This document shows, piece after piece, positions 1-64,000 of a stretch of 64,000 bases of DNA. A model generated the notes under the pieces. The model was not told the DNA's origin. It searched no databases and was given only the letters and a program-made list of their open reading frames with translations. Both the position numbers and the translations under genes were made by a program. The stretch comes from Achromobacter xylosoxidans (lineage in GTDB: Bacteria > Pseudomonadota > Gammaproteobacteria > Burkholderiales > Burkholderiaceae_B). The stretch is taken from NCBI RefSeq assembly GCF_001457475.1, contig NZ_LN831029.1, forward strand, positions 6,448,001 to 6,512,000, read 5' to 3'. Position 1 is the first letter of the stretch; the number at the start of each line of letters is the position of its first letter.

Positions 1-283
1 CGTGCGGGTGGCGCTCTTTCCAGCGCTCGACCGCCTTCTCCGCGCCCAGGCCCATGGCATAGCTGATGGCCCCGCCAATGGTGTTGCCGGCGGTCGCCAC
101 CAGGATGGCGGGCCAGAACATGTCCGGCGACAGTTTCAGATAACCGAACACCGCCGGCTCGGACCCCAGCGGCAGCAGCGTGGCGGAAATCAACGACACC
201 GCGAAGATCGCGGGCAGGCCGACCGAGGGCAAGGCCAGCAGGCCAAGCAACCAGTGGACGGCGGAGAGGAGGCTTTCTTCCAT
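1..283 (-). CDS. YqaA-family (SNARE-associated/DedA-like) membrane protein, 3' end missing
   Basis: Reading leftwards from an ATG at 283, the frame stays open to the window edge (94 codons). It begins MEESLLSAVHWLLGLLALPS and continues with hydrophobic segments and the stretch ISATLLPLGSEP, which resembles the YqaA branch of the VTT/DedA superfamily of inner-membrane proteins. These proteins are implicated in lipid or membrane homeostasis; no substrate can be assigned here. The C-terminal part, including the rest of the VTT domain, lies outside the window. It is divergent from ilvA, with 165 bp between the two starts. Confidence 0.75.
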   Translation of the reverse strand, partial: MEESLLSAVHWLLGLLALPSVGLPAIFAVSLISATLLPLGSEPAVFGYLKLSPDMFWPAILVATAGNTIGGAISYAMGLGAEKAVERWKERHPH

Positions 284-448
284 GATGCCAGCGAGTGTAG
301 CCGCGCGCGGCCGCGGCCGTCCGGTGCGTGGCGAAAGCGCCTGAAAACCCTCGGAGACGCGGCTTTCCCTGCAATAATCGCGCTCACGCCGCGGCGCGCG
401 GGCCTGCCCGCGCCCCGCCCTCTTTCCGCCCCAACCCTCGCGCAGTCC

Positions 449-1957
449 ATGTCCACCGATTATCTGAAACGCATCCTGACCTCCAAGGTCTACGACGTCG
501 CGGTCGAATCGCCGCTCGAAGCCGCGCCGCTGTTGTCGCAGCGCATGGCGAACACGATCCTGCTCAAGCGCGAGGACACCCAGGCCGTCTTCAGCTTCAA
601 GCTGCGCGGGGCGTACAACAAGATGGCCAACCTGGCGCCGGCGGCGCGCAACCGCGGCGTGATCGCGGCCTCGGCCGGCAACCACGCCCAGGGCGTGGCG
701 CTGGCCGCGTCCCGGCTCGGCTGCCGCGCGGTCATCGTCATGCCCACCACCAGCCCGCAGGTCAAGATCGACGCGGTGCGCCGGCTGGGCGGCGAAGTGG
801 TGCTGGCCGGCGAAAGCTTCTCCGATGCCTACGCCCACGCGCAGACGCTGGAGAAAAAGGAAAAACTGACCTTCGTGCACCCCTTCGACGATCCCGACGT
901 GATCGCGGGCCAGGGCACGGTCGGCATGGAGATCCTGCGCCAGCATCCCGGCCCGATCGACGCCATCTTCGTGGCCATCGGCGGAGGCGGCCTGATCGCC
1001 GGCGTGGCCGCCTACATCAAACAGCTGCGCCCCGAGATCAAGATCATCGGCGTGCAGACCGAAGACTCCGACGCCATGCTGCGCAGCGTGCGCGCCGGCC
1101 GCCGCGTGCAGTTGAACGACGTAGGGCTGTTCTCCGATGGCACCGCGGTCAAGCTGGTCGGCGCCGAGACCTTCAAGCTCACCCGCAAATACGTCGATGA
1201 TTTCGTCGTGGTGGACACCGATTCCATCTGCGCCGCCATCAAGGACGTGTTCCAGGACACCCGCAGCGTGCTGGAGCCGGCCGGCGCCATGGCCGTGGCG
1301 GGCGCCAAGCAGTACGCCGCCGAACACAAGCTCAAGGACAAGACGCTGGTGGCCATCGCCTGCGGCGCCAACATGAACTTCGACCGCCTGCGTTTCGTGG
1401 CCGAACGCGCCGAGGTCGGCGAGATGCGCGAGGCCGTCTTCGCCGTCACCATGCCGGAACAGCGCGGCAGCTTCCGCCGCTTCTGCGAACTGGTCGGCGA
1501 GCGCAGCGTGACCGAATTCAATTACCGCATCTCCGATTCCGACCGCGCCCATGTCTTCGTCGGCCTGCAGGTTTCAGCGCCGACCGAACCCGACAGGATT
1601 GCCGGCCACTTCCGCCGCCATGGCTTCGATACGCTGGACCTGACGCACGACGAAATGGCCAAGACCCACTTGCGCCACATGGTCGGCGGCCGCTCGGCGC
1701 AGGCGCGCGACGAGTTGCTGTACCGCTTCGAATTTCCCGAGCGGCCGGGCGCGCTGATGCGCTTTCTGAACGCGATGAACCCGGAATGGAACATCAGCCT
1801 GTTCCACTACCGCAACCAGGGCGCCGACTACGGCCGCATCCTGATCGGCATCCAGGTGCCGCCGGCCGACAAGAAGCAATTCCGCAACTTCGTGGCCGAG
1901 CTCGGCTATCCGCACTGGAACGAGACCGACAACCCGGCCTACAAGCTGTTCCTGTAA
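449..1957 (+). CDS. ilvA: Threonine ammonia-lyase, biosynthetic (IlvA)
   Basis: PLP enzyme converting L-threonine to 2-oxobutanoate and ammonia, the committed step of isoleucine synthesis, in the cytoplasm. The 502-residue product is close to the usual 500-515. The PLP lysine is K51 in SFKLRGAYN, and the phosphate-binding glycine loop GGGGLIAG lies near residue 178. The C-terminal third carries two ACT-like regulatory repeats (about 330-400 and 427-495), the hallmark of the isoleucine-inhibited biosynthetic form rather than the catabolic TdcB type. The start MSTDYLKRIL was chosen because the open frame upstream of it is Arg/Gly-rich and not protein-like. A hairpin terminator follows the stop. 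Confidence 0.96.
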   Translation: MSTDYLKRILTSKVYDVAVESPLEAAPLLSQRMANTILLKREDTQAVFSFKLRGAYNKMANLAPAARNRGVIAASAGNHAQGVALAASRLGCRAVIVMPTTSPQVKIDAVRRLGGEVVLAGESFSDAYAHAQTLEKKEKLTFVHPFDDPDVIAGQGTVGMEILRQHPGPIDAIFVAIGGGGLIAGVAAYIKQLRPEIKIIGVQTEDSDAMLRSVRAGRRVQLNDVGLFSDGTAVKLVGAETFKLTRKYVDDFVVVDTDSICAAIKDVFQDTRSVLEPAGAMAVAGAKQYAAEHKLKDKTLVAIACGANMNFDRLRFVAERAEVGEMREAVFAVTMPEQRGSFRRFCELVGERSVTEFNYRISDSDRAHVFVGLQVSAPTEPDRIAGHFRRHGFDTLDLTHDEMAKTHLRHMVGGRSAQARDELLYRFEFPERPGALMRFLNAMNPEWNISLFHYRNQGADYGRILIGIQVPPADKKQFRNFVAELGYPHWNETDNPAYKLFL

Positions 1958-1977
1958 TTCCCGGTCCGGAAAGCGAG

Positions 1978-2011
1978 AGGGCCTCCAAACGGAGGCCCTG
2001 CCCTTCTTTGC
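1978..2011 (+). terminator. Rho-independent terminator after ilvA
   Basis: A 9-bp perfect stem (AGGGCCTCC at 1978-1986, loop AAAC, GGAGGCCCT at 1991-1999) is followed by a moderately T-rich run (CCCTTCTTTG). It starts 21 bp after the ilvA stop. Confidence 0.75.
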
Positions 2012-2117
2012 TCAAGACCCGCCCGGCTGCAACCTGGAGGGGGGGTTCGCTGTCACTCGGCGGCTCACGGAGATGTGCCGCGCATTCAGCAAGGTGCAGC
2101 CAGGCCGGCGCCTGCGC

Positions 2118-3242
2118 TTAGAACCGGTGACGCAGACCCACCGCGAAGGCGGTGTCGCTGGCATCGCGCTGGAACGCGTAGTTGTCGGCGTAGGACGCAT
2201 ACGCATACAGGTTGGTGCGCTTGGTGAAGTCGTACGTGTAGCCCAGGCTGTAGACGTTGAAGGTCGCGTCGTCGCCGGTCAGCTTGTCGTTGCTCGGCGT
2301 GGCGCGCTGCCACGAGCCGAAGACAGCGTGGCGGCCCAGCGGCACGGTGGCGCCGATCATGTAGGAATTGGCGCGGAAGCCGTCGGCCAGCTTGAACGTG
2401 CCGAACTTCTGCATGCCGTCCGGCGTGGTGCCCATGTTCTGGCCTACGAACCAGCCGTCGCGAGTCTGGCCGAAAGCCGCCGCCAACTTGACCACCTCGA
2501 AGTCGTAGGTGCCGCCAATCAGGTACGACTGGATACGCGCGCTGGACTTGCCGCCGATGTTGTCATTGGACGGATTGAAGCGGTCATAGGCTGCCGCCAG
2601 GTTCAGCGGGCCGTTCAGGTATTGCACACCCGCGGTCAGCACACGGTTGTTGTTGCCCGTGGCAAAGCCGGTCTGGTGCTTTTCCTTGACGCCGTCTTCA
2701 ACGCTGTCATCGGCGCTGAACGAATAGCCCACGCCGATCTTGAAGCCGTCCATGCTGGGGGTCTGGTACAGCACCATGTTGTCCAGGCGCATCGTGTTGG
2801 CGCTGCTGAACGTGGTGCCCAGGTTGGCGTTGTTGTAGCTGATCGAGAACGGGTCGATCGAGCCGAAGTACTTCGAGGCCAGGTTGGTCTGGCGGCCGAA
2901 TTCCAGGCGGCCCCACGAGTCGCTGTCCAGGCCCACGGTGGCCTGGCGGCCCCAGAGACGGCCGCTTTGCAGCGACTGGCCGTTCATCGGGCCGAAGCCG
3001 CCTTCCAGGTTGAACACGGCGCGCAAGCCATCGCCCAGGTCTTCCGAGCCGCGCAGGCCGAAGCGCGAACCGCTGCTCACGCCCTGCACGCCGGCGACGC
3101 GGCTTTGCGAATTGCCGTTGAATTTGACTTTTTCGTAGCCGATACCGGCGTCGATCAAGCCGTACAGCGTCACGGAGTCGGCAGCCTGCGCGGCACCGGC
3201 AAAGCCGGTCAGCAACGCGACAGCCAATAGCGTCTTTTTCAT
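2118..3242 (-). CDS. Gram-negative porin, outer-membrane beta-barrel
   Basis: General diffusion porin of the outer membrane, 374 residues. It has a signal peptide (MKKTLLAVALLTGFAGAAQA, cleavage before ADSV) and the typical mature N terminus SVTLYGLIDAGIGY. It contains the FGLRGSEDLGDGLRAVFNLE block shared by neisserial/bordetellal porins. The final residue is phenylalanine (GLRHRF), the signal recognised by the BAM assembly machinery. It is monocistronic: the convergent ilvA ends 160 bp away and the upstream gap is 430 bp, as expected for a highly expressed porin with a long leader. Solute preference cannot be read from the sequence. Confidence 0.95.
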   Translation of the reverse strand: MKKTLLAVALLTGFAGAAQAADSVTLYGLIDAGIGYEKVKFNGNSQSRVAGVQGVSSGSRFGLRGSEDLGDGLRAVFNLEGGFGPMNGQSLQSGRLWGRQATVGLDSDSWGRLEFGRQTNLASKYFGSIDPFSISYNNANLGTTFSSANTMRLDNMVLYQTPSMDGFKIGVGYSFSADDSVEDGVKEKHQTGFATGNNNRVLTAGVQYLNGPLNLAAAYDRFNPSNDNIGGKSSARIQSYLIGGTYDFEVVKLAAAFGQTRDGWFVGQNMGTTPDGMQKFGTFKLADGFRANSYMIGATVPLGRHAVFGSWQRATPSNDKLTGDDATFNVYSLGYTYDFTKRTNLYAYASYADNYAFQRDASDTAFAVGLRHRF

Positions 3243-3673
3243 GAGAGTCCTCGAAATGGCAAGATAAAGGCAATCCGCATCCGTACGGCGGGTTCCGCTT
3301 CGGGCTGCGTGCCGCTACGAAAAAGCGAGCGGCGTCTGCACTGAATCTAGTGTCGGACCTGGAACAATTTGAAGTAATCCGAATTTCGAAGAACTACTTT
3401 CCATGGGTGGGATAATGCGCGGCGGCAGCCGCTTCCACACGTCGAGGAACGCGCTTTAACGTCTTGATATCAAATGCGAATTGTTGCTCGCAATCGCGCC
3501 GCGACGGCCTCCGCGACGTGGCCCGGCGGGCCGGGCGATCGACATCACCTGTTGCGCGAGCCGCACAATTTTTGCGGCATAAACACCACATGCGAGGCCA
3601 CACGCAGCCTCCCGCATCAAAGGCAAAACCCCTTGCAGGGGCTTATGCCTCCATGCGGCGCGGCCGTGACGAC
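3243..3673. other. Intergenic region upstream of porin gene
   Basis: 431 bp with no credible gene. It should hold the porin promoter and leader (minus strand) and the 3' end of the DUF4148 transcript. Two small signals are visible: a short minus-strand hairpin (CCCC-TTGCA-GGGG, 3629-3641) followed on that strand by TTTTGCCTTT, a weak candidate terminator for the DUF4148 gene, and the 10-bp palindrome TTGATATCAA at 3464-3473. The 3340-3400 part is noticeably AT-richer than its surroundings. Confidence 0.5.
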
Positions 3674-4057
3674 TCAGCGCCCCTTGGGCGGGTAGTCGAG
3701 TTCACCGAAGGTGTATTCGCCGCGGGCCTTGGCCTGGGCCAGTTCTTCGCGCACCTGCTCGCGCGTCTTGCCCATGGCCTGCGGGGCGGCGGCACGCGGC
3801 GGGTAATCCAGCTCGCCGGTGGTGACCTGGCCGGCGGCCTTGGCGCTTTGCAGCTCCTGCTGGACCTGTTCGCGCGTCAGGTTGGTCTGCTGGGGAATGG
3901 CGGGGGGGTAATCCTGTTCGCCGAACGTGACCTGGCCGGCGGCCTTGGCGGCCTGCAGTTCCTGCTGGACCTGTTCGCGGGTCTTGCCTTCGGCGTGGGC
4001 GGCGGACATGCCCGCGAGCGTTGCGGTAACCATGATTGCGGTAGCTAGGGCTTTCAT
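3674..4057 (-). CDS. Secreted DUF4148 triple-repeat protein
   Basis: 127-residue protein with a signal peptide (cleavage after about residue 22, SAAHA-EGK). Three near-identical units of about 35 residues follow, starting at residues 26, 61 and 98. Each unit has the plan TREQVQQELQxAKAAGQVTxG followed by E-x-DYPP. Each carries an amphipathic helix and a DYPP turn, so the mature protein is repetitive and probably largely helical. DUF4148 proteins are small periplasmic proteins common in Burkholderiales and have no established function. Most have one or two repeats, so three is at the long end. It is transcribed alone, divergent from the LysR gene at 4434. Confidence 0.88.
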   Translation of the reverse strand: MKALATAIMVTATLAGMSAAHAEGKTREQVQQELQAAKAAGQVTFGEQDYPPAIPQQTNLTREQVQQELQSAKAAGQVTTGELDYPPRAAAPQAMGKTREQVREELAQAKARGEYTFGELDYPPKGR

Positions 4058-4433
4058 TGCATTGACTCCATCCTAAACCTGGCACACCGTCCGCCGCCAG
4101 GGCGACGGCGGCAATGTGTCAATTCGATTGCTGGGGTGAAGTATCTGGCGATCAGGCCTTAGTAAAAACCCTTATTTTGGTGAACATATTTGCATATGCG
4201 GGACAATTGCCGAGCACATACGCGGAACCTGCGCATCAATTGCGCAATGCCGACCTTGCTCCGATGTGATCCGCCGCCGTCCATTCAGCTACGCGCCAGC
4301 CGTGTAACGAAAAATGGGCGCAGCCGCGCCCCGAAGTTTCTTTGTCCTAACTAAATAGACATTTCCACTGCCGGGACAATAATTCCATTTATCATATGAC
4401 CCTGCCAGAAATGGAATTGAAATCGAGGGCTCC
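4058..4433. promoter_or_regulatory. Divergent intergenic region with perfect inverted repeat before lysR
   Basis: 376 bp between the DUF4148 gene (minus) and the LysR gene (plus), AT-rich for this genome. A perfect 10-bp inverted repeat, AATTCCATTT at 4381-4390 and AAATGGAATT at 4409-4418, is separated by 18 bp and ends 15 bp before the LysR start codon. LysR regulators commonly bind dyads near their own promoters, so this is a candidate autoregulatory site. No gene is seen in the interval. Confidence 0.55.
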
Positions 4434-5324
4434 ATGGACATCCAGCTTAACGACATCGCGCTTTTCGTCGAGGTCGCCAAGCGCAAGAACTTCAGCCATG
4501 CCGCGGAAGCCTTGAATATTCCGACGTCCACGCTGTCACGCCGTGTCAGCGAACTCGAGCGCAGCGTAGGCATGCGGCTGCTCAACCGCAGCACCCGCAA
4601 GATCGACCTGACCGAAGCCGGCGCCATCTATTTCGAGCGGTGCCGGCACATCGTCGAAGAAGCCCGCATCGCCCACGATCAGTTGCTCGATATGGCGGTG
4701 CAGCCCAAGGGCCGCCTGCGCATCTCGCTGCCGACCAGCCTGGCGCAGTTGTTCCTGCCCGCCGTGATCCGCGAATTCCGCGAACAGCATCCGGATATCG
4801 AGTGCGATTTCGATCTGAGCATGCGGCCGATCGATCCCATCAGCAATCCATTCGACCTGATCCTTCGATTCGGGCAGCAACCCGATTCCAGCCTGATTTC
4901 ACGCAAGATCGTGCTGATGGCCCACCAGCTGTATGCCTCGCCGGATTACCTGGCACGCCACGGCGAACCGCGGGTGCCGGCCGACCTGACGCATCACGAA
5001 TGCCTGCGGCCGACGATGCGCGACGAGTCATCCTTCTGGATGCTTCATTCAGGCGACAAGGTCGAGCGCGTGCAGGTCTCCGGGCGGCTGTCCGCCAACA
5101 ACGTCGGCATGCTGGGACGCCTGGCCGGCCAGGGGCTGGGTATCACGCCACTGCTGGTGTTCGATGCAATGGAGCGCGCGATCAAGCAGGCCGGACTGGT
5201 GCGGGTGCTGCCCGACTGGAGCCTGACGCCGCTGCCCCTGTTCGCCTTGCTGCCGTCCCGCATGCTGCCCGCCAAGACCAAGGCTTTCCTGGACTTCATC
5301 CAGCCGCGGCTGTCGGACGCCTGA
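4434..5324 (+). CDS. LysR-family transcriptional regulator (CrgA-like)
   Basis: 296-residue one-component DNA-binding regulator. The N-terminal winged helix-turn-helix spans about residues 4-62 (NFSHAAEALNIPTSTLSRRV). A LysR substrate-binding domain follows, with the start KGRLRISLPTSL typical of the CrgA/DhcR branch. No metabolic operon is adjacent; the neighbours are a DUF4148 gene and apt, so the target and inducer are unknown. A 10-bp inverted repeat just upstream may be its own operator. It converges on apt; a hairpin (GAGCCC at 5323-5328, GGGCTC at 5338-5343) overlaps the stop codon and may slow transcription, but no T-tract follows it. Confidence 0.9.
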   Translation: MDIQLNDIALFVEVAKRKNFSHAAEALNIPTSTLSRRVSELERSVGMRLLNRSTRKIDLTEAGAIYFERCRHIVEEARIAHDQLLDMAVQPKGRLRISLPTSLAQLFLPAVIREFREQHPDIECDFDLSMRPIDPISNPFDLILRFGQQPDSSLISRKIVLMAHQLYASPDYLARHGEPRVPADLTHHECLRPTMRDESSFWMLHSGDKVERVQVSGRLSANNVGMLGRLAGQGLGITPLLVFDAMERAIKQAGLVRVLPDWSLTPLPLFALLPSRMLPAKTKAFLDFIQPRLSDA

Positions 5325-5354
5325 GCCCTTTTCCTTCGGGCTCGCCGCCGCGTT

Positions 5355-5906
5355 TCAGACGGACGCGCTGTCGTACTGACAGACGGTGTACAAGGGCGTG
5401 CCGGTGGCCGCGATCTTGGCCGAACCGCCCAGCTCGGGCAGGTCGATGATGGCGGCGGCCTCGACCACGTTCGCACCCAGGCGCTGCAACAGCTTGATCG
5501 CCGCCAGCATGGTGCCGCCGGTGGCGATCAGGTCATCCACCAGCAGGACGCGCTGCCCCGTGCGCACGGAGTCCGTGTGCATTTCGACGGCGGCATTGCC
5601 GTACTCCAGCGAGTATTCCTCGGCCACCGTGCGATAAGGCAGCTTGCCCTTCTTGCGCACCGGCACGAAACCCAGGTTGAGTTCATAGGCCAGCACGCTG
5701 CCGATGATGAAACCGCGCGCGTCCACGCCGGCCACCAGGTCCAGGCGCTGGCGCATGTAGCGGTAGACGAAGAGATCGATCAGCACCCGGAACGCACGAG
5801 GATCCTGCAGCACCGGCGTGATGTCCCGGAAAATGATGCCGGGTTGGGGCCAGTCTGGAACGCTGCGGATGGTGCGCCGGATGTACTCGGCGTTGTCGGT
5901 CTGCAT
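5355..5906 (-). CDS. apt: Adenine phosphoribosyltransferase
   Basis: Purine salvage enzyme making AMP and pyrophosphate from adenine and PRPP. The PRPP-binding signature [14 protein letters not shown] is present, as are the N-terminal [18 protein letters not shown] segment and [16 protein letters not shown], both typical of Apt. 183 residues from ATG 5906; the frame stays open 16 codons further upstream but that extension lacks family similarity. It lies 54 bp downstream of cydC on the same strand, so readthrough from the cyd operon is possible although the functions are unrelated. Confidence 0.95.
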
Positions 5907-5960
5907 GGAAGACGGCCCTGAAGAATTGAAGCAACGCGAACTATAACCGCGCAACCGCGC

Positions 5961-7658
5961 TTAAGCCAGGATTGCCATCGCCGATGACACGTCATGCAAC
6001 TGTCCGCCGCGCAATATGCAACAGCGGTCGACGGCGCCGGCGGGCAATGCGGCGTGCGTCGCCAACACGACCGTGCGCCCCAGCACCGCCTGCCCCAGGT
6101 CGGCGAAGAACGCGGCTTCGGCCGCGCCGTCCAGGCCGGCCGTCGGCTCGTCCAGCACGATGACCTCTGCCGGCGACAGCAAGGCGCGCGCCAGACACAG
6201 ACGCCGCGCCTGGCCGGCGGACAATTGCGAGCCGGTCTCGCCGGTCCAGGTATCCAGGCCGTCGGGCAGGCCCCTCACGAACTCCCCCAGCCGGGCCGCG
6301 TCGAGGGCGCGCCACAGCGTGGCATCGTCGGCCTGCGGATCGCCAATCAGCAGGTTGGTGCGCAGCGTTCCCAGGAACACCGGCGCATCCTGCGACAGCA
6401 AGGCGATGCGTCGATGCCAGTCGGCCTGGGCGCAGGCGCGGGCGTCCACATCGGCGTAGCGCACCTGGCCCGCCAGCGGATCCTCCAGGCGCAACAGCAG
6501 GTGCAGCAAGGTGGACTTGCCCACGCCGCTTTCACCCAGGATCGCCACCCGTTCGCCAGGCTCCACCCGCAGGCGCAGATCGCGCAGCAATGGCGCGGGC
6601 GGCTCCGCCGACCTGGCCGGATAGGCGAACGTCAGGTCCACCACTTCCAATGCACCGCGTCGCGGCAGCGGACTGGGCGCGGCCGGATCGCGCATGTCGG
6701 GTTCGCGCTGCGCCACATCGCGGATGCGCTGCGCGGCCGACAGGGCCGACCCCATGCGCGAGGCCCCGCGCATGATGGGACCCGCCACTTCGAAAATGCC
6801 GATCACGGCCAGCAGCAGGCCCGCCAGCAGCGGCCCCTCCAGCGCGCCGGCTTCATGCTGTGCCAGGCCGAACCACAGCAAGGCCACCAGCGACAGCCCC
6901 GCCGCCGCCTGCAGGAACCACTGTCCCCTGGCGGCCACCCGCGCCTGGCTGGCGCGCGCCCTGGCGCTGGTCTGGCACAGCCGTTCGAAATGCGCATGGG
7001 TCTGCGCCTGCGCGTGCAGCGCCACCATGTCGGCATGGCCATCGACCGCGTCCAGCGTCGCGGCGCGCAATCCGGCGGCGCTTTCCTGCGCCGCCGCGCC
7101 GGGCGCGCGCGCCGCCCGCAGCAGCCACAGCGGCACCAGCACGCAAACCGTCAGCAAGGCCAGCGCGAACACCAGCGCGGCCGCGGGCACCCAATAGCCC
7201 AGCACCGCCGTCAGCGCCGCGCCGGCCAGGATGGCGGTAGCGAGCGGCGCCAGCACGAACAGGAAGACGGTGTCCAGCGCATCGACATCGCCGGTCATGC
7301 GGGCCACCAGGTCGCCGCTGCGATAGCGCGCCAGCTGTCGTGGCGTCAACCGGATCAGCGCGGCGAACACCGCCGCGCGCAAATCCGCCAACAGGCGCAG
7401 CGTGGCCGCATGCCCGACCACGCGGTCGGCGTAGCGCGAAACGATCCGCAGGAACGACAGGCCGCGCACCAGCGCGGACGGCGCGAACAGGTTGAAGGCG
7501 CCCCCGGCGCCGGCCAGCGCCGCGCCGGTCAGGAACCAGCCCGACACGCCGAGCAGCCCCACGCCCGCGGCGACAGTCGCCAGGGCGCAGAACAACGCCA
7601 GCAGCAGCCCGCCCTTGCGGCGTGCGTAGAGCGGCAGGAGCAGCAATAGATTCTTCAT
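5961..7658 (-). CDS. cydC: Heme/thiol ABC exporter CydC subunit
   Basis: Half-transporter of 565 residues that pairs with CydD to export cysteine/glutathione (and bind haem) across the inner membrane, needed to assemble cytochrome bd. A six-helix ABC membrane domain (about 1-320) precedes the ATPase domain. Walker A GESGVGKST is near residue 374, the signature is LSAGQARRLCLARALL and Walker B is VIVLDEPTAGLD. The start ATG (7658) overlaps the cydD stop as ATGA, implying translational coupling. The much longer open frame in the same phase (to 8105) overlaps cydD and is not real coding. Confidence 0.94.
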   Translation of the reverse strand: MKNLLLLLPLYARRKGGLLLALFCALATVAAGVGLLGVSGWFLTGAALAGAGGAFNLFAPSALVRGLSFLRIVSRYADRVVGHAATLRLLADLRAAVFAALIRLTPRQLARYRSGDLVARMTGDVDALDTVFLFVLAPLATAILAGAALTAVLGYWVPAAALVFALALLTVCVLVPLWLLRAARAPGAAAQESAAGLRAATLDAVDGHADMVALHAQAQTHAHFERLCQTSARARASQARVAARGQWFLQAAAGLSLVALLWFGLAQHEAGALEGPLLAGLLLAVIGIFEVAGPIMRGASRMGSALSAAQRIRDVAQREPDMRDPAAPSPLPRRGALEVVDLTFAYPARSAEPPAPLLRDLRLRVEPGERVAILGESGVGKSTLLHLLLRLEDPLAGQVRYADVDARACAQADWHRRIALLSQDAPVFLGTLRTNLLIGDPQADDATLWRALDAARLGEFVRGLPDGLDTWTGETGSQLSAGQARRLCLARALLSPAEVIVLDEPTAGLDGAAEAAFFADLGQAVLGRTVVLATHAALPAGAVDRCCILRGGQLHDVSSAMAILA

Positions 7659-9400
7659 GCGTCTTTCACTTGGGCATCGGCGATGCGCAGCACCCGCGGA
7701 AAACGCGCGGCGACCGCGGGCGAATGCGTGGCCAGCAACAGCGTCCGTCCGGCGGCGAATGCCAGGATCTCGTCCAGTACGCGCGCCTGTGTCGCCTCGT
7801 CCAGATGCGCGGTGGGTTCGTCCAGCAGGATCAGGCCCGGATCGCGCAGGAACAGCCGTGCCAGCGCGACGCGCTGCGCCTGGCCGCCCGACAGGCCATG
7901 TCCGCGACTGCCCAACAGCGTGTCCAGCCCCTGCGGCAGTCCGGCGGCAAACTCCAGCACACAGGCACGGCGGGCGGCTTCCCGCAGCGCCGCGTCGTCG
8001 GCCTGCGGACGGCCCAGGCGGATGTTGTCGGCAATCGAGCCGGCCAGCAGTTGCGGCTTCTGCCCGATCAAGGCCACGCGCGCGCGCAAATCGGCCTCGC
8101 CCCACTGATCCAGGGGCACCCCGTCCAGACGGATGTCGCCCTGGGCGGGGCGCAGTCGCGCGATCGCTTCGATAAGGGTCGACTTGCCGATGCCGCTGGG
8201 GCCCATCAGCGCCACATGTTCACCCGGCGCCAGCGTCAGGGCCACATCAGCCAACACCGGCGACGGCCGGCCAGGTGCCGTCACCGTCAGGCCGGCCACC
8301 GTTGCCGCAGCGCCGCCCGGCGGGCGCGCCAGCGGCGCATCGGACGCGGGCGCGACGCCCTCCTCCCGCGGCAGGCCATCGAACAACGTGGCGATCTGCG
8401 ACACCGCCGCCAACGCCGTGGCGCGGTCATGATAGTGCGCCGCGAACTGGCGCAGCGGCGCATAGACTTCGGGCGCCATCAGCAGGCAGAACAACCCGGC
8501 CTGCAGCGTGAAAGGCGACCAGCGCAGGTCCAGGAAACCCAGGTAGCTCAGGCCGATGTAGACGGCCACGCCCGCCACGCCGAGCGCGGCAAAGAACTCC
8601 AGCACCGCCGAGGAAAGAAAGGCGATGCGCAGCACGGACATGGTGCGCTGGCGCAGCGCATCGCTGGCCGCGGCCACGGACGCCGCCTCGGCCTCGGCGC
8701 GACCGTACAGCTTGAGTGTCGACAGGCCGCGCATGCGGTCAGCGAAAAACCCCGACAGGCGGGCGAAAGCGCGCAAGTGGCGGCGGCTGGCGCCTTGCGC
8801 ACCCCAGCCCACCAACGCCATGAACAAGGGAATCAGCGGCGCCGTGATCAACAACACCAACCCGGCGATCACGTCGACCGGCAGCAGCAATACCGAAAAC
8901 GCCACCGGCAGCAGCGCCGCCGCGGCCATGGCCGGCAGGTACTTGGCGAAAAAGCCGTCGAGCGCCTCGACCTGATCCACCAGCGCGCTGGCGATTTCAC
9001 CCGAGGCCTGTCTGCGGCTCCAGTCAGGTCCTTTTTGCAGCAGGCGCGCAAACAGGGCCTGGCGCACATGGCGCTTGATGCGTTCGGCGGCGTCCGCCCC
9101 GGCGCGCTCACCCGCCCAGGTAATGCATGCACGCACCAGGATCAGGGCCACGATGGCCAGGATCTGCCCCAGCAACTCCTGGCGCGCGACGTGCCGGACG
9201 ATGGCGGCATCCAGCACGCTGGCCAGCAGCCAGGCCTGCGCCACCAGCAGCGCGCCCGACACCAGGGGCGCGGCGCCGGCCAGCATCAGCGGGAGCCGCG
9301 CCACCCCGGCCAGCGCCATCAACCAGCGCGATTGCTCGCGCGGCGGCTTGCGCAGGCTGGCCGAGGGATCGTGCTCCAGGCTGCTCGCGCGGCCGTTCAC
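7655..9400 (-). CDS. cydD: Heme/thiol ABC exporter CydD subunit
   Basis: 581-residue partner of CydC. The membrane domain spans about residues 25-330. The ATPase domain has Walker A GPSGIGKST near residue 400, LSGGQAQRVALARLF and LILLDEPTAHLD. The start is GTG at 9400 and overlaps the last codons of cydX (GTGA), so cydX, cydD and cydC are chained by 4-bp overlaps. This places the maturation exporter directly in the oxidase operon; in E. coli cydDC is elsewhere on the chromosome. Confidence 0.94.
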   Translation of the reverse strand: MNGRASSLEHDPSASLRKPPREQSRWLMALAGVARLPLMLAGAAPLVSGALLVAQAWLLASVLDAAIVRHVARQELLGQILAIVALILVRACITWAGERAGADAAERIKRHVRQALFARLLQKGPDWSRRQASGEIASALVDQVEALDGFFAKYLPAMAAAALLPVAFSVLLLPVDVIAGLVLLITAPLIPLFMALVGWGAQGASRRHLRAFARLSGFFADRMRGLSTLKLYGRAEAEAASVAAASDALRQRTMSVLRIAFLSSAVLEFFAALGVAGVAVYIGLSYLGFLDLRWSPFTLQAGLFCLLMAPEVYAPLRQFAAHYHDRATALAAVSQIATLFDGLPREEGVAPASDAPLARPPGGAAATVAGLTVTAPGRPSPVLADVALTLAPGEHVALMGPSGIGKSTLIEAIARLRPAQGDIRLDGVPLDQWGEADLRARVALIGQKPQLLAGSIADNIRLGRPQADDAALREAARRACVLEFAAGLPQGLDTLLGSRGHGLSGGQAQRVALARLFLRDPGLILLDEPTAHLDEATQARVLDEILAFAAGRTLLLATHSPAVAARFPRVLRIADAQVKDA

Positions 9401-9522
9401 TCGTCGTTGCGGTTGGCGCGCGGGTCATGCGAGTGACCTTCGCGCAGCTCGAACCACATTGCATTGAGGATGGCGAACGCACACGCCAATCCCAGGCCGA
9501 GTACCCATGAGAAATACCACAT
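9397..9522 (-). CDS. cydX: Cytochrome bd oxidase small subunit CydX
   Basis: A 41-residue ORF reading MWYFSWVLGLGLACAFAILN then AMWFELREGH, followed by a polar tail. It matches the CydX/YbgT family: a single transmembrane helix starting MWYFSW and a conserved acidic residue after AMW. CydX stabilises the haem b595/d centre of cytochrome bd. It has a good ribosome site (AAGGAG, 8 bp before ATG), lies 15 bp after cydB and overlaps cydD by 4 bp. It is easily missed because of its length. Confidence 0.93.
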   Translation of the reverse strand: MWYFSWVLGLGLACAFAILNAMWFELREGHSHDPRANRNDE

Positions 9523-9537
9523 GGTGCAAACTCCTTG

Positions 9538-10689
9538 TCAGTATGAGTTGGGCGTGTCGCCCACGGATGCGTGGGTCACCTTGCCCCGCATCACGCGGTA
9601 CACCCAGGCGGTGTAGAGCGTCACGATGGGCAGGAAGATGACGACGGCGATCACCATGATCCACAACGTCATGTGGCTGGAGGAGGCGTCCCAGACCGTC
9701 AGGCCCGCCTTCGGGTTGCTGGACGAGGGCATCAGGAACGGGAACAGCGAAAAGCCGACTGTCAGGATGATCCCGGCGATCGATACCGCCGAGGCCAGGA
9801 ACGACAGCACATTGGCGCGCAGCGTCAACAGCAGCAGCACCAGCACGGCGCCGGCCACGCCCAACGCCGGCGCGATCCACATCAGCGGCCACTTGGCGTA
9901 GTTGGCCATCCAGGCGCCCGGCGCCACGGCGACCGTCTTGAGCATGGGGTCCGACGGCCCTTGCAGGTCGACAGTGCTGGTGATCGCATGGCCGCCCAGC
10001 TTGGCCACCCAGAAGCCGCCCGCGACGAACAGCGCCAGCGTCAGCAGCGCGCACAGGCGGCCCCAGTTACGGGCCCGCGACGACACCGGGTCCTCGGTGC
10101 GCCACGCCAGCAGCACGGCGCCGTGCATGGCCAGCATCAACACGCTCAACACGCCGCACAGCAGCGCGAAGGGCGTGAACAACTGGTAGAAATGGCCCTG
10201 GTACACCATGCGCAGCGCGTTGTCGTCGAACGTGAAGGGCACGCCGAGGATGATGTTGCCCACGGCCACGCCAAACACCAGCGAGGCCACCACGCCCGAG
10301 AAGCACAGCACGCCGTCCCAACTGTTGCGCCAGCGCGTGCCTTCCATCTTGCTGCGGTACTTGAAACCGACCGGACGCAGGATCAGCGCGATCAGCGCCA
10401 GCATCATCGCCAGGTAGAAGCCCGAGAACGAAGCGGCATACAACAGCGGCCAGGCGGCGAAAATGGCGCCGCCCGCGGTGATCAGCCACACCTGGTTGCC
10501 TTCCCACACGGGGCCGACCACGTTGATCACCACGCGGCGTTCGGCATCGGTCTTGGCGACCACCGGCAACAGCGCGGCCACGCCCAGGTCGAAGCCGTCC
10601 ATGACGGCAAAGCCGATCAGCAGCGCGCCCAGCAGCACCCACCAGACCACCCGCAAGGTGGCGTAGTCGAAAGGAATAAGGGTATCCAT
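9538..10689 (-). CDS. cydB: Cytochrome bd ubiquinol oxidase subunit II
   Basis: 383-residue integral membrane subunit of the high-affinity, non-proton-pumping quinol oxidase. The N terminus LRVVWWVLLGALLIGFAVMD with GFDLGVAALLP is the family signature. Many hydrophobic helices follow, including WEGNQVWLITAGGAIFAAWP. Its start lies 13 bp after the cydA stop behind a GGGGAGAG ribosome site. The length is in the normal range (about 380). Confidence 0.96.
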   Translation of the reverse strand: MDTLIPFDYATLRVVWWVLLGALLIGFAVMDGFDLGVAALLPVVAKTDAERRVVINVVGPVWEGNQVWLITAGGAIFAAWPLLYAASFSGFYLAMMLALIALILRPVGFKYRSKMEGTRWRNSWDGVLCFSGVVASLVFGVAVGNIILGVPFTFDDNALRMVYQGHFYQLFTPFALLCGVLSVLMLAMHGAVLLAWRTEDPVSSRARNWGRLCALLTLALFVAGGFWVAKLGGHAITSTVDLQGPSDPMLKTVAVAPGAWMANYAKWPLMWIAPALGVAGAVLVLLLLTLRANVLSFLASAVSIAGIILTVGFSLFPFLMPSSSNPKAGLTVWDASSSHMTLWIMVIAVVIFLPIVTLYTAWVYRVMRGKVTHASVGDTPNSY

Positions 10690-10702
10690 TGTTTCTCTCC
10701 CC

Positions 10703-12277
10703 TTAAGCGCGCACGGCGGCGTGGACGGGATCGGCGGCGGCGCTGGCCGGGGCCGGCGCGTCGGACTTCGGGCCCTTGCGCACGGCGTGCAGCATGACCT
10801 TCACGCCAATGATCAGCAGCGCGGTGTACAGCACCAGGAAGATCGTGAGACTGATGGCCAGGTCGGCGATGGTCAGGCCCGATGCCGCGTAGTACGTCGG
10901 CAGCACGCCTTCGATCACCCACGGCTGGCGGCCATACTCGGCCACGAACCAGCCGCTCTCGATGGCGACCCAGGGCAGGGGCAGGCTCCACAGCGCCACC
11001 TTCAGCAGGCCGCGACGGCTGTCCAGGCGGCCGCGCGAGGCCAGCCAGAACGCCACGCCGAAGAACAGGATCAGGTACATGCCCACGGCCACCATGATGC
11101 GGAACGCCCAGAACAGCGGCGCCACGTTCGGCACGGTATCCACCGCGGCCTTCTTGATGTCTTCCTCGGTGACCTTGCTCATGTCTGGCTGGTAGCGCTT
11201 GACCAGCAGCGCGTAGCCGAGATCGGGCCAGGTGCGGTCGAACACCATGCGCGCGTCGACGTCCTTGGGATTGGCGCGTATCTTCTGCAGCGCATCGTAC
11301 GCCACCATGCCGTCGCGGATGCGGTTCTCGGCACGCAGGATCAGGTCGTTGATGCCCAGCAGCGGCGTCGTCAGCGAACGCGTGCCGATGATGCCCATGA
11401 CGTAGGGGATCTCGATGGCGAAGTCGTTCTTGCGTTCGGCCTGGTTGGGCAGCGCGATCAGGTTGAAGGACGCGGGCGCCGGCTCGGTGTGCCACATGGA
11501 TTCCATGGCCGCGATCTTCATCTTCTGGTGCTCGGTGGTGAGATAACCGCTTTCGTCACCCAGCACCACCACCGACAGCGCAGAAGCCAGGCCGAAGCTG
11601 GCGGCCACCGCCATCGAGCGCTTGGCCAGGTCGGTGTGGCGGCCCTTGAGCAGGTACCAGGCGCTGATCGCCATGACGAACATGGCGCCCGCGACGTAGC
11701 CCGCGCTGACGGTGTGCACGAACTTGGCCTGCGCCACCGGGTTGAAGATCACCGCGGCGAAGTCGGTCATTTCCATGCGCATGGTGTCGGGGTTGAACAC
11801 CGCGCCCACCGGGTTCTGCATCCAGCCGTTGGCGATCAGGATCCACAGCGCCGAGAAGTTGGTGCCGAACGCCACCAGCCAGGTCACCACCAGGTGGCTG
11901 ACCTTGGACATGCGGTTCCAGCCGAAGAAGAACAGGCCGACGAAGGTGGCTTCCAGGAAGAAGGCCATCAGCCCTTCGAGCGCCAGCGGCGCGCCGAAGA
12001 TGTCGCCCACGTAGTGGCTGTAGTACGACCAGTTCATGCCGAACTGGAACTCCATGACCACGCCCGTGGCCACGCCCAGCGCGAAGTTGATGCCGAACAG
12101 GGTGCCCCAGAACATTGTCATCCGCTTCCAGATGGGGCGGCCAGTCATGACGTACACGCTCTCCATGATGGCCAGGATGAACGACAGGCCGAGCGTGAGG
12201 GGGACGAAGAGGAAGTGGTACAGCGCGGTCGCGGCAAACTGGAATCGCGACAGGTTGACGACGTCGAGATCAATCAT
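10703..12277 (-). CDS. cydA: Cytochrome bd ubiquinol oxidase subunit I
   Basis: 524-residue subunit carrying the haem centres and the quinol site; it oxidises ubiquinol and reduces oxygen to water under low oxygen. Visible features are the haem b595 ligand region (H21 in TALYHFLFVPLTLGLSF), the GRQPWVIEGVLPT segment after the Q-loop, and a long Q-loop like the E. coli enzyme. The start MIDLDVVNLSRF was preferred to one 14 codons upstream because it has a GGGAG ribosome site at proper spacing and matches family N termini. First gene of cydABXDC; the upstream GbsR-type gene appears separated by a terminator. Confidence 0.96.
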   Translation of the reverse strand: MIDLDVVNLSRFQFAATALYHFLFVPLTLGLSFILAIMESVYVMTGRPIWKRMTMFWGTLFGINFALGVATGVVMEFQFGMNWSYYSHYVGDIFGAPLALEGLMAFFLEATFVGLFFFGWNRMSKVSHLVVTWLVAFGTNFSALWILIANGWMQNPVGAVFNPDTMRMEMTDFAAVIFNPVAQAKFVHTVSAGYVAGAMFVMAISAWYLLKGRHTDLAKRSMAVAASFGLASALSVVVLGDESGYLTTEHQKMKIAAMESMWHTEPAPASFNLIALPNQAERKNDFAIEIPYVMGIIGTRSLTTPLLGINDLILRAENRIRDGMVAYDALQKIRANPKDVDARMVFDRTWPDLGYALLVKRYQPDMSKVTEEDIKKAAVDTVPNVAPLFWAFRIMVAVGMYLILFFGVAFWLASRGRLDSRRGLLKVALWSLPLPWVAIESGWFVAEYGRQPWVIEGVLPTYYAASGLTIADLAISLTIFLVLYTALLIIGVKVMLHAVRKGPKSDAPAPASAAADPVHAAVRA

Positions 12278-12383
12278 TGAGGCGCTCCCTTGCAGGTGAG
12301 TAGCCACAGCAACCGGCATGGTTCCCAGGCCGACTCTGGCGCCATGATAAGGGCGTTGTATACAGCTTCATAGAGGTTTCCTG

Positions 12384-12420
12384 AAAAAAACGGGGCAGAT
12401 CAAAAATCAACCCTTGCCCC
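12384..12420 (-). terminator. Probable terminator between the GbsR-type gene and cydA
   Basis: On the minus strand, GGGGCA (12420-12415) pairs with TGCCCC (12397-12392) and is followed by GTTTTTTT. The loop is long (17 nt) and overlaps the regulator stop codon at 12407. If it works, cydA relies on its own promoter in 12278-12383, where the minus strand reads TTGTATAC and other AT-rich stretches. Confidence 0.55.
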
Positions 12421-12952
12421 GCAACTTGCCGGCGAAGCCCAGCACTTTCTGCACCTTCGAACCCAGTTTCATCAGGTTCTGCAGTGTCTCCGGCGGCAGA
12501 CGTTGAACCTCATCGAACCATCCGGTGGACAGTTCGATGAGCTCCAGCATTTCGGTCATGCGCTGCTGGGCGTAGGCGCCATCGGGCCCGCTCGGGGGCT
12601 CGAGCAGCGTGTCGCGCAGCAGGGTCAGGGTGGGATCGATCTCGCGCTTGCGCTTTTCTTCCATGAGGATGCGGAAGATCTCCCACACATCCTTGGGGGT
12701 CTCGAAGTAGTCGCGGCGGTCGCCGACCTGGTGCACCAGCTTCACCAGGCGCCAGGATTGCAGCTCCTTCAGGCCCAGGCTGACGTTCGAGCGGGAAAAG
12801 CCGAGCGTTTCGGCGATGTCGTCGGCATGCAGGGGCTGGGGCGCCAGGAACAGCAAGGCGTAGATCTGGCCGACGGTGCGGTTCACGCCCCAACGGCTAC
12901 CCATTTCGCCGAAGTGCAGGACGAAACGTTCGTTTTGGGGGGTAAGCACCAT
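12407..12952 (-). CDS. GbsR/MarR-family transcriptional regulator upstream of cyd
   Basis: 181-residue winged-helix regulator. The DNA-binding region (about residues 28-90) contains PLHADDIAETLGFSRSNVSL, then GLKELQSW and a basic wing VGDRRDYFETPKD. This matches GbsR-like members of the MarR superfamily (FGEMGSRWGVNRTVGQIYA). It lies immediately upstream of, and in the same direction as, cydABXDC, so control of the bd oxidase is a reasonable inference from position, not shown by the sequence. ATG 12952 was chosen; an in-frame TTG 11 codons upstream is the alternative. Confidence 0.87.
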   Translation of the reverse strand: MVLTPQNERFVLHFGEMGSRWGVNRTVGQIYALLFLAPQPLHADDIAETLGFSRSNVSLGLKELQSWRLVKLVHQVGDRRDYFETPKDVWEIFRILMEEKRKREIDPTLTLLRDTLLEPPSGPDGAYAQQRMTEMLELIELSTGWFDEVQRLPPETLQNLMKLGSKVQKVLGFAGKLRGKG

Positions 12953-13142
12953 GAGGAATCCAGGCCGACAAATGCAACGGCGCAAACATAAATAGTTACG
13001 CCGTTTTCAGAAATTCCTGAAATTATCGAACAAACTGTGCGAAAACACAAACCACACTCCCGGTGGGGGCAAGATCGCAAGCGCAGCGTATTCAACCGCT
13101 TTCGCCGTGGATTCAATCGGCGTTTGTTGCGGCCGAACGACG

Positions 13143-13165
13143 AAAAAAAGCCACCGGCCGGTGGG
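13143..13165 (-). terminator. Rho-independent terminator after purT
   Basis: On the minus strand the palindrome CCACCGGCCGGTGG (13151-13164) is followed by CTTTTTTT. It lies about 60 bp beyond the purT stop, in the expected orientation. Confidence 0.7.
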
Positions 13166-13222
13166 GGCGGTGGCGGGAAACAACGGGAAGCCGGGCGCCA
13201 AGCGCCCGGGAAAGCGGGAAGG

Positions 13223-14440
13223 TCAGCCGGCCTTGACGGTCACGGCGGCGGAAACGCGCTTGGCCTTGGCACGGGCCGCCGCGACGTCGCCCGCCACGGC
13301 CAGGCCCACGCCCATGCGGCGCTTGACGAAGGATTCGGGTTTGCCGAACAGGCGGATGTCGGTGCCGGGCTCGGCCAGGGCCTGCGCCACGTTGTGGAAC
13401 GACACGGCCTGGGCGTCGACACCGCCATAGATGACGCTGCTGGCGCCGGGCTGGCGCAGCGAGGTGTCCACCGGCAGCCCCAGCAGGGCCCGGGCGTGCA
13501 GCTCGAATTCGTTCTGAGCCTGGGTGATCATGGTGACCATGCCCGTATCGTGCGGCCGCGGGCTCACTTCCGAAAACCAGACCTGGTCACCGGCCACGAA
13601 AAGTTCGACACCGAAGATGCCCAGCCCGCCCAATTCCGCCGTGACCGCCGACGCGATCTCGCGGGCCCGCGCCAGCGCGGCCGGCGACATGGGATGCGGC
13701 TGCCAGCTTTCGACATAGTCGCCGTCGACCTGCTTGTGGCCGATCGGCTCGCAATAGCGGGTCTCGACCTGGCCGTCGGCGCCGCGCGCCCGGACGGTCA
13801 ACAGGGTGATCTCGTAGTCGAAGCGAATGAATCCCTCGACGATGGCGCGGCCGCCCCCGACCCGGCCGCCTTCCTGGGCGTAGCGCCAGGCGGACGCGAC
13901 CTCTTCGGGCGCCTTGATGAGGGACTGGCCCTTGCCGGACGAGGACATGACCGGCTTGATGACGCAGGGATAGCCGATGCCGCCATCGATGGCCTGGCGC
14001 AACTCGTCTTCCGTGTCGACGAAGGCATAGGGCGACGTGGGCAGGCCCAGGGTCTCGGCCGCCAGGCGGCGGATGCCCTCGCGGTTCATGGTCAGTTGCG
14101 CCGCCCGGGCGGTCGGCGTGACCCGCGCCACGCCGGCCGATTCGAGCTGCACCAGCAAATTGGTGGCAATGGCCTCGATTTCGGGGACAATAACGTGCGG
14201 CTGCTCCTGCCGGATGACCTTTTCCAGGGCTTCGGGATCCGTCATCGACACCACGTGCGCGCGATGCGCCACCTGGTGTCCGGGTGCGTCCGCATACCGG
14301 TCCACCGCAATGACTTCCACGCCCAGCCGCTGCAGGGCGATGATGACCTCTTTGCCCAGTTCGCCCGACCCGAGCAGCATGACGCGGGTGGCCAGGGGGG
14401 ACAGGGGCGTGCCGAGGACGGGACTGGGAATGCTGGACAT
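13223..14440 (-). CDS. purT: Formate-dependent phosphoribosylglycinamide formyltransferase
   Basis: ATP-grasp enzyme (GAR transformylase 2) that uses formate and ATP instead of formyl-tetrahydrofolate for the third step of purine synthesis. 405 residues. The N-terminal [20 protein letters not shown], the ATP-grasp core [16 protein letters not shown], and [14 protein letters not shown] with an SVIYGG loop near the C terminus are diagnostic. ATG 14440 fits family N termini; the frame continues far upstream through the kdsD antisense strand and is not coding there. Divergent from kdsD. Confidence 0.95.
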
Positions 14441-14545
14441 GGAGCGGGCCTGGAAAGGAAAGAGTGATAGCCGGATGAAAGAGCCGCCAGGATGCCATAC
14501 CCCCCAGCCCGGGGCAAACCCGCAACCTGATATTAAAATCCCCTG

Positions 14546-15535
14546 ATGACCGACCATCCCACCACATCGTCCGAGACCGCGCTGGCATCTGCGCGCAGGA
14601 CGTTGCAAATCGAAAGCCAGGGCATCCTGGACCTGTCCGCCCGGCTCGACGACAGCTTCGCGCAGGTCGTCGCCATGCTGCTGGCCTGCCGCGGCCGCGT
14701 CGTGGTCAGCGGCATCGGCAAGACCGGCCATGTGGCCCGCAAGATCGCGGCGACGCTGGCCTCCACCGGCACGCCCGCCTTCTTCGTGCACGCCGCCGAG
14801 GCGGTGCACGGCGACCTGGGCATGATCACCCGCGACGACGTCCTGATCGCCATTTCGTACTCCGGCTCCGGCCAGGAATTGCTGACCATCCTGCCTGTCG
14901 CCCGCCGCATGGGCGCGGGCCTGGTCGCCATCACGGGCAATCCGCAGTCCGAACTGGCCCTGCTGGCCGATGTCCACCTGGACGCCAGCGTGGCCCAGGA
15001 AGCGTGCCCCCTGAACCTGGCGCCCACTGCCAGCACCACGGCCGCCCTGGCGCTGGGCGACGCCCTGGCGGTGGCCTGCCTCGAAGCGCGCGGCTTCGGC
15101 CCGCAGGATTTCGCCCGCTCGCATCCTGGCGGCGCCCTCGGCCGCCGCCTGCTGACCCACGTGCGCAACGTCATGCGCCAGGGCGACGCCCTGCCCGTGG
15201 TGGCCCTGGGCACGCCGGTGGCGCAGGCACTCGAGGTCATGTCCGCCAAAGGCATGGGCATGACGGTCGTATGCGACCCGCAGCGCCGCCCCGTGGGCAT
15301 CTTCACCGACGGCGACCTGCGTCGCCTGATCGCACGCTACGGCGACATCCGCAGCCTGAACGTCGAGGCCGGCATGACACGCTCGCCGCGCAGCATCAAC
15401 CCGGACGCGCTGGCCGTCGAGGCCGCGCGCCAGATGGACGAACTGCGGCTCAATCACATGCTGGTGCTGGATGCCGATGGCAGCCTGCTCGGCGCCCTGC
15501 ACATGCACGACCTGATGGCCGCCAAAGTGGTATGA
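14546..15535 (+). CDS. kdsD: Arabinose-5-phosphate isomerase
   Basis: Interconverts ribulose-5-phosphate and arabinose-5-phosphate, the first step toward Kdo of LPS. 329 residues: an N-terminal SIS sugar-isomerase domain ([32 protein letters not shown]) and two C-terminal CBS domains (from about residue 205). It heads the kdsD-kdsC-lptC-lptA-lptB run. The stop overlaps the kdsC start as ATGA. Confidence 0.95.
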
Positions 15536-16140
15536 CTATGACTCTTCCTCCCTCGATCACCCACCCCGCCGAAGCGCTGGTCCTGGCCCGCATCCCGCCG
15601 GGCGTGCGCGAACGCGCCGCCGCCGTGCGCCTGATGGTCTTCGACGTGGACGGCGTGCTCACCGACGGCAGCCTGTATTACGGGGAAAGCGGCGAAGTGC
15701 AGAAACGCTTCCATGCGCTGGACGGCCACGGGCTGCGCCTGCTGATGGAAGGCGGCCTGAAGGTCGCTCTGATGACCGGCCGCTCCGGCCCGATCGTGGC
15801 GCGCCGCGCCGCCGAACTGGGCATTTCCGAGATCATGCAGGGCGTGCGCGACAAGGGTGCCGCATTGGCCGAACTTGCGCAGCGCAGCGCGGTCCAACTG
15901 AACCAGACCGGCTACATGGGCGACGACATCATCGACCTGCCGGCAATGCAACGCGCGGGCTTCGCCGCCAGCGTGCCGAATGCGCCGGGCTATGTCAGCC
16001 AGGCGGCCCACTGGATCGCCACGCAACCTGGCGGCGGTGGCGCGGTCCGCGAGTGCTGCGACCTGCTGCTGGCTTCCCAGGGCCGGCTGGGCGGATTCCT
16101 GGCCGCGCCGGGGCTGCTCGGCCCGGGCGCCATCCAGTAA
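15532..16140 (+). CDS. kdsC: 3-deoxy-D-manno-octulosonate 8-phosphate phosphatase
   Basis: HAD-superfamily phosphatase releasing Kdo from Kdo-8-phosphate. 202 residues. The nucleophile motif [14 protein letters not shown] (D38, D40), the ALMTGRS motif and the late [11 protein letters not shown] motif are the KdsC pattern (type C0 cap-less tetramer). The ATG at 15532 lies inside the kdsD stop (ATGACTATG); a second ATG two codons later is possible. Coupling with kdsD keeps two consecutive Kdo steps together. Confidence 0.94.
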
Positions 16141-16170
16141 GCGCGCCCCCAACCTCGCTTCGCACACCTG

Positions 16171-16803
16171 ATGAAAGATCGTTTCCCTTCCCTGATCGCG
16201 CTGTTCCTGCTGCTGGTGCTGGTCGCCAGCACGTATTGGGCCGCCGACTACGCGCAACGGGCCATCCAGACGGATCCGCCGCGCCGCGTCACGCACGAAA
16301 TGGACGCCTGGTCGCGCAATTTCGTGATGCTGCGCACCGACCCGACCGGTCGCCCCATCAACCGGCTGGAAGGCGATTACGCCGAGCATTTCCCCGACGA
16401 CGATTCGTACCACATCACCCAACCGCGGGCCGTCGGCCAGCGCGAAGCCAGTCCCATCACCGTGGGCGTGTCCAAGACCGCCGTCATGGAGCAGGGCGGC
16501 AAGCGCATCGTCATGAATGGCGACGCCCACGTGCACCGCCAGCCCGACGCCAACAACGACGTGCTGGACGTGCGCAGCCAACAGCTGATCCTGCTGCCCG
16601 ACGAAGACGTGGTGTACACCGACCTGCCGGCCGAGGTCATCAAGGGACGCTCGCGCATGAACGGCAAGGGTATGCACTACAACAACAAGACACGCCAACT
16701 GCAGGTATCGGCCTCCACGGACGTGGAGATCGCCGGCTCGGAGAACAAGCCGCGCCGCCAGGCCGACAGCCCTGCCAACACCTCTGACCAGAAGAAACCA
16801 TGA
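16171..16803 (+). CDS. lptC: LPS export protein LptC
   Basis: Single-pass inner-membrane component of the Lpt bridge that moves LPS from LptB2FG to LptA. 210 residues, with an N-terminal transmembrane helix (about 8-27, FPSLIALFLLLVLVASTYWA). A periplasmic beta-jellyroll follows with segments ADYAQRAI and VSKTAVMEQGGKRIVMNGDA. The stop overlaps the lptA start by 4 bp. Position between kdsC and lptA matches the conserved order in other proteobacteria. Confidence 0.93.
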   Translation: MKDRFPSLIALFLLLVLVASTYWAADYAQRAIQTDPPRRVTHEMDAWSRNFVMLRTDPTGRPINRLEGDYAEHFPDDDSYHITQPRAVGQREASPITVGVSKTAVMEQGGKRIVMNGDAHVHRQPDANNDVLDVRSQQLILLPDEDVVYTDLPAEVIKGRSRMNGKGMHYNNKTRQLQVSASTDVEIAGSENKPRRQADSPANTSDQKKP

Positions 16804-17441
16804 CCGACTTCCGGATTCGCATTGCCCCCACCACGCGCCTGCTGGGCGCGGTGCTGTTGATGGCATCGGCGGTTGCGCCGGCGCTCGCCGCCGACCCCAA
16901 GCCGGCCGCCGGCGCAAGCAAGACCGCGCCCGCCGAGGAACCCACCACCACGATCCTGTCGGATACGCTGCACTACGACGACGTGAAAAAGCAGAGCGTC
17001 TTCACGGGCAACGTCAACATGACGCGCGGCCTGATGACGCTCACCTCCGACAATCTGGAAATGCGCGAAGACGCCGCGGGCAACCAGTACGGCACGGCGA
17101 CCGCCAACAAGGGCAAGGTCGTGACCATCCGCCAGGAACGTCCCGAGAACTTCGAACTGATCGAAGGCAAGGGCCTGCGCGCCGAATACGACGGCACCAA
17201 GAGCACCTTCGACCTGATCGGCCAGGCCGTGGTGGTGCGCTATGTCTGTGGCAAGCCGTTTGACACGATTCGCGGCGACCGGGTGCGTTACAACGAGAAA
17301 AGCGGCACCTACGAGGCCCAGGGCGGCCCGAACTCGTCGGCCGCCGGCGGTCGGGTGCGCTCGGTGGCCGAGCCGCGCGCCAAGTCCGATGCCGCGATCG
17401 CCGAGTGCCGCAAGCAGCAAGAATCGAAGAAGGGGCGCTGA
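16800..17441 (+). CDS. lptA: LPS export periplasmic protein LptA
   Basis: Periplasmic LPS carrier polymerising between LptC and LptD. 213 residues, with a signal peptide ending near residue 31 (APALAAD). The OstA/LptA fold includes [36 protein letters not shown] and [13 protein letters not shown]. The C-terminal tail is lysine/arginine-rich. Translationally coupled to lptC by ATGA; lptB starts 32 bp downstream. Confidence 0.93.
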
Positions 17442-17473
17442 AGCGCCTCCCACGTTATCCACACGCAGCCACG

Positions 17474-18268
17474 ATGAACCAACCCTCTGTGCAGACTCCC
17501 GTGACCTCCGCCCCTTCGGGCGTCAAGCAGGGCAGCCTGCGCGCAACCGGCTTGCGCAAGACCTACAACGGCCGCACCGTGGTGCAGGACGTGTCCCTGT
17601 CCGTCTCCAGCGGCGAAGTGGTCGGCCTGCTCGGCCCCAACGGCGCGGGCAAGACCACCAGCTTCTACATGATCGTCGGGCTGGTGCCGGCCGACGCCGG
17701 CCGCATCGAGATCGACGGCTCGGTGATCACCGCGATGCCGATCCACAAGCGCGCCCGCATGGGGCTGTCGTACCTGCCCCAGGACGCCTCGGTGTTCCGG
17801 CGCCTGACGGTCGAGCAGAACATCCGCGCCGTGCTCGAATTGCAATTGGGGCCGGACGGCCGCACGCTGTCCACGCCCAAGATCAATGAACAGATGGAAC
17901 TGCTGCTCGAAGAGCTGCAGATCGGCCATATCCGCAGCAACGCCGCCATCTCGCTGTCGGGCGGCGAGCGCCGCCGGGTCGAAATCGCGCGCGCGCTGGC
18001 CACCAGCCCGCGCTTCATCCTTCTGGACGAGCCCTTCGCGGGCGTGGACCCGATCGCCGTGATCGAGATCCAGCGCATCGTGCGTTTCCTGAAGGGCCGC
18101 GGCATCGGCGTGCTGATCACCGACCACAACGTGCGCGAAACGCTGGGCATCTGCGACCGCGCCTACATCATCAGCGAAGGCAAGGTGCTGACCGACGGTC
18201 ACCCCGACGAAATCGTCGGCGATCCGGCCGTTCGGCGCGTCTACCTGGGCGAACACTTCCGCATGTAA
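17474..18268 (+). CDS. lptB: LPS export ABC transporter ATP-binding protein LptB
   Basis: Cytoplasmic ATPase powering LPS extraction with LptF/LptG, which are not in this window. 264 residues. Walker [10 protein letters not shown], the LptB-typical Q-loop [20 protein letters not shown], signature [15 protein letters not shown], Walker [13 protein letters not shown] and H-loop [10 protein letters not shown] are all intact. About 20 N-terminal residues precede the usual family start. In E. coli rpoN follows; here a 220-bp gap without a gene separates it from hpf. Confidence 0.95.
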
Positions 18269-18488
18269 CACCCCGATTGGGGAAAGTCCCAGGGTCCGCG
18301 ACGGCCCCTGGGGCACGCCCCTGGGCGGCCGCCATGAAAATGCCATGAACTTGCGCTAGGTCAGCTTGTTTTATCGGCCCGAGTCTATACACTAGTATCA
18401 AACGAACCCCTCGAACAAGGAGAACGCCTAACGACCCCACCGCGCCTTCCGCGCACCATTTTTTCCTCTTTTAGAAGGAGAGCACACT

Positions 18489-18824
18489 ATGAACCTGAGC
18501 ATCTGCGGTCGTCACCTCGACGTCACCCCGGCCATCCGGGAATATGTCATGAACAAACTGGCGCGAGTGCTGCGGCATTTCGATCACGTCATCGATACCC
18601 AGGTCATGCTCTCAGTAGAGCCCCTGCGGCACAGAGCCGAAATCACCATGCGTCTTAGTGGCAAGGACATTCATTGTGAAGCAACCGATGAAAACCTCTA
18701 CGCCGCGATCGACCTTCTTGCTGACAAAGTCGACCGTCAGGTCATCAAGCACAAGGACAAGGTACGAAGCCACTCGGCAGAGTCCGTGAAGCGGCAAGCG
18801 GCGAGCCTCTCGCCAACCCAGTAA
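18489..18824 (+). CDS. hpf: Ribosome hibernation-promoting factor (short HPF)
   Basis: 111-residue protein of the HPF/RaiA family that binds the 30S subunit and supports 100S ribosome dimers in stationary phase. It begins MNLSICGRHLDVTPAIREYV and has the beta-alpha-beta-beta-beta-alpha layout with VDRQVIKHKDKVRSH at the end. There is no C-terminal long-HPF domain. The ribosome site AGAAGGAGAG is strong. The gap before it holds GC-rich hairpins (18286-18312) and an AT-richer stretch (TATACACTAGTATC near 18387) that could be its promoter. Confidence 0.93.
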   Translation: MNLSICGRHLDVTPAIREYVMNKLARVLRHFDHVIDTQVMLSVEPLRHRAEITMRLSGKDIHCEATDENLYAAIDLLADKVDRQVIKHKDKVRSHSAESVKRQAASLSPTQ

Positions 18825-19210
18825 CAACGCGCTTCATGATCCGCTCGCCGTGCGAGCCAGGAAACAGCAATCGTTGAATCCTGCCTAAGTCCCGGTGTCC
18901 CGCTAGACGCATCGTCCAGCCGGGGCATCGGCAAACTCCTTCCCTCAGTCCCCTTCTCTTTGTCCCCCGATTCCCCGGCACATGGCCGCGGAGCGCCGTG
19001 TACTCCCCGAATATCCGCTCGCAGCGAGCACGCCATACCGTGCTGGTATACCTACCTGCGCACGAAGAATGCCCACAACGCGGCGCTATCGGTCTATGCT
19101 GTCGCTCTCGTGCCGGGAGCGGCGGCCTGATCCAGGAGGGTGCGGACCGCCAGGAAAGTGCCCCCACCGGAGTTTTTTTGCAGTGCGTCATATAACCCTA
19201 TAATGACCCG
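18825..19210 (+). promoter_or_regulatory. Gap before ptsN with a TATAAT box abutting the start codon
   Basis: 386 bp with no convincing gene. At its end TATAAT (19199-19204) lies only 6 bp before the ptsN ATG, with TTGCAG (19178-19183) 15 bp further upstream as a possible -35. A second box TATAAC lies at 19191-19196. Initiation from TATAAT would place +1 at or next to the start codon. A T7 run at 19173-19179 lies just upstream. Confidence 0.45.
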
Positions 19211-19666
19211 ATGAATCATTTGTCGCGCATCCTTCCCGCCGGCAACGTCGTCCTCGATATGCTCGCTACGAGCAAGAAACGCGCGTTCGAACAGGCTGGC
19301 CTCCTCTTTGAAAACAACCACGGCTTGGCACGCGCGCTCGTGTTCGACAGCCTGTTTGCACGGGAACGCCTGGGCTCGACGGCACTGGGCCAGGGCGTTG
19401 CCGTGCCGCACGGCCGGGTCAAGGGCCTGGAGCAGGCGCTGGCCGCCTTCATCCGCCTGGCGCAGCCCATCACGTTCGACGCACCGGACGGCCAGCCCGT
19501 CTCGATGCTGCTCTGTCTGCTGGTGCCGGAAACCGCCACGCAACAACACCTGGACATCCTGGCCGAACTGGCGCAACTGATGTCCAACAAGGCCCTGCGC
19601 GAGGCCCTGGCCACCGAGCCGGATCCGGCCGTCGTGCACAAGATGCTCACCACCGGCCAACTCTGA
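19211..19666 (+). CDS. ptsN: PTS IIA-like nitrogen-regulatory protein (EIIA-Ntr)
   Basis: Phosphoacceptor of the regulatory nitrogen PTS, 151 residues, with the phosphorylatable histidine in GVAVPHGRV (about residue 68) and the EIIA fold ending [15 protein letters not shown]. It modulates potassium and stress functions in other bacteria by its phosphorylation state. The N terminus [18 protein letters not shown] fits the family, yet no Shine-Dalgarno sequence precedes it. It is followed 19 bp later by hprK. No rpoN is adjacent, unlike the E. coli cluster. Confidence 0.94.
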
Positions 19667-19685
19667 CCCTCGCGGAAACGCTGCC

Positions 19686-20612
19686 ATGCTCACGGTGCAG
19701 GAACTCGTCGACGACAACGCCGACAAAATCCCCTTCAACTGGATTTCCGGCCAGGGGGCCGCGGACCGCGCGATTCCCGATGACGGCATGGCGGCCGCCG
19801 ACCTGGTGGGCCACCTGAACCTGATCCACCCGTCGCGCATCCAGGTGTTCGGCCAGGAGGAACTGGCGTACTACACGCGCTTCGACCTGCGCCGCCGCAT
19901 GCACCACATGGACGAGTTGCTGATCGGCGGCGTGCCGGCCATCCTGCTGGCCGACGGCCTGACGCCGCCGCAGGATCTGGTGGACCAATGCGACCAGCAC
20001 CAGGTGCCGCTGCTGTCCACTCCCGTGGCGGCCGCGCAGCTGATCGACCTGCTGCGCATCTACCTGGGCAAGAAGCTCGCGCCCACCACCACCGTGCATG
20101 GCGTGTTCCTGGACGTGCTGGGCCTGGGCGTGCTCATCACCGGCGAATCCGGCCTGGGCAAGAGCGAACTGGCGCTGGAGCTGATTTCGCGCGGCCACGG
20201 CCTGGTGGCCGACGACGCGGTCGAATTCTCGCGCACCGCGCCCAACATGATCGAAGGCCACTGCCCGCAGCTGCTGCAGAACCTGCTGGAAGTGCGCGGC
20301 CTGGGCCTGCTGGATATCCGCACCATCTTCGGCGAGACCTCGGTGCGACGCAAGATGCGCCTGAAGCTGATCGTGCACCTGGTGCGCGCCACCGCGCAGG
20401 ACAAGTTCGAACGCCTGCCGCTGCGGGACATCACCCAGGACATGCTGGGCCTGCCCGTGCGCAAGGTCATGCTGCAGGTTGCCGCCGGCCGCAACCTGGC
20501 GGTGCTGGTCGAAGCCGCCGTGCGCAACACCATCCTGAAGCTGCGCGGCATCGACACCCTGGGCGAATTCATGGAACGCCAGGCCATGGCGATCCTGCAA
20601 AGCAGCAAATAA
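19686..20612 (+). CDS. hprK: HPr kinase/phosphorylase
   Basis: Bifunctional kinase/phosphorylase acting on a serine of HPr, linking metabolite levels to PTS signalling. 308 residues. The N-terminal DRTGG-like domain spans about 1-130. The kinase core has Walker [10 protein letters not shown] (about 154-162), DDAVEFSR, and the HprK signature [17 protein letters not shown]. In proteobacteria lacking sugar PTS permeases HprK usually accompanies EIIA-Ntr, EI and HPr; only ptsN is beside it here. Confidence 0.95.
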
Positions 20613-20633
20613 CGCGCGTCGCCCCGCGGCACC

Positions 20634-22067
20634 GTGAGCCTGTACGAGAAACTCGCCAACGAGATCGCCAAGTCGATCCGCGACGGCGTGCTGCGCGTGG
20701 GCGACAAGCTGCCCTCGGTGCGCGATGCCTGTTCCAGCCGCGGCGTCAGTCCGTCGACGGTATTCCAGGCCTATTACCTGCTGGAAGCGCGCGGCCTGGT
20801 CCGCGCCCGCCCCCGTTCCGGCTACTACGTCAATGCGCGCGACGACAGTCTGCCGCCCGAACCGGACACGTCCTGTCCCGACGGCGAATCGACCGAGCTG
20901 GCGATCAGCGAGCGCATCTTCGACATCCTCGATTCCGTGCGCAACCGCGACGTCACGCCGCTGGGCTCGGCCTTTCCGTCGCCGCTGCTGTTCCCGCTGC
21001 CGCGGCTGGCCCAGGCCATGTCGGCTCATCTCAAGCGCCAGGACCCGCTGGACACGATAGAAGACCTGTCGCCCGGCAACCCCGGCCTGCGCCGGCAGAT
21101 CGCGCTGCGCTACCTGATCGCCGGCATCAACGTGCCGGCCAACGACATCGTGGTCACCAATGGCGCGCTGGAAGCGCTCAACCTGTGCCTGCAGGCCGTG
21201 GCCGAACCCGGCGACACGGTCATCGTCGAAGCGCCGACCTTCTACGGCGCCCTGCAGGCGCTGGAGCGCCACGGCTTGAAGGCGCTGGAAGTGCCCACGC
21301 ATCCGCGCACCGGCGTGGACCTGGAGGCCATGGAAACGGCGATCAAGCGCCACCGGCCCAAGGCCTGCTGGCTGATGACGCAGTTCCAGAATCCGCTGGG
21401 CAGCCTGATGCCCGAGGAAAAGAAGCGGCAGCTGGTCGAGCTGCTGGCGCGCCACGAAATCGCGTTGATCGAGGACGACGTCTACGGCGAGCTGTACTTC
21501 GGCGCGGCCCGGCCGGTGCCTGCCAAGGCCTTCGACAAGCACGGGCTGGTGCTGCACTGTTCGTCGTTCTCCAAGTGCCTGGCGCCGGGCTACCGCATCG
21601 GCTGGGCCAGCGCCGGCCGTTATACGCAGCGCGTGCAGCGCCTGAAACTGTCGTCCACCCTGTCGGCGTCCGGTCCGGCCCAGGGCGCGCTCGCCGAATA
21701 CCTGGAGCAAGGCGGCTACGACCGCCACCTGCGCCGGCTGCGCGAAACGCTGCAGGCCCAGCAGGACCTGATGGCCAATGCGATCGCGCGCGAGTTTCCC
21801 GCCGGGACCCGCGTGACGCGTCCGCAGGGCGGTTTCTTCCTGTGGCTGGAAATGCCCGCGGCGGTGGACGCGTTGGCGCTGCACCGGCAGGCGCTGGCGC
21901 GCGGCATCAGCGTGGCGCCGGGACCGATCTTCTCGGCCAGCGGGCAGTTCGGCAACGCCCTGCGGCTGAACTACGGCCATCCATGGGACGACGGCAAGGC
22001 CGACGCCATCCGCGTCCTGGGCGAGATGGCGCGCGCGGCCTGCAGCCAGGCGACGCGGCCCTCCTGA
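20634..22067 (+). CDS. MocR-type GntR regulator with aminotransferase domain
   Basis: 477 residues: an N-terminal GntR winged helix (about 1-70, DKLPSVRDACSSRGVSPSTV) fused to a fold-type I aminotransferase domain. The PLP lysine is K314 in SSFSKCLAPGYRIGW; other PLP contacts are in PTFYG and EDDVYGEL. MocR proteins bind DNA and sense amino acids or PLP through this domain; the regulated gene is often divergent, but here the upstream neighbour is hprK and no obvious target is adjacent. Starts at GTG 20634, 21 bp after hprK. Its stop directly abuts the stop of the convergent cytochrome gene. Confidence 0.88.
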   Translation: MSLYEKLANEIAKSIRDGVLRVGDKLPSVRDACSSRGVSPSTVFQAYYLLEARGLVRARPRSGYYVNARDDSLPPEPDTSCPDGESTELAISERIFDILDSVRNRDVTPLGSAFPSPLLFPLPRLAQAMSAHLKRQDPLDTIEDLSPGNPGLRRQIALRYLIAGINVPANDIVVTNGALEALNLCLQAVAEPGDTVIVEAPTFYGALQALERHGLKALEVPTHPRTGVDLEAMETAIKRHRPKACWLMTQFQNPLGSLMPEEKKRQLVELLARHEIALIEDDVYGELYFGAARPVPAKAFDKHGLVLHCSSFSKCLAPGYRIGWASAGRYTQRVQRLKLSSTLSASGPAQGALAEYLEQGGYDRHLRRLRETLQAQQDLMANAIAREFPAGTRVTRPQGGFFLWLEMPAAVDALALHRQALARGISVAPGPIFSASGQFGNALRLNYGHPWDDGKADAIRVLGEMARAACSQATRPS

Positions 22068-23351
22068 TCAGTTGCGGGTCGAGGCGGCGCGGGCGCGCTT
22101 GACCTCCAGCGGCGTCACGCCCCCCGCCTGGTTGCCCCAGCTGTTGCGGATGTAGGACACCAGCATGGCGACATCATTGTCATTGAGCAGTTGGCCGAAC
22201 GGCGGCATGCCGTGGGGCCGCGGATTGGCCGCGGTGGCCGGCGCGAAGCCGCCATCCAGCACCATGCGTATGGCATTGAGCGGAGACGGCGCCGTCACGG
22301 TCGGGTTGCCGGCCAGCGCGGGCCAGGCGCCCGCACTGCCCTCGCCCGCCGGCTGGTGGCACTGCGCGCATTGCTGGCGGTAGATCTTGCCGCCAAGCTC
22401 CATCGCCGCGGGCGCGACCGCGGCGCTCGCGACCGCTGCCGGCGCCGGAGTCGACGGCAACGATTTGAGATACACGCCCATCGCCAGTGCGTCGGCATCG
22501 CTCAGGTGCTGCGTGCTGCCCAGCACCACCTCGGCCATGGGGCCGCTGGCGCTGGAGTGGGCCGCGATGCCGGTGCGCAGCAGCGCCGCGATATCTTCGG
22601 CCGACCAGCGCCCCAGGCCCGTCTGCGGATCGTTGGTCAAGGGCGGCGCATACCAGTCCAGCATGGGAATGATGCCGCCAGCCAGGCCGTCGGTCGCGCG
22701 CGTCGCGCCCAGGCTGTTGCGCGGCGCATGGCAAGCGGCGCAGTGGCCCAGGCCCTCGACCAGGTAGCGTCCGCGGTTCCACTGGGTCGACTGGCCCGGA
22801 TCGGCCTCCTGCACGCCAGGGCGGAAGTACAGGGCGCGCCACGCCGCCAGCAGGATGCGCTGGTCGTACGGGAAATCGAGTTCCGGCGCGCGGCTCGGCC
22901 GTTCGACCGGCGTGACCGTACGCAGATAGGCGAACAGGGCATCCGAGTCGGCACGCGTGACGCGGGTGTATTCGGTGTACGGGAAGGCCGGATACAACAG
23001 CGTGCCGTCGCGCGACTTGCCGTTGTGCAGCGCCTGCCAGAAATCATCCGCGCTCCAGGCGCCGATGCCGGTCTTCTCGTCGGGCGTGATGTTGGGGCCG
23101 TAGATCGTGCCGAACGGCGTCGGAATGGCGGTGCCTCCGGCATACGCCTGGCCCCCGCGCGCGGTATGGCAGGCCATGCAATTGCCGGCCAGGGCGAGGT
23201 AGCGGCCGCGCTCGATGCGCTGCTGCGGATCGGCCGGCGCCTCGGTCGGGCCGGTGCTGGCATCGTCGCGCGTGCCTTGCCAATAGAGAATGCCGACCGC
23301 CAACACGGCCAGCGCCAACAGGATGCCGAGGAGTCGCTTCATCAGTTTCAT
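22068..23351 (-). CDS. Trihaem cytochrome c (dehydrogenase cytochrome-subunit type)
   Basis: 427-residue membrane-anchored cytochrome with an N-terminal helix (LMKRLLGILLALAVLAVGIL). Three CXXCH haem sites are visible: CMACH (58-62), CAACH (about 202) and CAQCH (about 327). Architecture and length match the trihaem subunit of membrane alcohol, gluconate or sorbitol dehydrogenases, which passes electrons to ubiquinone. No dehydrogenase subunit is encoded nearby. It lies 11 bp downstream of a dihaem cytochrome on the same strand, and the two probably form an operon. Confidence 0.88.
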   Translation of the reverse strand: MKLMKRLLGILLALAVLAVGILYWQGTRDDASTGPTEAPADPQQRIERGRYLALAGNCMACHTARGGQAYAGGTAIPTPFGTIYGPNITPDEKTGIGAWSADDFWQALHNGKSRDGTLLYPAFPYTEYTRVTRADSDALFAYLRTVTPVERPSRAPELDFPYDQRILLAAWRALYFRPGVQEADPGQSTQWNRGRYLVEGLGHCAACHAPRNSLGATRATDGLAGGIIPMLDWYAPPLTNDPQTGLGRWSAEDIAALLRTGIAAHSSASGPMAEVVLGSTQHLSDADALAMGVYLKSLPSTPAPAAVASAAVAPAAMELGGKIYRQQCAQCHQPAGEGSAGAWPALAGNPTVTAPSPLNAIRMVLDGGFAPATAANPRPHGMPPFGQLLNDNDVAMLVSYIRNSWGNQAGGVTPLEVKRARAASTRN

Positions 23352-23362
23352 GGCGTGCCCCC

Positions 23363-24118
23363 TCAACGCTGCGCCTGGCTGCCGCACTCGGCTGGCAGGC
23401 GCAGGGAACCGGCCGGTTCGGGCGCATAGTCGTCAGCCACCGGCTGCGACGACAGCCAGGCCGCCAGGGCGCCGATGTCTGCGGGCGTGAGTTTGTGGGC
23501 AACGTCGGCCATGCAATCGGGCGCGGCGGCGCGGCGCAGGCCGTTCTTCCAGCTGCCGATCTGCGAGCTGATGTAGTCGCGCGGCAAGCCCAGCAATCCG
23601 GGAACGGCCGGCAACAGGCCGCCCAACGAGGCGCCGTGACAGGACGCACAGGCCGGCAGGCTGCGGGCGGCATCGCCGCCGAGCGCCAGCCTGCGGCCGG
23701 CTTCCAGCGTGGCGGCGGACACCTCGGCGCGCACCGGCGGCGGATACGGCACGTGCTGCGCCGCGAAGTAGCCGGCCATTTCGTGCAGATAGGCATCCGG
23801 CAGGCCCGCCAGCAGGTGCGCCATGGGCCGGTACTGGCGCCGGTCGTCGCGGAAATTGAGCAGTTGGTGGTAGAGGTATTCCTGCGGCTTGCCGGCCAGG
23901 CGCGGGTAATAACCGTCGGCGCCGGCGCGGCCCTGCTCGCCGTGACAGGCCGTACAGGCCGCCACCCGGGCCGCCATGGTGCCGGGCTGCAATACCTGGG
24001 GCGTGTCCTGGGCCAGCACGGGGGCTGCGGAAAAGGCCACAACGGCGGCGGCCAGAAGCCGGGATTTTGCCCAAAACCGTGGCAGTGAAACACTACGAAA
24101 GGAAATGAAGGCTAACAT
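23363..24118 (-). CDS. Dihaem cytochrome c, c4-like, periplasmic
   Basis: 251 residues with a signal peptide (cleavage near residue 36, APVLA-QDT). There are two haem sites, CTACH (55-59) and CASCH (about 157), each beginning one half of the protein in a c4-type tandem arrangement (GYYPRLAGKPQEYLYHQL). It probably shuttles electrons in the periplasm, with the adjacent trihaem cytochrome as natural partner. First gene of the pair; divergent from rapZ. Confidence 0.87.
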   Translation of the reverse strand: MLAFISFRSVSLPRFWAKSRLLAAAVVAFSAAPVLAQDTPQVLQPGTMAARVAACTACHGEQGRAGADGYYPRLAGKPQEYLYHQLLNFRDDRRQYRPMAHLLAGLPDAYLHEMAGYFAAQHVPYPPPVRAEVSAATLEAGRRLALGGDAARSLPACASCHGASLGGLLPAVPGLLGLPRDYISSQIGSWKNGLRRAAAPDCMADVAHKLTPADIGALAAWLSSQPVADDYAPEPAGSLRLPAECGSQAQR

Positions 24119-24311
24119 CTAGGGCCAGTTAACACTAAGTCGAACCAACCCCGGAAGCGCATGGCGGCGGGGCGCGTAGATGAATCTCGGTCGTGTGCCG
24201 GTGCCCAAGCTTACGCCAGGGGCGGTAAAACGGTACAGGCGCAGATCCGCAGTTTACGGCCATATCAGATGCCGACCCGCCGGCATCCTCCCGGAAAAGC
24301 GTGCCACAATC

Positions 24312-25190
24312 ATGTCCATGTTGAAAGTCGTCCTCGTCACCGGCATCTCAGGCTCAGGCAAGTCCGTCGCCCTGCGCATGCTCGAGGACGCCAGCTACAC
24401 CTGCGTCGACAACCTGCCGGTGCGGTTCCTGACTGAATTCATCGCCAATGCCCGTGACGACGGCCTGGAACGCGTGGCGGTCGCCATCGACGTGCGTTCG
24501 CCGGGCGAACTGGCCGAACTGCCGGACGTGGTCACCGCGCTGCGCGCCATGGGAACCAGCCTGCGCGTGGTGTTCCTGGATGCCAGCACCGACACCCTGG
24601 TGCAACGCTACTCCGAATCGCGCCGCCGCCATCCGCTGACCGACCGGCTGCAACGCGGCGGCACCGCCCCGTCGCTGACCGACTGCATCGCGCTCGAACG
24701 TGAACTGCTGGCGCCGCTGCGCGAGCAGGAACACGTCATCGACACCTCGGAACTCACCCCGGGCCAGCTGCGCGCGTGGATCCGCGACCTGATCCAGGCC
24801 GACCGCGCGCCGCTGGTGCTGACCTTCGAATCGTTCGCCTACAAGCGCGGCGTGCCGCGCGATGCCGACCTGGTGTTCGACGTGCGCTGCCTGCCGAACC
24901 CCTATTACGACCGCAACCTGCGTCCGCTGACCGGCCGCGACGAGCCCGTCGCCACCTGGCTGGCCGGTTATGAACAGGTGGGCCAGATGATCGACGACAT
25001 CACCGGCTTCCTGAACCGCTGGCTGCCGCAATACACGCAAGACACCCGCAACTACCTGACGGTCGCCATCGGTTGCACCGGCGGCCAGCATCGTTCGGTC
25101 TACGTGGTCGAAGAGCTGGCCAAGCGCTTTGCCGACCACGACCCGCTGCTGGTGCGCCATCGCACCCAACTGCCCGACGAATCCGCATGA
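24312..25190 (+). CDS. rapZ: RNase adapter protein RapZ
   Basis: 292-residue P-loop protein (GISGSGKS, residues 10-17) with a C-terminal RNA-binding domain containing AIGCTGGQHRSVYVVEELA. In E. coli RapZ delivers the GlmZ sRNA to RNase E and senses glucosamine-6-phosphate; elsewhere members bind c-di-AMP or nucleotides. ATG 24312 (MSMLKVVLVTG) agrees with the family; the open frame extends 44 codons upstream without similarity. It is separated from ptsN-hprK by the MocR and cytochrome genes. The stop overlaps the rlpA start. Confidence 0.94.
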   Translation: MSMLKVVLVTGISGSGKSVALRMLEDASYTCVDNLPVRFLTEFIANARDDGLERVAVAIDVRSPGELAELPDVVTALRAMGTSLRVVFLDASTDTLVQRYSESRRRHPLTDRLQRGGTAPSLTDCIALERELLAPLREQEHVIDTSELTPGQLRAWIRDLIQADRAPLVLTFESFAYKRGVPRDADLVFDVRCLPNPYYDRNLRPLTGRDEPVATWLAGYEQVGQMIDDITGFLNRWLPQYTQDTRNYLTVAIGCTGGQHRSVYVVEELAKRFADHDPLLVRHRTQLPDESA

Positions 25191-26143
25191 TCCTGTCCCG
25201 CCCGCTCCATATCCTGATGATGCTGTTGCTGGCCATTGCCGTGGCCGGCTGCTCTTCCACCGGGGGACGCAAGAAAGGCGGCGGGTACTACAAGGACGAT
25301 GGCCCGGACGCCAATCCGCCGTCCAACCTGGACCAGGTTCCGGACGCGGTGCCGCGCATCGAGCCCTACGCCAGCGGCGCCAACCGGCCGTATGTGGTGT
25401 TCGGCCAGCGCTACGTGCCGGATACCAGCGGCCAGCCCTACAAGCGCCAGGGCATCGCCTCGTGGTACGGCAAGAAGTTCCATGGCAACTCCACTTCCAT
25501 CGGCGAGCCGTACGACATGTACGCCATGACGGCGGCCCACACCACGCTGCCGATCCCGAGCTACGCGCGCGTCACCAGCCTGGTCAACGGCAAGACCATC
25601 GTCGTGCGGGTCAATGACCGCGGGCCATTCCACAGCGACCGCATCATGGACCTGTCGTACGTGGCGGCCTACAAGCTGGGCATCATCGGGCCGGGCAGCG
25701 GCCAGGTGGTGGTCGAGAGCATCGGACAGGACGAGATCCGCCGCCTGGCCTCGCAGGGCACGCCGGCGCCGATGCCCGCCTCGGCGACCGGTTCCACGCC
25801 GGTGGCCACGCCGGTTGCCGCCGCGCCGGTGGCGCTGGAACCCCAGCCGCTGGCACAGCAGCCCGCGCCCGCGCCGGGCAGCGCGCCGGTGCGCCCGATG
25901 GGCGCGGCCGGCAGCGTCTACCTGCAGGTGGGCGCGTTCAGCCAGCCGGCCAACGCGCAATCACTGGTCAGCCGCATCAATACGCAACTGGGCGCCGAGG
26001 GCGCGCCCGCGGCCGCGGTGGAGCAGGCCAACAATCTGTACCGCGTCAAGATCGGGCCCTATCCGGATCGCCAGAGCGCCTTGAACGCGGTACAGCTGGT
26101 GTCCGACCGCCTCGGCATCACCCCCAGCATCGCCGCGCAATAA
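25187..26143 (+). CDS. rlpA: Septal ring lipoprotein RlpA (lytic transglycosylase)
   Basis: 318 residues. Lipoprotein signal with lipobox VAGC (Cys22). The double-psi beta-barrel catalytic domain includes GIASWYGKKFHGNSTSIGEP and VNDRGPFHSDRIMDLS, with the His and Asp of the RlpA active site. A Pro/Ala-rich linker (about 195-240) leads to a C-terminal SPOR domain (YLQVGAFSQPANAQSLV) that targets denuded septal peptidoglycan. Start overlaps the rapZ stop (ATGA). Confidence 0.92.
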   Translation: MILSRPLHILMMLLLAIAVAGCSSTGGRKKGGGYYKDDGPDANPPSNLDQVPDAVPRIEPYASGANRPYVVFGQRYVPDTSGQPYKRQGIASWYGKKFHGNSTSIGEPYDMYAMTAAHTTLPIPSYARVTSLVNGKTIVVRVNDRGPFHSDRIMDLSYVAAYKLGIIGPGSGQVVVESIGQDEIRRLASQGTPAPMPASATGSTPVATPVAAAPVALEPQPLAQQPAPAPGSAPVRPMGAAGSVYLQVGAFSQPANAQSLVSRINTQLGAEGAPAAAVEQANNLYRVKIGPYPDRQSALNAVQLVSDRLGITPSIAAQ

Positions 26144-26146
26144 CGC

Positions 26147-26764
26147 CTACCTTGCCGGCGGCCAGTCGAACGTCGGCAACTCGAACGGCAGTTGCGCCTG
26201 CCCGTCGCAAACCCGCCGCGCGCGCGGATTGCGGCTCAGGTACTGGCTGCCTTCGTGCTTGAGCAGCGCCTGCTTGCGCGGCAGGCCGCCGCCAAACCCG
26301 GTCAGTGAGGTGTCCGCGCCGATCACGCGATGGCAGGGGATGATGATACTGACTGGATTGCGCCCGACCGCGCCGCCGATCGCCTGGGCCCCCTTGGGAC
26401 GCCCCACGACGCGCGCCAGTTCGCCATAACTGGCAAGCTGGCCGAAATCCAGCGTGCACAGGGCGCGCCAGACCTCGTGCTGGAACGGCGTGCCGACCGG
26501 ATCGAGCGCCACGTCGAAATCGCGGCGCTCGCCGGCATACCACTGGTCCAGTTCGCGCCGCGCCTGTTCCAGGATGGGATCCGATTCGTCGAGCACCCAG
26601 CCGTCGGCCGGGGGCAGCGACATCTGGTCGGTGAACCAGGCGCCGCGCAGGCCCCTGGCGCTGGCCACCAGCCGCATTTCACCCAAAGGCGTGGGCATGT
26701 CCCGATAGACCACGCGTTCGGCCGCTTCGCCGGGACGCTTGCGTGCCTGTGCGATGTAGATCAT
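26147..26764 (-). CDS. ogt: Methylated-DNA--protein-cysteine S-methyltransferase
   Basis: Suicide DNA-repair protein removing alkyl groups from O6-alkylguanine. 205 residues; acceptor C144 lies in IIPCHRVIGAD, and the helix-turn-helix region ASYGELARVVGRPKGAQAIG precedes it. There is no Ada N-terminal domain, so it is the Ogt/MGMT type. It converges on rlpA with 3 bp between stops, and its start lies 3 bp after the rsmI stop. Confidence 0.93.
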   Translation of the reverse strand: MIYIAQARKRPGEAAERVVYRDMPTPLGEMRLVASARGLRGAWFTDQMSLPPADGWVLDESDPILEQARRELDQWYAGERRDFDVALDPVGTPFQHEVWRALCTLDFGQLASYGELARVVGRPKGAQAIGGAVGRNPVSIIIPCHRVIGADTSLTGFGGGLPRKQALLKHEGSQYLSRNPRARRVCDGQAQLPFELPTFDWPPAR

Positions 26765-26767
26765 GGC

Positions 26768-27697
26768 TTACGAATTCTTGCGGGCCAGGGCCCGGTTGTA
26801 CAGGACGTCGCGCGACAGGCCGGTGACCTTGGCCGCAACCTTCGAGGCATCGCGCAGCGACAGGGTTTCCAGCAGCGCGTCCAGCAACGCGTCGGCGCGC
26901 GGGTCGGCGTCTTCGTCGACCTCGCCACCCGCCTGGGCATGCGCGATCAGCACGAATTCCCCCTGCTCGCGATGCGGGTCGGCTGCCAGCCAGGCGGCGG
27001 CCTCGGACAGCGGGAACGTGGCGATCTCCTCGAAACGCTTGGTCAGTTCACGGGCCACCGTCACCAGGCGGGCGGGGCCACAGACCTCCAGCAGATCCGC
27101 CAGGGTCGCCGCGAGCCGATGCGGCGATTCGAACATCACCACCGGCGCGGGCAACGCGCACCAGGTGCGCAGCCAGCGCTGGCGGGCCGCGGCCTTGGAT
27201 GGCGCAAAGCCGGCGAACGCGTATGCGGGATTTTCGTCGGTGGTGACGCCGCTGCCCATCAAGGCGGCGATCACCGCGCTGGGGCCGGGCACCGGCACCA
27301 CGGCGAAACCGGCTTCACGCACCGCGCGCACCACGCGCGCCCCGGGGTCGCTGACCGCCGGCGCACCGGCGTCCGACACCAGCGCCACGCGCTGGCCCTG
27401 GGCCAGGCGTTCGCAGATGGCCTGCGCCGCCGCCGCTTCATTGTGTCGGTGAGCCGCCATCAGGGGCGTGCCGACGCCCCAGGCATCCAGCAGGGTGCGG
27501 CTGGCGCGGGTGTCTTCGGCCGCGATCACGTCGGCGCGCTGCAGCGCGTGCCAGGCCCGCAACCCCAGGTCGCCCAGATTGCCGATCGGCGTGGCCACCA
27601 CATACAGCGTCGAGGCCGGCCAATGCTGCCCGGCCACGCGTTCAGCCACGCGGGCCCAGGCATCGCCGGCCACCGGGGGTGAGACATTTTGGTTCAT
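26768..27697 (-). CDS. rsmI: 16S rRNA 2'-O-ribose methyltransferase RsmI
   Basis: SAM-dependent enzyme methylating C1402 of 16S rRNA at the ribose. 309 residues with the tetrapyrrole-methylase fold: STLYVVATPIGNLGDLGLRA at the N terminus, AEDTRASRTLLDAWG, and VSDAGAPAVSDPGARVV. It is divergent from yraN, the same arrangement as around E. coli rsmI, where lpoA-yraN-diaA-dolP run the other way; lpoA is absent here. Confidence 0.95.
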   Translation of the reverse strand: MNQNVSPPVAGDAWARVAERVAGQHWPASTLYVVATPIGNLGDLGLRAWHALQRADVIAAEDTRASRTLLDAWGVGTPLMAAHRHNEAAAAQAICERLAQGQRVALVSDAGAPAVSDPGARVVRAVREAGFAVVPVPGPSAVIAALMGSGVTTDENPAYAFAGFAPSKAAARQRWLRTWCALPAPVVMFESPHRLAATLADLLEVCGPARLVTVARELTKRFEEIATFPLSEAAAWLAADPHREQGEFVLIAHAQAGGEVDEDADPRADALLDALLETLSLRDASKVAAKVTGLSRDVLYNRALARKNS

Positions 27698-27763
27698 TGC
27701 AGCCTACTTACACGGAAAACCATGCCAGTGTAGCCGCCATCGCCCCCCCGTTTCGGAACTGGC

Positions 27764-28243
27764 ATGACGGTTGACACATTCGCTTTCGAGCTCGCCCTGG
27801 CGGCACGCCGCCGCGCCGAAAAACGCCGCCGCCGCGCGGCGCGACGCGCCGGCCCCGCGGACCGCCCGCCTCCCCGGCGCTCGCCCCGCCAACGCACCGG
27901 CGACGCCCATGAAGACGCCGCGCTGCGCCTGCTGCAGGCCGCCGGCCTGGTGCTGCTGGCGCGCAACCTGCACTGCCGCGCCGGCGAGATCGACCTGGCC
28001 ATGCGTGAAGGCGACATCCTGGTGCTGGTCGAAGTGCGTTCACGCCAGGCAGACGCCTATGGCGGCGCGGCCGCCAGCATCGGCCGTGACAAACAGGCGC
28101 GGCTGGCGCGCGCGGCGGCCCACTGGCTGCCCGAGCTGGCCCGACGCCATTGGCGCGGCAGGCCGCCCGCGGTCCGCTTCGACGCCGTGCTCTTCGACGG
28201 CGGCCAGGTCCGGTGGCTACGCGCGGCGTTCGAGCTGCCTTGA
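27764..28243 (+). CDS. YraN-family protein (UPF0102), nuclease-like fold
   Basis: 159 residues. A very basic N-terminal segment ([16 protein letters not shown]) precedes a core typical of UPF0102: [40 protein letters not shown], then the helix with [10 protein letters not shown]. The E-x-D and VEVR residues resemble restriction-endonuclease-like active sites, but no function is established. First gene of the yraN-SIS-BON-TlpA run. Confidence 0.87.
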
Positions 28244-28273
28244 TCGGGCGCCGCCCGTGAGATAATCGCGGCC

Positions 28274-28867
28274 ATGGATATGACCTCTCGAATGACGTCG
28301 CACTTTCGCGACGCCATGGCCACGTACGAACAAAGCATGAACGTGCTGGCCGAGCCGCTGGCGATCGCGGTGGACGTGCTGTTTGGCGCCCTGGCCAACA
28401 ACGGCAAGATTCTGGCCTGCGGCAACGGCGGCTCGGCCGCCGACGCGCAACATTTCATCGCCGAACTGGTCGGCCGCTTCGAACGCGAACGCCTGCCCCT
28501 GGCCGGCATCGCCCTGAACACCGACACCTCGATCCTGACCGCCGTCGGCAATGACTACGGTTTCGACGAAGTGTTCGAACGCCAGGTCAACGCCTTTGGC
28601 CAGGCCGGCGACGTGCTGGTGGCCATTTCCACCAGCGGCAATTCGCCCAATGTGGTGCGCGCCATGGAGGCGGCCGCCAGCCGCGAAATGCACGTCCTGG
28701 CCCTGACCGGCAAGGGCGGCGGCGTCATGGGGGAACTCATCACGCCAATGGACGTCCATCTATGTGTTCCCAGCGATCGCACCATGCGCATCCAGGAAGT
28801 CCATATACTGCTGTTGCATGCGCTTTGCGACGGCATTGACGCTCTTCTGCTTGGAGACACCGAATGA
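28274..28867 (+). CDS. gmhA: SIS-domain phosphoheptose isomerase / DiaA-like protein
   Basis: 197 residues: a single SIS domain with CGNGGSAADAQHFIAELVGR, ISTSGNSPNVVRAM and RIQEVHILLLHALCD. It resembles GmhA, which makes heptose-7-phosphate for the LPS core, and retains EVH near the C terminus that contains the family catalytic histidine. Gene order (yraN, this gene, BON lipoprotein) is that of E. coli diaA, a DnaA-binding paralogue without isomerase activity, so a DiaA role is a real alternative. Its stop overlaps the next start. Confidence 0.8.
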   Translation: MDMTSRMTSHFRDAMATYEQSMNVLAEPLAIAVDVLFGALANNGKILACGNGGSAADAQHFIAELVGRFERERLPLAGIALNTDTSILTAVGNDYGFDEVFERQVNAFGQAGDVLVAISTSGNSPNVVRAMEAAASREMHVLALTGKGGGVMGELITPMDVHLCVPSDRTMRIQEVHILLLHALCDGIDALLLGDTE

Positions 28868-29610
28868 TTTCAGACGCCAGAACCGCCGCCCGCCCCCTGC
28901 TGCTCGCCGCGGCCCTGTCCGGCGCCGCGCTGTCGCTGTCGGCCTGCGCGCCCCTGATCGTGGGCGGCGCGGCCGCCACCACCGCCGTCGTCGTCACCGA
29001 CCGGCGCACCTCGGGGATCCAGCTCGAAGACCAGAACATGGCCTTCAAGGCCCAGAAGCAGATCTCCGACAAGCTCGGCGACGCGGCGCGCGTCAACGCC
29101 ATGGCGTACGGCGGCCACCTGCTGCTGACCGGAGACGTGCCCACCGAGGAAGCCAAGTCGCAGGCCACCGCCATCGCCCAGGGCGTCGAGAACGTCAAGC
29201 AGGTGGTCAACCAGCTCACCGTCGGTCCGATCGCGTCGTTCGGCGTGCGCTCGAACGACACCTGGCTGACGTCCAAGGCCAAGACCGCGCTGATCAACAC
29301 CAAGTACGTGCCCTCCGGCACCATCGCCGTCACCACCGACCACAGCGTCGTCTACCTCATGGGCAAGGTGACGCAGGCCGAGGGCGACTACGCCGCCAAC
29401 GCGGTGGCCGACCTCGGCGGCGTGGCAAAAGTGGTAAAACTGTTCGAGACCATCAGCCGCGAGGAAGCGATCCGCCTGTCCAGCAGCGGCAGCAAGTCGA
29501 CCACCACGGAAACCAAGGCCCCCATCGAAAGCGGCGCGGGCGCTGCCGACAGCGGCAGCAGCGCGCCCAGCAGCGGTGGCAGTGCCGTAGAGGCGATGCC
29601 CATCAAATGA
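28864..29610 (+). CDS. BON-domain outer-membrane lipoprotein (DolP-like)
   Basis: 248 residues with a lipoprotein signal (lipobox LSAC, about residue 22). Two BON domains follow (about 55-125 and 130-200, e.g. GHLLLTGDVPTEEAKSQA and SVVYLMGKVTQAEGDYAA). The low-complexity Ser/Gly tail is SGAGAADSGSSAPSSGG. By domain content and synteny it corresponds to DolP/YraP, which binds anionic lipid and supports outer-membrane integrity and BAM. Starts and stops overlap both neighbours by 4 bp. Confidence 0.88.
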   Translation: MISDARTAARPLLLAAALSGAALSLSACAPLIVGGAAATTAVVVTDRRTSGIQLEDQNMAFKAQKQISDKLGDAARVNAMAYGGHLLLTGDVPTEEAKSQATAIAQGVENVKQVVNQLTVGPIASFGVRSNDTWLTSKAKTALINTKYVPSGTIAVTTDHSVVYLMGKVTQAEGDYAANAVADLGGVAKVVKLFETISREEAIRLSSSGSKSTTTETKAPIESGAGAADSGSSAPSSGGSAVEAMPIK

Positions 29611-30101
29611 AAAAAGCCATCGTAGCCCTGGCCGTCCTGGTGGCGGTCGGCGTCGGCGCCTGGTTCACCCTGCGCCCCACGCAAACCGCGCCCGACGTGA
29701 CCTTCACCACGCTGGAGGGCAAGACCTTCTCCATGCAGGACCTGCGCGGCAAGGTGGTCCTGGTGAAGTTCTGGGCCACCAGCTGTGTCACCTGTGTCAA
29801 GCAGATGCCGGAAACCATCTCGGCCTACAACGAGTACGCGGGCAAGGGCTACGAGGCCATCGCGGTCGCCATGGACTACGACCCGCCCAACTACGTGCTG
29901 AACTTCAGCGAAAGCCGCAAGCTGCCGTTCCCGGTGGCGCTGGACACCAAGGGCAACATCGCCCGCGCCTTTGGCGACATCCGCCTGACGCCCACGGCCT
30001 TCCTGATCGACAAACAGGGACGCATTATCAAGCGCTACCTGGGCGAATACGACGTGGCCGAATTCCATGCCACCGTCGAGAAGGCACTGGCCGCGGGCTG
30101 A
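29607..30101 (+). CDS. TlpA/ResA-like thiol-disulfide oxidoreductase
   Basis: 164 residues: an N-terminal membrane anchor or uncleaved signal (AIVALAVLVAVGVGAWF), then a thioredoxin fold with redox pair C60-VT-C63 (FWATSCVTCVKQMPE) and the cis-Pro region LTPTAFLIDKQG. It is probably periplasmic and reducing, toward an unknown substrate. It replaces the usual WC-PC motif with SC-VT-C, which would change its redox potential. Translationally coupled to the BON lipoprotein gene. Confidence 0.87.
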   Translation: MKKAIVALAVLVAVGVGAWFTLRPTQTAPDVTFTTLEGKTFSMQDLRGKVVLVKFWATSCVTCVKQMPETISAYNEYAGKGYEAIAVAMDYDPPNYVLNFSESRKLPFPVALDTKGNIARAFGDIRLTPTAFLIDKQGRIIKRYLGEYDVAEFHATVEKALAAG

Positions 30102-30128
30102 ACCCCGGTCCGCTTGGCCGCCGCCATG

Positions 30129-30158
30129 AACCGCCCGCCTGCCGGGCGGTTTTCATTT
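30129..30158 (+). terminator. Terminator after the tlpA-like gene
   Basis: Stem AACCGCCCG (30129-30137) pairs with CGGGCGGTT (30143-30151) and is followed by TTCATTT, 27 bp after the stop. A related CCGCCCG stem recurs in the opposing terminator at 30246-30283. Confidence 0.75.
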
Positions 30159-30245
30159 GGCCGCGGGCGGCCCGCCGGCCTCGGCCACACCCCGGGCCGA
30201 TCCCCGCCGCCCCCCTGGCCCCACGTCCGAAGCCAGCGCCTGGCC

Positions 30246-30283
30246 CAAAAAAAAGAAACCGCCCGCATGATGCGGGCGGTTTC
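30246..30283 (-). terminator. Terminator after metQ-like gene
   Basis: On the minus strand a 14-bp-class stem (GAAACCGCCCGCAT against ATGCGGGCGGTTTC, 30255-30283) is followed by eight T residues (A run 30247-30254 on the plus strand). Strong intrinsic terminator 20 bp beyond the stop codon. Confidence 0.88.
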
Positions 30284-30302
30284 GGCAGGGGAAGCGTCGC
30301 GA

Positions 30303-31091
30303 TCAGAACGCCGGCACCACGGCGCCCTTGTATTTCTCGACGATGAACTTCTTCACCTCGGGCGAATGCAGCGCATTGACCAGCTTCTTGATTCCCGGCG
30401 CGTCCTTGTTGTCCGAGCGGGTCACCAGGATGTTGGCGTACGGCGAATCCGAGCCCTCGATGAACAGCGCGTCCTTGGTCGGCACCAGGCCGGCTTCGAG
30501 CGCGTAGTTGGTGTTGATCAGGGCCAGGTCGACGTCGTCCAGCGAGCGCGGCAGCATGGCGGCCTCGAGTTCGCGGAACTTCAGCTTCTTGGGGTTATCG
30601 GTCACGTCCGCGGCGGTCGCCAGGATGTTGGAGGGATCCTTCAGCTTGATGACGCCCTGCTTCTGCAGCAGCACCAGCGCGCGCCCGCCATTGGACGGAT
30701 CGTTCGGGATGGCGACGGTGGCGCCGTCCTTCAGTTCGGCCAGGCTCTTGATCTTCTTGGAGTAACCGCCGAACGGCTCCACGTGCACCAGGGCGACCGG
30801 CACCAGCGTGGCCTTGCGGTCCTTGTTGAAGGTATCCAGGTACGGCTTGTGCTGGAAGAAGTTGGCATCGAGCTGCTTGTCGGCCAGTTGCAGGTTGGGC
30901 TGCACGTAGTCGTTGAACACCTTGATGTCGAGTTCCACGCCTTCCTTGGCCAGCTGCGGCTTGACCACTTCCAGGATCTCGGCATGCGGCACCTGGGTGG
31001 CGCCCACCACGATCTTTTCGGCATGGGCGGCGGTGGCTGCCACCAGCAGGGCCGACGCCACCAGGGCGGAACGGACGAAATTCAAACGCAT
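30303..31091 (-). CDS. metQ: MetQ/NlpA-family ABC transporter substrate-binding protein
   Basis: 262-residue periplasmic binding protein. The signal peptide ends at TAAHA-EKI and has no lipobox, so it is a free periplasmic form unlike lipidated E. coli MetQ. Family segments include VGATQVPHAEILEVVKPQLA, YVQPNLQLADKQLDANFFQH and NTNYALEAGL. Methionine is the likely ligand, though NlpA relatives bind other molecules. The metN and metI partners are not in the window. The leader upstream can fold extensively. Confidence 0.88.
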   Translation of the reverse strand: MRLNFVRSALVASALLVAATAAHAEKIVVGATQVPHAEILEVVKPQLAKEGVELDIKVFNDYVQPNLQLADKQLDANFFQHKPYLDTFNKDRKATLVPVALVHVEPFGGYSKKIKSLAELKDGATVAIPNDPSNGGRALVLLQKQGVIKLKDPSNILATAADVTDNPKKLKFRELEAAMLPRSLDDVDLALINTNYALEAGLVPTKDALFIEGSDSPYANILVTRSDNKDAPGIKKLVNALHSPEVKKFIVEKYKGAVVPAF

Positions 31092-32328
<1,237 letters not shown>

Positions 32329-32329
<1 letters not shown>

Positions 32330-33075
32330 TGCGAGCGCTGCGCACCCTGCTGCGGCCGGCGGTGCGCCAGCGCCGCTCGCGCCGCACGACCACGGACGCC
32401 CCCGGGCGCCTGTGGTTGTTCGACCTGGACAACACGCTGCACGATACGTCGCATGCGATCTTCCCTCGAATCGACCATGGCATGACCATGGCGGTGGCCG
32501 AGGCGCTGGAGGTCGACGTCGACACCGCCAATGCCGTGCGCAAGCAGTACTGGCAGCGCTATGGCGCCACGATGATCGGCATGGTCCGGCACCATGGCGT
32601 GGACCCGCATGTCTTCCTGCATCGCAGCCATGATTTCGACGTCAATCCGCTCGTGCGCGCCGAAAAGGCGCTGGCGTACAAGCTGAAGCAACTGCCCGGG
32701 CGCAAGGTACTGCTGACCAACGCGCCGCTGCATTACGCGCGCGCGGTGCTGCGGCGGCTGGGCATCCTGCGCCAGTTCGACAGCCTGTGGGCCATCGAGC
32801 ACATGCGCCTGCATGGCGAATTCCGCCCCAAGCCATCGCCGGCGCTGCTGCGCTACGTGCTGGCGCGCGAAGGCGTGCCGGCGCGCCAGGCGGTGCTGGT
32901 GGAAGACACCCTTGCCAATCTGCGCGGCGCGCGCCGCGCCGGGCTGCGCACGGTGCATGTGTTCCATCCCGGCACCCCGTTTGCGCGCGGCCGCGCGCAA
33001 CGGCCGGCCTACGTCGACTTGCGGGTAAACTCCGTCAGTGATTTGCTGCTGCGCCGGCGCCCCTTGCGGGGTTGA
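32329..33075 (+). CDS. HAD-family pyrimidine 5'-nucleotidase
   Basis: 248 residues. HAD motif I is WLFDLDNTLHDTSHAIFP, motif II is VLLTNAPLHY and the late motif is VLVEDTLANLRGARRAG. It matches the family annotated as pyrimidine 5'-nucleotidase (SDT1-like), which dephosphorylates UMP/CMP or noncanonical pyrimidines; substrate is inferred only from family. The Arg-rich first 25 residues may mean translation really begins slightly downstream, but the TGATG overlap with argB favours this start. Confidence 0.87.
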
Positions 33076-33130
33076 TCGCCGACGCGCCTTCCCTCCTCCA
33101 CCGTCAGCCTGCGTAACACCAGACCCGTCC

Positions 33131-33706
33131 ATGGCGAGCAAACCCGGCGAGCGCAAGACCCAGATTCTGCAGACCCTGGCCGAGATGCTGGAGCAGCCGC
33201 ACGCCTCGCGCATCACCACGGCGGCGCTGGCCGCGCGCCTGGCGGTATCGGAAGCCGCGCTTTATCGGCATTTCGCCAGCAAGGCGCAGATGTTCGAAGG
33301 GCTGATCGAATTCATCGAAACCAGCATCTTCACGCTGGTGAACCAGATCGCCATCGCCGAGCCCTATGGCCTGTCGCAGGCGCACCAGACGGTGTCGATG
33401 CTGCTGACGTTCTCGGAACGTAATCGAGGCATGACGCGGGTGCTGACGGGTGACGCCCTGGTCACCGAGGACAATCGCCTGCAGGAACGGATCAACCACA
33501 TCAACGACCGCATCGAGGCGTCGTTGAAGCAATCGCTGCGTATCGCCGTGACCGACGGCGGCCTGCCGCCCGAGGCCAACGTGGCCGCGCACGCCAGCCT
33601 GCTGACGCACCTGGTGCTGGGCCGCTGGCTGCGCTATGCGCAGAGCGGCTGGCGCGTGGCGCCCACGCTGCACCTGGACGAGCAATTGCGCCTGGCGTTG
33701 GGCTGA
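33131..33706 (+). CDS. slmA: Nucleoid occlusion factor SlmA (TetR family)
   Basis: 191-residue TetR-fold DNA-binding protein that blocks FtsZ assembly over the chromosome. The helix-turn-helix is RITTAALAARLAVSEAALYR followed by HFASKAQMFEGLIEFIE, diagnostic of SlmA. The all-helical C-terminal domain includes RINHINDRIEASLKQSLR. The start MASKPGERK is preferred because the preceding frame is not conserved. The order argB-nucleotidase-slmA is common in betaproteobacteria. Confidence 0.93.
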   Translation: MASKPGERKTQILQTLAEMLEQPHASRITTAALAARLAVSEAALYRHFASKAQMFEGLIEFIETSIFTLVNQIAIAEPYGLSQAHQTVSMLLTFSERNRGMTRVLTGDALVTEDNRLQERINHINDRIEASLKQSLRIAVTDGGLPPEANVAAHASLLTHLVLGRWLRYAQSGWRVAPTLHLDEQLRLALG

Positions 33707-33786
33707 TCTCATTCGCGCCATAACACGAACGAATTAACTGCCTCGCACGGGTGGTGTTGCAGTATTTGTTTGTTTTTATGCAACAT

Positions 33787-33805
33787 TCGCAGGGTTGCGA
33801 TTTTT
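33787..33805 (+). terminator. Candidate terminator after slmA
   Basis: Short stem TCGCA (33787-33791), loop GGGT, TGCGA (33796-33800), followed by TTTTT. It sits 80 bp after the slmA stop in an AT-rich stretch. Confidence 0.5.
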
Positions 33806-33864
33806 GCCGGCCGACGAGCATAATCTCCGGAGCGGGTTTCCGACAAGCATGATTGTCCGCCGAA

Positions 33865-33882
33865 TTGACACGTATCAATACG
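33865..33882 (+). promoter_or_regulatory. Candidate promoter/operator of the transporter-dehydrogenase pair
   Basis: TTGACA (33865-33870), identical to the consensus -35, is immediately followed by the dyad CGTAT-CA-ATACG (33871-33882). A dyad filling the -35/-10 spacer would suit a repressor. No clear -10 at 17 bp is visible, so this is tentative. Confidence 0.35.
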
Positions 33883-33992
33883 GGTTTTCCTTAATGCCGT
33901 CACGATCATTCTGTAGCGTCGACACTTCGCTTTGATCCAGCCCAAGGCTTGGCAACGGGGTGTCGTCAGTTTGACCTCAACCGGAGATGGAT

Positions 33993-35486
33993 ATGACTGC
34001 GGAAACCGCTGTCCCTGCCTCGCAAGCCCCCAAGAAAACCAAAATCCCGATCGGCCTGGTCGCCGGCTTCATCGTCATGATCGGCGTGCTGATGCTGCCC
34101 TTGCCGGCCGACCTGCCCGTTGCCGGCCATCGCATGCTGGCGATCCTGGCGTTCGCGGTGGTGGTGTGGATCACGGAAGCCGTGTCCTACGAAGCCAGCG
34201 CGATCATGATCACGACGCTGATGGCCTTCCTGCTGGGCACCGCGCCCACCATCAAGGATCCGCAGGTGGTCTACGGCACGTCGGCCGCCATCAGCATGGC
34301 GCTGACCGGCTTCGCCAACTCGGCGCTGGCGCTGGTCACCGGCGCCCTGTTCATCGCCGCGGCCATGACCTTCACCGGACTGGATCGGCGCATCGCGCTG
34401 GTGACGCTGTCCAAGGTCGGAACCAGCACGCGGCGCATCCTGATCGGATGTATCGCCGTGACCATCGTGCTGAGCCTGGTAGTGCCCAGCGCGACCGCCC
34501 GCAGCGCGGCCGTGGTGCCCATCATGATGGGCGTGATCGCGGCCTTCGGCGTGGACAAGCGCTCGAACATCGCCGCCGGCATCATGATCATCGTGGCGCA
34601 GGCCACCAGCATCTGGAACGTGGGCATCCAGACCGCGGCCGCGCAGAACCTGCTGACGGTCGGCTTCATGGAAAAGATGCTGGGCCAGCGCGTGGCCTGG
34701 TCGGACTGGCTGATCGCCGGCGCGCCCTGGTCGCTGATCATGTCGGCGGTGTTGATCATCATTGTGCTCAAGCTGCTGCCGCCGGAAAGCGACAGCATCG
34801 CGGGGGGCAAGGAAGCCGTGGAGAAATCGCTGCTTGAACTGGGCCCCATGACGGGCGCGCAAAAGCGCCTGATGGCCGTGTCGGTCATGCTGCTGCTGTT
34901 CTGGTCGACCGAAGGCAAGCTGCACAAGTTCGACACCACCTCCACCACCTACTTCGGCCTGGTGCTGCTGCTGTTGCCGCGCTTTGGCGTGATGACGTGG
35001 AAAGACGTGCAATCGCGCATTCCATGGGGCACCGTGATCGTCTTCGGCGTCGGCATCAGCCTGGGCACCGCGCTGCTGACCACGCAGGCCGGCCAATGGC
35101 TGGGCAACCAGGTGGTGGCGCACACCGGCCTGGACCATCTCGGCCCGCTGGCCATCTTCGCGATCCTGTCGGCCTTCCTGATCATCATCCACCTGGGGTT
35201 CGCCAGCGCCACCGCGCTGACCTCGGCGATGCTGCCGATCCTGATCTCGGTGCTGGCCACGCTGCCGGGCGACTTCAGCCGCCTGGGCATGACCATGCTG
35301 CTGGGCTTCGTGGTGAGCTATGGCTTCATCCTGCCGATCAACGCGCCGCAGAACATGGTGTGCCTGGGCACGGAAACCTTCAACGCCAAGCAGTTCGCCA
35401 AGGTCGGCATCCTGGTCACCATCATCGGCTACGCGCTGATGATGCTGATGGGCATGACCTACTGGCGCTGGCTGGGCTGGCTGTAA
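33993..35486 (+). CDS. DASS/SLC13-family anion symporter
   Basis: 497-residue inner-membrane carrier of the divalent anion:sodium symporter family (CitT/SdcS-like) with about 11-13 hydrophobic segments. Conserved blocks include ITEAVSYEASAIMITTLMAF, VPSATARSAAVVPIMMGV and YGFILPINAPQNMV. Substrates are typically di- or tricarboxylates or sulfonates. An ATG two codons upstream (33987) directly abuts GGAG, so 33993 with 6-bp spacing is the better start. Followed 12 bp later by an LDH2-type dehydrogenase. Confidence 0.88.
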   Translation: MTAETAVPASQAPKKTKIPIGLVAGFIVMIGVLMLPLPADLPVAGHRMLAILAFAVVVWITEAVSYEASAIMITTLMAFLLGTAPTIKDPQVVYGTSAAISMALTGFANSALALVTGALFIAAAMTFTGLDRRIALVTLSKVGTSTRRILIGCIAVTIVLSLVVPSATARSAAVVPIMMGVIAAFGVDKRSNIAAGIMIIVAQATSIWNVGIQTAAAQNLLTVGFMEKMLGQRVAWSDWLIAGAPWSLIMSAVLIIIVLKLLPPESDSIAGGKEAVEKSLLELGPMTGAQKRLMAVSVMLLLFWSTEGKLHKFDTTSTTYFGLVLLLLPRFGVMTWKDVQSRIPWGTVIVFGVGISLGTALLTTQAGQWLGNQVVAHTGLDHLGPLAIFAILSAFLIIIHLGFASATALTSAMLPILISVLATLPGDFSRLGMTMLLGFVVSYGFILPINAPQNMVCLGTETFNAKQFAKVGILVTIIGYALMMLMGMTYWRWLGWL

Positions 35487-35498
35487 GGAGACCGCATC

Positions 35499-36548
35499 AT
35501 GAAGATCTCCATTGCCCAAGCCAATGAATACGGCCGTCGCGTGCTGATGGCGCAAGGCGTGCCGGAAGATATCGCGCGCGACGTGGCCGAGCACCTGGTG
35601 GAGTCCGACCGCGTGGGCTACACCAGCCACGGCCTGTCCATCCTGACCAACTATCGGCGTGTGCTGGCCGAAGGCCTGGCGCAGGCCGACGGCCGCCCCG
35701 AACTGCTCAACGACCGTGGCGCCATGCTGGCCTACGACGGCCACAACGGCCTGGGCCAGTACGTGGGCAAGGTCGTGATCGAGCAGGCCATCGAGCGCAC
35801 GCAGGCGCACGGCCAGTGCATCCTGACACTGCGCCGCAGCCACCACCTGGGCCGCATGGGCCACTACGGCGAGATGGTGGCGGCCAAGGGTCTGATCCTG
35901 CTGGCCTTCACCAACGTGATCAACCGCGCCCCCACCGTGGCGCCGTTCGGCGGCGCGCGCGCCTGCCTGACGACCAATCCGCTGTGCTTTGCCGGCCCAT
36001 TGCCGGGCGGCCGCCCGCCGTTCATCGTCGACATGGCGACCAGTTCGATCGCGGTGAACAAGGCCCGCGTGCTGGCGGCCAAGGGCGAGCAGGCGCCGCC
36101 GGGCTCGCTGATCGACGCGCAAGGCAATCCGACCACGGACCCGGGCGCCCTGTTCACCGATCCGCCGGGCGCGCTGCTGCCGTTCGGCGGCCACAAGGGT
36201 TACGCGATGGGCCTGGTGGCCGAGCTGCTGGCGGGCGTGCTGTCCGGCGGCGGCACGATCCAGCCGGAACACCCGCGCAACGGGGTGGCCACGAACAATA
36301 TGTTCGCGCTGCTGCTGGATCCGCAGGTGGACTTCAATACGGACTGGCGCTCGATGGAAGTGGGCGCGTTCATCGACTACCTGCATGCCTGCCCGCCCCA
36401 GCCGGGCGTGGATGGGGTTCAGTACCCGGGCGAGTATGAAGCCCGCAATCGGGAGCTGAACGCGGATTCGCTGGAATTTTCGCCGCCCATCTGGGAGGGG
36501 TTGAAGAAGCTGGCCGCGGACGTTGGGGTGGCTGACGCGTTGCCTTGA
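35499..36548 (+). CDS. LDH2-family malate/lactate/ureidoglycolate dehydrogenase
   Basis: 349-residue NAD(P)-dependent 2-hydroxyacid oxidoreductase of the type 2 malate/L-lactate dehydrogenase fold (not the Rossmann LDH family). Motifs include VGYTSHGLSILTNYRRVLAE, LRRSHHLGRMGHYGEMVAAK with the catalytic-site histidines, NPLCFAGPLPGGRPPFIVDM and GGHKGYAMGLVAELLAGVLS. It has a strong ribosome site (AAGGAG) and is co-transcribed with the DASS carrier, suggesting uptake and oxidation of one hydroxyacid (malate-, sulfolactate- or ureidoglycolate-like). Confidence 0.88.
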   Translation: MKISIAQANEYGRRVLMAQGVPEDIARDVAEHLVESDRVGYTSHGLSILTNYRRVLAEGLAQADGRPELLNDRGAMLAYDGHNGLGQYVGKVVIEQAIERTQAHGQCILTLRRSHHLGRMGHYGEMVAAKGLILLAFTNVINRAPTVAPFGGARACLTTNPLCFAGPLPGGRPPFIVDMATSSIAVNKARVLAAKGEQAPPGSLIDAQGNPTTDPGALFTDPPGALLPFGGHKGYAMGLVAELLAGVLSGGGTIQPEHPRNGVATNNMFALLLDPQVDFNTDWRSMEVGAFIDYLHACPPQPGVDGVQYPGEYEARNRELNADSLEFSPPIWEGLKKLAADVGVADALP

Positions 36549-36573
36549 TGGTTGCAGGATGGTTGTGTTTTGC

Positions 36574-36673
36574 GGGCGGCTCAAGGGTTCTTGAGCCGCC
36601 CGTTGCGTTGGCGGGCGGGGGCGGCGGGGCTACGATTGCGGTCCGGAGCGAAGGCTCCGGACCGCAATCGTAG
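36574..36673. repeat. Inverted-repeat element, copy A (two perfect hairpins)
   Basis: Between the dehydrogenase gene and rodA. The first hairpin is GGGCGGCTCAAG (36574-36585), loop GGTT, CTTGAGCCGCCC (36590-36601). The second is a perfect 20-bp stem, CTACGATTGCGGTCCGGAGC (36630-36649), loop GAAG, and its exact complement (36654-36673). There is no T-tract, so neither is a standard terminator. GTTCTTGAGCCGC (36587-36599) and 27 bp at 36623-36649 recur identically, at nearly the same spacing, in copy B at 58782-58845. Confidence 0.85.
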
Positions 36674-36724
36674 GCGCGCCCACCCGTGCGCCCACCGCCC
36701 CGGGCGGCCTACGAAGAAAAAAGC

Positions 36725-37861
36725 TCAGCTCTTGACCGACCGATGCCGACTAATGCTCATCATGATCCCAAACGCAATCCCCATGGTGAACAACGCGGTA
36801 CCGCCATAGCTCATGAACGGCAATGGCACCCCGACCACAGGCAGAATCCCCGTCACCATGCCCACGTTCACAAATACATAGATGAACAGCATCATCGTCA
36901 ACGCCCCGGACAGCAACCGCCCGAACTGCGATGACGCGCGCGAAGCGATGGTCAGGCCGCGGGCCATCATCAGGCCATACAGAACCAGGATGGCGATACC
37001 GCCGTACAGGCCGAATTCCTCGGCGTAGACGGCGAAGATGAAGTCGGTGGTGCGTTCGGGGATGAAGTCCAGGTGCGTCTGCGTGCCCTTCATGTAGCCC
37101 TTGCCGTAGACCCCGCCCGAGCCCACCGCGATCATCGACTGGATGGTGTGGAAACCCTTGCCGAGCGGATCGGAACTGGGGTTGAGCAGCGTGCAGACGC
37201 GGTGCTTCTGGTAATCGTGCAGCACCACCCAGTTGACGTCCGGTTCGCACAACTGGTCTTCGTAGTACACCAGCGTGCCGATGGCGATGATGCCCGCCAG
37301 CATGACCGGCACCAGCAGCTTGAACGACAGTCCGGCGAAGTAGATGACGAAGAAGCCGGCGCCGAACACCAGCAGCGCGGTGCCCAGGTCGGGTTGCAGC
37401 ACGATCAGCCCGAAGGGCGCGGCCAGCATCGCGGCGGCGGCCAGGAAGTCGCGGATGCGCACCGCGCCCTCGTGGCGCTGGAAATACCAGGCCAGCATCA
37501 TGGGCACGGCGATCTTCATCATTTCGGACGGCTGGATACGGGTCACGCCCAGGTTGAGCCAGCGCGTCGCGCCCTTGCTGGTCTCGCCGAAGAACTCCAC
37601 CCCCAGCAGCAGCACCACGCCGATCACATAGAACGGCAGCGCCAGCTTCATCAGCCATTTGGGCGGGATCAGCGCCATGGTCCACATGGCGAAAAAAGCG
37701 ATGATGAAATTGCGCGACTGTTCGGCGAAGCGCCAGTCGGTGCCGCCCACCGCCGAATGCATGACCGTCAGGCCGAGCGCCGCGAACATGAGCAGGATCG
37801 CCAGCAGCGGCCAGTCGAAGGCCGTGAAGACGCGCAGCAGGATCAGGCCGAGACGCTTCAT
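36725..37861 (-). CDS. rodA: Rod shape-determining glycosyltransferase RodA
   Basis: SEDS-family peptidoglycan polymerase of the elongasome, working with PBP2. 378 residues, about ten membrane helices. Conserved segments include NLGVTRIQPSEMMKIAVPM, LIVLQPDLGTALLVFGAG, SDPLGKGFHTIQSMIAVGSG and GYMKGTQTHLDFIPERTTDF. The start overlaps the mrdA stop as ATGA. Last gene of mreBCD-mrdA-rodA. Confidence 0.96.
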   Translation of the reverse strand: MKRLGLILLRVFTAFDWPLLAILLMFAALGLTVMHSAVGGTDWRFAEQSRNFIIAFFAMWTMALIPPKWLMKLALPFYVIGVVLLLGVEFFGETSKGATRWLNLGVTRIQPSEMMKIAVPMMLAWYFQRHEGAVRIRDFLAAAAMLAAPFGLIVLQPDLGTALLVFGAGFFVIYFAGLSFKLLVPVMLAGIIAIGTLVYYEDQLCEPDVNWVVLHDYQKHRVCTLLNPSSDPLGKGFHTIQSMIAVGSGGVYGKGYMKGTQTHLDFIPERTTDFIFAVYAEEFGLYGGIAILVLYGLMMARGLTIASRASSQFGRLLSGALTMMLFIYVFVNVGMVTGILPVVGVPLPFMSYGGTALFTMGIAFGIMMSISRHRSVKS

Positions 37862-39786
37862 TGTTGGCGCACCAGATCGGAGGTGATGTTTTCGACCGAG
37901 GCCGTCGACGCGTTGCGCTCGGGGCGCTGGATCTTGTCCTGGCGATCCTTGGCCAGCCAGTAGTCGAACACCTTGCGCGCCACCGGCGCGGCGACGCTGG
38001 CGCCCCAGCCGGCGTTTTCGACGATCAGCGCGACGGCGATGCGCGGGTGTTCCAGCGGCGCGAAGCCCATGAACAGCGCGTGGTCGCGCAGGCGTTCGTC
38101 GATGGCGCTGGCGCGGTAGTGGCCGCCGCGCAGGCTGAACACCTGGGCCGTGCCGGTCTTGCCGGCGGCCTGATAGGGCGCGTTGGCGAAGGCGCGGCGC
38201 GCGGTGCCGGCGCGGACCACGTCGGCCATGGCGTTCTTGATGACGTCGACGTTGGCCTGCTTGAGAGGGATGCGGTAGTCGGGCGCGGATTCCGTAGGCT
38301 TGGCCACGCCCGAACGCGGGTCGCGCACCGCGTGCACCAGGTGCGGACGGCGGTACAGCCCGTTATTGGCCAGGGTCGAGGTGCCCTGCGCCAGTTGCAG
38401 CAGGGTGAAGGCGTTGTAGCCCTGCCCCACCGCCACCGAAATCGTCTCGCCGGCGTACCAGCGCTGGCGGTCCTTGTCCTTGTAGGCCGAACGCTTCCAC
38501 TCGGTCGAGGGCAGCACGCCGCGCTTCTCGCCTTCGAGATCGATGCCGGTGATCTGGCCAAAGCCGAACTGCTTGGTGAAATCGTGCAGCGCGTTCACGC
38601 CGATCTCGGGGCCGAGCGAATAGAAGTACGTGTCCGACGACACCACGATGGCCTTGTGCATGTCGGTCATGCCATAGGCGGCGCCGCCGGCATTGCGGAA
38701 TTTCTGGCCGCCGAACTCGTAGTAGCCGGGGTCCGAGATGCGGTCGGTGGCGCGGCGCTTGCCCAGTTCCAGCGCCGCCAGGCCGACGAAAGGCTTGTAG
38801 GTGGAACCGATCGGGTAGGTGCCGTACAGCGGGCGGTTGATCAGCGGGTGGTCCGGCGACTCGTTCAGCATGCGCCAGTTGTCCACGTCGATGCCGTCGA
38901 CGAACAGGTTCGGGTCGAACGAGGGCTGCGAGACGAAGGCCAGCACCTCGCCGGTGTCGGGATCGATCGCCACCAGCGCGCCGCGCTGGCCCTCGAAGGC
39001 TTCCTCGGCCACCTTCTGCAGGCCCAGGTCGATCGACAGCATGATGTCCGAGCCCGGCACCGGGTCGATGCGGCGCAACGTGCGCATGGGGCGGCCGCCC
39101 GCGGTCACTTCGACCTCTTCCAGGCCGGTGCGGCCATGCAGGGCTTCTTCCCAGGTCTTCTCGATGCCCTTCTTGCCGATCACGTCGGTGCCGCGATAGT
39201 TGCCCAGCAGGCCGGCGCGTTCGAGTTCCTCGTTGTCGTTTTCGGCGATGCGGCCGATGTAGCCCACCACGTGGGCGGCGGACTGCCCCTGCGGATACTC
39301 GCGCACCCAGCGGGCGCGCAGCTCGACGCCGGGGAACTGGAAGGCGTGGGCCGCGAACCAGGCCGCTTCGGTCTCGTTGAGGTTGTTGCGCAGCTGCAGG
39401 CTGGCGTAGCGGCTGGATTCGGCGGCGCGGCGCTTGAAGCGGCGTTGATCGGCCGGGCTGATGTAGACCACCTCGGTCAGACGCTCGAACAGCGCATTCA
39501 TGTTGCCGGCCTGGGCCGGCACCACTTCGAGGGTGTAGGTGCGGTAGTTGCGCGCCAGCACTTCGCCATTGCGGTCGAGGATCTCGCCGCGGCGCGGCGG
39601 GATCGGCACGACCGCGATGCGGTTGCGGTCGGCGCGTTCGGACAGGCCTTCGTAACGGTCGACCTGCAAGTACCAGAACCGGCCTATCAGCACGCCGAAG
39701 CAGACCAGCGCAAAGATGCCGCCGACCCAGGCGCGCAGGCGGAAGCGCTGCTTCTGCTGCTGGCCGGTTTTCTTGAATTCAAACAT
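37858..39786 (-). CDS. mrdA: Penicillin-binding protein 2 (elongasome transpeptidase)
   Basis: 642-residue class B PBP crosslinking side-wall peptidoglycan. An N-terminal membrane anchor (about 19-40) leads to a pedestal domain. The transpeptidase has the SxxK serine in YPIGSTYKPF (about residue 327), the SxD motif SSDTYFYSLG and KTGTAQV. An open frame of 46 extra codons upstream overlaps mreD and is not coding; MFEFKKTGQQ is the start. Target of mecillinam-type beta-lactams in relatives. Confidence 0.96.
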   Translation of the reverse strand: MFEFKKTGQQQKQRFRLRAWVGGIFALVCFGVLIGRFWYLQVDRYEGLSERADRNRIAVVPIPPRRGEILDRNGEVLARNYRTYTLEVVPAQAGNMNALFERLTEVVYISPADQRRFKRRAAESSRYASLQLRNNLNETEAAWFAAHAFQFPGVELRARWVREYPQGQSAAHVVGYIGRIAENDNEELERAGLLGNYRGTDVIGKKGIEKTWEEALHGRTGLEEVEVTAGGRPMRTLRRIDPVPGSDIMLSIDLGLQKVAEEAFEGQRGALVAIDPDTGEVLAFVSQPSFDPNLFVDGIDVDNWRMLNESPDHPLINRPLYGTYPIGSTYKPFVGLAALELGKRRATDRISDPGYYEFGGQKFRNAGGAAYGMTDMHKAIVVSSDTYFYSLGPEIGVNALHDFTKQFGFGQITGIDLEGEKRGVLPSTEWKRSAYKDKDRQRWYAGETISVAVGQGYNAFTLLQLAQGTSTLANNGLYRRPHLVHAVRDPRSGVAKPTESAPDYRIPLKQANVDVIKNAMADVVRAGTARRAFANAPYQAAGKTGTAQVFSLRGGHYRASAIDERLRDHALFMGFAPLEHPRIAVALIVENAGWGASVAAPVARKVFDYWLAKDRQDKIQRPERNASTASVENITSDLVRQQ

Positions 39787-39803
39787 GAGACGCGGCGCCG
39801 CCG

Positions 39804-40373
39804 TCAGGCGGAGGAGGATTCGGCGTCGTCGGCACCGCGCTGCGGCAAGTGCAGCACCCAGCCCGCCAGCGGCCACAACGCGGCGGTGATGGCCACGCTG
39901 ATGCTCCAGTCCCAGCCCGGCCACTTGCCGGCCAGCCAGGCATGGATGATCTGGGTGATGAAGCGCGCGATCAGGAACACCGGCAACATGTGCATCGCCT
40001 GGCTCCAGAGGTCGAACCGTTGCAGGCGGCGGTGCAGCACCACGGCGCCGTAGGCGACCAGGGTGTAGGACAGCGCGTGCTCGCCGAGCAGGCCCGCGTC
40101 ATGCACGTCCATCAGCAGGCCGAAGCAGAAGGCGGTGAACAGGCCGACGCGGCGCGGCTCATGGACGCACCAGAAAGCGATGATCAGGATCAGCACGTCG
40201 GGCGCGCCCTGCCACAACCGCCACGGCAGCAGCGACACCAGCCACACCAGCAGGATGGTGCCCCACACGAAGAGGCCGTGCGCCGGCCCCGACAGGCGGT
40301 CAGGCTGCACGTTGCTGGGCGTGCCCAGGCGGCGCCGGGGCTGGCCGGATGATGGTTGGTTAGTCCGATCCAC
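39804..40373 (-). CDS. mreD: Rod shape-determining protein MreD
   Basis: 189-residue inner-membrane protein with about five helices (FVWGTILLVWLVSLLPWRLW, LFTAFCFGLLMDVHDAGLLG, ALSYTLVAYGAVVLHRRL), linking MreC to the elongasome. GTG 40373 is chosen because AGGAGG lies 9 bp upstream; the next upstream ATG (40415) has no such site. With GTG the gene overlaps the end of mreC by 14 bp in another frame. Confidence 0.87.
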   Translation of the reverse strand: MDRTNQPSSGQPRRRLGTPSNVQPDRLSGPAHGLFVWGTILLVWLVSLLPWRLWQGAPDVLILIIAFWCVHEPRRVGLFTAFCFGLLMDVHDAGLLGEHALSYTLVAYGAVVLHRRLQRFDLWSQAMHMLPVFLIARFITQIIHAWLAGKWPGWDWSISVAITAALWPLAGWVLHLPQRGADDAESSSA

Positions 40374-41244
40374 CGGAATCGACCTCCTGACGGTTGGACT
40401 CGGCACGTTCCACATCCACCTGCAGGACCAGGAAGTGGCGATAGCGCTCAGGGTGGGCCAGCGGCTCGCAGACGGCGCGGGCGAAGCCGGAAGCGGTGTC
40501 GCGCTCGACCGAGGTCACCTTGGCCACCGGCAGGCCGGCGGGAAACAAGCCGCCGACGCCGCTGGTGACGATGGTATCGCCTTCCTTGATGTCGGCATTG
40601 GCCGCGAGGTAGCGGACCTCCATCTTGCCGGGAGAGTTCCCGCCAAAGGCGATCAGGCGCAGGCCGTTGCGCAGCAATTGCACCGGGATCGATACCTGTT
40701 CGTCGGTGACCAGGGCAGCCTCGGCCGTCATGGGCGTGACGCGCACGATCTGGCCGACCACGCCGCCTTCATCGATCACCGGCATGCCCGGCGCCAGGCC
40801 GGCCTTGCTGCCCTTGTTGAACACCAGCCGCTGGTTGAAGGCGTTGGTGGGTTCGTACAGCACTTCGACCACCACGGCCGACTGGGCCACGGTGTCGGTC
40901 ACGCCGAGCAGGCGGCGCAATTGGGCGTTTTCGGCGGCCAGCTGCGCCGCGTGCGTGGCCACCTGGGCCAGTTCGATGCGCTGGCGCTGCAGGGCTTCGT
41001 TTTCGCTGCGGATGAGGTTGGCCGCGTTGACCCATTCATTGACCTGCTGGACCAGGTCGCGCGGCGCCATGACGGCGCGCTGGAAGGGATACAGCGCCAC
41101 GGACATCGCCCGGCGCGCCGGTTCCAGCATGCGCCACTGCGAATCCATGATGATCAGAGCCAGTGCCAGGACGACCAGGATGACCAGCCGCACCTCCGCG
41201 GGAGGGCCGCGCCTGAATAGGGGGGGAGTCCCTTGTCGTTGCAT
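40360..41244 (-). CDS. mreC: Cell shape-determining protein MreC
   Basis: 294 residues: a short cytoplasmic tail, a membrane helix (LVILVVLALALIIMD) and a periplasmic coiled coil (about 75-105, NEALQRQRIELAQVATHAAQ). The MreC beta-barrel domain contains VLYEPTNAFNQRLVFNKGSK and VTSGVGGLFPAGLPVAKV. It organises PBP2/RodA with MreB. 84 bp downstream of mreB. Confidence 0.94.
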   Translation of the reverse strand: MQRQGTPPLFRRGPPAEVRLVILVVLALALIIMDSQWRMLEPARRAMSVALYPFQRAVMAPRDLVQQVNEWVNAANLIRSENEALQRQRIELAQVATHAAQLAAENAQLRRLLGVTDTVAQSAVVVEVLYEPTNAFNQRLVFNKGSKAGLAPGMPVIDEGGVVGQIVRVTPMTAEAALVTDEQVSIPVQLLRNGLRLIAFGGNSPGKMEVRYLAANADIKEGDTIVTSGVGGLFPAGLPVAKVTSVERDTASGFARAVCEPLAHPERYRHFLVLQVDVERAESNRQEVDSGGSD

Positions 41245-41328
41245 GAATCTCAGCCCGGGCGCCCGCGCCCGCAGCCCCCGCAGCGGCCGGAGCCGTGGAA
41301 AAGCGGGGCTCCGGGCTGGCGGGCGGTA

Positions 41329-42378
<1,050 letters not shown>

Positions 42379-42600
42379 TCAGCTAAATTCTGGGGGGAAT
42401 TGGGGTCATGCCGCGGGGCGTACCACCCGGGAAAGCCTGGGTGCGCCTGTCATCACGGCGATTAAACCGTGAATCATAACTTATAATTTCCCCGGAAATA
42501 GCGCATAAATGCAGGCTATTCAAGCTTTGTAACGGGTTTGGCATGTGCATACTGCCCAGTCCCGCCCCTCGGCCTTCGCTTCTCGATATTCGCAATCCCC

Positions 42601-42909
42601 ATGGCGCTCAATGACACAGATGTGGCCCGCATTGCCAGGCTGGCCAGAATCGAACTGACCCCGGACCAGCGCGGCCACGCGCAAGCCGAGCTCAATGGCA
42701 TCCTCCACCTGATCGAACGGCTGCAGGCCGTCGACACCCAAGGCGTCGAACCCCTGGCCCACCCGCTGTCCGCCCACGAGGACATCGTGCTGCGCCTGCG
42801 CCAGGACGCGGTCACCGAAACCGCCTCGGAGGCCCGCCGCGCCGAACTGCTGGCCAACGCCCCCGATGCCCAGGACGGCCTTTTCCTGGTCCCCAAGGTT
42901 CTCGACTAA
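42601..42909 (+). CDS. gatC: Asp/Glu-tRNA amidotransferase subunit C
   Basis: Small subunit of GatCAB, which amidates misacylated Asp-tRNA(Asn)/Glu-tRNA(Gln). 102 residues beginning MALNDTDVARIARLARIELT, with the GatC landmarks GVEPLAHPL and ending LFLVPKVLD. The open frame 21 codons upstream is not conserved. 3 bp separate it from gatA. Confidence 0.95.
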   Translation: MALNDTDVARIARLARIELTPDQRGHAQAELNGILHLIERLQAVDTQGVEPLAHPLSAHEDIVLRLRQDAVTETASEARRAELLANAPDAQDGLFLVPKVLD

Positions 42910-42912
42910 GCC

Positions 42913-44454
42913 ATGACCCAACCCGCCCTGCACACCCAATTCGAGGGGATCGCCGCCCTGCGCGCGGCCCTCGCCCAACGCCAGGTCAGCGCCGTCGAGC
43001 TGGCGCAAAGCTCGCTGGCGGCCGCCGACGCGGCCAGCGGCCTGAACGCCTTCTTACATATTGACGCCGAATTGACGCTGGCCCAGGCCCGCGCCGCCGA
43101 CGCCGCGCTGGCCGCCGGCAACGCCGGCCCCCTGGCCGGCGTGCCCATCGCCCACAAGGACGCCTTCGTCACCCGCGGCTGGCGCACCACCGCCGGCAGC
43201 AAGATGCTGGACGGCTACGTCAGTCCGTTCGACGCCACCGTGGTCGAGCGCCTGCAGGCCGCCGGCGCCGTGTCGCTGGGCAAGCTCAACTGCGACGAGT
43301 TCGCCATGGGCTCGGGCAACGAGAATTCGGCCTACGGCGTGGTCCGCAATCCGTGGGACCCGGCCGCCGTGCCCGGCGGTTCGTCGGGCGGTTCGGCCGC
43401 GGCCGTCGCCGCCCGCCTGGTGGCCGCCACCACCGGCACCGACACCGGCGGTTCGGTGCGCCAGCCCGCCGCGCTGTGCGGCGTCAGCGGCATCAAGCCG
43501 ACCTACGGCACCGTCTCGCGCTACGGGATGGTGGCCTTCGGCTCCAGCCTGGACCAGGCCGGCCCGCTGGCCCCCAGCAGCCGCGACCTGCTCGAACTGC
43601 TGGACGTCATCAGCGGCTTCGACCCGCGCGACGCCACCAGCCTGGAAAAATGCGATGCCGCCGCCAACGAACCGGGCCGCGTGCGGCGCGATTTCGATGC
43701 CGCGCAAGGCAAGTTCGACGCGGCCGGCAGCCAGCCCCTGAAGGGCTTGCGCATCGGCGTGCCCGAGGAATACTTCGGCGCCGGCCTGGCGCCGGACGTG
43801 GCCGCCGCGGTGCAGGCCGCGCTGGCCCAGTTCGAAACGCTGGGCGCGGTGCGCGTGCCGGTGTCGCTACCGCGCACCGAGCTGGCCATCCCCGCCTACT
43901 ACGTCATCGCCCCCGCCGAAGCGTCGAGCAACCTGGCGCGCTACGACGGCGTGCGCTACGGCCATCGCGCCGCACAGTACGGCGACCTGAACGAGATGAT
44001 CAGCCGCTCGCGCGCCGAAGGCTTCGGCGACGAGGTCAAGCGCCGCATCCTGATCGGCACCTACGTGCTGTCGCACGGCTATTACGACGCCTACTACCTG
44101 CAGGCCCAGCGCCTGCGCCGCATGATCGCCCAGGACTTCCAGCGCGCCTTCGCCGGCCAGTGCGACGTCATCATGGGCCCGGTGACCCCCACGGTCGCCA
44201 AGAACATCGGCGACAACCGCGACGACCCCACCGCCGACTGGCTGGCCGACGTCTACACGCTGGGCGTCAGCCTGGCGGGCCTGCCGGCCATGTCGATCCC
44301 TTGCGGTTTCGGCACCGGCGCCGGCGCCAAGCGCCCCGTCGGCCTGCAGATCATCGGCAACTACTTCGACGAAGGCCGCCTCCTGGCCATCGCCGACCGC
44401 TACCAACAAGTCACGACGTGGCACAAGGCCACGCCGGCCCAGCAGGACGCCTAA
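42913..44454 (+). CDS. gatA: Asp/Glu-tRNA amidotransferase subunit A
   Basis: Amidase subunit that hydrolyses glutamine to supply ammonia. 513 residues. The amidase-signature triad is visible: K82 (VPIAHKDAF), S157 ([10 protein letters not shown]) and S181 ([10 protein letters not shown]), with the same spacing (75 and 24) as characterised GatA enzymes. The length is slightly above the usual 485-495. Operon gatC-gatA-gatB. Confidence 0.97.
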
Positions 44455-44456
44455 GC

Positions 44457-45914
44457 ATGAACTGGGAAATCGTCATCGGCCTGGAAACGCATACCCAGCT
44501 TTCCACCGACTCCAAGATCTTTTCGGGCAGCAGCACCGAATTCGGCGCCGCGCCCAACACCCACGCCAACGAAGTCGACCTGGCCTTGCCGGGCAGCCTG
44601 CCGGTCATGAACCGCGGCGCCGCCGAACGCGCCATCCGCTTCGGCCTGGCCGTGGGCGCCGAGATCGCGCCGCGCTCGGTATTTGCGCGCAAGAACTACT
44701 TCTACCCCGATCTGCCCAAGGGCTACCAGATCAGCCAGTATGAGCTGCCGGTGGTAGTGGGCGGTTCGCTGTCGTTCTTCGTGGGCGAGGAAGAAAAAAC
44801 CGTCAACCTGACGCGCGCCCACCTCGAAGAAGACGCGGGCAAGTCCTCGCACGAGAACTTCACGCTGGCAAACGGCTCGCCGGCCAGCGGCATCGACCTG
44901 AACCGCGCCGGCACGCCGCTGCTTGAAATCGTGACCGAACCCGAAATGCGCTCGGCCGCCGAGGCCGTGGCCTACGCCCGCGCGCTGCACAGCCTGGTGG
45001 TCTGGTTGGGCATCTGCGACGGCAACATGCAGGAAGGTTCGTTCCGCTGCGATGCCAACGTGTCCGTGCGCCCGGTGGGCCAGAAGGAATTCGGCACCCG
45101 CACCGAGATCAAGAACGTCAACTCGTTCCGCTTCCTGGAACGCGCCATCACCTACGAAGCGCGGCGCCAGATCGAGCTGATCGAGGACGGCGGCACGGTG
45201 GTCCAGGAAACCCGCCTGTACGACGCCGACCGCGACGAAACCCGCAGCATGCGCAGCAAGGAAGACGCGCACGACTACCGCTACTTCCCCGATCCCGACC
45301 TGCCCACGCTCGTGATCTCGCGCGAGTGGGTGGACGAGGTCCGCGCCGCCATGCCGGAGCTGCCGGCCGCCCAGCGCGCCCGCTTCGAATCCGAGTACGG
45401 CCTGTCGGCCTACGACGCCGCGCAGCTGACCGTCAGCCGCGACCTGGCCGCCTACTTCGAGGCCGTGGCGCACGCGCTGCCGGCCGGCCAGGCCAAGCTG
45501 GCCGCCAACTGGATCATGGGCGAAGTGGCCGCCACCCTGAACAAGGAAGAAAAGGCCATCGCCGACGCGCCGGTGCAGGCGCCGGCCCTGGCCGCGCTGA
45601 TCAACCGCATCATCGACGGCACCATCTCCAACAAGATCGCGCGTGAAGTGTTCGGCGCCATGTGGGCCGGCGAGAACGGCGGCCAGCCCGACGCCATCAT
45701 CGAAGCCCGCGGCCTCAAGCAGATCAGCGACAGCGGCGCCATCGGCGCCATGATCGACGAGGTGCTGGCGGCCAATCCGGCCATCGTCGAGGAATACCGC
45801 GCCGGCAAGCAGAAGGCGTTCAACTCGCTGGTCGGCCAGATCATGAAGGCCGCGCGCGGCAAGGCCAACCCGCAACAGGTCAACGACCTGCTCAAGCAGA
45901 AGCTGGACAACTGA
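44457..45914 (+). CDS. gatB: Asp/Glu-tRNA amidotransferase subunit B
   Basis: Kinase/transamidase subunit that phosphorylates and amidates the aminoacyl ester. 485 residues, starting [20 protein letters not shown], with [28 protein letters not shown] and the C-terminal tRNA-binding YqeY-like tail ending [10 protein letters not shown]. Two bases separate it from gatA. A strong terminator follows. Confidence 0.97.
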
Positions 45915-45968
45915 TCCCCGGCCGGCCCGCTTTCATGGGGGCCGGCGCAGTATCAGACCGAACCTAAG

Positions 45969-45998
45969 GCCGCGGCATCTTGCCGCGGCTTTTTGTTT
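45969..45998 (+). terminator. Terminator after gatCAB
   Basis: Perfect 9-bp stem GCCGCGGCA (45969-45977), loop TCT, TGCCGCGGC (45981-45989), then TTTTTGTTT. It isolates the amidotransferase operon from the toxin-antitoxin pair 43 bp further on. Confidence 0.9.
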
Positions 45999-46040
45999 GG
46001 CCAAGAATGGTTCGGTCGATTTCGCGCCGGAGACTTGGCC

Positions 46041-46292
46041 ATGACCACCCCCTATCTATCCGTTCCGCAAGAACAGGTCGCCGAGCGACTGAATGAACTC
46101 ATTGAAGCGGCCCATACCGGGACCCGCGTCGTCATCACCCGGGACGGCATGGCGTATGCTCAGTTCTGGCGGGTCAACCCGCTGCTGACCGAAGAGGCGC
46201 ACCGCGCGATCGAGGAACTCAAGCAACTCAAGGGCATCCCGTATGTGGACGACGCCACCTGGTGGTACGCCGTGAAGGGGATACGCGAATGA
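46041..46292 (+). CDS. Phd/YefM-like antitoxin of a VapBC-type pair
   Basis: 83-residue small acidic protein. Its N-terminal half (EQVAERLNELIEAAHTGTRV then VITRDGMAYAQF) matches the Phd/YefM antitoxin fold, which binds DNA and the toxin. The C-terminal half ([19 protein letters not shown]) would wrap the toxin. The start at 46041 has GGAGA 9 bp upstream; an in-frame ATG 16 codons earlier falls inside the gatB terminator. Coupled to the PIN gene by a 4-bp ATGA overlap. Confidence 0.78.
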   Translation: MTTPYLSVPQEQVAERLNELIEAAHTGTRVVITRDGMAYAQFWRVNPLLTEEAHRAIEELKQLKGIPYVDDATWWYAVKGIRE

Positions 46293-46867
46293 AGCTCGTG
46301 CTCGATGCGTCGGTTGCCCTGAGCTGGCTGCAATTGCCCAGCCAGACCCACAGTGGGCAAGCGCTCACGATACTGGAAGGCCTGATTGACAAGCCCGCGC
46401 TTGTCCCATTGATCTGGAAGCTGGAAGTCGCCCAGGGAGCGTTACGCATCGAACGGTTGCGGCAAGCCACGCCAGACATGCTGAAAAAATTTTCGACGCG
46501 GTTGAAGATGGCGCCGGTGGTCAACGAGAACCGCCCTGCCACCACCTGGCTGCCGCGCTGTGTCGCGCTTGCCCGGGAACACGCCCTCACGGTGTACGAC
46601 GCGTCGTACCTGGAACTTGCGCTTTGGCACGATGCCGCACTGGCCACCTTCGACAAGCGCCTGGCGCAAGCGGCATGTGCCTGCGATGTCGTCGTCATCG
46701 GCCCTGAAGCGCCGGCCAGCAGGCTGGAGTCCCCGGCGACCCGATACGGCAGCCGGCAGGCCAAGTCCCACCGGCCCGGATTTACTTCACCCCGTACTTC
46801 GTCCGGTACGCCTGCACCGCATCGCGGTGCTCGGCAAACGCGGCGTCGTCCTGCAGCAGCGCCATGA
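46289..46867 (+). CDS. PIN-domain toxin (VapC-like) with extended C terminus
   Basis: 192 residues. PIN nuclease acidic residues are visible at D6 ([11 protein letters not shown]), E46 (WKLEVAQ), D104 ([10 protein letters not shown]) and D122 (TFDKRL), so the active site looks intact; VapC toxins cleave tRNA or rRNA. The PIN core ends near residue 141 (VVVIGPEAP). The remaining 50 residues are Arg/Pro/Ser-rich, and the last 28 codons are antisense to the pyrE 3' end. The tail therefore looks like readthrough past a lost stop. Base composition is less GC-rich than in gatB. Confidence 0.78.
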
Positions 46868-47474
46868 TGTCCGCCAGCGATGCAATCGCCACCACCGGGA
46901 TGCCATAGGTCTTGGCCACGTCCTGCACCGCCGAGTGCGCCGACAGCGCATCGTCGGCACCCGCCCGCTCCATGCGGTCCATGGCGATCAGCACGGCAGC
47001 CGGCTCGGCGCCGGCGTTGCGGATGATCTCCACCGACTCGCGCACCGAGGTGCCCGCGGTGATCACGTCGTCGATGATGACGACCTTGCCCTTGAGCGGC
47101 GCGCCCACCAGGGTGCCGCCTTCGCCGTGGTCCTTGGCTTCCTTGCGGTTGTAGGCGAACGGCACGTCGCCGCGGCCCTGCATCGCCGGGTGGTTGGCCA
47201 GCGCGACGGCGGTGGCCGTGGCCAGCGGGATGCCCTTGTAGGCCGGGCCGAACAGCATATCGAAGGCCACGCCCGAATCCAGCAGCGCCTGCGCATAGAA
47301 GCCTGCCAGCTTGCCGACCGAACCACCACTGTTGAACAGGCCCGCATTGAAGAAATAGGGACTGATACGGCCGGACTTGACCTTGAAGCTGCCGAAGCGC
47401 AGCACGCCTTCGTTCAGGGCGAAGCGGACAAAATCAAGCGAGGTGGCGGAGTTGGCAGAATGGGCGGCAGACAT
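46782..47474 (-). CDS. pyrE: Orotate phosphoribosyltransferase
   Basis: Makes OMP from orotate and PRPP in pyrimidine synthesis. 230 residues: [53 protein letters not shown] and the PRPP motif [20 protein letters not shown]. The 3' end overlaps the opposing PIN-toxin frame by 86 bp. Divergent from exonuclease III. Confidence 0.96.
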
Positions 47475-47608
47475 GCGAGCGGGGTCCGAGAGGTGGCAAA
47501 CCCCGGCATTTTATCCGTTGTCGGGGCTATTGCCGGGCAACGTCGCCCAGTCGGTTAAATTCCTGGCATTGTTCCGGCCGTTCCCGGCCGCTCTACAGGA
47601 GTCCCGCT

Positions 47609-48397
47609 TTGCTGCGCATCACGTCGATCAACCTCAATGGCATCCGGTCCGCCTTCCGCAAGGGCCTGCAACCCTGGATGGAAAAGCACGCCGCCGACGT
47701 GCTGTGCCTGCAGGAAATCAAGGTGTCGGACGAGGATCTGACCGAGGATCTGCGCCACCCGCCCGGCTACACCGGCCACTTCCACCATGCCGTCAAGAAA
47801 GGCTACAGCGGCGTCGGCATCTATCTGCGTGATGCGGCCGAGCGCGTCAGCATCGGCCTGGGCTGCGAAGAATTCGATCCCGAGGGCCGCATCATCCGCG
47901 CCGACTGGAAGAACCTGTCGGTCATCAGCGCCTACCTGCCCTCGGGCTCCAGCGGCGACGAACGCCAGCAGGCCAAGTACCGCTTCCTGGACCGCTTCGG
48001 TCCGTGGATCGACGAACTGATGCACGAGCACAAGAAGACCGGCCGCGAATTCGTCATCTGCGGCGACTGGAACATCGCCCACAAGGAAATCGACCTGAAG
48101 AACTGGAAGGGCAACCTGAAGAATTCCGGTTTCCTGCCCGAGGAACGCGCCTGGCTGACCGACGTGTTCGACAAGCGCGGCTTCGTCGACGTGTTCCGCA
48201 CCATCGACGAGCGGCCGGACCAGTACACCTGGTGGAGCAACCGCGGCCAGGCCTGGGCCAAGAACGTCGGGTGGCGTATCGATTACCAGATCGCCACGCC
48301 CGGCATCGCCGCCCGCGCCCGCAGCGTCGCGATCTATAAAGACGAACGCTTTTCCGACCACGCGCCGCTGACGATCGACTACGACGCCACGCTGTAG
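47609..48397 (+). CDS. xth: Exodeoxyribonuclease III (AP endonuclease family)
   Basis: 262-residue Mg-dependent AP endonuclease/3'-5' exonuclease of base-excision repair. Motifs: SINLNGIRSAF, LCLQEIKVSDEDL (catalytic Glu), CGDWNIAHKEIDLKN (Asp/Asn) and the C-terminal FSDHAPLTIDYD (Asp-His). Translation appears to start at TTG 47609: CAGGAG lies 7 bp upstream, and the family N terminus begins exactly here with no nearby ATG. A long GC hairpin without T-tract (48401-48432) follows the stop. Confidence 0.93.
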   Translation: MLRITSINLNGIRSAFRKGLQPWMEKHAADVLCLQEIKVSDEDLTEDLRHPPGYTGHFHHAVKKGYSGVGIYLRDAAERVSIGLGCEEFDPEGRIIRADWKNLSVISAYLPSGSSGDERQQAKYRFLDRFGPWIDELMHEHKKTGREFVICGDWNIAHKEIDLKNWKGNLKNSGFLPEERAWLTDVFDKRGFVDVFRTIDERPDQYTWWSNRGQAWAKNVGWRIDYQIATPGIAARARSVAIYKDERFSDHAPLTIDYDATL

Positions 48398-48848
48398 CAA
48401 CCAGGCGGTGGGACGTCCGTTCCACCGCCTGGCGCATGATCTGGCGCAAAGTATAATTAGGGACACATCATAAGAAATCCGCCCGGCAAATATAGGACTC
48501 TGCCCCCGCTGCCGGGTGCATTCCCCTATGAAGCGCCCATGCCTTTCCTGCCGTGAACTTGGCATTATATTGGGGACGCATTAATTTTCCCTGTGAATTC
48601 AATGTCCCACCCTTCTCTCTATGGAACCCGGGGTGATCTCCCCGCCCTCCAAACCGCAATGCGACCCCAATAATTAAAGAAAAAAGCGCTTTGATATCAA
48701 GGTGATGGAGCAGCCCGCCGTTTTGCGCAGGGCAACAAATTAGCCCTACAATCTCGCACCAAGCCGGTGCAATCCGCACCAAAACGGAGATTCGACGCCC
48801 CGAAACAGCGCATCTCCGCACTCATTCGAAGCGCCCCCCAAGGAGATC
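48398..48848 (+). promoter_or_regulatory. AT-rich region upstream of gdhA
   Basis: 451 bp without a gene. It opens with an 11-bp hairpin CCAGGCGGTGG (48401-48411) / CCACCGCCTGG (48422-48432), then a TATAAT box (48452-48457). The palindrome TTGATATCAA lies at 48691-48700. Nearer the gene, GGTGC-AATCC-GCACC and GGAGAT...ATCTCC can pair in the leader. GC content drops clearly between 48450 and 48740. This length suggests a regulated gdhA promoter. Confidence 0.45.
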
Positions 48849-50195
48849 ATGTTGAAAGTGCAGCGTCTGGACGACTTCCTGCGTAGCGTCGCCGTGCGCG
48901 ATCCGCAGCAACCGGAATTCATGCAAGCCGTCCAGGAGGTGATGCTGAGTCTGTGGCCTTTCATCGAAAAGCACCCCCACTACGCCGAGCACGCTTTGCT
49001 CGAGCGCCTGGTGGAACCGGAACGCGTGATCCAGTTCCGCGTGTGCTGGACCGACGACAAGGGCCAGGCGCAGGTCAACCGCGCTTTCCGCATCCAGCAC
49101 AGTTCGGCCATCGGACCATTCAAGGGCGGCATGCGTTTCCACCCCTCGGTGAACCTGTCGATCCTGAAGTTCCTGGCGTTCGAGCAGACCCTGAAGAACT
49201 CGCTGACCACGCTGCCCATGGGCGGCGGCAAGGGCGGCTCCGACTTCGACCCCAAGGGCAAGTCCGACGCCGAAGTCATGCGCTTCTGCCAGGCCCTGAT
49301 GATCGAGCTGTACCGCCACCTGGGCCCGGACACCGACGTGCCGGCCGGCGATATCGGCGTGGGCGCGCGTGAAGTCGGCTTCATGGCCGGCATGATGAAA
49401 AAACTGTCGAACTCCACCGCCAGCGTCTTCACCGGCAAGGGCCTGACCTTCGGCGGCAGCCTGATCCGCCCCGAAGCCACCGGCTACGGCACCGTCTACT
49501 TCGCCGAGGAAATGCTCAAGCGCGTCGGCAAGTCGTTCGACGGCCTGCGCGTGTCGGTCTCGGGTTCGGGCAACGTGGCCCAGTACGCCATCGAAAAGGC
49601 CATGGCGCTGGGGGCCAAGGTGGTGACGGTGTCCGACTCGAACGGCACGGTGGTCGACGAAGCCGGCTTCAACCACGAAAAGCTGGTGGCGCTGATGCAC
49701 GTCAAGAACGACCTGCGCGGCCGCCTGGACACCTATGCCCGCCAGTTCGGTCTGGTCTATGAGCCCGGCAAGCGTCCCTGGCACGTGCCGGTGGACGTGG
49801 CCCTGCCCTGCGCCACCCAGAACGAGCTGGAGCTGGCCGATGCCGAAACGCTGATCAAGAACGGCGTGCAATGCGTGGCCGAAGGCGCCAACATGCCCGC
49901 CACTCTGGACGCCGCCAAGGCCTTCATCGCCGCCCGCGTGCTGTACGCGCCGGGCAAGGCCAGCAACGCCGGCGGCGTGGCCGTGTCGGGCCTGGAAATG
50001 GCCCAGAACTCGGCCCGCCTGGCATGGACCCGCGAGGAAGTGGACGCGCGCCTGCACGCCATCATGCGCGATATCCACGAGAATTGCGTGCGCCACGGCC
50101 ACAGCGAGCGCGAATACGTGAACTACCTGGACGGCGCCAACATCGCCGGCTTCGTCAAGGTCGCCGACGCGATGCGCCAGCAAGGGCTGTACTGA
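48849..50195 (+). CDS. gdhA: NADP-dependent glutamate dehydrogenase
   Basis: 448 residues, the size of hexameric NADP-type GDH that assimilates ammonia onto 2-oxoglutarate. Substrate-binding and catalytic motifs: GPFKGGMRFHPSVNLSILKF, LPMGGGKGGSDFDPKGKSD, PAGDIGVGAREVGFMAGM; Rossmann segment SVSGSGNVAQYAIEKAM; C-terminal YVNYLDGANIAGFVKVADAM. The strong ribosome site AAGGAG lies 6 bp before ATG. Bidirectional terminator downstream. Confidence 0.96.
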   Translation: MLKVQRLDDFLRSVAVRDPQQPEFMQAVQEVMLSLWPFIEKHPHYAEHALLERLVEPERVIQFRVCWTDDKGQAQVNRAFRIQHSSAIGPFKGGMRFHPSVNLSILKFLAFEQTLKNSLTTLPMGGGKGGSDFDPKGKSDAEVMRFCQALMIELYRHLGPDTDVPAGDIGVGAREVGFMAGMMKKLSNSTASVFTGKGLTFGGSLIRPEATGYGTVYFAEEMLKRVGKSFDGLRVSVSGSGNVAQYAIEKAMALGAKVVTVSDSNGTVVDEAGFNHEKLVALMHVKNDLRGRLDTYARQFGLVYEPGKRPWHVPVDVALPCATQNELELADAETLIKNGVQCVAEGANMPATLDAAKAFIAARVLYAPGKASNAGGVAVSGLEMAQNSARLAWTREEVDARLHAIMRDIHENCVRHGHSEREYVNYLDGANIAGFVKVADAMRQQGLY

Positions 50196-50237
50196 TCGAC
50201 AGGCCGGCGCCCCATTGTGGGGGTACCGGCCAGCGAC

Positions 50238-50277
50238 AAAAAAGGCGGCAGGCTGTTCGAGCCTGCCGCCTTTTTTT
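50238..50277. terminator. Bidirectional terminator between gdhA and pcuAC
   Basis: Perfect 12-bp stem AGGCGGCAGGCT (50243-50254), AGCCTGCCGCCT (50260-50271), with A-run on the left and T7 on the right, so it works for gdhA (plus) and the copper chaperone gene (minus). Confidence 0.9.
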
Positions 50278-50300
50278 GTTCTGGGCCGCGCGCGGCGGGA

Positions 50301-50792
50301 TCAGTGCTTCATCGCGCCGTGATCGTGGCTCATGCCGGGGTTGTGCGAGGCCGGTTTGACCTTGAACTGCACCGCCACCTCGCCCGCCTTCTCGAACTTC
50401 AACGTGGCGGGCACCGTGGCGCCTTCGGCGAACGGCGCCTTCAGCTTGATGAACATGACGTGGTAACCCCCGGGGGCCAGCTTGACCTCGCCGTCGGCCG
50501 GCAGCGCGATGCCGCCCTCGACCTGGCGCATCTTGGCCACGCCGTTGGTGGTCTCGACCGTGTGCAGCTCGACCCGCTCGGCGGCGTCGGACGAGATCGA
50601 CAGCAGGCGATCGGGGGTCTTTGCATCGTTGTCGATGTCCATGTAGCCGGCGCCGTTGGACTGGCCCGGGGCGGACGCGCGCACCCAGAGATCGTCGATC
50701 TCGACCTGGCCGACCTTGTAGTCCTTGGCCCAGGCCGAACCGGCCGCGCACAGGCCCAGGACGGCAATAGCGGCGAACTTGCGGATGTTCAT
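50301..50792 (-). CDS. Periplasmic copper chaperone PCu(A)C
   Basis: 163 residues with a signal peptide (cleavage near 22, SAWA-KDY). The Cu(I) site pattern H...M...H-x-M is visible in VELHTVETTNGVAKMRQVEG and GYHVMFIKL. The extra C-terminal His/Met tail HNPGMSHDHGAMKH probably binds Cu(II). PCu(A)C delivers copper to the CuA/CuB sites of cytochrome oxidase; the usual partner Sco/SenC is not adjacent. Sits downstream of the argP gene on the same strand, 19 bp away. Confidence 0.92.
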   Translation of the reverse strand: MNIRKFAAIAVLGLCAAGSAWAKDYKVGQVEIDDLWVRASAPGQSNGAGYMDIDNDAKTPDRLLSISSDAAERVELHTVETTNGVAKMRQVEGGIALPADGEVKLAPGGYHVMFIKLKAPFAEGATVPATLKFEKAGEVAVQFKVKPASHNPGMSHDHGAMKH

Positions 50793-50811
50793 GGGGGTGT
50801 TCTCCTATGGG

Positions 50812-51711
50812 TTAACGCCGCCGGACCAGGCTGCGGGCGGCTGACAGAACCGAGTCGGTCAAAGCTTCCATCGCTTCGGAGTTTACCCGCCAATGCTGCC
50901 AGTACAGCGGCACGTCCTCCCAGGCGCGGCCCCGCAGCAGCATCAGATGACCTGCATCAAGGTGTTCCTGCACCAGTGGCAGCGGATTCATGGTCCAGCC
51001 CAGGCCCCCCAGGGTGGCCTGCACGAAGGCGCGGGTCGACGGCACCCACCAGACCGGCGGTTGCCATGGCGCCGGGTCCGAGATCTTGTGGGCGAAACGG
51101 GCCTGCAACGCATCCTTGCGGTTGAACACCAGCACCGGCGCCTGCGCCAGTGTCTGCGCATTCACGCCCTGCGCGAAATAGCGCTTGTGGAAGGCCGGGG
51201 TACACGTCGCCACATAGCGCATGCTGCCCAGCGCATGGATGCGGCAGCCTTGCACCGGATCGGCCAGCGTCGTCACCGCGCCCAGCACCGACCCGTTGCG
51301 CAGCAGCGCGGCGGTGTGGTCCTGGTCCTCGGACTGCATGTCGAGCGTGGCGCGGGTACGGCTGGAGAACTGCAGCGCCGCCTCGACGAACCAGGTCTCA
51401 AGGCTGTCGTGGTTGACCGCGATGGGGATGCTGGCGTGCGGCACGTCGTCGTCCGCCACGCCCAGCCGGTTCAGCGCGTCGTGTTCCAGCAGCGCGGTCT
51501 GCTCGGCCAGCTGCACCAGCACCTGGCCATCGCCGGTGGCCGCGGCGGGCACGGTGCGCTGGACCAGCAGCCTTCCCATGCGGTCTTCGAGCGCCTTGAT
51601 CCGCTGCGACACCGCCGACGGCGTCACGCTCAACGCCAACGCGGCGCGTTCGAAACTGCCTTCGCGCACCACCGCCGCCAGGGCGCGCAGGTTGCCGTGA
51701 TCGATTTTCAT
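50812..51711 (-). CDS. argP: LysR-family regulator ArgP
   Basis: 299 residues. The N-terminal helix-turn-helix (GSFERAALALSVTPSAVSQR) and ArgP/IciA-type features (LRALAAVVREGSFERAALAL; LETWFVEAAL) are visible. It is divergent from a LysE/ArgO exporter, the classical ArgP target induced by arginine or antagonised by lysine. The 149-bp space between is AT-rich near 51713-51765, as expected for a LysR-type divergent promoter. Confidence 0.88.
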   Translation of the reverse strand: MKIDHGNLRALAAVVREGSFERAALALSVTPSAVSQRIKALEDRMGRLLVQRTVPAAATGDGQVLVQLAEQTALLEHDALNRLGVADDDVPHASIPIAVNHDSLETWFVEAALQFSSRTRATLDMQSEDQDHTAALLRNGSVLGAVTTLADPVQGCRIHALGSMRYVATCTPAFHKRYFAQGVNAQTLAQAPVLVFNRKDALQARFAHKISDPAPWQPPVWWVPSTRAFVQATLGGLGWTMNPLPLVQEHLDAGHLMLLRGRAWEDVPLYWQHWRVNSEAMEALTDSVLSAARSLVRRR

Positions 51712-51860
51712 AGAATTAGTTTTGCTTAAGATAATGAAGGAAAATTAGCTGTATTTCATACCAGTGACAAGCGAAAATGATGCATTGTCGGCATGCGCAA
51801 CGCTGCCGGCCCGGTATTCCAAGCGCCGCCACAAGGCGTTGCAGTCAAAAGGTTCGCGTC

Positions 51861-52493
51861 ATGTTCGCCACGTTGTCATCTCCCCTCTTTCTCACCGCCT
51901 GGGCCAGCGGCACGGCCACGGGGCTGGGCCTGTTCGCCGTCGTCGGCGCGCAAAGCGCATTCATCCTGCGCCAGGGATTGATGCGCGCGCACCTGCTGTC
52001 GGTGGTTGCCATCTGCGCGTTGATCGACGCCGTCTTCATCTTCGCCAGCGTGTCGGGCCTGCAGGCCTTGACGGCCTGGTTCCCCTGGCTGACCACGGCG
52101 GTGCTGTGGTTCGGCGTGGCCTTCCTGTCCTGGTACGCGCTGCAATCGGCGCGCCGCGCCTGGAACGCCACCGGCGGGCTGGCCGCCGCGCGCGACGTGG
52201 TGCCCTCGCGCCGCGCCGCGATGCTGGGCGCGCTGGGCTTTTCGTTGCTGAACCCGCATTTCTGGCTCGACATGGTGGTGGTGGGCTCGCTGGCCCACGG
52301 TTTCGAGGATGCCCGCATGGCGTTCGCCGCCGGCGCCTTCACCGCCAGCCTGCTGTGGCTGGCCGTGCTGGGCATCGGCTCGCGCCTGTTCGCGCGCTTC
52401 TTCGCCAGCGCCTCGGCCTGGCGCGTGCTCGACGGCGTCATCGCCGTGGTCATGGCGGGCCTGGCGATCAGCCTGGCGGTCAAGGGCGTCTGA
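51861..52493 (+). CDS. argO: LysE/ArgO-family basic amino acid exporter
   Basis: 210-residue inner-membrane exporter with about six helices. The family N terminus has GLGLFAVVGAQSAFILRQG, then VSGLQALTAW and GFSLLNPHFWLDMVV. ATG 51861 is chosen over an ATG 28 codons upstream because the upstream part is arginine-rich and lies in the promoter. Regulated by the divergent ArgP by inference; arginine and lysine analogues are the expected substrates. Confidence 0.9.
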   Translation: MFATLSSPLFLTAWASGTATGLGLFAVVGAQSAFILRQGLMRAHLLSVVAICALIDAVFIFASVSGLQALTAWFPWLTTAVLWFGVAFLSWYALQSARRAWNATGGLAAARDVVPSRRAAMLGALGFSLLNPHFWLDMVVVGSLAHGFEDARMAFAAGAFTASLLWLAVLGIGSRLFARFFASASAWRVLDGVIAVVMAGLAISLAVKGV

Positions 52494-52643
52494 GGGTTGG
52501 CGCAGTCGCGCTGGCTGGACGGCTACGGGACGGGTCGTTGCGCAGGCGGCGGAAATACGGGGACGGGCTAGCCAGCCAGGCACTTTTATAATCGCCGCGT
52601 TGCCACTCTTTCGTCGGGCGCATGGCCGGCCCGCCAGACGATC

Positions 52644-53585
52644 ATGCGCGGACCCTCCCCTTCCAAAGACGTGCGCCTGCCGCCGCTGGCCGCCATCCAG
52701 GCCTTCGAGGCCGCCGCCCGGCTCGGCTCGTTCGAGCGCGCCAGCGAAGAACTGTTCGTCACCGCCAGCGCCATCGGCAAGCGCATCGCCGCGCTCGAGG
52801 CGCAGCTGGACGTCACCCTGTTCATCCGTAGCAGCCGCGGCGCCACCCTGAGCGCCGCCGGGCGCGAATACCTGGAACAAGTGCGCACCGCGCTGGACCT
52901 GCTGTCCGATGCCTCGCTGCACAAGCGCGGCGAGCCCAAGCTCGAACCCCTGCGGGTGGTGTCCACCCCGACCTTTGCCCGCCAGGTGCTGATCCCCGCC
53001 CTGCCTGGCTTCACCGCCGCGCACCCGGACGTCGAGCTGGAAATCATGCTGTCCATTCCCTACCTGGACATCATGCCGCCGAACGCGGACGTCTGGATCC
53101 GCTTCGGCAGCGGCAAATATCCCGGCCTGCACGCGCGGCCGCTGACCACAGATCCGGTGTTTGCGGTCTGCTCGCCCGCCTACCGCGATGCGCACGGGCC
53201 GTTCGAACGCCCGCAGGACCTGTCGCGCGCCGCCCTGCTGCGCTGCCCGATGGAGCCATGGCGTCCCTGGCTGGCGGCGGCCGGGCTCGACTGGCCCGAA
53301 CCCGCGCGCGGCGTCTGGCTGGTCGACCTGGGCATGATGCTGGCGGCGGCCCGAGCCGGCCAGGGCATCGCGCTGACCCGCCGCACGCTGGCGGCCGAGT
53401 GGCTGGACGAGGGCAAATTGCTGCGGGTGCTCGACATCGAGACGGCGGGTGAATCCCAGTACTACCTGTGTACTGAAATCTCGCGCCCTCCGGGCGGCGC
53501 GGCCCAAGCGTTTTCCCTATGGCTGGCCGCCGTCTGTGAACGCGCGGCCCAATGGCCACGGGCTTCTTCGGCCAAGCCGGAATAA
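52644..53585 (+). CDS. LysR-family regulator (GcvA-like)
   Basis: 313 residues. It begins like GcvA-type regulators: RLPPLAAIQAFEAAARLGSF, then helix-turn-helix ELFVTASAIGKRIAALEAQL. The C-terminal ligand domain ends with GGAAQAFSLWLAAV. No operon is divergent or adjacent in an informative way; the downstream Liv transporter starts 330 bp later, so control of it is possible but not shown. Confidence 0.88.
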   Translation: MRGPSPSKDVRLPPLAAIQAFEAAARLGSFERASEELFVTASAIGKRIAALEAQLDVTLFIRSSRGATLSAAGREYLEQVRTALDLLSDASLHKRGEPKLEPLRVVSTPTFARQVLIPALPGFTAAHPDVELEIMLSIPYLDIMPPNADVWIRFGSGKYPGLHARPLTTDPVFAVCSPAYRDAHGPFERPQDLSRAALLRCPMEPWRPWLAAAGLDWPEPARGVWLVDLGMMLAAARAGQGIALTRRTLAAEWLDEGKLLRVLDIETAGESQYYLCTEISRPPGGAAQAFSLWLAAVCERAAQWPRASSAKPE

Positions 53586-53915
53586 ATTTCCAGCCCCGGG
53601 CGGAAGGAAATTCCGCGCACCGCCGCGCGTCGCTGGCTAGCATGCGCCCAACATGGCCTGCGCGCGCAAACCGGCTCCGCGCGCCGGGCCTGCCCCGATC
53701 TTTGGCCGTCCCATGCTGCATCGCAATGCCGGGCCGTCGGCGGGTGCGACGGTACTAGGTATTTACGCGGAAAAACCCCGCCGGGTCAGATTCGCGTAAG
53801 CGATTAAGCAGACAGTCACAACACGCAACAGGAGTGCGCCACCCACCTTCTTCACGCCGCCTGGCGCCGGCACACGGTTTTCCACGCAGTTCTACCAATT
53901 ACAACGGAGACATCC
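53586..53915 (+). promoter_or_regulatory. Leader region of the Liv-type operon
   Basis: 330 bp with no gene. Features are limited to a partial dyad (TTTCCAGCCCCGGGCGGAAGGAAA, 53586-53612) just after the LysR stop, an AT-richer stretch around 53750-53820 (GGTACTAGGTATTTACGC) that may hold the promoter, and a GGAGA ribosome site at 53907. Confidence 0.35.
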
Positions 53916-55079
53916 ATGGATTTTCGTTTGAAGCTGCTTGCAGGAACCCTTGCTTTTGCCGTATCGGCCGCGGGCTACGCCGCCGACCCCATCAAGATCG
54001 GCGTGGCCGGCCCCTATACGGGCGGCTCTTCCTCCATGGGGGTGAGCATGCGCGACGGCGTGCGCCTGGCCATCGAGGAAATCAACAAGAATGGCGGCGT
54101 GCTCGGCCGGCAACTGGTCGCGGTGGAACGCGACGACGAAGCCAAGAACGAGCGCGGCGTGCAGATCGCCCAGGAACTGATCAACAAGGAACAGGTCACC
54201 GCCACGGTCGGCTACATCAACACCGGCGTGGCGCTGGCCTCGCAACGCTTCTACCAGGACGCCAAGATCCCGGTGTTCAACAACGTGGCCACCGGCAGCG
54301 TCATCACGCACCAGTTCAAGGCGCCCGAATACCCGGACAACTACGTATTCCGCAACGCGGCGCACGACAGCATCCAGGCGCCGATGATCGTCGAAGAGGC
54401 CATCACCCGCCGCGGCTTCAAGAAGGTCGCGATCCTGGCCGACTCCACCAACTACGGCCAGCTCGGCCGCGAGGACCTGGAAAAGGCCCTGGACGCCAAG
54501 GGCATCAAGCCTGTGGCCGTCGAGAAGTTCAACATCAAGGACGTCGACATGACGGCCCAGCTGCTCAAGGCCAAGGCCGCGGGCGCCGAAGCCGTGCTGA
54601 CCTACGGCATCGGCCCCGAGCTGGCGCAGATCGCCAACGGCATGGCCAAGCTGGGCTGGAAGGTGCCGATCATCGGCAGCTGGACGCTGTCGATGGCCAA
54701 CTACATCGACAACTCCGGCGCCAACGGCGAAGGCGCGCGCATGCCGCAGACCTTCATCCAGGATCCGGATACGCCCAAGCGCAAGGCCTTCATCGATGCC
54801 TACCTGGCCAAGTTCAAGCCCAAGAACAATCGCATCGACTCGCCGGTGTCGGCGGCCCAGGGCTATGACTCGATCTTCCTGCTGGCTGCCGCCATCAAGC
54901 AGGCCAACTCCACCGAAGGCCCGAAGATCCGTGAAGCGCTCGAGAACCTGCAGACGCCGGTCGAGGGCGTGGTGATGACCTACAACAAGCCCTTCACCCA
55001 CGACAACCACGACGCCATCGGCGCCAAGGAAGTGGTCATCGGCGAGGTCAAGGGCGGCCGCGTGGTCAAGGCCAACTAA
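53916..55079 (+). CDS. Branched-chain amino acid-type ABC substrate-binding protein
   Basis: 387-residue periplasmic type 1 binding protein. The signal peptide ends near residue 23 (AAGYA-ADP). The domain starts IKIGVAGPYTGGSSSMGVSM and shows IEEINKNGGVLGRQLVAVER, QFKAPEYPDNYVFRNAAHDS and VSAAQGYDSIFLLAAAIKQA. Family ligands range from Leu/Ile/Val to amides and aromatic acids; the ligand here is not known. First gene of the SBP-permease-fused permease/ATPase-ATPase operon. Confidence 0.9.
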   Translation: MDFRLKLLAGTLAFAVSAAGYAADPIKIGVAGPYTGGSSSMGVSMRDGVRLAIEEINKNGGVLGRQLVAVERDDEAKNERGVQIAQELINKEQVTATVGYINTGVALASQRFYQDAKIPVFNNVATGSVITHQFKAPEYPDNYVFRNAAHDSIQAPMIVEEAITRRGFKKVAILADSTNYGQLGREDLEKALDAKGIKPVAVEKFNIKDVDMTAQLLKAKAAGAEAVLTYGIGPELAQIANGMAKLGWKVPIIGSWTLSMANYIDNSGANGEGARMPQTFIQDPDTPKRKAFIDAYLAKFKPKNNRIDSPVSAAQGYDSIFLLAAAIKQANSTEGPKIREALENLQTPVEGVVMTYNKPFTHDNHDAIGAKEVVIGEVKGGRVVKAN

Positions 55080-55095
55080 GTTCGTCCGAAGCAGT

Positions 55096-55123
55096 GCGGC
55101 GGCGGCTGCCCAGCCGCCGCCGC
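55096..55123 (+). other. Intercistronic hairpin after the binding-protein gene
   Basis: A near-continuous GC stem, GCGGCGGCGGCTG (55096-55108) against CAGCCGCCGCCGC (55111-55123), with no T-tract. Such hairpins after transporter binding-protein genes usually stabilise or partly terminate the mRNA so that the binding protein is made in excess over the membrane subunits. Confidence 0.6.
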
Positions 55124-55221
55124 CGGCGTTCCCGCGCGCGGGGCGCCGGCATGCAGTCGCCTGACAACAGCGTTCTGCCCAAGGGGGTTGGGACGGAACA
55201 CAGCGCCTCACGACACACACC

Positions 55222-56094
55222 ATGATTCTTCTACAGCTTATCTATAGCGGTATCGCGCTGGGCATGATCTATGCCGTCATCGCGTTCGGGTACCAGCTCA
55301 CTTTCGCCACATCCGGCACCCTGAACTTCGGCCAGGGCGAAGCCCTGATGCTGGGCGCGCTGGTCGGGCTCACGCTGGTCGGCCTGGGCGTGAACTATTG
55401 GGTCATGATCCCCATCGTCTGCATCTTCGGCTTCGCGCAAGGCGCGCTGGTCGAGCGGGTCGGCGTGCGGCCGGCCATCAAGACGCGATCCGAATTCGGC
55501 TGGATCATGGCCACCATCGCCCTGGGCATCATCTTCAAGAACGTGGCCGAGAACATCTGGGGCCGCGACGACCTGCGATTCCCCTCGCCGCTGCCCGAGG
55601 CGCCGATCGAGGTGCTGGGCGCGAACGTGCTGCCGATGGAACTGCTGGTGGTGTTCGGCGCGCTGGCCATGATGCTGCTGGTGGAACTGTTCAACCGCAA
55701 GTCCATCTACGGCAAGGCTTTCGTCGCCACGTCCAACGACCGCGACGCCGCCGGGCTGATGGGCATCAACACCGGCATGGTAATCACGTTTTCGTATGCC
55801 CTGTCGTCGCTGACGGCCGCCTTCGCGGGCGTGCTGGTGGCGCCGCTGACGCTGACCGGCGCCACCATGGGCGCGGTGCTGGGCCTGAAGGCCTTCGCGG
55901 TCGCCATCATCGGCGGCCTGTCCAGCGGCATGGGCGTGGTGGTGGGCGGCCTGATCCTGGGGATCGCCGAGACCACCACCGGTTTCTATCTTTCGACGGG
56001 GTACAAAGACGTGCCGGGACTGGTCCTGCTGCTGCTCGTACTGACCTTCAAACCCGCCGGCCTGTTCGGCAAGACCGCGATCAAGAAGGTGTAA
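55222..56094 (+). CDS. livH: LivH-type ABC permease
   Basis: 290-residue inner-membrane permease, about eight helices. It has the LivH opening LQLIYSGIALGMIYAVIAFG and FGQGEALMLGALVGLTLV, and the EAA-like loop NDRDAAGLMGINTGMVITFS near residue 172. Ends 3 bp before the LivM-LivG fusion gene. Confidence 0.9.
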   Translation: MILLQLIYSGIALGMIYAVIAFGYQLTFATSGTLNFGQGEALMLGALVGLTLVGLGVNYWVMIPIVCIFGFAQGALVERVGVRPAIKTRSEFGWIMATIALGIIFKNVAENIWGRDDLRFPSPLPEAPIEVLGANVLPMELLVVFGALAMMLLVELFNRKSIYGKAFVATSNDRDAAGLMGINTGMVITFSYALSSLTAAFAGVLVAPLTLTGATMGAVLGLKAFAVAIIGGLSSGMGVVVGGLILGIAETTTGFYLSTGYKDVPGLVLLLLVLTFKPAGLFGKTAIKKV

Positions 56095-56097
56095 GCG

Positions 56098-58020
56098 ATG
56101 AAACCCCTGCACCTGCTGCTTTCCATCGTGGCGGTGGCCTGCCTGGCCGCCGTGCCCCTGGGCGTGACCAACACGTACTACCTGCACCTGATCGAAACCA
56201 TCATGATCTATTCGATCCTGCTGTTCGGGCTCGATATCGTGGTGGGCTACACCGGCCAGGTGTCGCTGGGCCATGCCGGCCTGTTCGGCATCGGCTCGTA
56301 TGTCGCCGGCGTGCTGTTCTTCCATCTGCAGATGCCGATATGGGTGATCCTGCCGGCCGCCATCCTGATCGCGGCGGCTTTCGGCGCGGTGCTGGCGTTG
56401 CCGGCGCTGCGGGTCACCGGACCCTACCTGGCGATGGTGACGCTGGCCTTCGGCACCATCATCCAGATCCTGATCAACGAGATGACCTTCCTGACCGAAG
56501 GCCCGCTCGGCATCAAGATCCCCAAGCCGTCGATCGGCGGCCACATCCTGACCAAGAGCGAGTACTTCTGGCTGGTGGCGGCGTTGCTGGTGCTGTCGCT
56601 GATCGTGGTGCACCGGATCCTCAAATCGCACCTGGGCCGCTCGTTCGAGGCCCTGCGCGACAGCCCGATCGCCTCGGACTGCATGGGCGTGTCGGTCTAT
56701 CGCCACAAGGTGTTCGCCTTCGTCATCAGCGCCGGCTTCGCCGGCCTGGCGGGCGCGCTGTATTCGTACTCCGAGCAGTACATCTCGCCCAACACCTACA
56801 ACTTCGAACTCACCATCCTGTTCCTGCTGGCCATCATCATGGGCGGGCGCAAGAGCCGCACCGGGGCGCTGCTGGGCGCATCGATCATCGTGCTGCTGCC
56901 CAAGATGCTGGACGACATCGCCACCTTCCGCCTGATCGCGCTGGGCGTGGCGATCCTGGTGACGGTGGGCAGCGCGATCGCCATCTCCAAGGGCCGCACC
57001 GAGGCCCGCCGGGTGGCGGTGCCGGTGGTCGGCACCATCCTGCTGGCGGTGTTCTCGTATTGGCTGGAGGCGGTGACCGACTGGCGCCTGACGATCTTCG
57101 GCGCCATGATCCTGTTCGTCGTGTACTACCTGCCCGACGGCATCGTCGGCTTCGTGCGCAACCTGTTCTTCTCGACCCGCCGCGCGGCGCTGTCGGTCAA
57201 GAAGGACCTGGTCAAGGAACAGGAAGCGGTGCCCGACGCGGCGCGGGGCCATGGCGAAACGCTGTTGGCGGCCAAGCAGGTGCTGATGCAGTTCGGCGGC
57301 CTGAAGGCGCTGAACCAGGTCGACCTGACGGTCAAGCGCGGCACCATCCATGGGCTGATCGGACCGAACGGTTCGGGCAAGAGCACCATGATGAATGTGC
57401 TGACGGGCATCTATGTGCCCACGGCGGGCGCGGTGGAATTCGGCGGCAAGTCACTGGTGGGCCTGGCGCCGGCCGACATCGCCGCCACGGGCATCGCCCG
57501 CACCTTCCAGAACGTGCAGCTGTTCGGCGAGATGACGGCGCTGGAGAACGTGCTGGTGGGCCTGCACCACACCTTCACGACGGGACTGGCGGGCATCGCG
57601 CTGCGCACGCCGAAGTGGAAGGGCGAGGAACAAGGCGCGCGCGCCCGCGCCCTGGCGCTGCTGGAATTCGTGGGGTTGGAGGACCTGGCCAGCGAAGAGG
57701 CCCGCAACCTGCCCTATGGCAAGCAACGCCTGCTGGAAATCGCCCGCGCGCTGGCGCTGGACCCGCAATTGCTGCTGCTGGACGAGCCGGCTGCCGGCCT
57801 GACGGCGCCGGATATCGCCGAGCTGCTGACGATCATCCGCAAGGTGCGCGACCACGGCATTACGCTGATCCTGATCGAGCACCACATGGATGTGGTGATG
57901 GGGGTGTGCGACACCGTGTCGGTGCTGGACTTCGGCCAGAAGATCGCCGAGGGGCTGCCCAATGAAGTGCAGAGCAACGCCAAGGTTATCGAGGCGTATC
58001 TGGGCGGCGCGCCCGCCTGA
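56098..58020 (+). CDS. Fused LivM permease / LivG ATPase
   Basis: 640 residues combining two usual subunits. Residues about 1-370 form a LivM-type permease (GYTGQVSLGHAGLFGIGSYV; LRDSPIASDCMGVSVYRHKV). From about 388 a complete LivG ATPase follows: Walker A GPNGSGKST (about 422), LPYGKQRLLEIARAL, Walker B LLLLDEPAAGLT and H-loop IEHHMDVVM. The frame is continuous with no stop or frameshift, so it appears to be a true fusion. LivF follows 16 bp later. Confidence 0.92.
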   Translation: MKPLHLLLSIVAVACLAAVPLGVTNTYYLHLIETIMIYSILLFGLDIVVGYTGQVSLGHAGLFGIGSYVAGVLFFHLQMPIWVILPAAILIAAAFGAVLALPALRVTGPYLAMVTLAFGTIIQILINEMTFLTEGPLGIKIPKPSIGGHILTKSEYFWLVAALLVLSLIVVHRILKSHLGRSFEALRDSPIASDCMGVSVYRHKVFAFVISAGFAGLAGALYSYSEQYISPNTYNFELTILFLLAIIMGGRKSRTGALLGASIIVLLPKMLDDIATFRLIALGVAILVTVGSAIAISKGRTEARRVAVPVVGTILLAVFSYWLEAVTDWRLTIFGAMILFVVYYLPDGIVGFVRNLFFSTRRAALSVKKDLVKEQEAVPDAARGHGETLLAAKQVLMQFGGLKALNQVDLTVKRGTIHGLIGPNGSGKSTMMNVLTGIYVPTAGAVEFGGKSLVGLAPADIAATGIARTFQNVQLFGEMTALENVLVGLHHTFTTGLAGIALRTPKWKGEEQGARARALALLEFVGLEDLASEEARNLPYGKQRLLEIARALALDPQLLLLDEPAAGLTAPDIAELLTIIRKVRDHGITLILIEHHMDVVMGVCDTVSVLDFGQKIAEGLPNEVQSNAKVIEAYLGGAPA

Positions 58021-58036
58021 CGCCAAGGACGACAAC

Positions 58037-58759
58037 ATGCTATCGATCAAGAATCTGGAAGCGGGCTACGGGAAGGTGAAGGTGCTGCACGGCATCAGCA
58101 TGGAGGTCCCGAAGGCCAAGGTGGTGACGTTGATCGGCTCGAACGGGGCCGGCAAGACGACGACGATGCGGGCGCTGTCGGGGATGATCCGGCCGACCGC
58201 GGGCGAGGTCACGCTGGGCGGCAAGCGCATCGACGGACTGGAATCGCATCGGATCGCGCGGCTGGGGCTGGCGCATTCGCCGGAAGGACGGCGGGTGTTT
58301 CCGACACTGTCCGTCACGGACAACCTGCTGCTGGGCGCGTTTCCGCGCCTGACGGGGAGCCGGCCCAAGGGTGACGTGCAGGCGGACCTGGGGCGGGCGA
58401 TGGATCTGTTCCCCCGCCTGAAGGAGCGGCGCGAGCAGTTGGCGGGGACGCTGTCGGGCGGCGAACAGCAGATGCTGGCGATGGCGCGGGCGGTGATGCT
58501 GAATCCGGAGCTGGTGCTGCTGGATGAGCCGTCGATGGGGTTGGCGCCGATCCTGGTGGAGGAGGTGTTCCGGATCATTGCGCGGCTCAAGGATGAAGGG
58601 GTGACGATGTTGCTGGTCGAGCAGTTTGCGGCGGCGGCGCTCAATGTCGCGGATTATGGGTATGTGTTGGAGAACGGGCGGATTTCTGTGCATGGGAGTG
58701 CGGAGAAGTTGAAGCATGATCCGGCTGTGGTGGCGGCTTATCTTGGGGGGTCGCATTGA
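58037..58759 (+). CDS. livF: LivF-type ABC ATP-binding protein
   Basis: 240 residues. Walker A GSNGAGKTT, the LivF-typical AHSPEGRRVFPTLSVTDNLL, signature LSGGEQQMLAMARAVM, Walker B LVLLDEPSMGLAP and LVEQFAAAALNVADYGYVLE are all intact. It starts at MLSIKNLEAGYG with a weak AAGGA site. Last gene of the transporter operon; the repeat element B and a terminator follow. Confidence 0.93.
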   Translation: MLSIKNLEAGYGKVKVLHGISMEVPKAKVVTLIGSNGAGKTTTMRALSGMIRPTAGEVTLGGKRIDGLESHRIARLGLAHSPEGRRVFPTLSVTDNLLLGAFPRLTGSRPKGDVQADLGRAMDLFPRLKERREQLAGTLSGGEQQMLAMARAVMLNPELVLLDEPSMGLAPILVEEVFRIIARLKDEGVTMLLVEQFAAAALNVADYGYVLENGRISVHGSAEKLKHDPAVVAAYLGGSH

Positions 58760-58781
58760 GTTTTTGCTGACATGGGGTTGA

Positions 58782-58954
58782 GTTCTTGAGCCGCACGGCG
58801 GGGCGGCGGGCGGTGGCGGGCGGGGCTACGATTGCGGTCCGGAGCCTTCGCTCCGGACTGCCCCGTTGTCAACCTCGTACGCCTTCGGCTCCCTACGGTT
58901 TCCCTCGGGCGCATCTACACGCCCCGCCCGCCACCGCCCGCCGCCCCGCCGTGC
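58782..58954. repeat. Inverted-repeat element, copy B (34-bp perfect terminal arms)
   Basis: The arms 58793-58826 and 58921-58954 are exact reverse complements over 34 bp (GC-only tracts beginning GCACGGCGGGGC and ending GCCCCGCCGTGC). They enclose 94 bp containing a second hairpin, GGTCCGGAGC (58836-58845), loop CTTC, GCTCCGGACT (58850-58859). 27 bp at 58819-58845 and 13 bp at 58782-58794 are identical to copy A (36623-36649 and 36587-36599). The overall form resembles a REPIN or MITE without coding capacity. Confidence 0.85.
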
Positions 58955-59051
58955 TCGCGATTGCTTTGGTTCCGGCGTTGCTGGGGTGAGCCGTGTGCTT
59001 GGCGTTCTTTTGCCGTGGGTGTTCTCGCTGAAGATCTTGCAGGGCCCGCCC

Positions 59052-59080
59052 AAAGGCGGCCGCGCGGGCGGCCTTTTTGG
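59052..59080 (+). terminator. Candidate terminator of the Liv operon
   Basis: AAAGGC-G-GCC pairs with GGC-G-GCCTTT around GCGCG (59052-59076), followed by further T residues. One G-G mismatch. It is 290 bp downstream of livF because the repeat element intervenes. Confidence 0.5.
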
Positions 59081-59169
59081 GCTTACGCGACTTGGTGTGT
59101 TGGCGGATGACGCTGCGCGCTGGGGGGAAGCGGCTTGGCGGGTCGCCTGCTCTTGGAGTGGGGTGGATG

Positions 59170-59205
59170 AAAAAAGGCAGGATTGCGCTTGGTGCAATCC
59201 TGCCT
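59170..59205 (-). terminator. Terminator after ohr
   Basis: Perfect 12-bp stem AGGCAGGATTGC (59175-59186) / GCAATCCTGCCT (59194-59205); on the minus strand it is followed by TTTTTT. 31 bp beyond the ohr stop. Confidence 0.85.
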
Positions 59206-59236
59206 TTGCTTTTGGCGCGCGGGACGCGCGCTGGGC

Positions 59237-59665
59237 TTAGACGGTGATGGTCAGGGTGACGTCGATGTTGCCGCGGGTGGCGTTCGAGTAGGGGCAGACG
59301 ATGTGGGCGGCGGCGACGAGTTTTTCGGCTTCGGCGCGGTCCATGCCGGGCAGCGAGATCTTCAGCTCGGCTTCGATGCCGAAACCGGTGGGGATGGGGC
59401 CGATGCCGACCGAGCCGTCGATGGTGGCGTTGGCGGGCATGGCGATCTTGTCGCGGCCGGCGACGAACTTCATGGCGCCCATGAAGCAGGCCGAATAGCC
59501 GACGGCGAACAGTTGCTCGGGGTTGGTGCCCGCGGCGCCGGCGCCACCCAGTTCCTTCGGGGTGGTCAGCTTGACGTTCAGGTTGCCGTCGCTGGAGACG
59601 CCGGTGCCTTCACGGCCGCCGGTGACGTGGGCGTGGGCGCGGTACAGGACTTTTTCGATCGACAT
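59237..59665 (-). CDS. ohr: Organic hydroperoxide resistance peroxidase Ohr
   Basis: 142-residue thiol peroxidase reducing organic and fatty-acid hydroperoxides. The two catalytic cysteines are visible: C60 ([14 protein letters not shown]) and C124 ([13 protein letters not shown]). The N-terminal [15 protein letters not shown] is also diagnostic. It lies downstream of ohrR on the same strand, 152 bp away, with two OhrR-like operator sites in front. Confidence 0.95.
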
Positions 59666-59737
59666 GGTGCGTTCCTTTTGGATGAAGGTTGGACTGCCAG
59701 GCTGGCGGGACCCTTCCCGCTTCGGCCTTTACTAATT

Positions 59738-59768
59738 AAATAGCACACAATTTCATAGCGCACTATTT
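59738..59768 (-). promoter_or_regulatory. Two adjacent OhrR-type operator sites before ohr
   Basis: AAATAGCACACAATTT (59738-59753) and TCATAGCGCACTATTT (59753-59768) each match the perfect palindrome before ohrR (60291-60306) at 13 of 16 positions. They lie 73-103 bp upstream of the ohr start codon in an AT-rich promoter region, placed for repression by OhrR. Confidence 0.7.
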
Positions 59769-59817
59769 TTAATCGGGGATGACAGCACCTGCCATCATCC
59801 GCCTCGAACACTAACAA

Positions 59818-60279
59818 TCAAAGACTGCTGACCAGCTTTTCCCGCAATTCGTGCAACGCGCGCATGGTGCCCTGCGCCTCTTCCAGCGAGCACTGGGCCG
59901 CGGCGGCGACGGCGTGAGGCACCGCTTCGGCCTGGTTGCGCAGGTCGCGCCCTTGTTTCGTCAAGGTGACGATCACCTGGCGTTCATCGTCCTGCGCGCG
60001 GGTCCGGGTAACCAGGCCCGCCGCTTCCAGCCGCTTGAGTAGCGGCGTCAGGGTGGCCGAGTCCAGGAACAGGCGTTCGCCGATGTCGGTGACCGTGATT
60101 TCGTCGCGTTCCCACAGCACCAGCATGACCAGGTACTGCGGGTACGTCAGATCCAGGCCGCGCAGCAGCTTGCGGTACACCTTGTTCATCGCCAGCGAGG
60201 TCGAGTACAGGGCGAAACACAGCTGGCTGTCTAGCAGCAGCGGGTTGAATGCGCTTTTGGGCTGGGATCTGGATTTCAT
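59818..60279 (-). CDS. ohrR: Peroxide-sensing MarR-family repressor OhrR
   Basis: 153 residues. The sensing cysteine C21 lies in [14 protein letters not shown], the family position whose oxidation releases DNA. Winged-helix region: [20 protein letters not shown] and a wing with [11 protein letters not shown]. It represses ohr and, given the perfect palindrome at its own promoter, itself. Confidence 0.94.
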
Positions 60280-60290
60280 TGCGCAATATT

Positions 60291-60306
60291 AAATAGCGCG
60301 CTATTT
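60291..60306 (-). promoter_or_regulatory. Perfect OhrR-type palindrome before ohrR
   Basis: AAATAGCGCGCTATTT is a perfect 16-bp palindrome whose inner edge is 11 bp upstream of the ohrR start codon. The location suits autorepression. Confidence 0.75.
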
Positions 60307-60358
60307 ATCGTCAAGCACTTTTTCATCCGACTTTTGTAACCGCAGCGAATCACACGAC

Positions 60359-61066
60359 TCAGGCGGCGTGTTCGCCTTCCAGCGCGCCGCGGTCGGAGCC
60401 GTACAGCTTCAGGCCATCCAGGTCCAGCACCCGCACGGCGCCATACTCGACGTTCAGCAGCCCGGCCTCTTCCAGCTTGCGCAGCGCCTGGTTGGCGCGC
60501 TGGCGCGAGACCCGCGCCAGGTAGCCGACCTCTTCCTGCGTGATGGTCAGGCGCATGCCCATGCCCGGGTACAGCAGCGGATTGAACAGTTCCGCCAGGC
60601 AGCGCGCCACCCGGGCGTCCGGATCCAGCAGGCGATCGTATTCGGCCTTGCCGATGAACTGGGCGACGCGCTCGTTCAACTGGTGCAGCAGGTAGCGGTT
60701 GAAGGGGATGCTTGTGTCCAGCAGCCAGTCGAAGGTGGCGGCCGGCAGGCGGGCGACGACGGAATCGCGCAGCGCCACGATGTCGTACTTGCGGACTTCA
60801 CGCTTGAGCAGCGAGCCTTCGCCGATCCAGCCGCCGGCGGGCACGCCGGTCAGCGACGCAACCTTGCCTTCGGCATTTCCCACCGACACCTTCACCAGGC
60901 CGGCCAGCACGCCGATCCAAGCCTGGGCGAGTTCGCCTTTGCGCTCTATGATCGACCCGGCGGCAACCTGCTGCACGGACAGGTCTCGCTCGACGCGCGC
61001 TTGCTGCTCGGCGTCGAGTACGCGAAACCAGGCCGCGGCCAGTTGCAGGGAGTCGGATAGCTGCAT
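60359..61066 (-). CDS. Crp/Fnr-family transcriptional regulator
   Basis: 235 residues: an N-terminal cyclic-nucleotide-type beta-roll (about 25-140; AGSIIERKGELAQAWIGVLA) and a C-terminal winged helix (TQEEVGYLARVSRQRANQAL). No Fnr-type N-terminal cysteine cluster is present, so it is not an iron-sulfur oxygen sensor; the effector is unknown. Divergent from the acyl-CoA ligase/LivG cluster, its likely target by position. Confidence 0.9.
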   Translation of the reverse strand: MQLSDSLQLAAAWFRVLDAEQQARVERDLSVQQVAAGSIIERKGELAQAWIGVLAGLVKVSVGNAEGKVASLTGVPAGGWIGEGSLLKREVRKYDIVALRDSVVARLPAATFDWLLDTSIPFNRYLLHQLNERVAQFIGKAEYDRLLDPDARVARCLAELFNPLLYPGMGMRLTITQEEVGYLARVSRQRANQALRKLEEAGLLNVEYGAVRVLDLDGLKLYGSDRGALEGEHAA

Positions 61067-61092
61067 CGGGAATACCCTAAAAGTTCCTTGAA

Positions 61093-61108
61093 TGTCGCGA
61101 TGGTGACA
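61093..61108. promoter_or_regulatory. Candidate Crp/Fnr-family operator
   Basis: TGTCGCGATGGTGACA forms TGTC-N8-GACA, a dyad of the size used by Crp/Fnr proteins, in the divergent region between the regulator (start 61066) and the ligase (start 61236). Confidence 0.45.
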
Positions 61109-61235
61109 GTTGGTAGCAACCCAACCTTATACCTTAACTCCTGCCGTAAATCTAAAACCAACTGGTCAAGCGCAACCTCTCGCGCGCCGCGTCTCGCGGC
61201 AGCGGGCGCGATGCGCCCAAACCGGAGGAGACAAC

Positions 61236-63212
61236 GTGGCACATTCATCGCCCGCATCCGCACAGATGCCGGCGGCGCTGGACACCTTTCCAGCGCTGCT
61301 GTTCGCGCATGCCGACGTACGCGGGTCGCGGCCCGCCATACGTGAGAAAGACCTGGGTATCTGGCAAACCCTTACCTGGTCGCAAGTGGCGGAGCACGTG
61401 CGCCAGGTCGCCCACGGACTCGCGTCGCTGGGCATCCAGCCCGGCATGCACGTGGCCGTGATCGGCGAGAACCGCCCGCGCCTGTACATGGCCATGATGG
61501 CCGCGCAATCGCTCGGCGCCATCCCCGTGCCGCTCTACCAGGATGCCGTGGCCCAGGAAATGGTCTACGTGCTGCAGGACGCCGAGATCAGCGTCGCGGT
61601 GGTCGAGGACCAGGAACAGGTCGACAAGATGCTGGAAGTGCGCGAGCAATGCCCCGCGCTCGAGCACGTGGTCTATGACGATCCGCGCGGCCTGCGCCAC
61701 TACACCGATGCGATGCTGCTGTCCTATGACCGGCTCGAGGAGATCGGCCGCGACTACGCCGCGCAGCATCCCGACTTCTTCGCCCGCGCGGTGGCCGCGG
61801 TGCAGCCGCAAGACGCGGCGGCGATGTTCTATACCTCCGGCACCACCGGCAAGCCCAAGGGGGTGGTGCTGACGCACCATGCGCTGATCGACCGCGCCCG
61901 CGCCGTGTCCGAAATGGAAAACCTGACCGACCGCGAGGACGTGCTGGCCTACCTGCCGCCGGCCTGGATCGGGCAGAACATGTTCTCGTACACGCAGTTG
62001 CTGGTCACGGGCTTCACGGTGAATCATCCGGAGTCGCCCGACACGGTCTCGATCGACATGCGCGACATCGGGCCCACCTACTACTTCGCGCCGCCGCGCG
62101 TGCTGGAAGGCCTGCTGACCCATGTGATGATCCGCATGGAGGACGCCGGCTACCTCAAGCGCAAGCTGTTCCATGCCTGCATGAAACTGGCGCGCCGCGT
62201 CGGCACCCGCATCCTGGACGGCGAATCCGTCAACGCCTGGGACCGCCTGCGCTACGCGCTGGGCAACGTGCTGATCTACGGCCCGCTGCGCAATGCGCTG
62301 GGCATGAGCCGCGTGCGCGTGGCCTACACCGCCGGCGAGGCGATTGGCCCCGACCTGTTCGTGTTCTACCGCTCCATCGGCATCAACCTCAAGCAGCTGT
62401 ACGGCTCCACCGAAACGTCGGTGTTCGTCTGCGTGCAGCCGGACGGCCAGGTGCGCGACGACACCGTCGGCCCGCCGGTGGCCGGCGTGGAGATCCGCGT
62501 GGCCGACAACGGCGAGATCCTGGTCAAGAGCCCCGGCCTGTTCAAGGAGTACTACCGCAACCCGGACGCCACGCAGGAAGCGCGCAGCGCCGACGGCTGG
62601 TTCCACACGGGCGACGCGGGCTACCTGGACACCGACGGCCAGCTCAAGATCATCGACCGCGCCAAGGACGTCGGCAAGCTGGCCGACGGCAGCCTGTTCG
62701 CGCCCAAGTACCTGGAGAACAAGCTCAAGTTCTTCCCGCACATCAAGGAGGCGGTGGCGTTCGGCGCCGGCCGCCAGGACGTGTGCGCCTTCATCAACAT
62801 CGACCTGGAAGCCGTGGGCAACTGGGCCGAGCGCCGCGGCCTGCCCTACGCCGGCTATACCGACCTGGCGGGCAAGGACGAGGTCTACCAGCTCATCGCC
62901 GATTGCGTCGAACAGGTCAATGCCGACCTGGCCACCGATCCGAAGCTGTCGGCCTCGCAGATCAGCCGCTTCCTGATCCTGCACAAGGAACTGGATCCGG
63001 ATGACGACGAACTGACGCGCACCCGCAAGGTGCGGCGCGCCTTCATCGCGCAGAAGTATGGCGTGCTGATCGACGCCCTGTTCGAAGGCAAGCAGTCCCA
63101 GTACATCGAAACCGAAGTGAAGTTCGAGGACGGCCGCAGCGGCAAGATCGCCGCCGACCTGAAGATCCGCCCGGTCAAGACGTTCCCCGCCATCACCGCC
63201 CGAGCCGCGTAG
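61236..63212 (+). CDS. AMP-dependent acyl-CoA synthetase/ligase
   Basis: 658 residues of the ANL superfamily; activates a carboxylic acid to its acyl-CoA via an acyl-adenylate. Motif A3 is MFYTSGTTGKPKGVVLTHHA, A5 is LYGSTETSVFVC, and the hinge and A8 region is GWFHTGDAGYLDTDGQLKII. Size and sequence resemble long-chain fatty acyl-CoA ligases linked to Liv-type transporters. Start chosen at GTG 61236, with GGAGGAG 5 bp upstream; an ATG ten codons later (61266) lacks such a site. Followed 5 bp later by a livG gene. Confidence 0.9.
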   Translation: MAHSSPASAQMPAALDTFPALLFAHADVRGSRPAIREKDLGIWQTLTWSQVAEHVRQVAHGLASLGIQPGMHVAVIGENRPRLYMAMMAAQSLGAIPVPLYQDAVAQEMVYVLQDAEISVAVVEDQEQVDKMLEVREQCPALEHVVYDDPRGLRHYTDAMLLSYDRLEEIGRDYAAQHPDFFARAVAAVQPQDAAAMFYTSGTTGKPKGVVLTHHALIDRARAVSEMENLTDREDVLAYLPPAWIGQNMFSYTQLLVTGFTVNHPESPDTVSIDMRDIGPTYYFAPPRVLEGLLTHVMIRMEDAGYLKRKLFHACMKLARRVGTRILDGESVNAWDRLRYALGNVLIYGPLRNALGMSRVRVAYTAGEAIGPDLFVFYRSIGINLKQLYGSTETSVFVCVQPDGQVRDDTVGPPVAGVEIRVADNGEILVKSPGLFKEYYRNPDATQEARSADGWFHTGDAGYLDTDGQLKIIDRAKDVGKLADGSLFAPKYLENKLKFFPHIKEAVAFGAGRQDVCAFINIDLEAVGNWAERRGLPYAGYTDLAGKDEVYQLIADCVEQVNADLATDPKLSASQISRFLILHKELDPDDDELTRTRKVRRAFIAQKYGVLIDALFEGKQSQYIETEVKFEDGRSGKIAADLKIRPVKTFPAITARAA

Positions 63213-63217
63213 AGACC

Positions 63218-64000
63218 ATGAGCAACAACGACCGCGACCAGCGCATCGGCGACGTGATGCTGGACATGCAGAACATCTCGCTGTCCTTCGGCGGCGTCAA
63301 GGCGCTGACGGACATTTCCTTCAACGTGCGCGAGCACGAGATCCGCGCCATCATCGGCCCCAACGGCGCGGGCAAGAGTTCGATGCTGAACGTCATCAAC
63401 GGCGTCTACACGCCGCAGCAGGGCGGCATCGAGTTTCGCGGCGAGCGCTTCTCGCGCATGAATCCGCGCCGCGCCGCCGAAATGGGCATCGCCCGCACTT
63501 TCCAGAACCTGGCCCTGTTCAAGGGCATGAGCGTGCTGGACAACATCATGACCGGCCGCAACCTGCGCATGAAGTGCGGGCTGCTGGCGCAGGCCTTCCG
63601 CCTGGGCGCCGCCGAACGCGAAGAGATCGAGCACCGCCAGTTCGTCGAGAACATCATCGACTTCCTCGAAATCCAGGCCTACCGCAAGACCCCGGTGGGA
63701 CGCCTGCCCTACGGCCTGCAAAAGCGCGTCGACCTGGGCCGCGCGCTGGCCATGGAGCCGCGCCTGCTGCTGCTGGACGAGCCGATGGCCGGCATGAACA
63801 TCGAGGAGAAGCAGGACATGAGCCGCTTCATCCTCGACGTGAACGACGAATTCGGCACCACCATCGTGCTGATCGAGCACGACATGGGCGTGGTCATGGA
63901 CATCTCCGACCGCGTGGTGGTGCTGGACTACGGCAAGAAGATCGGCGACGGCAAGCCCGATGAGGTGCGCGCCAACGAAGACGTCATCCGAGCGTACCTT
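63218..64000 (+). CDS. livG: LivG-type ABC ATP-binding protein, 3' end cut by window
   Basis: 261 codons without a stop. Walker A GPNGAGKSS, MGIARTFQNLALFKGMSVLD typical of LivG, LPYGLQKRVDLGRALAMEP, Walker B LLLLDEPMAGMN and IEHDMGVVMDISDRVVVLD. Only the last few residues are missing. Unlike the first cluster, this LivG is a separate protein. Cotranscription with the ligase suggests a transporter for an acid that the ligase then activates. Confidence 0.92.
   Translation, partial: MSNNDRDQRIGDVMLDMQNISLSFGGVKALTDISFNVREHEIRAIIGPNGAGKSSMLNVINGVYTPQQGGIEFRGERFSRMNPRRAAEMGIARTFQNLALFKGMSVLDNIMTGRNLRMKCGLLAQAFRLGAAEREEIEHRQFVENIIDFLEIQAYRKTPVGRLPYGLQKRVDLGRALAMEPRLLLLDEPMAGMNIEEKQDMSRFILDVNDEFGTTIVLIEHDMGVVMDISDRVVVLDYGKKIGDGKPDEVRANEDVIRAYL

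Follow-up and report, generated by a model that had tools for sequence, protein, structure and literature searches.

Interspersed palindromic repeats are common, and their upkeep and function are mostly unknown. Among them, REP and BIME sequences are conserved imperfect palindromes of ~20-40 nt that lie near 3′ ends, in some cases as inverted pairs, occur with RAYT transposases, and carry a GTAG motif at the foot of the palindrome. Another structured repeat, the integron attC site, ends in GTTRRRY and RYYYAAC and is found with IntI nearby. According to the accessible part of Hot et al. (2011; PMC3110155), BRE is a chromosomal repeat with mobile-element features, located mostly between the genes of Bordetella and further Betaproteobacteria, which measures 75-91 bp at full length and may be arranged in tandem. 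The Bor repeats of Bordetella, in the portion available of Petrillo et al. (2006; PMC1590033), are REP-like stem-loops of 26-30 bp close to coding regions. With regard to the upkeep of stems, the available text of PMC8794818 proposes for RNA genes that template switching creates and repairs stems, thereby yielding multibase compensatory changes.

The window, that is the whole 64-kb stretch of DNA analysed here, comes from Achromobacter xylosoxidans, whose genome (G000) is a single contig of 6.81 Mb. Between the convergent genes livF (57962-58759, + strand, a livF-like ABC ATPase by Pfam) and ohr (59237-59665, − strand, an OsmC-like protein by Pfam), a repeat search of the window recovered exactly the perfect 34-bp terminal inverted repeats of the original prediction, namely the arms 58793-58826 and 58921-58954, which are 100% complementary and 94 nt apart, as well as the second hairpin claimed within their loop (58834-58845 / 58850-58861). 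The position just downstream of livF also held, since the livF stop codon ends at 58759, the leading motif GTTCTTGAG begins at 58782, 22 nt past the stop, and the left arm begins 33 nt past it. The predicted limits, 58782-58954 or a unit of about 170 bp, proved too short: recognisable conserved sequence reaches, by eye, to about 59120, and the stem forms the leading part of a half-unit of ~340 bp (58782-59120), which at other loci lies opposite an inverted second half. Read along the + strand, this half-unit consists of the leading motif (58782-58790), the left arm of the long stem P1, which is G-rich, the hairpin P2 (GTCCGGAGC-CTTC-GCTCCGGAC, 58837-58858), the hairpin P3 (58871-58900) with an outer helix AACC/GGTT and an inner GCC-TTC-GGC, both covarying, the right P1 arm as the exact complement of the left, a conserved G/T-rich tail (58955-59047), the hairpin P4 (59048-59082), which is a variable stem around GGCCGCGCGGGCGGCC, and the conserved distal motif TTACGCG...GATGACGCTGCGCGC (59083-59120), where the half-unit ends by eye and after which no partner half follows. 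P4 scored terminator-like in a scan that gave 2 sites, P4 included, vs 1.7 in shuffles. By eye, a bidirectional intrinsic terminator look-alike (an A-run, then the perfectly paired hairpin GGCAGGATTGC/GCAATCCTGCC, then a run rich in T) lies at 59170-59213 before ohr, and it was not among the hits of the same scan. The claim that the unit is noncoding is likely right, with no Rfam match at gathering score within the 64-kb window and no Pfam match for the recurrent 80-aa ORF found in the spacer of paired units, but it is overlapped by two mechanically called ORFs, 123 and 124 aa in length. At E<=1, Rfam returned six weak matches for the stretch 58740-59140, which scored far below the gathering threshold and of which five were to miRNA families.

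The repeat is present beyond chance and is dispersed in the genome, in line with the original prediction: a pattern of the inner hairpin matched 38 places in G000 and 40 in genome G002, and its reversed control matched none in either. Most of these matches possess a long stem of their own. With positions 58782-58960 as a DNA query, at least 43 matches were obtained in the source genome from the 40 scored of 119 candidates, two of them being the arms against each other. A common plan of leading motif, long stem P1, P2 and P3 in its loop, and a conserved tail with P4 was found in the 41 interior hits read. Short end motifs are common to the copies, while the long P1 arms differ in sequence from copy to copy, and 62 of 80 units have P1 arms of 33-34 bp. 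P2 is near-invariant in the Achromobacter copies read and altered on both sides in other genera. Two types of unit were distinguished, type 1 with a leading consensus near GTTCTTNAG, of which GTTCTTGAG and its close variants stand in most type-1 copies listed for the source genome, and type 2 (CTTCGTAGG...) with GTAG at the hairpin foot. At six G000 loci a type-1 and a type-2 unit face each other 0.4-0.6 kb apart, their outer ends resembling inverted repeats, and five of these six pairs are closely alike. The window copy between livF and ohr is a solitary type-1 half; the same interval holds both halves in G001, ASV32, A. anxifer and A. animicus, the left one being damaged in A. animicus. A further copy in the window, copy A (36587-36702, no strand assigned; L041), joins a type-1 left half at P2 to an inverted type-2 left half, so that its arms are no longer complementary, and G002 has both units at this place (L110). 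Copy-A-like chimeras also stand in G002 at L095 and in Achromobacter sp. UMC71 at livF-ohr. In A. marplatensis the livF-ohr interval (L153) contains three near-identical tandem 218-bp repeats between a type-1 unit and a type-2 remnant.

The DNA query matched 15 of 151 genomes of the source's own family, three of these only by GC-rich arm pieces, and a covariance model built from the unit interior (R1) matched, at E<=0.01, 23 of the 151 genomes and 8 of 43 genera, its weakest matches lying near 0.01. Among these eight genera, units were read in g1, g19, g7, g9 and g32, and g24, g25 and g17 each gave one to two weak matches per genome. The units of G014, G040, G058, G113, G151, G064 and G091 follow the same plan with other stem sequences. 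In an order-wide sample, in which stricter filters may lose weak matches, R1 matched 2 of 150 genomes, both of the source's own genus. No match was obtained at E 1e-5 in 72,556 plasmid and 50,697 phage records, from which near records may be omitted. Y1 transposase (PF01797) was found in none of G000, G002, G001 and G005, and with two matches in G008. An autonomous, gene-bearing version was sought in the one long pair read (3.5 kb, L270, G058:C1:210300-216000), whose spacer carries two inverted Mutator/IS256-type transposase ORFs (PF00872), one of them shorter; these were read as an IS insertion in the spacer, and the pair was rejected as such a version. The second-genus pair L077 seems, by eye, to follow a gene whose C-terminus is like that of a gene beside copy A, and by this likeness some unit positions may be common to different genera. 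Along the chromosomes, no unit lies among the matches listed between ~3.02 and 5.06 Mb of the 6.81 Mb of G000, or between ~3.03 and 5.99 Mb of G002.

Comparison of orthologous sites indicated that the family is inherited in place. At 29 of 34 G000 loci a copy stands at the same place in G002, with flanks 84-99% identical, and the orthologous copy is absent at 8 loci (5 of G000, 3 of G002), of which 4 were resolved. The L024 and L038 sites of G002 are deletion scars that keep pieces of the unit, L095 is a chimera in G002 and a scar in G000, and the site of the L104 pair holds a PPK2 gene in G000 instead. None of these four resolved absences, a set outside which L030, L035, L040 and L111 lie, amounts to a clean empty site that carries a target duplication. 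The livF-ohr interval, proposed as a place to look for presence and absence in relatives, carries both halves, single halves, scars or a chimera in 13 of 13 named Achromobacter records (scars in A. denitrificans and in the left unit of A. deleyi, the chimera in UMC71), and it provided no usable empty site. In G007, of the same genus, the interval has no unit; two tandem ~85-bp GC-rich repeat copies, BRE-like in size and form, stand in its place (L058), and because the interval thus holds another repeat, G007 cannot serve as an empty site. In five Bordetella contigs examined livF is not adjacent to ohr, and the locus is therefore uninformative for Bordetella. Orthologous copies together with scars and chimeras, the losses being cut at the hairpins, point from sequence comparison to a family that is old and lost through hairpin deletion. 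The thought of a fixed local structure, kept at low divergence in relatives, agrees with the presence of the unit in them, but the copies are divergent and multicopy. The P3 segment is nearer to its closest paralogue than to its orthologue in 25 of 33 units (means 0.95 and 0.86), in a comparison of the best of many paralogues with one orthologue, so that chance favours the paralogue; P3 may be exchanged between copies. As the closely alike pairs also have orthologous partners, exchange between copies would be likelier than movement.

The two P1 arms change together. In 32 orthologous stems of G000 and G002, each at least 25 bp long in both genomes, 1062 pairs were compared, of which 981 were the same, 52 carried double-sided and 29 single-sided changes, and all 52 double-sided changes were Watson-Crick in both genomes; 10 further pairs had no counterpart owing to indels or different stem ends. 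By simple arithmetic, if the two sides changed independently at the observed rate, about 1.4 matching doubles would be expected vs the 52 observed. For the livF-ohr unit in 12 genomes, double-sided changes occurred in 26 of 53 pairs and 92 of 630 cells, with a single G-U cell, and in four helices of the unit. Its covariation score was reached in 0 of 500 shuffles, which ignore relatedness, and its pairing of 96% fell to 34-41% when the partner was slid by 1-3 columns. The coupling of the arms is well supported. The mismatches that do stand were counted in those 75 of the 80 stems of G000 and G002 that reach 25 bp, leaving aside the outer mismatch that all type-2 units have, and 39 of 2451 pairs were non-Watson-Crick, 4 being G-U and 18 A.C on the top strand, with 17 others; read on the bottom strand, 18 of the 2451 would be G-U. 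Since top-strand G-U steps are near-absent, which selection for RNA pairing should leave and template switching within a hairpin need not, the sequence comparison favours arms matched mainly by correction at the DNA level rather than by selection on RNA.

Units are placed just past stop codons and mostly between convergent genes. An ORF of 100 or more codons ends no more than 110 nt before P1 in 36 of 39 units of G000 and 33 of 41 of G002, with a median distance of 33 nt and 38 nt, respectively, in a count that took the longest frame and had no chance control. For the genes around solo units, longer stretches at 20 loci were used, which are 20 of the 25 pattern-matched solo units of G000 and do not include the window copy at livF-ohr, and genes were called from home-made ORF scores rather than annotation. 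The first called gene to the right was on the opposite strand at 18 of 20 loci, the nearest left gene pointed at the unit at 15 and lay on the other strand at 5, and both flanks were convergent at 14, vs a convergent neighbour at 74 of 228 gene ends in background stretches. With a cruder choice of genes, which these longer stretches replaced, 18 of 48 solo units had come out as tandem and 1 as unclear, and several such tandem-labelled loci (L017, L019, L020, L023, L029, L032 and L033) have opposite-strand ORFs of high GC3.

Around the units, base composition was found to be strand-biased. At each of these 20 solo units of G000, the top strand of the unit had more G than C to either side, with mean skews of 0.14 and 0.16 by side vs 0.01 and 0.03 at 3-5.5 kb, and the skew was above 0.1 at 15/20 on one side and 19/20 on the other. 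Pooled over these loci, the halo returned to baseline near -2 kb and +2.5 kb, and third positions of + and − genes were alike; the skewed strand tracks the orientation of the unit and not the strand of the gene. Codon selection was rejected as the source, as + and − genes carry the same top-strand bias. In the ORF ends upstream of units, C at third positions (C3) fell from ~0.38 to 0.09 and T3 rose from ~0.11 to 0.34 over the last 50-100 codons in G000 (36 units), and in G002 C3 went from 0.43 to 0.11 and T3 from 0.09 to 0.29 (33 units). The genes on the far side, beyond their last 20 codons, had a sense C3 of ~0.7 and G3 of ~0.2 (29 genes), with C3 of 0.64-0.74 at 19 of 20 loci. The rise of T is limited to about the nearest 500 bp, and further out G replaces C. 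At the window copy the last 70 codons of livF have C3 0.11 and T3 0.26, and those of ohr, on its own sense strand, C3 0.77 and G3 0.16. The skew of 14 pairs, pooled and partly orthologous, switches sign at the centre. As a background, 58 convergent gene ends had C3 of 0.43-0.44 and T3 of 0.04-0.06 in their last 20 codons, with a slight dip at most. Replication strand bias was rejected as well: with the origin assumed at the contig start, and with L122 and L123 near it and 9 genes less than 2 kb from a unit left out, background leading and lagging genes differed little (C3 0.48 and 0.51), and both sides were positive, too, at the 5 of 20 units with a lagging top strand under this assumption. 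A double-strand break with resection would give opposite skew by side, whereas solo units show the same sign, and therefore one strand is affected rather than two resected ends. Third-position divergence in 20 gene pairs was 0.11-0.16 within 180 codons of the unit and 0.09-0.11 beyond. In other genera the halo was absent or weak at several copies (G133, G014) and strong at others.

Orthologous genes beside different states of the unit served as natural controls for the halo. C3 in the last 70 codons of livF was 0.06-0.24 in 16 loci with element, chimera or scar and 0.40 in G007, which is without one; the values of 0.23-0.24 belong to two scarred loci and the chimera, and MYb9 and Bel, which have a type-1 unit, likewise give 0.24 and 0.21. 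The sense C3 of ohr was 0.76-0.77 where type 1 stands alone in the source genome, G002, A. ruhlandii and A. insuavis, and 0.61 in G007; it was 0.17-0.43 beside an intact type-2 unit (A. anxifer, G001, A. deleyi, ASV32, A. animicus) as well as with a remnant or chimera (A. aegrifaciens, UMC71, A. marplatensis, Bel), and 0.53 in A. denitrificans with its scar. The Ohr protein itself is 100% identical in A. ruhlandii and 99% in A. insuavis. Two loci are exceptions to the simple rule, since they have type 1 only, yet ohr C3 is not raised (A. kerstersii 0.49, MYb9 0.36). For three right-hand genes, hand-picked from 19, in seven further genomes, C3 was 0.64-0.74 with a facing unit vs 0.44-0.65 where none was found, with no within-gene overlap between the two groups; L284, at a contig edge, was not counted, and the units at L291 and L298 were found by the covariance model after the regular expression had missed them. 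The halo is well supported in the source genome, and a few comparisons of orthologues, two exceptions aside, support it as well.

We consider it very probable that the livF-ohr repeat belongs, as one half whose partner is missing here, to an old and vertically inherited family of structured intergenic DNA repeats that often occur in pairs and lie just past stop codons, mostly between convergent genes. How the family would work is a more tentative matter: our leading reading, for which we would claim somewhat less than an even chance, is a 3′-end element that may act at the DNA level and near which the top strand would often be single-stranded, in the manner of an R-loop. The arms would then be kept matched mainly by templated correction, that is template switching in the hairpin, and the exposed top strand would gather strand-specific damage, single strands being prone to C-to-T damage. 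R-loops prefer G-rich RNA, and the likeliest cause of the exposure would be that transcripts of the upstream gene enter the G-rich arm and the large hairpin, stall and form an R-loop, a pair of units making up a two-way end zone between convergent genes. With an R-loop of the upstream transcript, the orientation of the halo would follow that gene, its far side would reach further, and pairs would flip sign mid-way. Several observations sit uneasily with this model. An R-loop should extend mainly downstream, yet the halo also reaches ~1-1.5 kb upstream; the rise of T is confined to the nearest 500 bp or so; divergence near the units is only mildly higher and does not establish a mutation hotspot; the standing P1 mismatches are mostly top-strand A.C and not the G.T expected from top-strand deamination; the ohr genes of A. 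kerstersii and MYb9 break the simple rule; a quarter (5/20) of the solo units have their nearest left gene on the other strand; and the terminator-like hairpin already preceding ohr means that a further terminator is not obviously needed. The uneven halo in other genera has to be accounted for by an R-loop model and by a model of a one-strand gap alike.

Such a gap is what a site of single-strand processing would leave, if the bottom strand folded and were nicked or peeled by a putative enzyme, as at HUH-transposon ends or attC, so that the top strand became exposed on both sides; we regard this as unlikely, although it would explain the upstream part of the halo, whose same sign on two sides fits a one-strand gap and not a double-strand break. 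When DNA energies are used, the bottom strand folds more stably than the top in 73 of 78 units, and with RNA energies it does so in 63 of 78; mismatches in 121 P1 stems, 68 A.C/C.A vs 11 G.T/T.G on the top strand, are mostly bottom-strand G.T wobbles; preferential G.T repair in a top-strand hairpin would, however, yield the same mismatch bias. GNA, GNNA and GNAB are stable DNA loop motifs, and the bottom-strand P3 loops have these forms in 113 of 115 scored units, where a loosened pattern had also caught reversed P2 and 100 of 215 entries without P3 were left out; yet 99 of the 115 also allow a UNCG-like reading of the top strand, a tetraloop set aside for its smaller coverage, both loops being candidates. 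Stable d(GNA) triloops are described in the available part of PMC5815330. Against such a site, PF01797, the sole candidate enzyme searched, is absent from the source genome, and empty sites are missing among the four resolved absences. A structured RNA, each half being a 3′ UTR or small RNA whose selected fold (a terminator, an exonuclease block or an antisense barrier) drives the covariation, appears equally improbable to us. Double-sided changes in four helices, placement after stop codons, conserved stretches of tail outside the stems and recurrence of the plan in other genera would suit it, but the G-U intermediates it expects are nearly missing on the top strand (the 4 of 2451 pairs, and the single cell of the 12-genome set), so that an RNA of the bottom strand, with its 18 of 2451, would fit better; a single mismatch in a 33-bp stem is also unlikely to be visible to selection at dozens of loci, the 2-kb halo is left unexplained, and Rfam gave no match at gathering score. 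The small nonautonomous mobile unit of the original prediction, whether mobile now or formerly, is very unlikely as an explanation: its dispersal in many copies stood, the end motifs of the six pairs resemble terminal inverted repeats and five of the pairs are closely alike, but the copies are orthologous between genomes and thus not recently moved, no target duplication or clean empty site was seen among the resolved absences or at livF-ohr, no Y1 transposase was found in the source genome and no match in plasmids or phages, the alike pairs have orthologous partners, and the nearness of P3 to paralogues in 25/33 is a comparison that chance favours. An ancient mobile origin of the family is still conceivable. 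Just as small a chance is given to an inert relic, in which template switching alone keeps the palindromes perfect and the skew stems from codon selection or antisense RNA. Rho loads on C-rich RNA, and antisense RNA from gene ends skewed in this way would be rich in C and of the kind on which Rho loads. According to the available text of PMC8794818, template switching can fix the pairing of existing stems. Against an inert relic, third positions carry the skew up to ~2 kb off whichever way the gene is oriented, the skew is weaker where the unit is absent, and the P1 length of 33-34 bp in 62/80 units and the plan kept in other genera suggest some upkeep.

The family adds to the interspersed palindromic repeats a variant that is new and unusually informative, and no description of it or of its halo was recognised in a literature search of open-licence PMC full texts. 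The dozens of copies in each genome, together with their orthologues in several species, amount to a natural experiment; arms that change jointly and nearly avoid top-strand G-U bear on the choice between selection and templated correction, and gene ends that stay single-stranded over time are suggested by the way the halo tracks the unit. It is possible, if on balance somewhat doubtful, that these repeats represent a class of elements that exposes one strand across ~4 kb and reshapes neighbouring wobble positions, with orientation choosing the strand and the arms co-evolving at the DNA level. If true, it would mean a built-in mutational asymmetry set by orientation, through a programmed R-loop or a one-strand gap, between convergent genes.

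Among the known systems, REP and BIME sequences are alike in being extragenic palindromes near 3′ ends, some of them in inverted pairs and in many copies per genome, and their GTAG foot motif is also found on the type-2 units; the units described here differ in being much longer, with an unconserved P1 sequence, a ~94-nt loop and orthologous positions, and Y1 transposase is absent in four of the five genomes tested, the source included. With attC, the resemblance by eye is limited to ACTTAAC in a few tails, with no GTTRRRY at the 5′ end of the units. As regards the terminal inverted repeats that the copies of a MITE or nonautonomous transposon have in common, these units have short end motifs alike and long arms that differ from copy to copy; none of the 4 resolved absences (of 8) is a clean empty site. 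As far as the available description goes (PMC3110155), BRE is likewise a mostly intergenic chromosomal repeat, from which the ~340-bp half-unit, single or in inverted pairs, is set apart by description, and the tandem repeat at livF-ohr in G007 is the one closer to BRE by size. The Bor repeats (PMC1590033, seen in part) share stem-loops near coding regions in related bacteria, but are only 26-30 bp long, and as they were compared by description, an overlap with P2 or P4 is possible. Lastly, the template switching proposed in PMC8794818 is a mutation mechanism in RNA genes and not an element family, and its accessible text does not mention a strand-bias halo, but the multibase compensatory change that it describes would fit the P1 arms.
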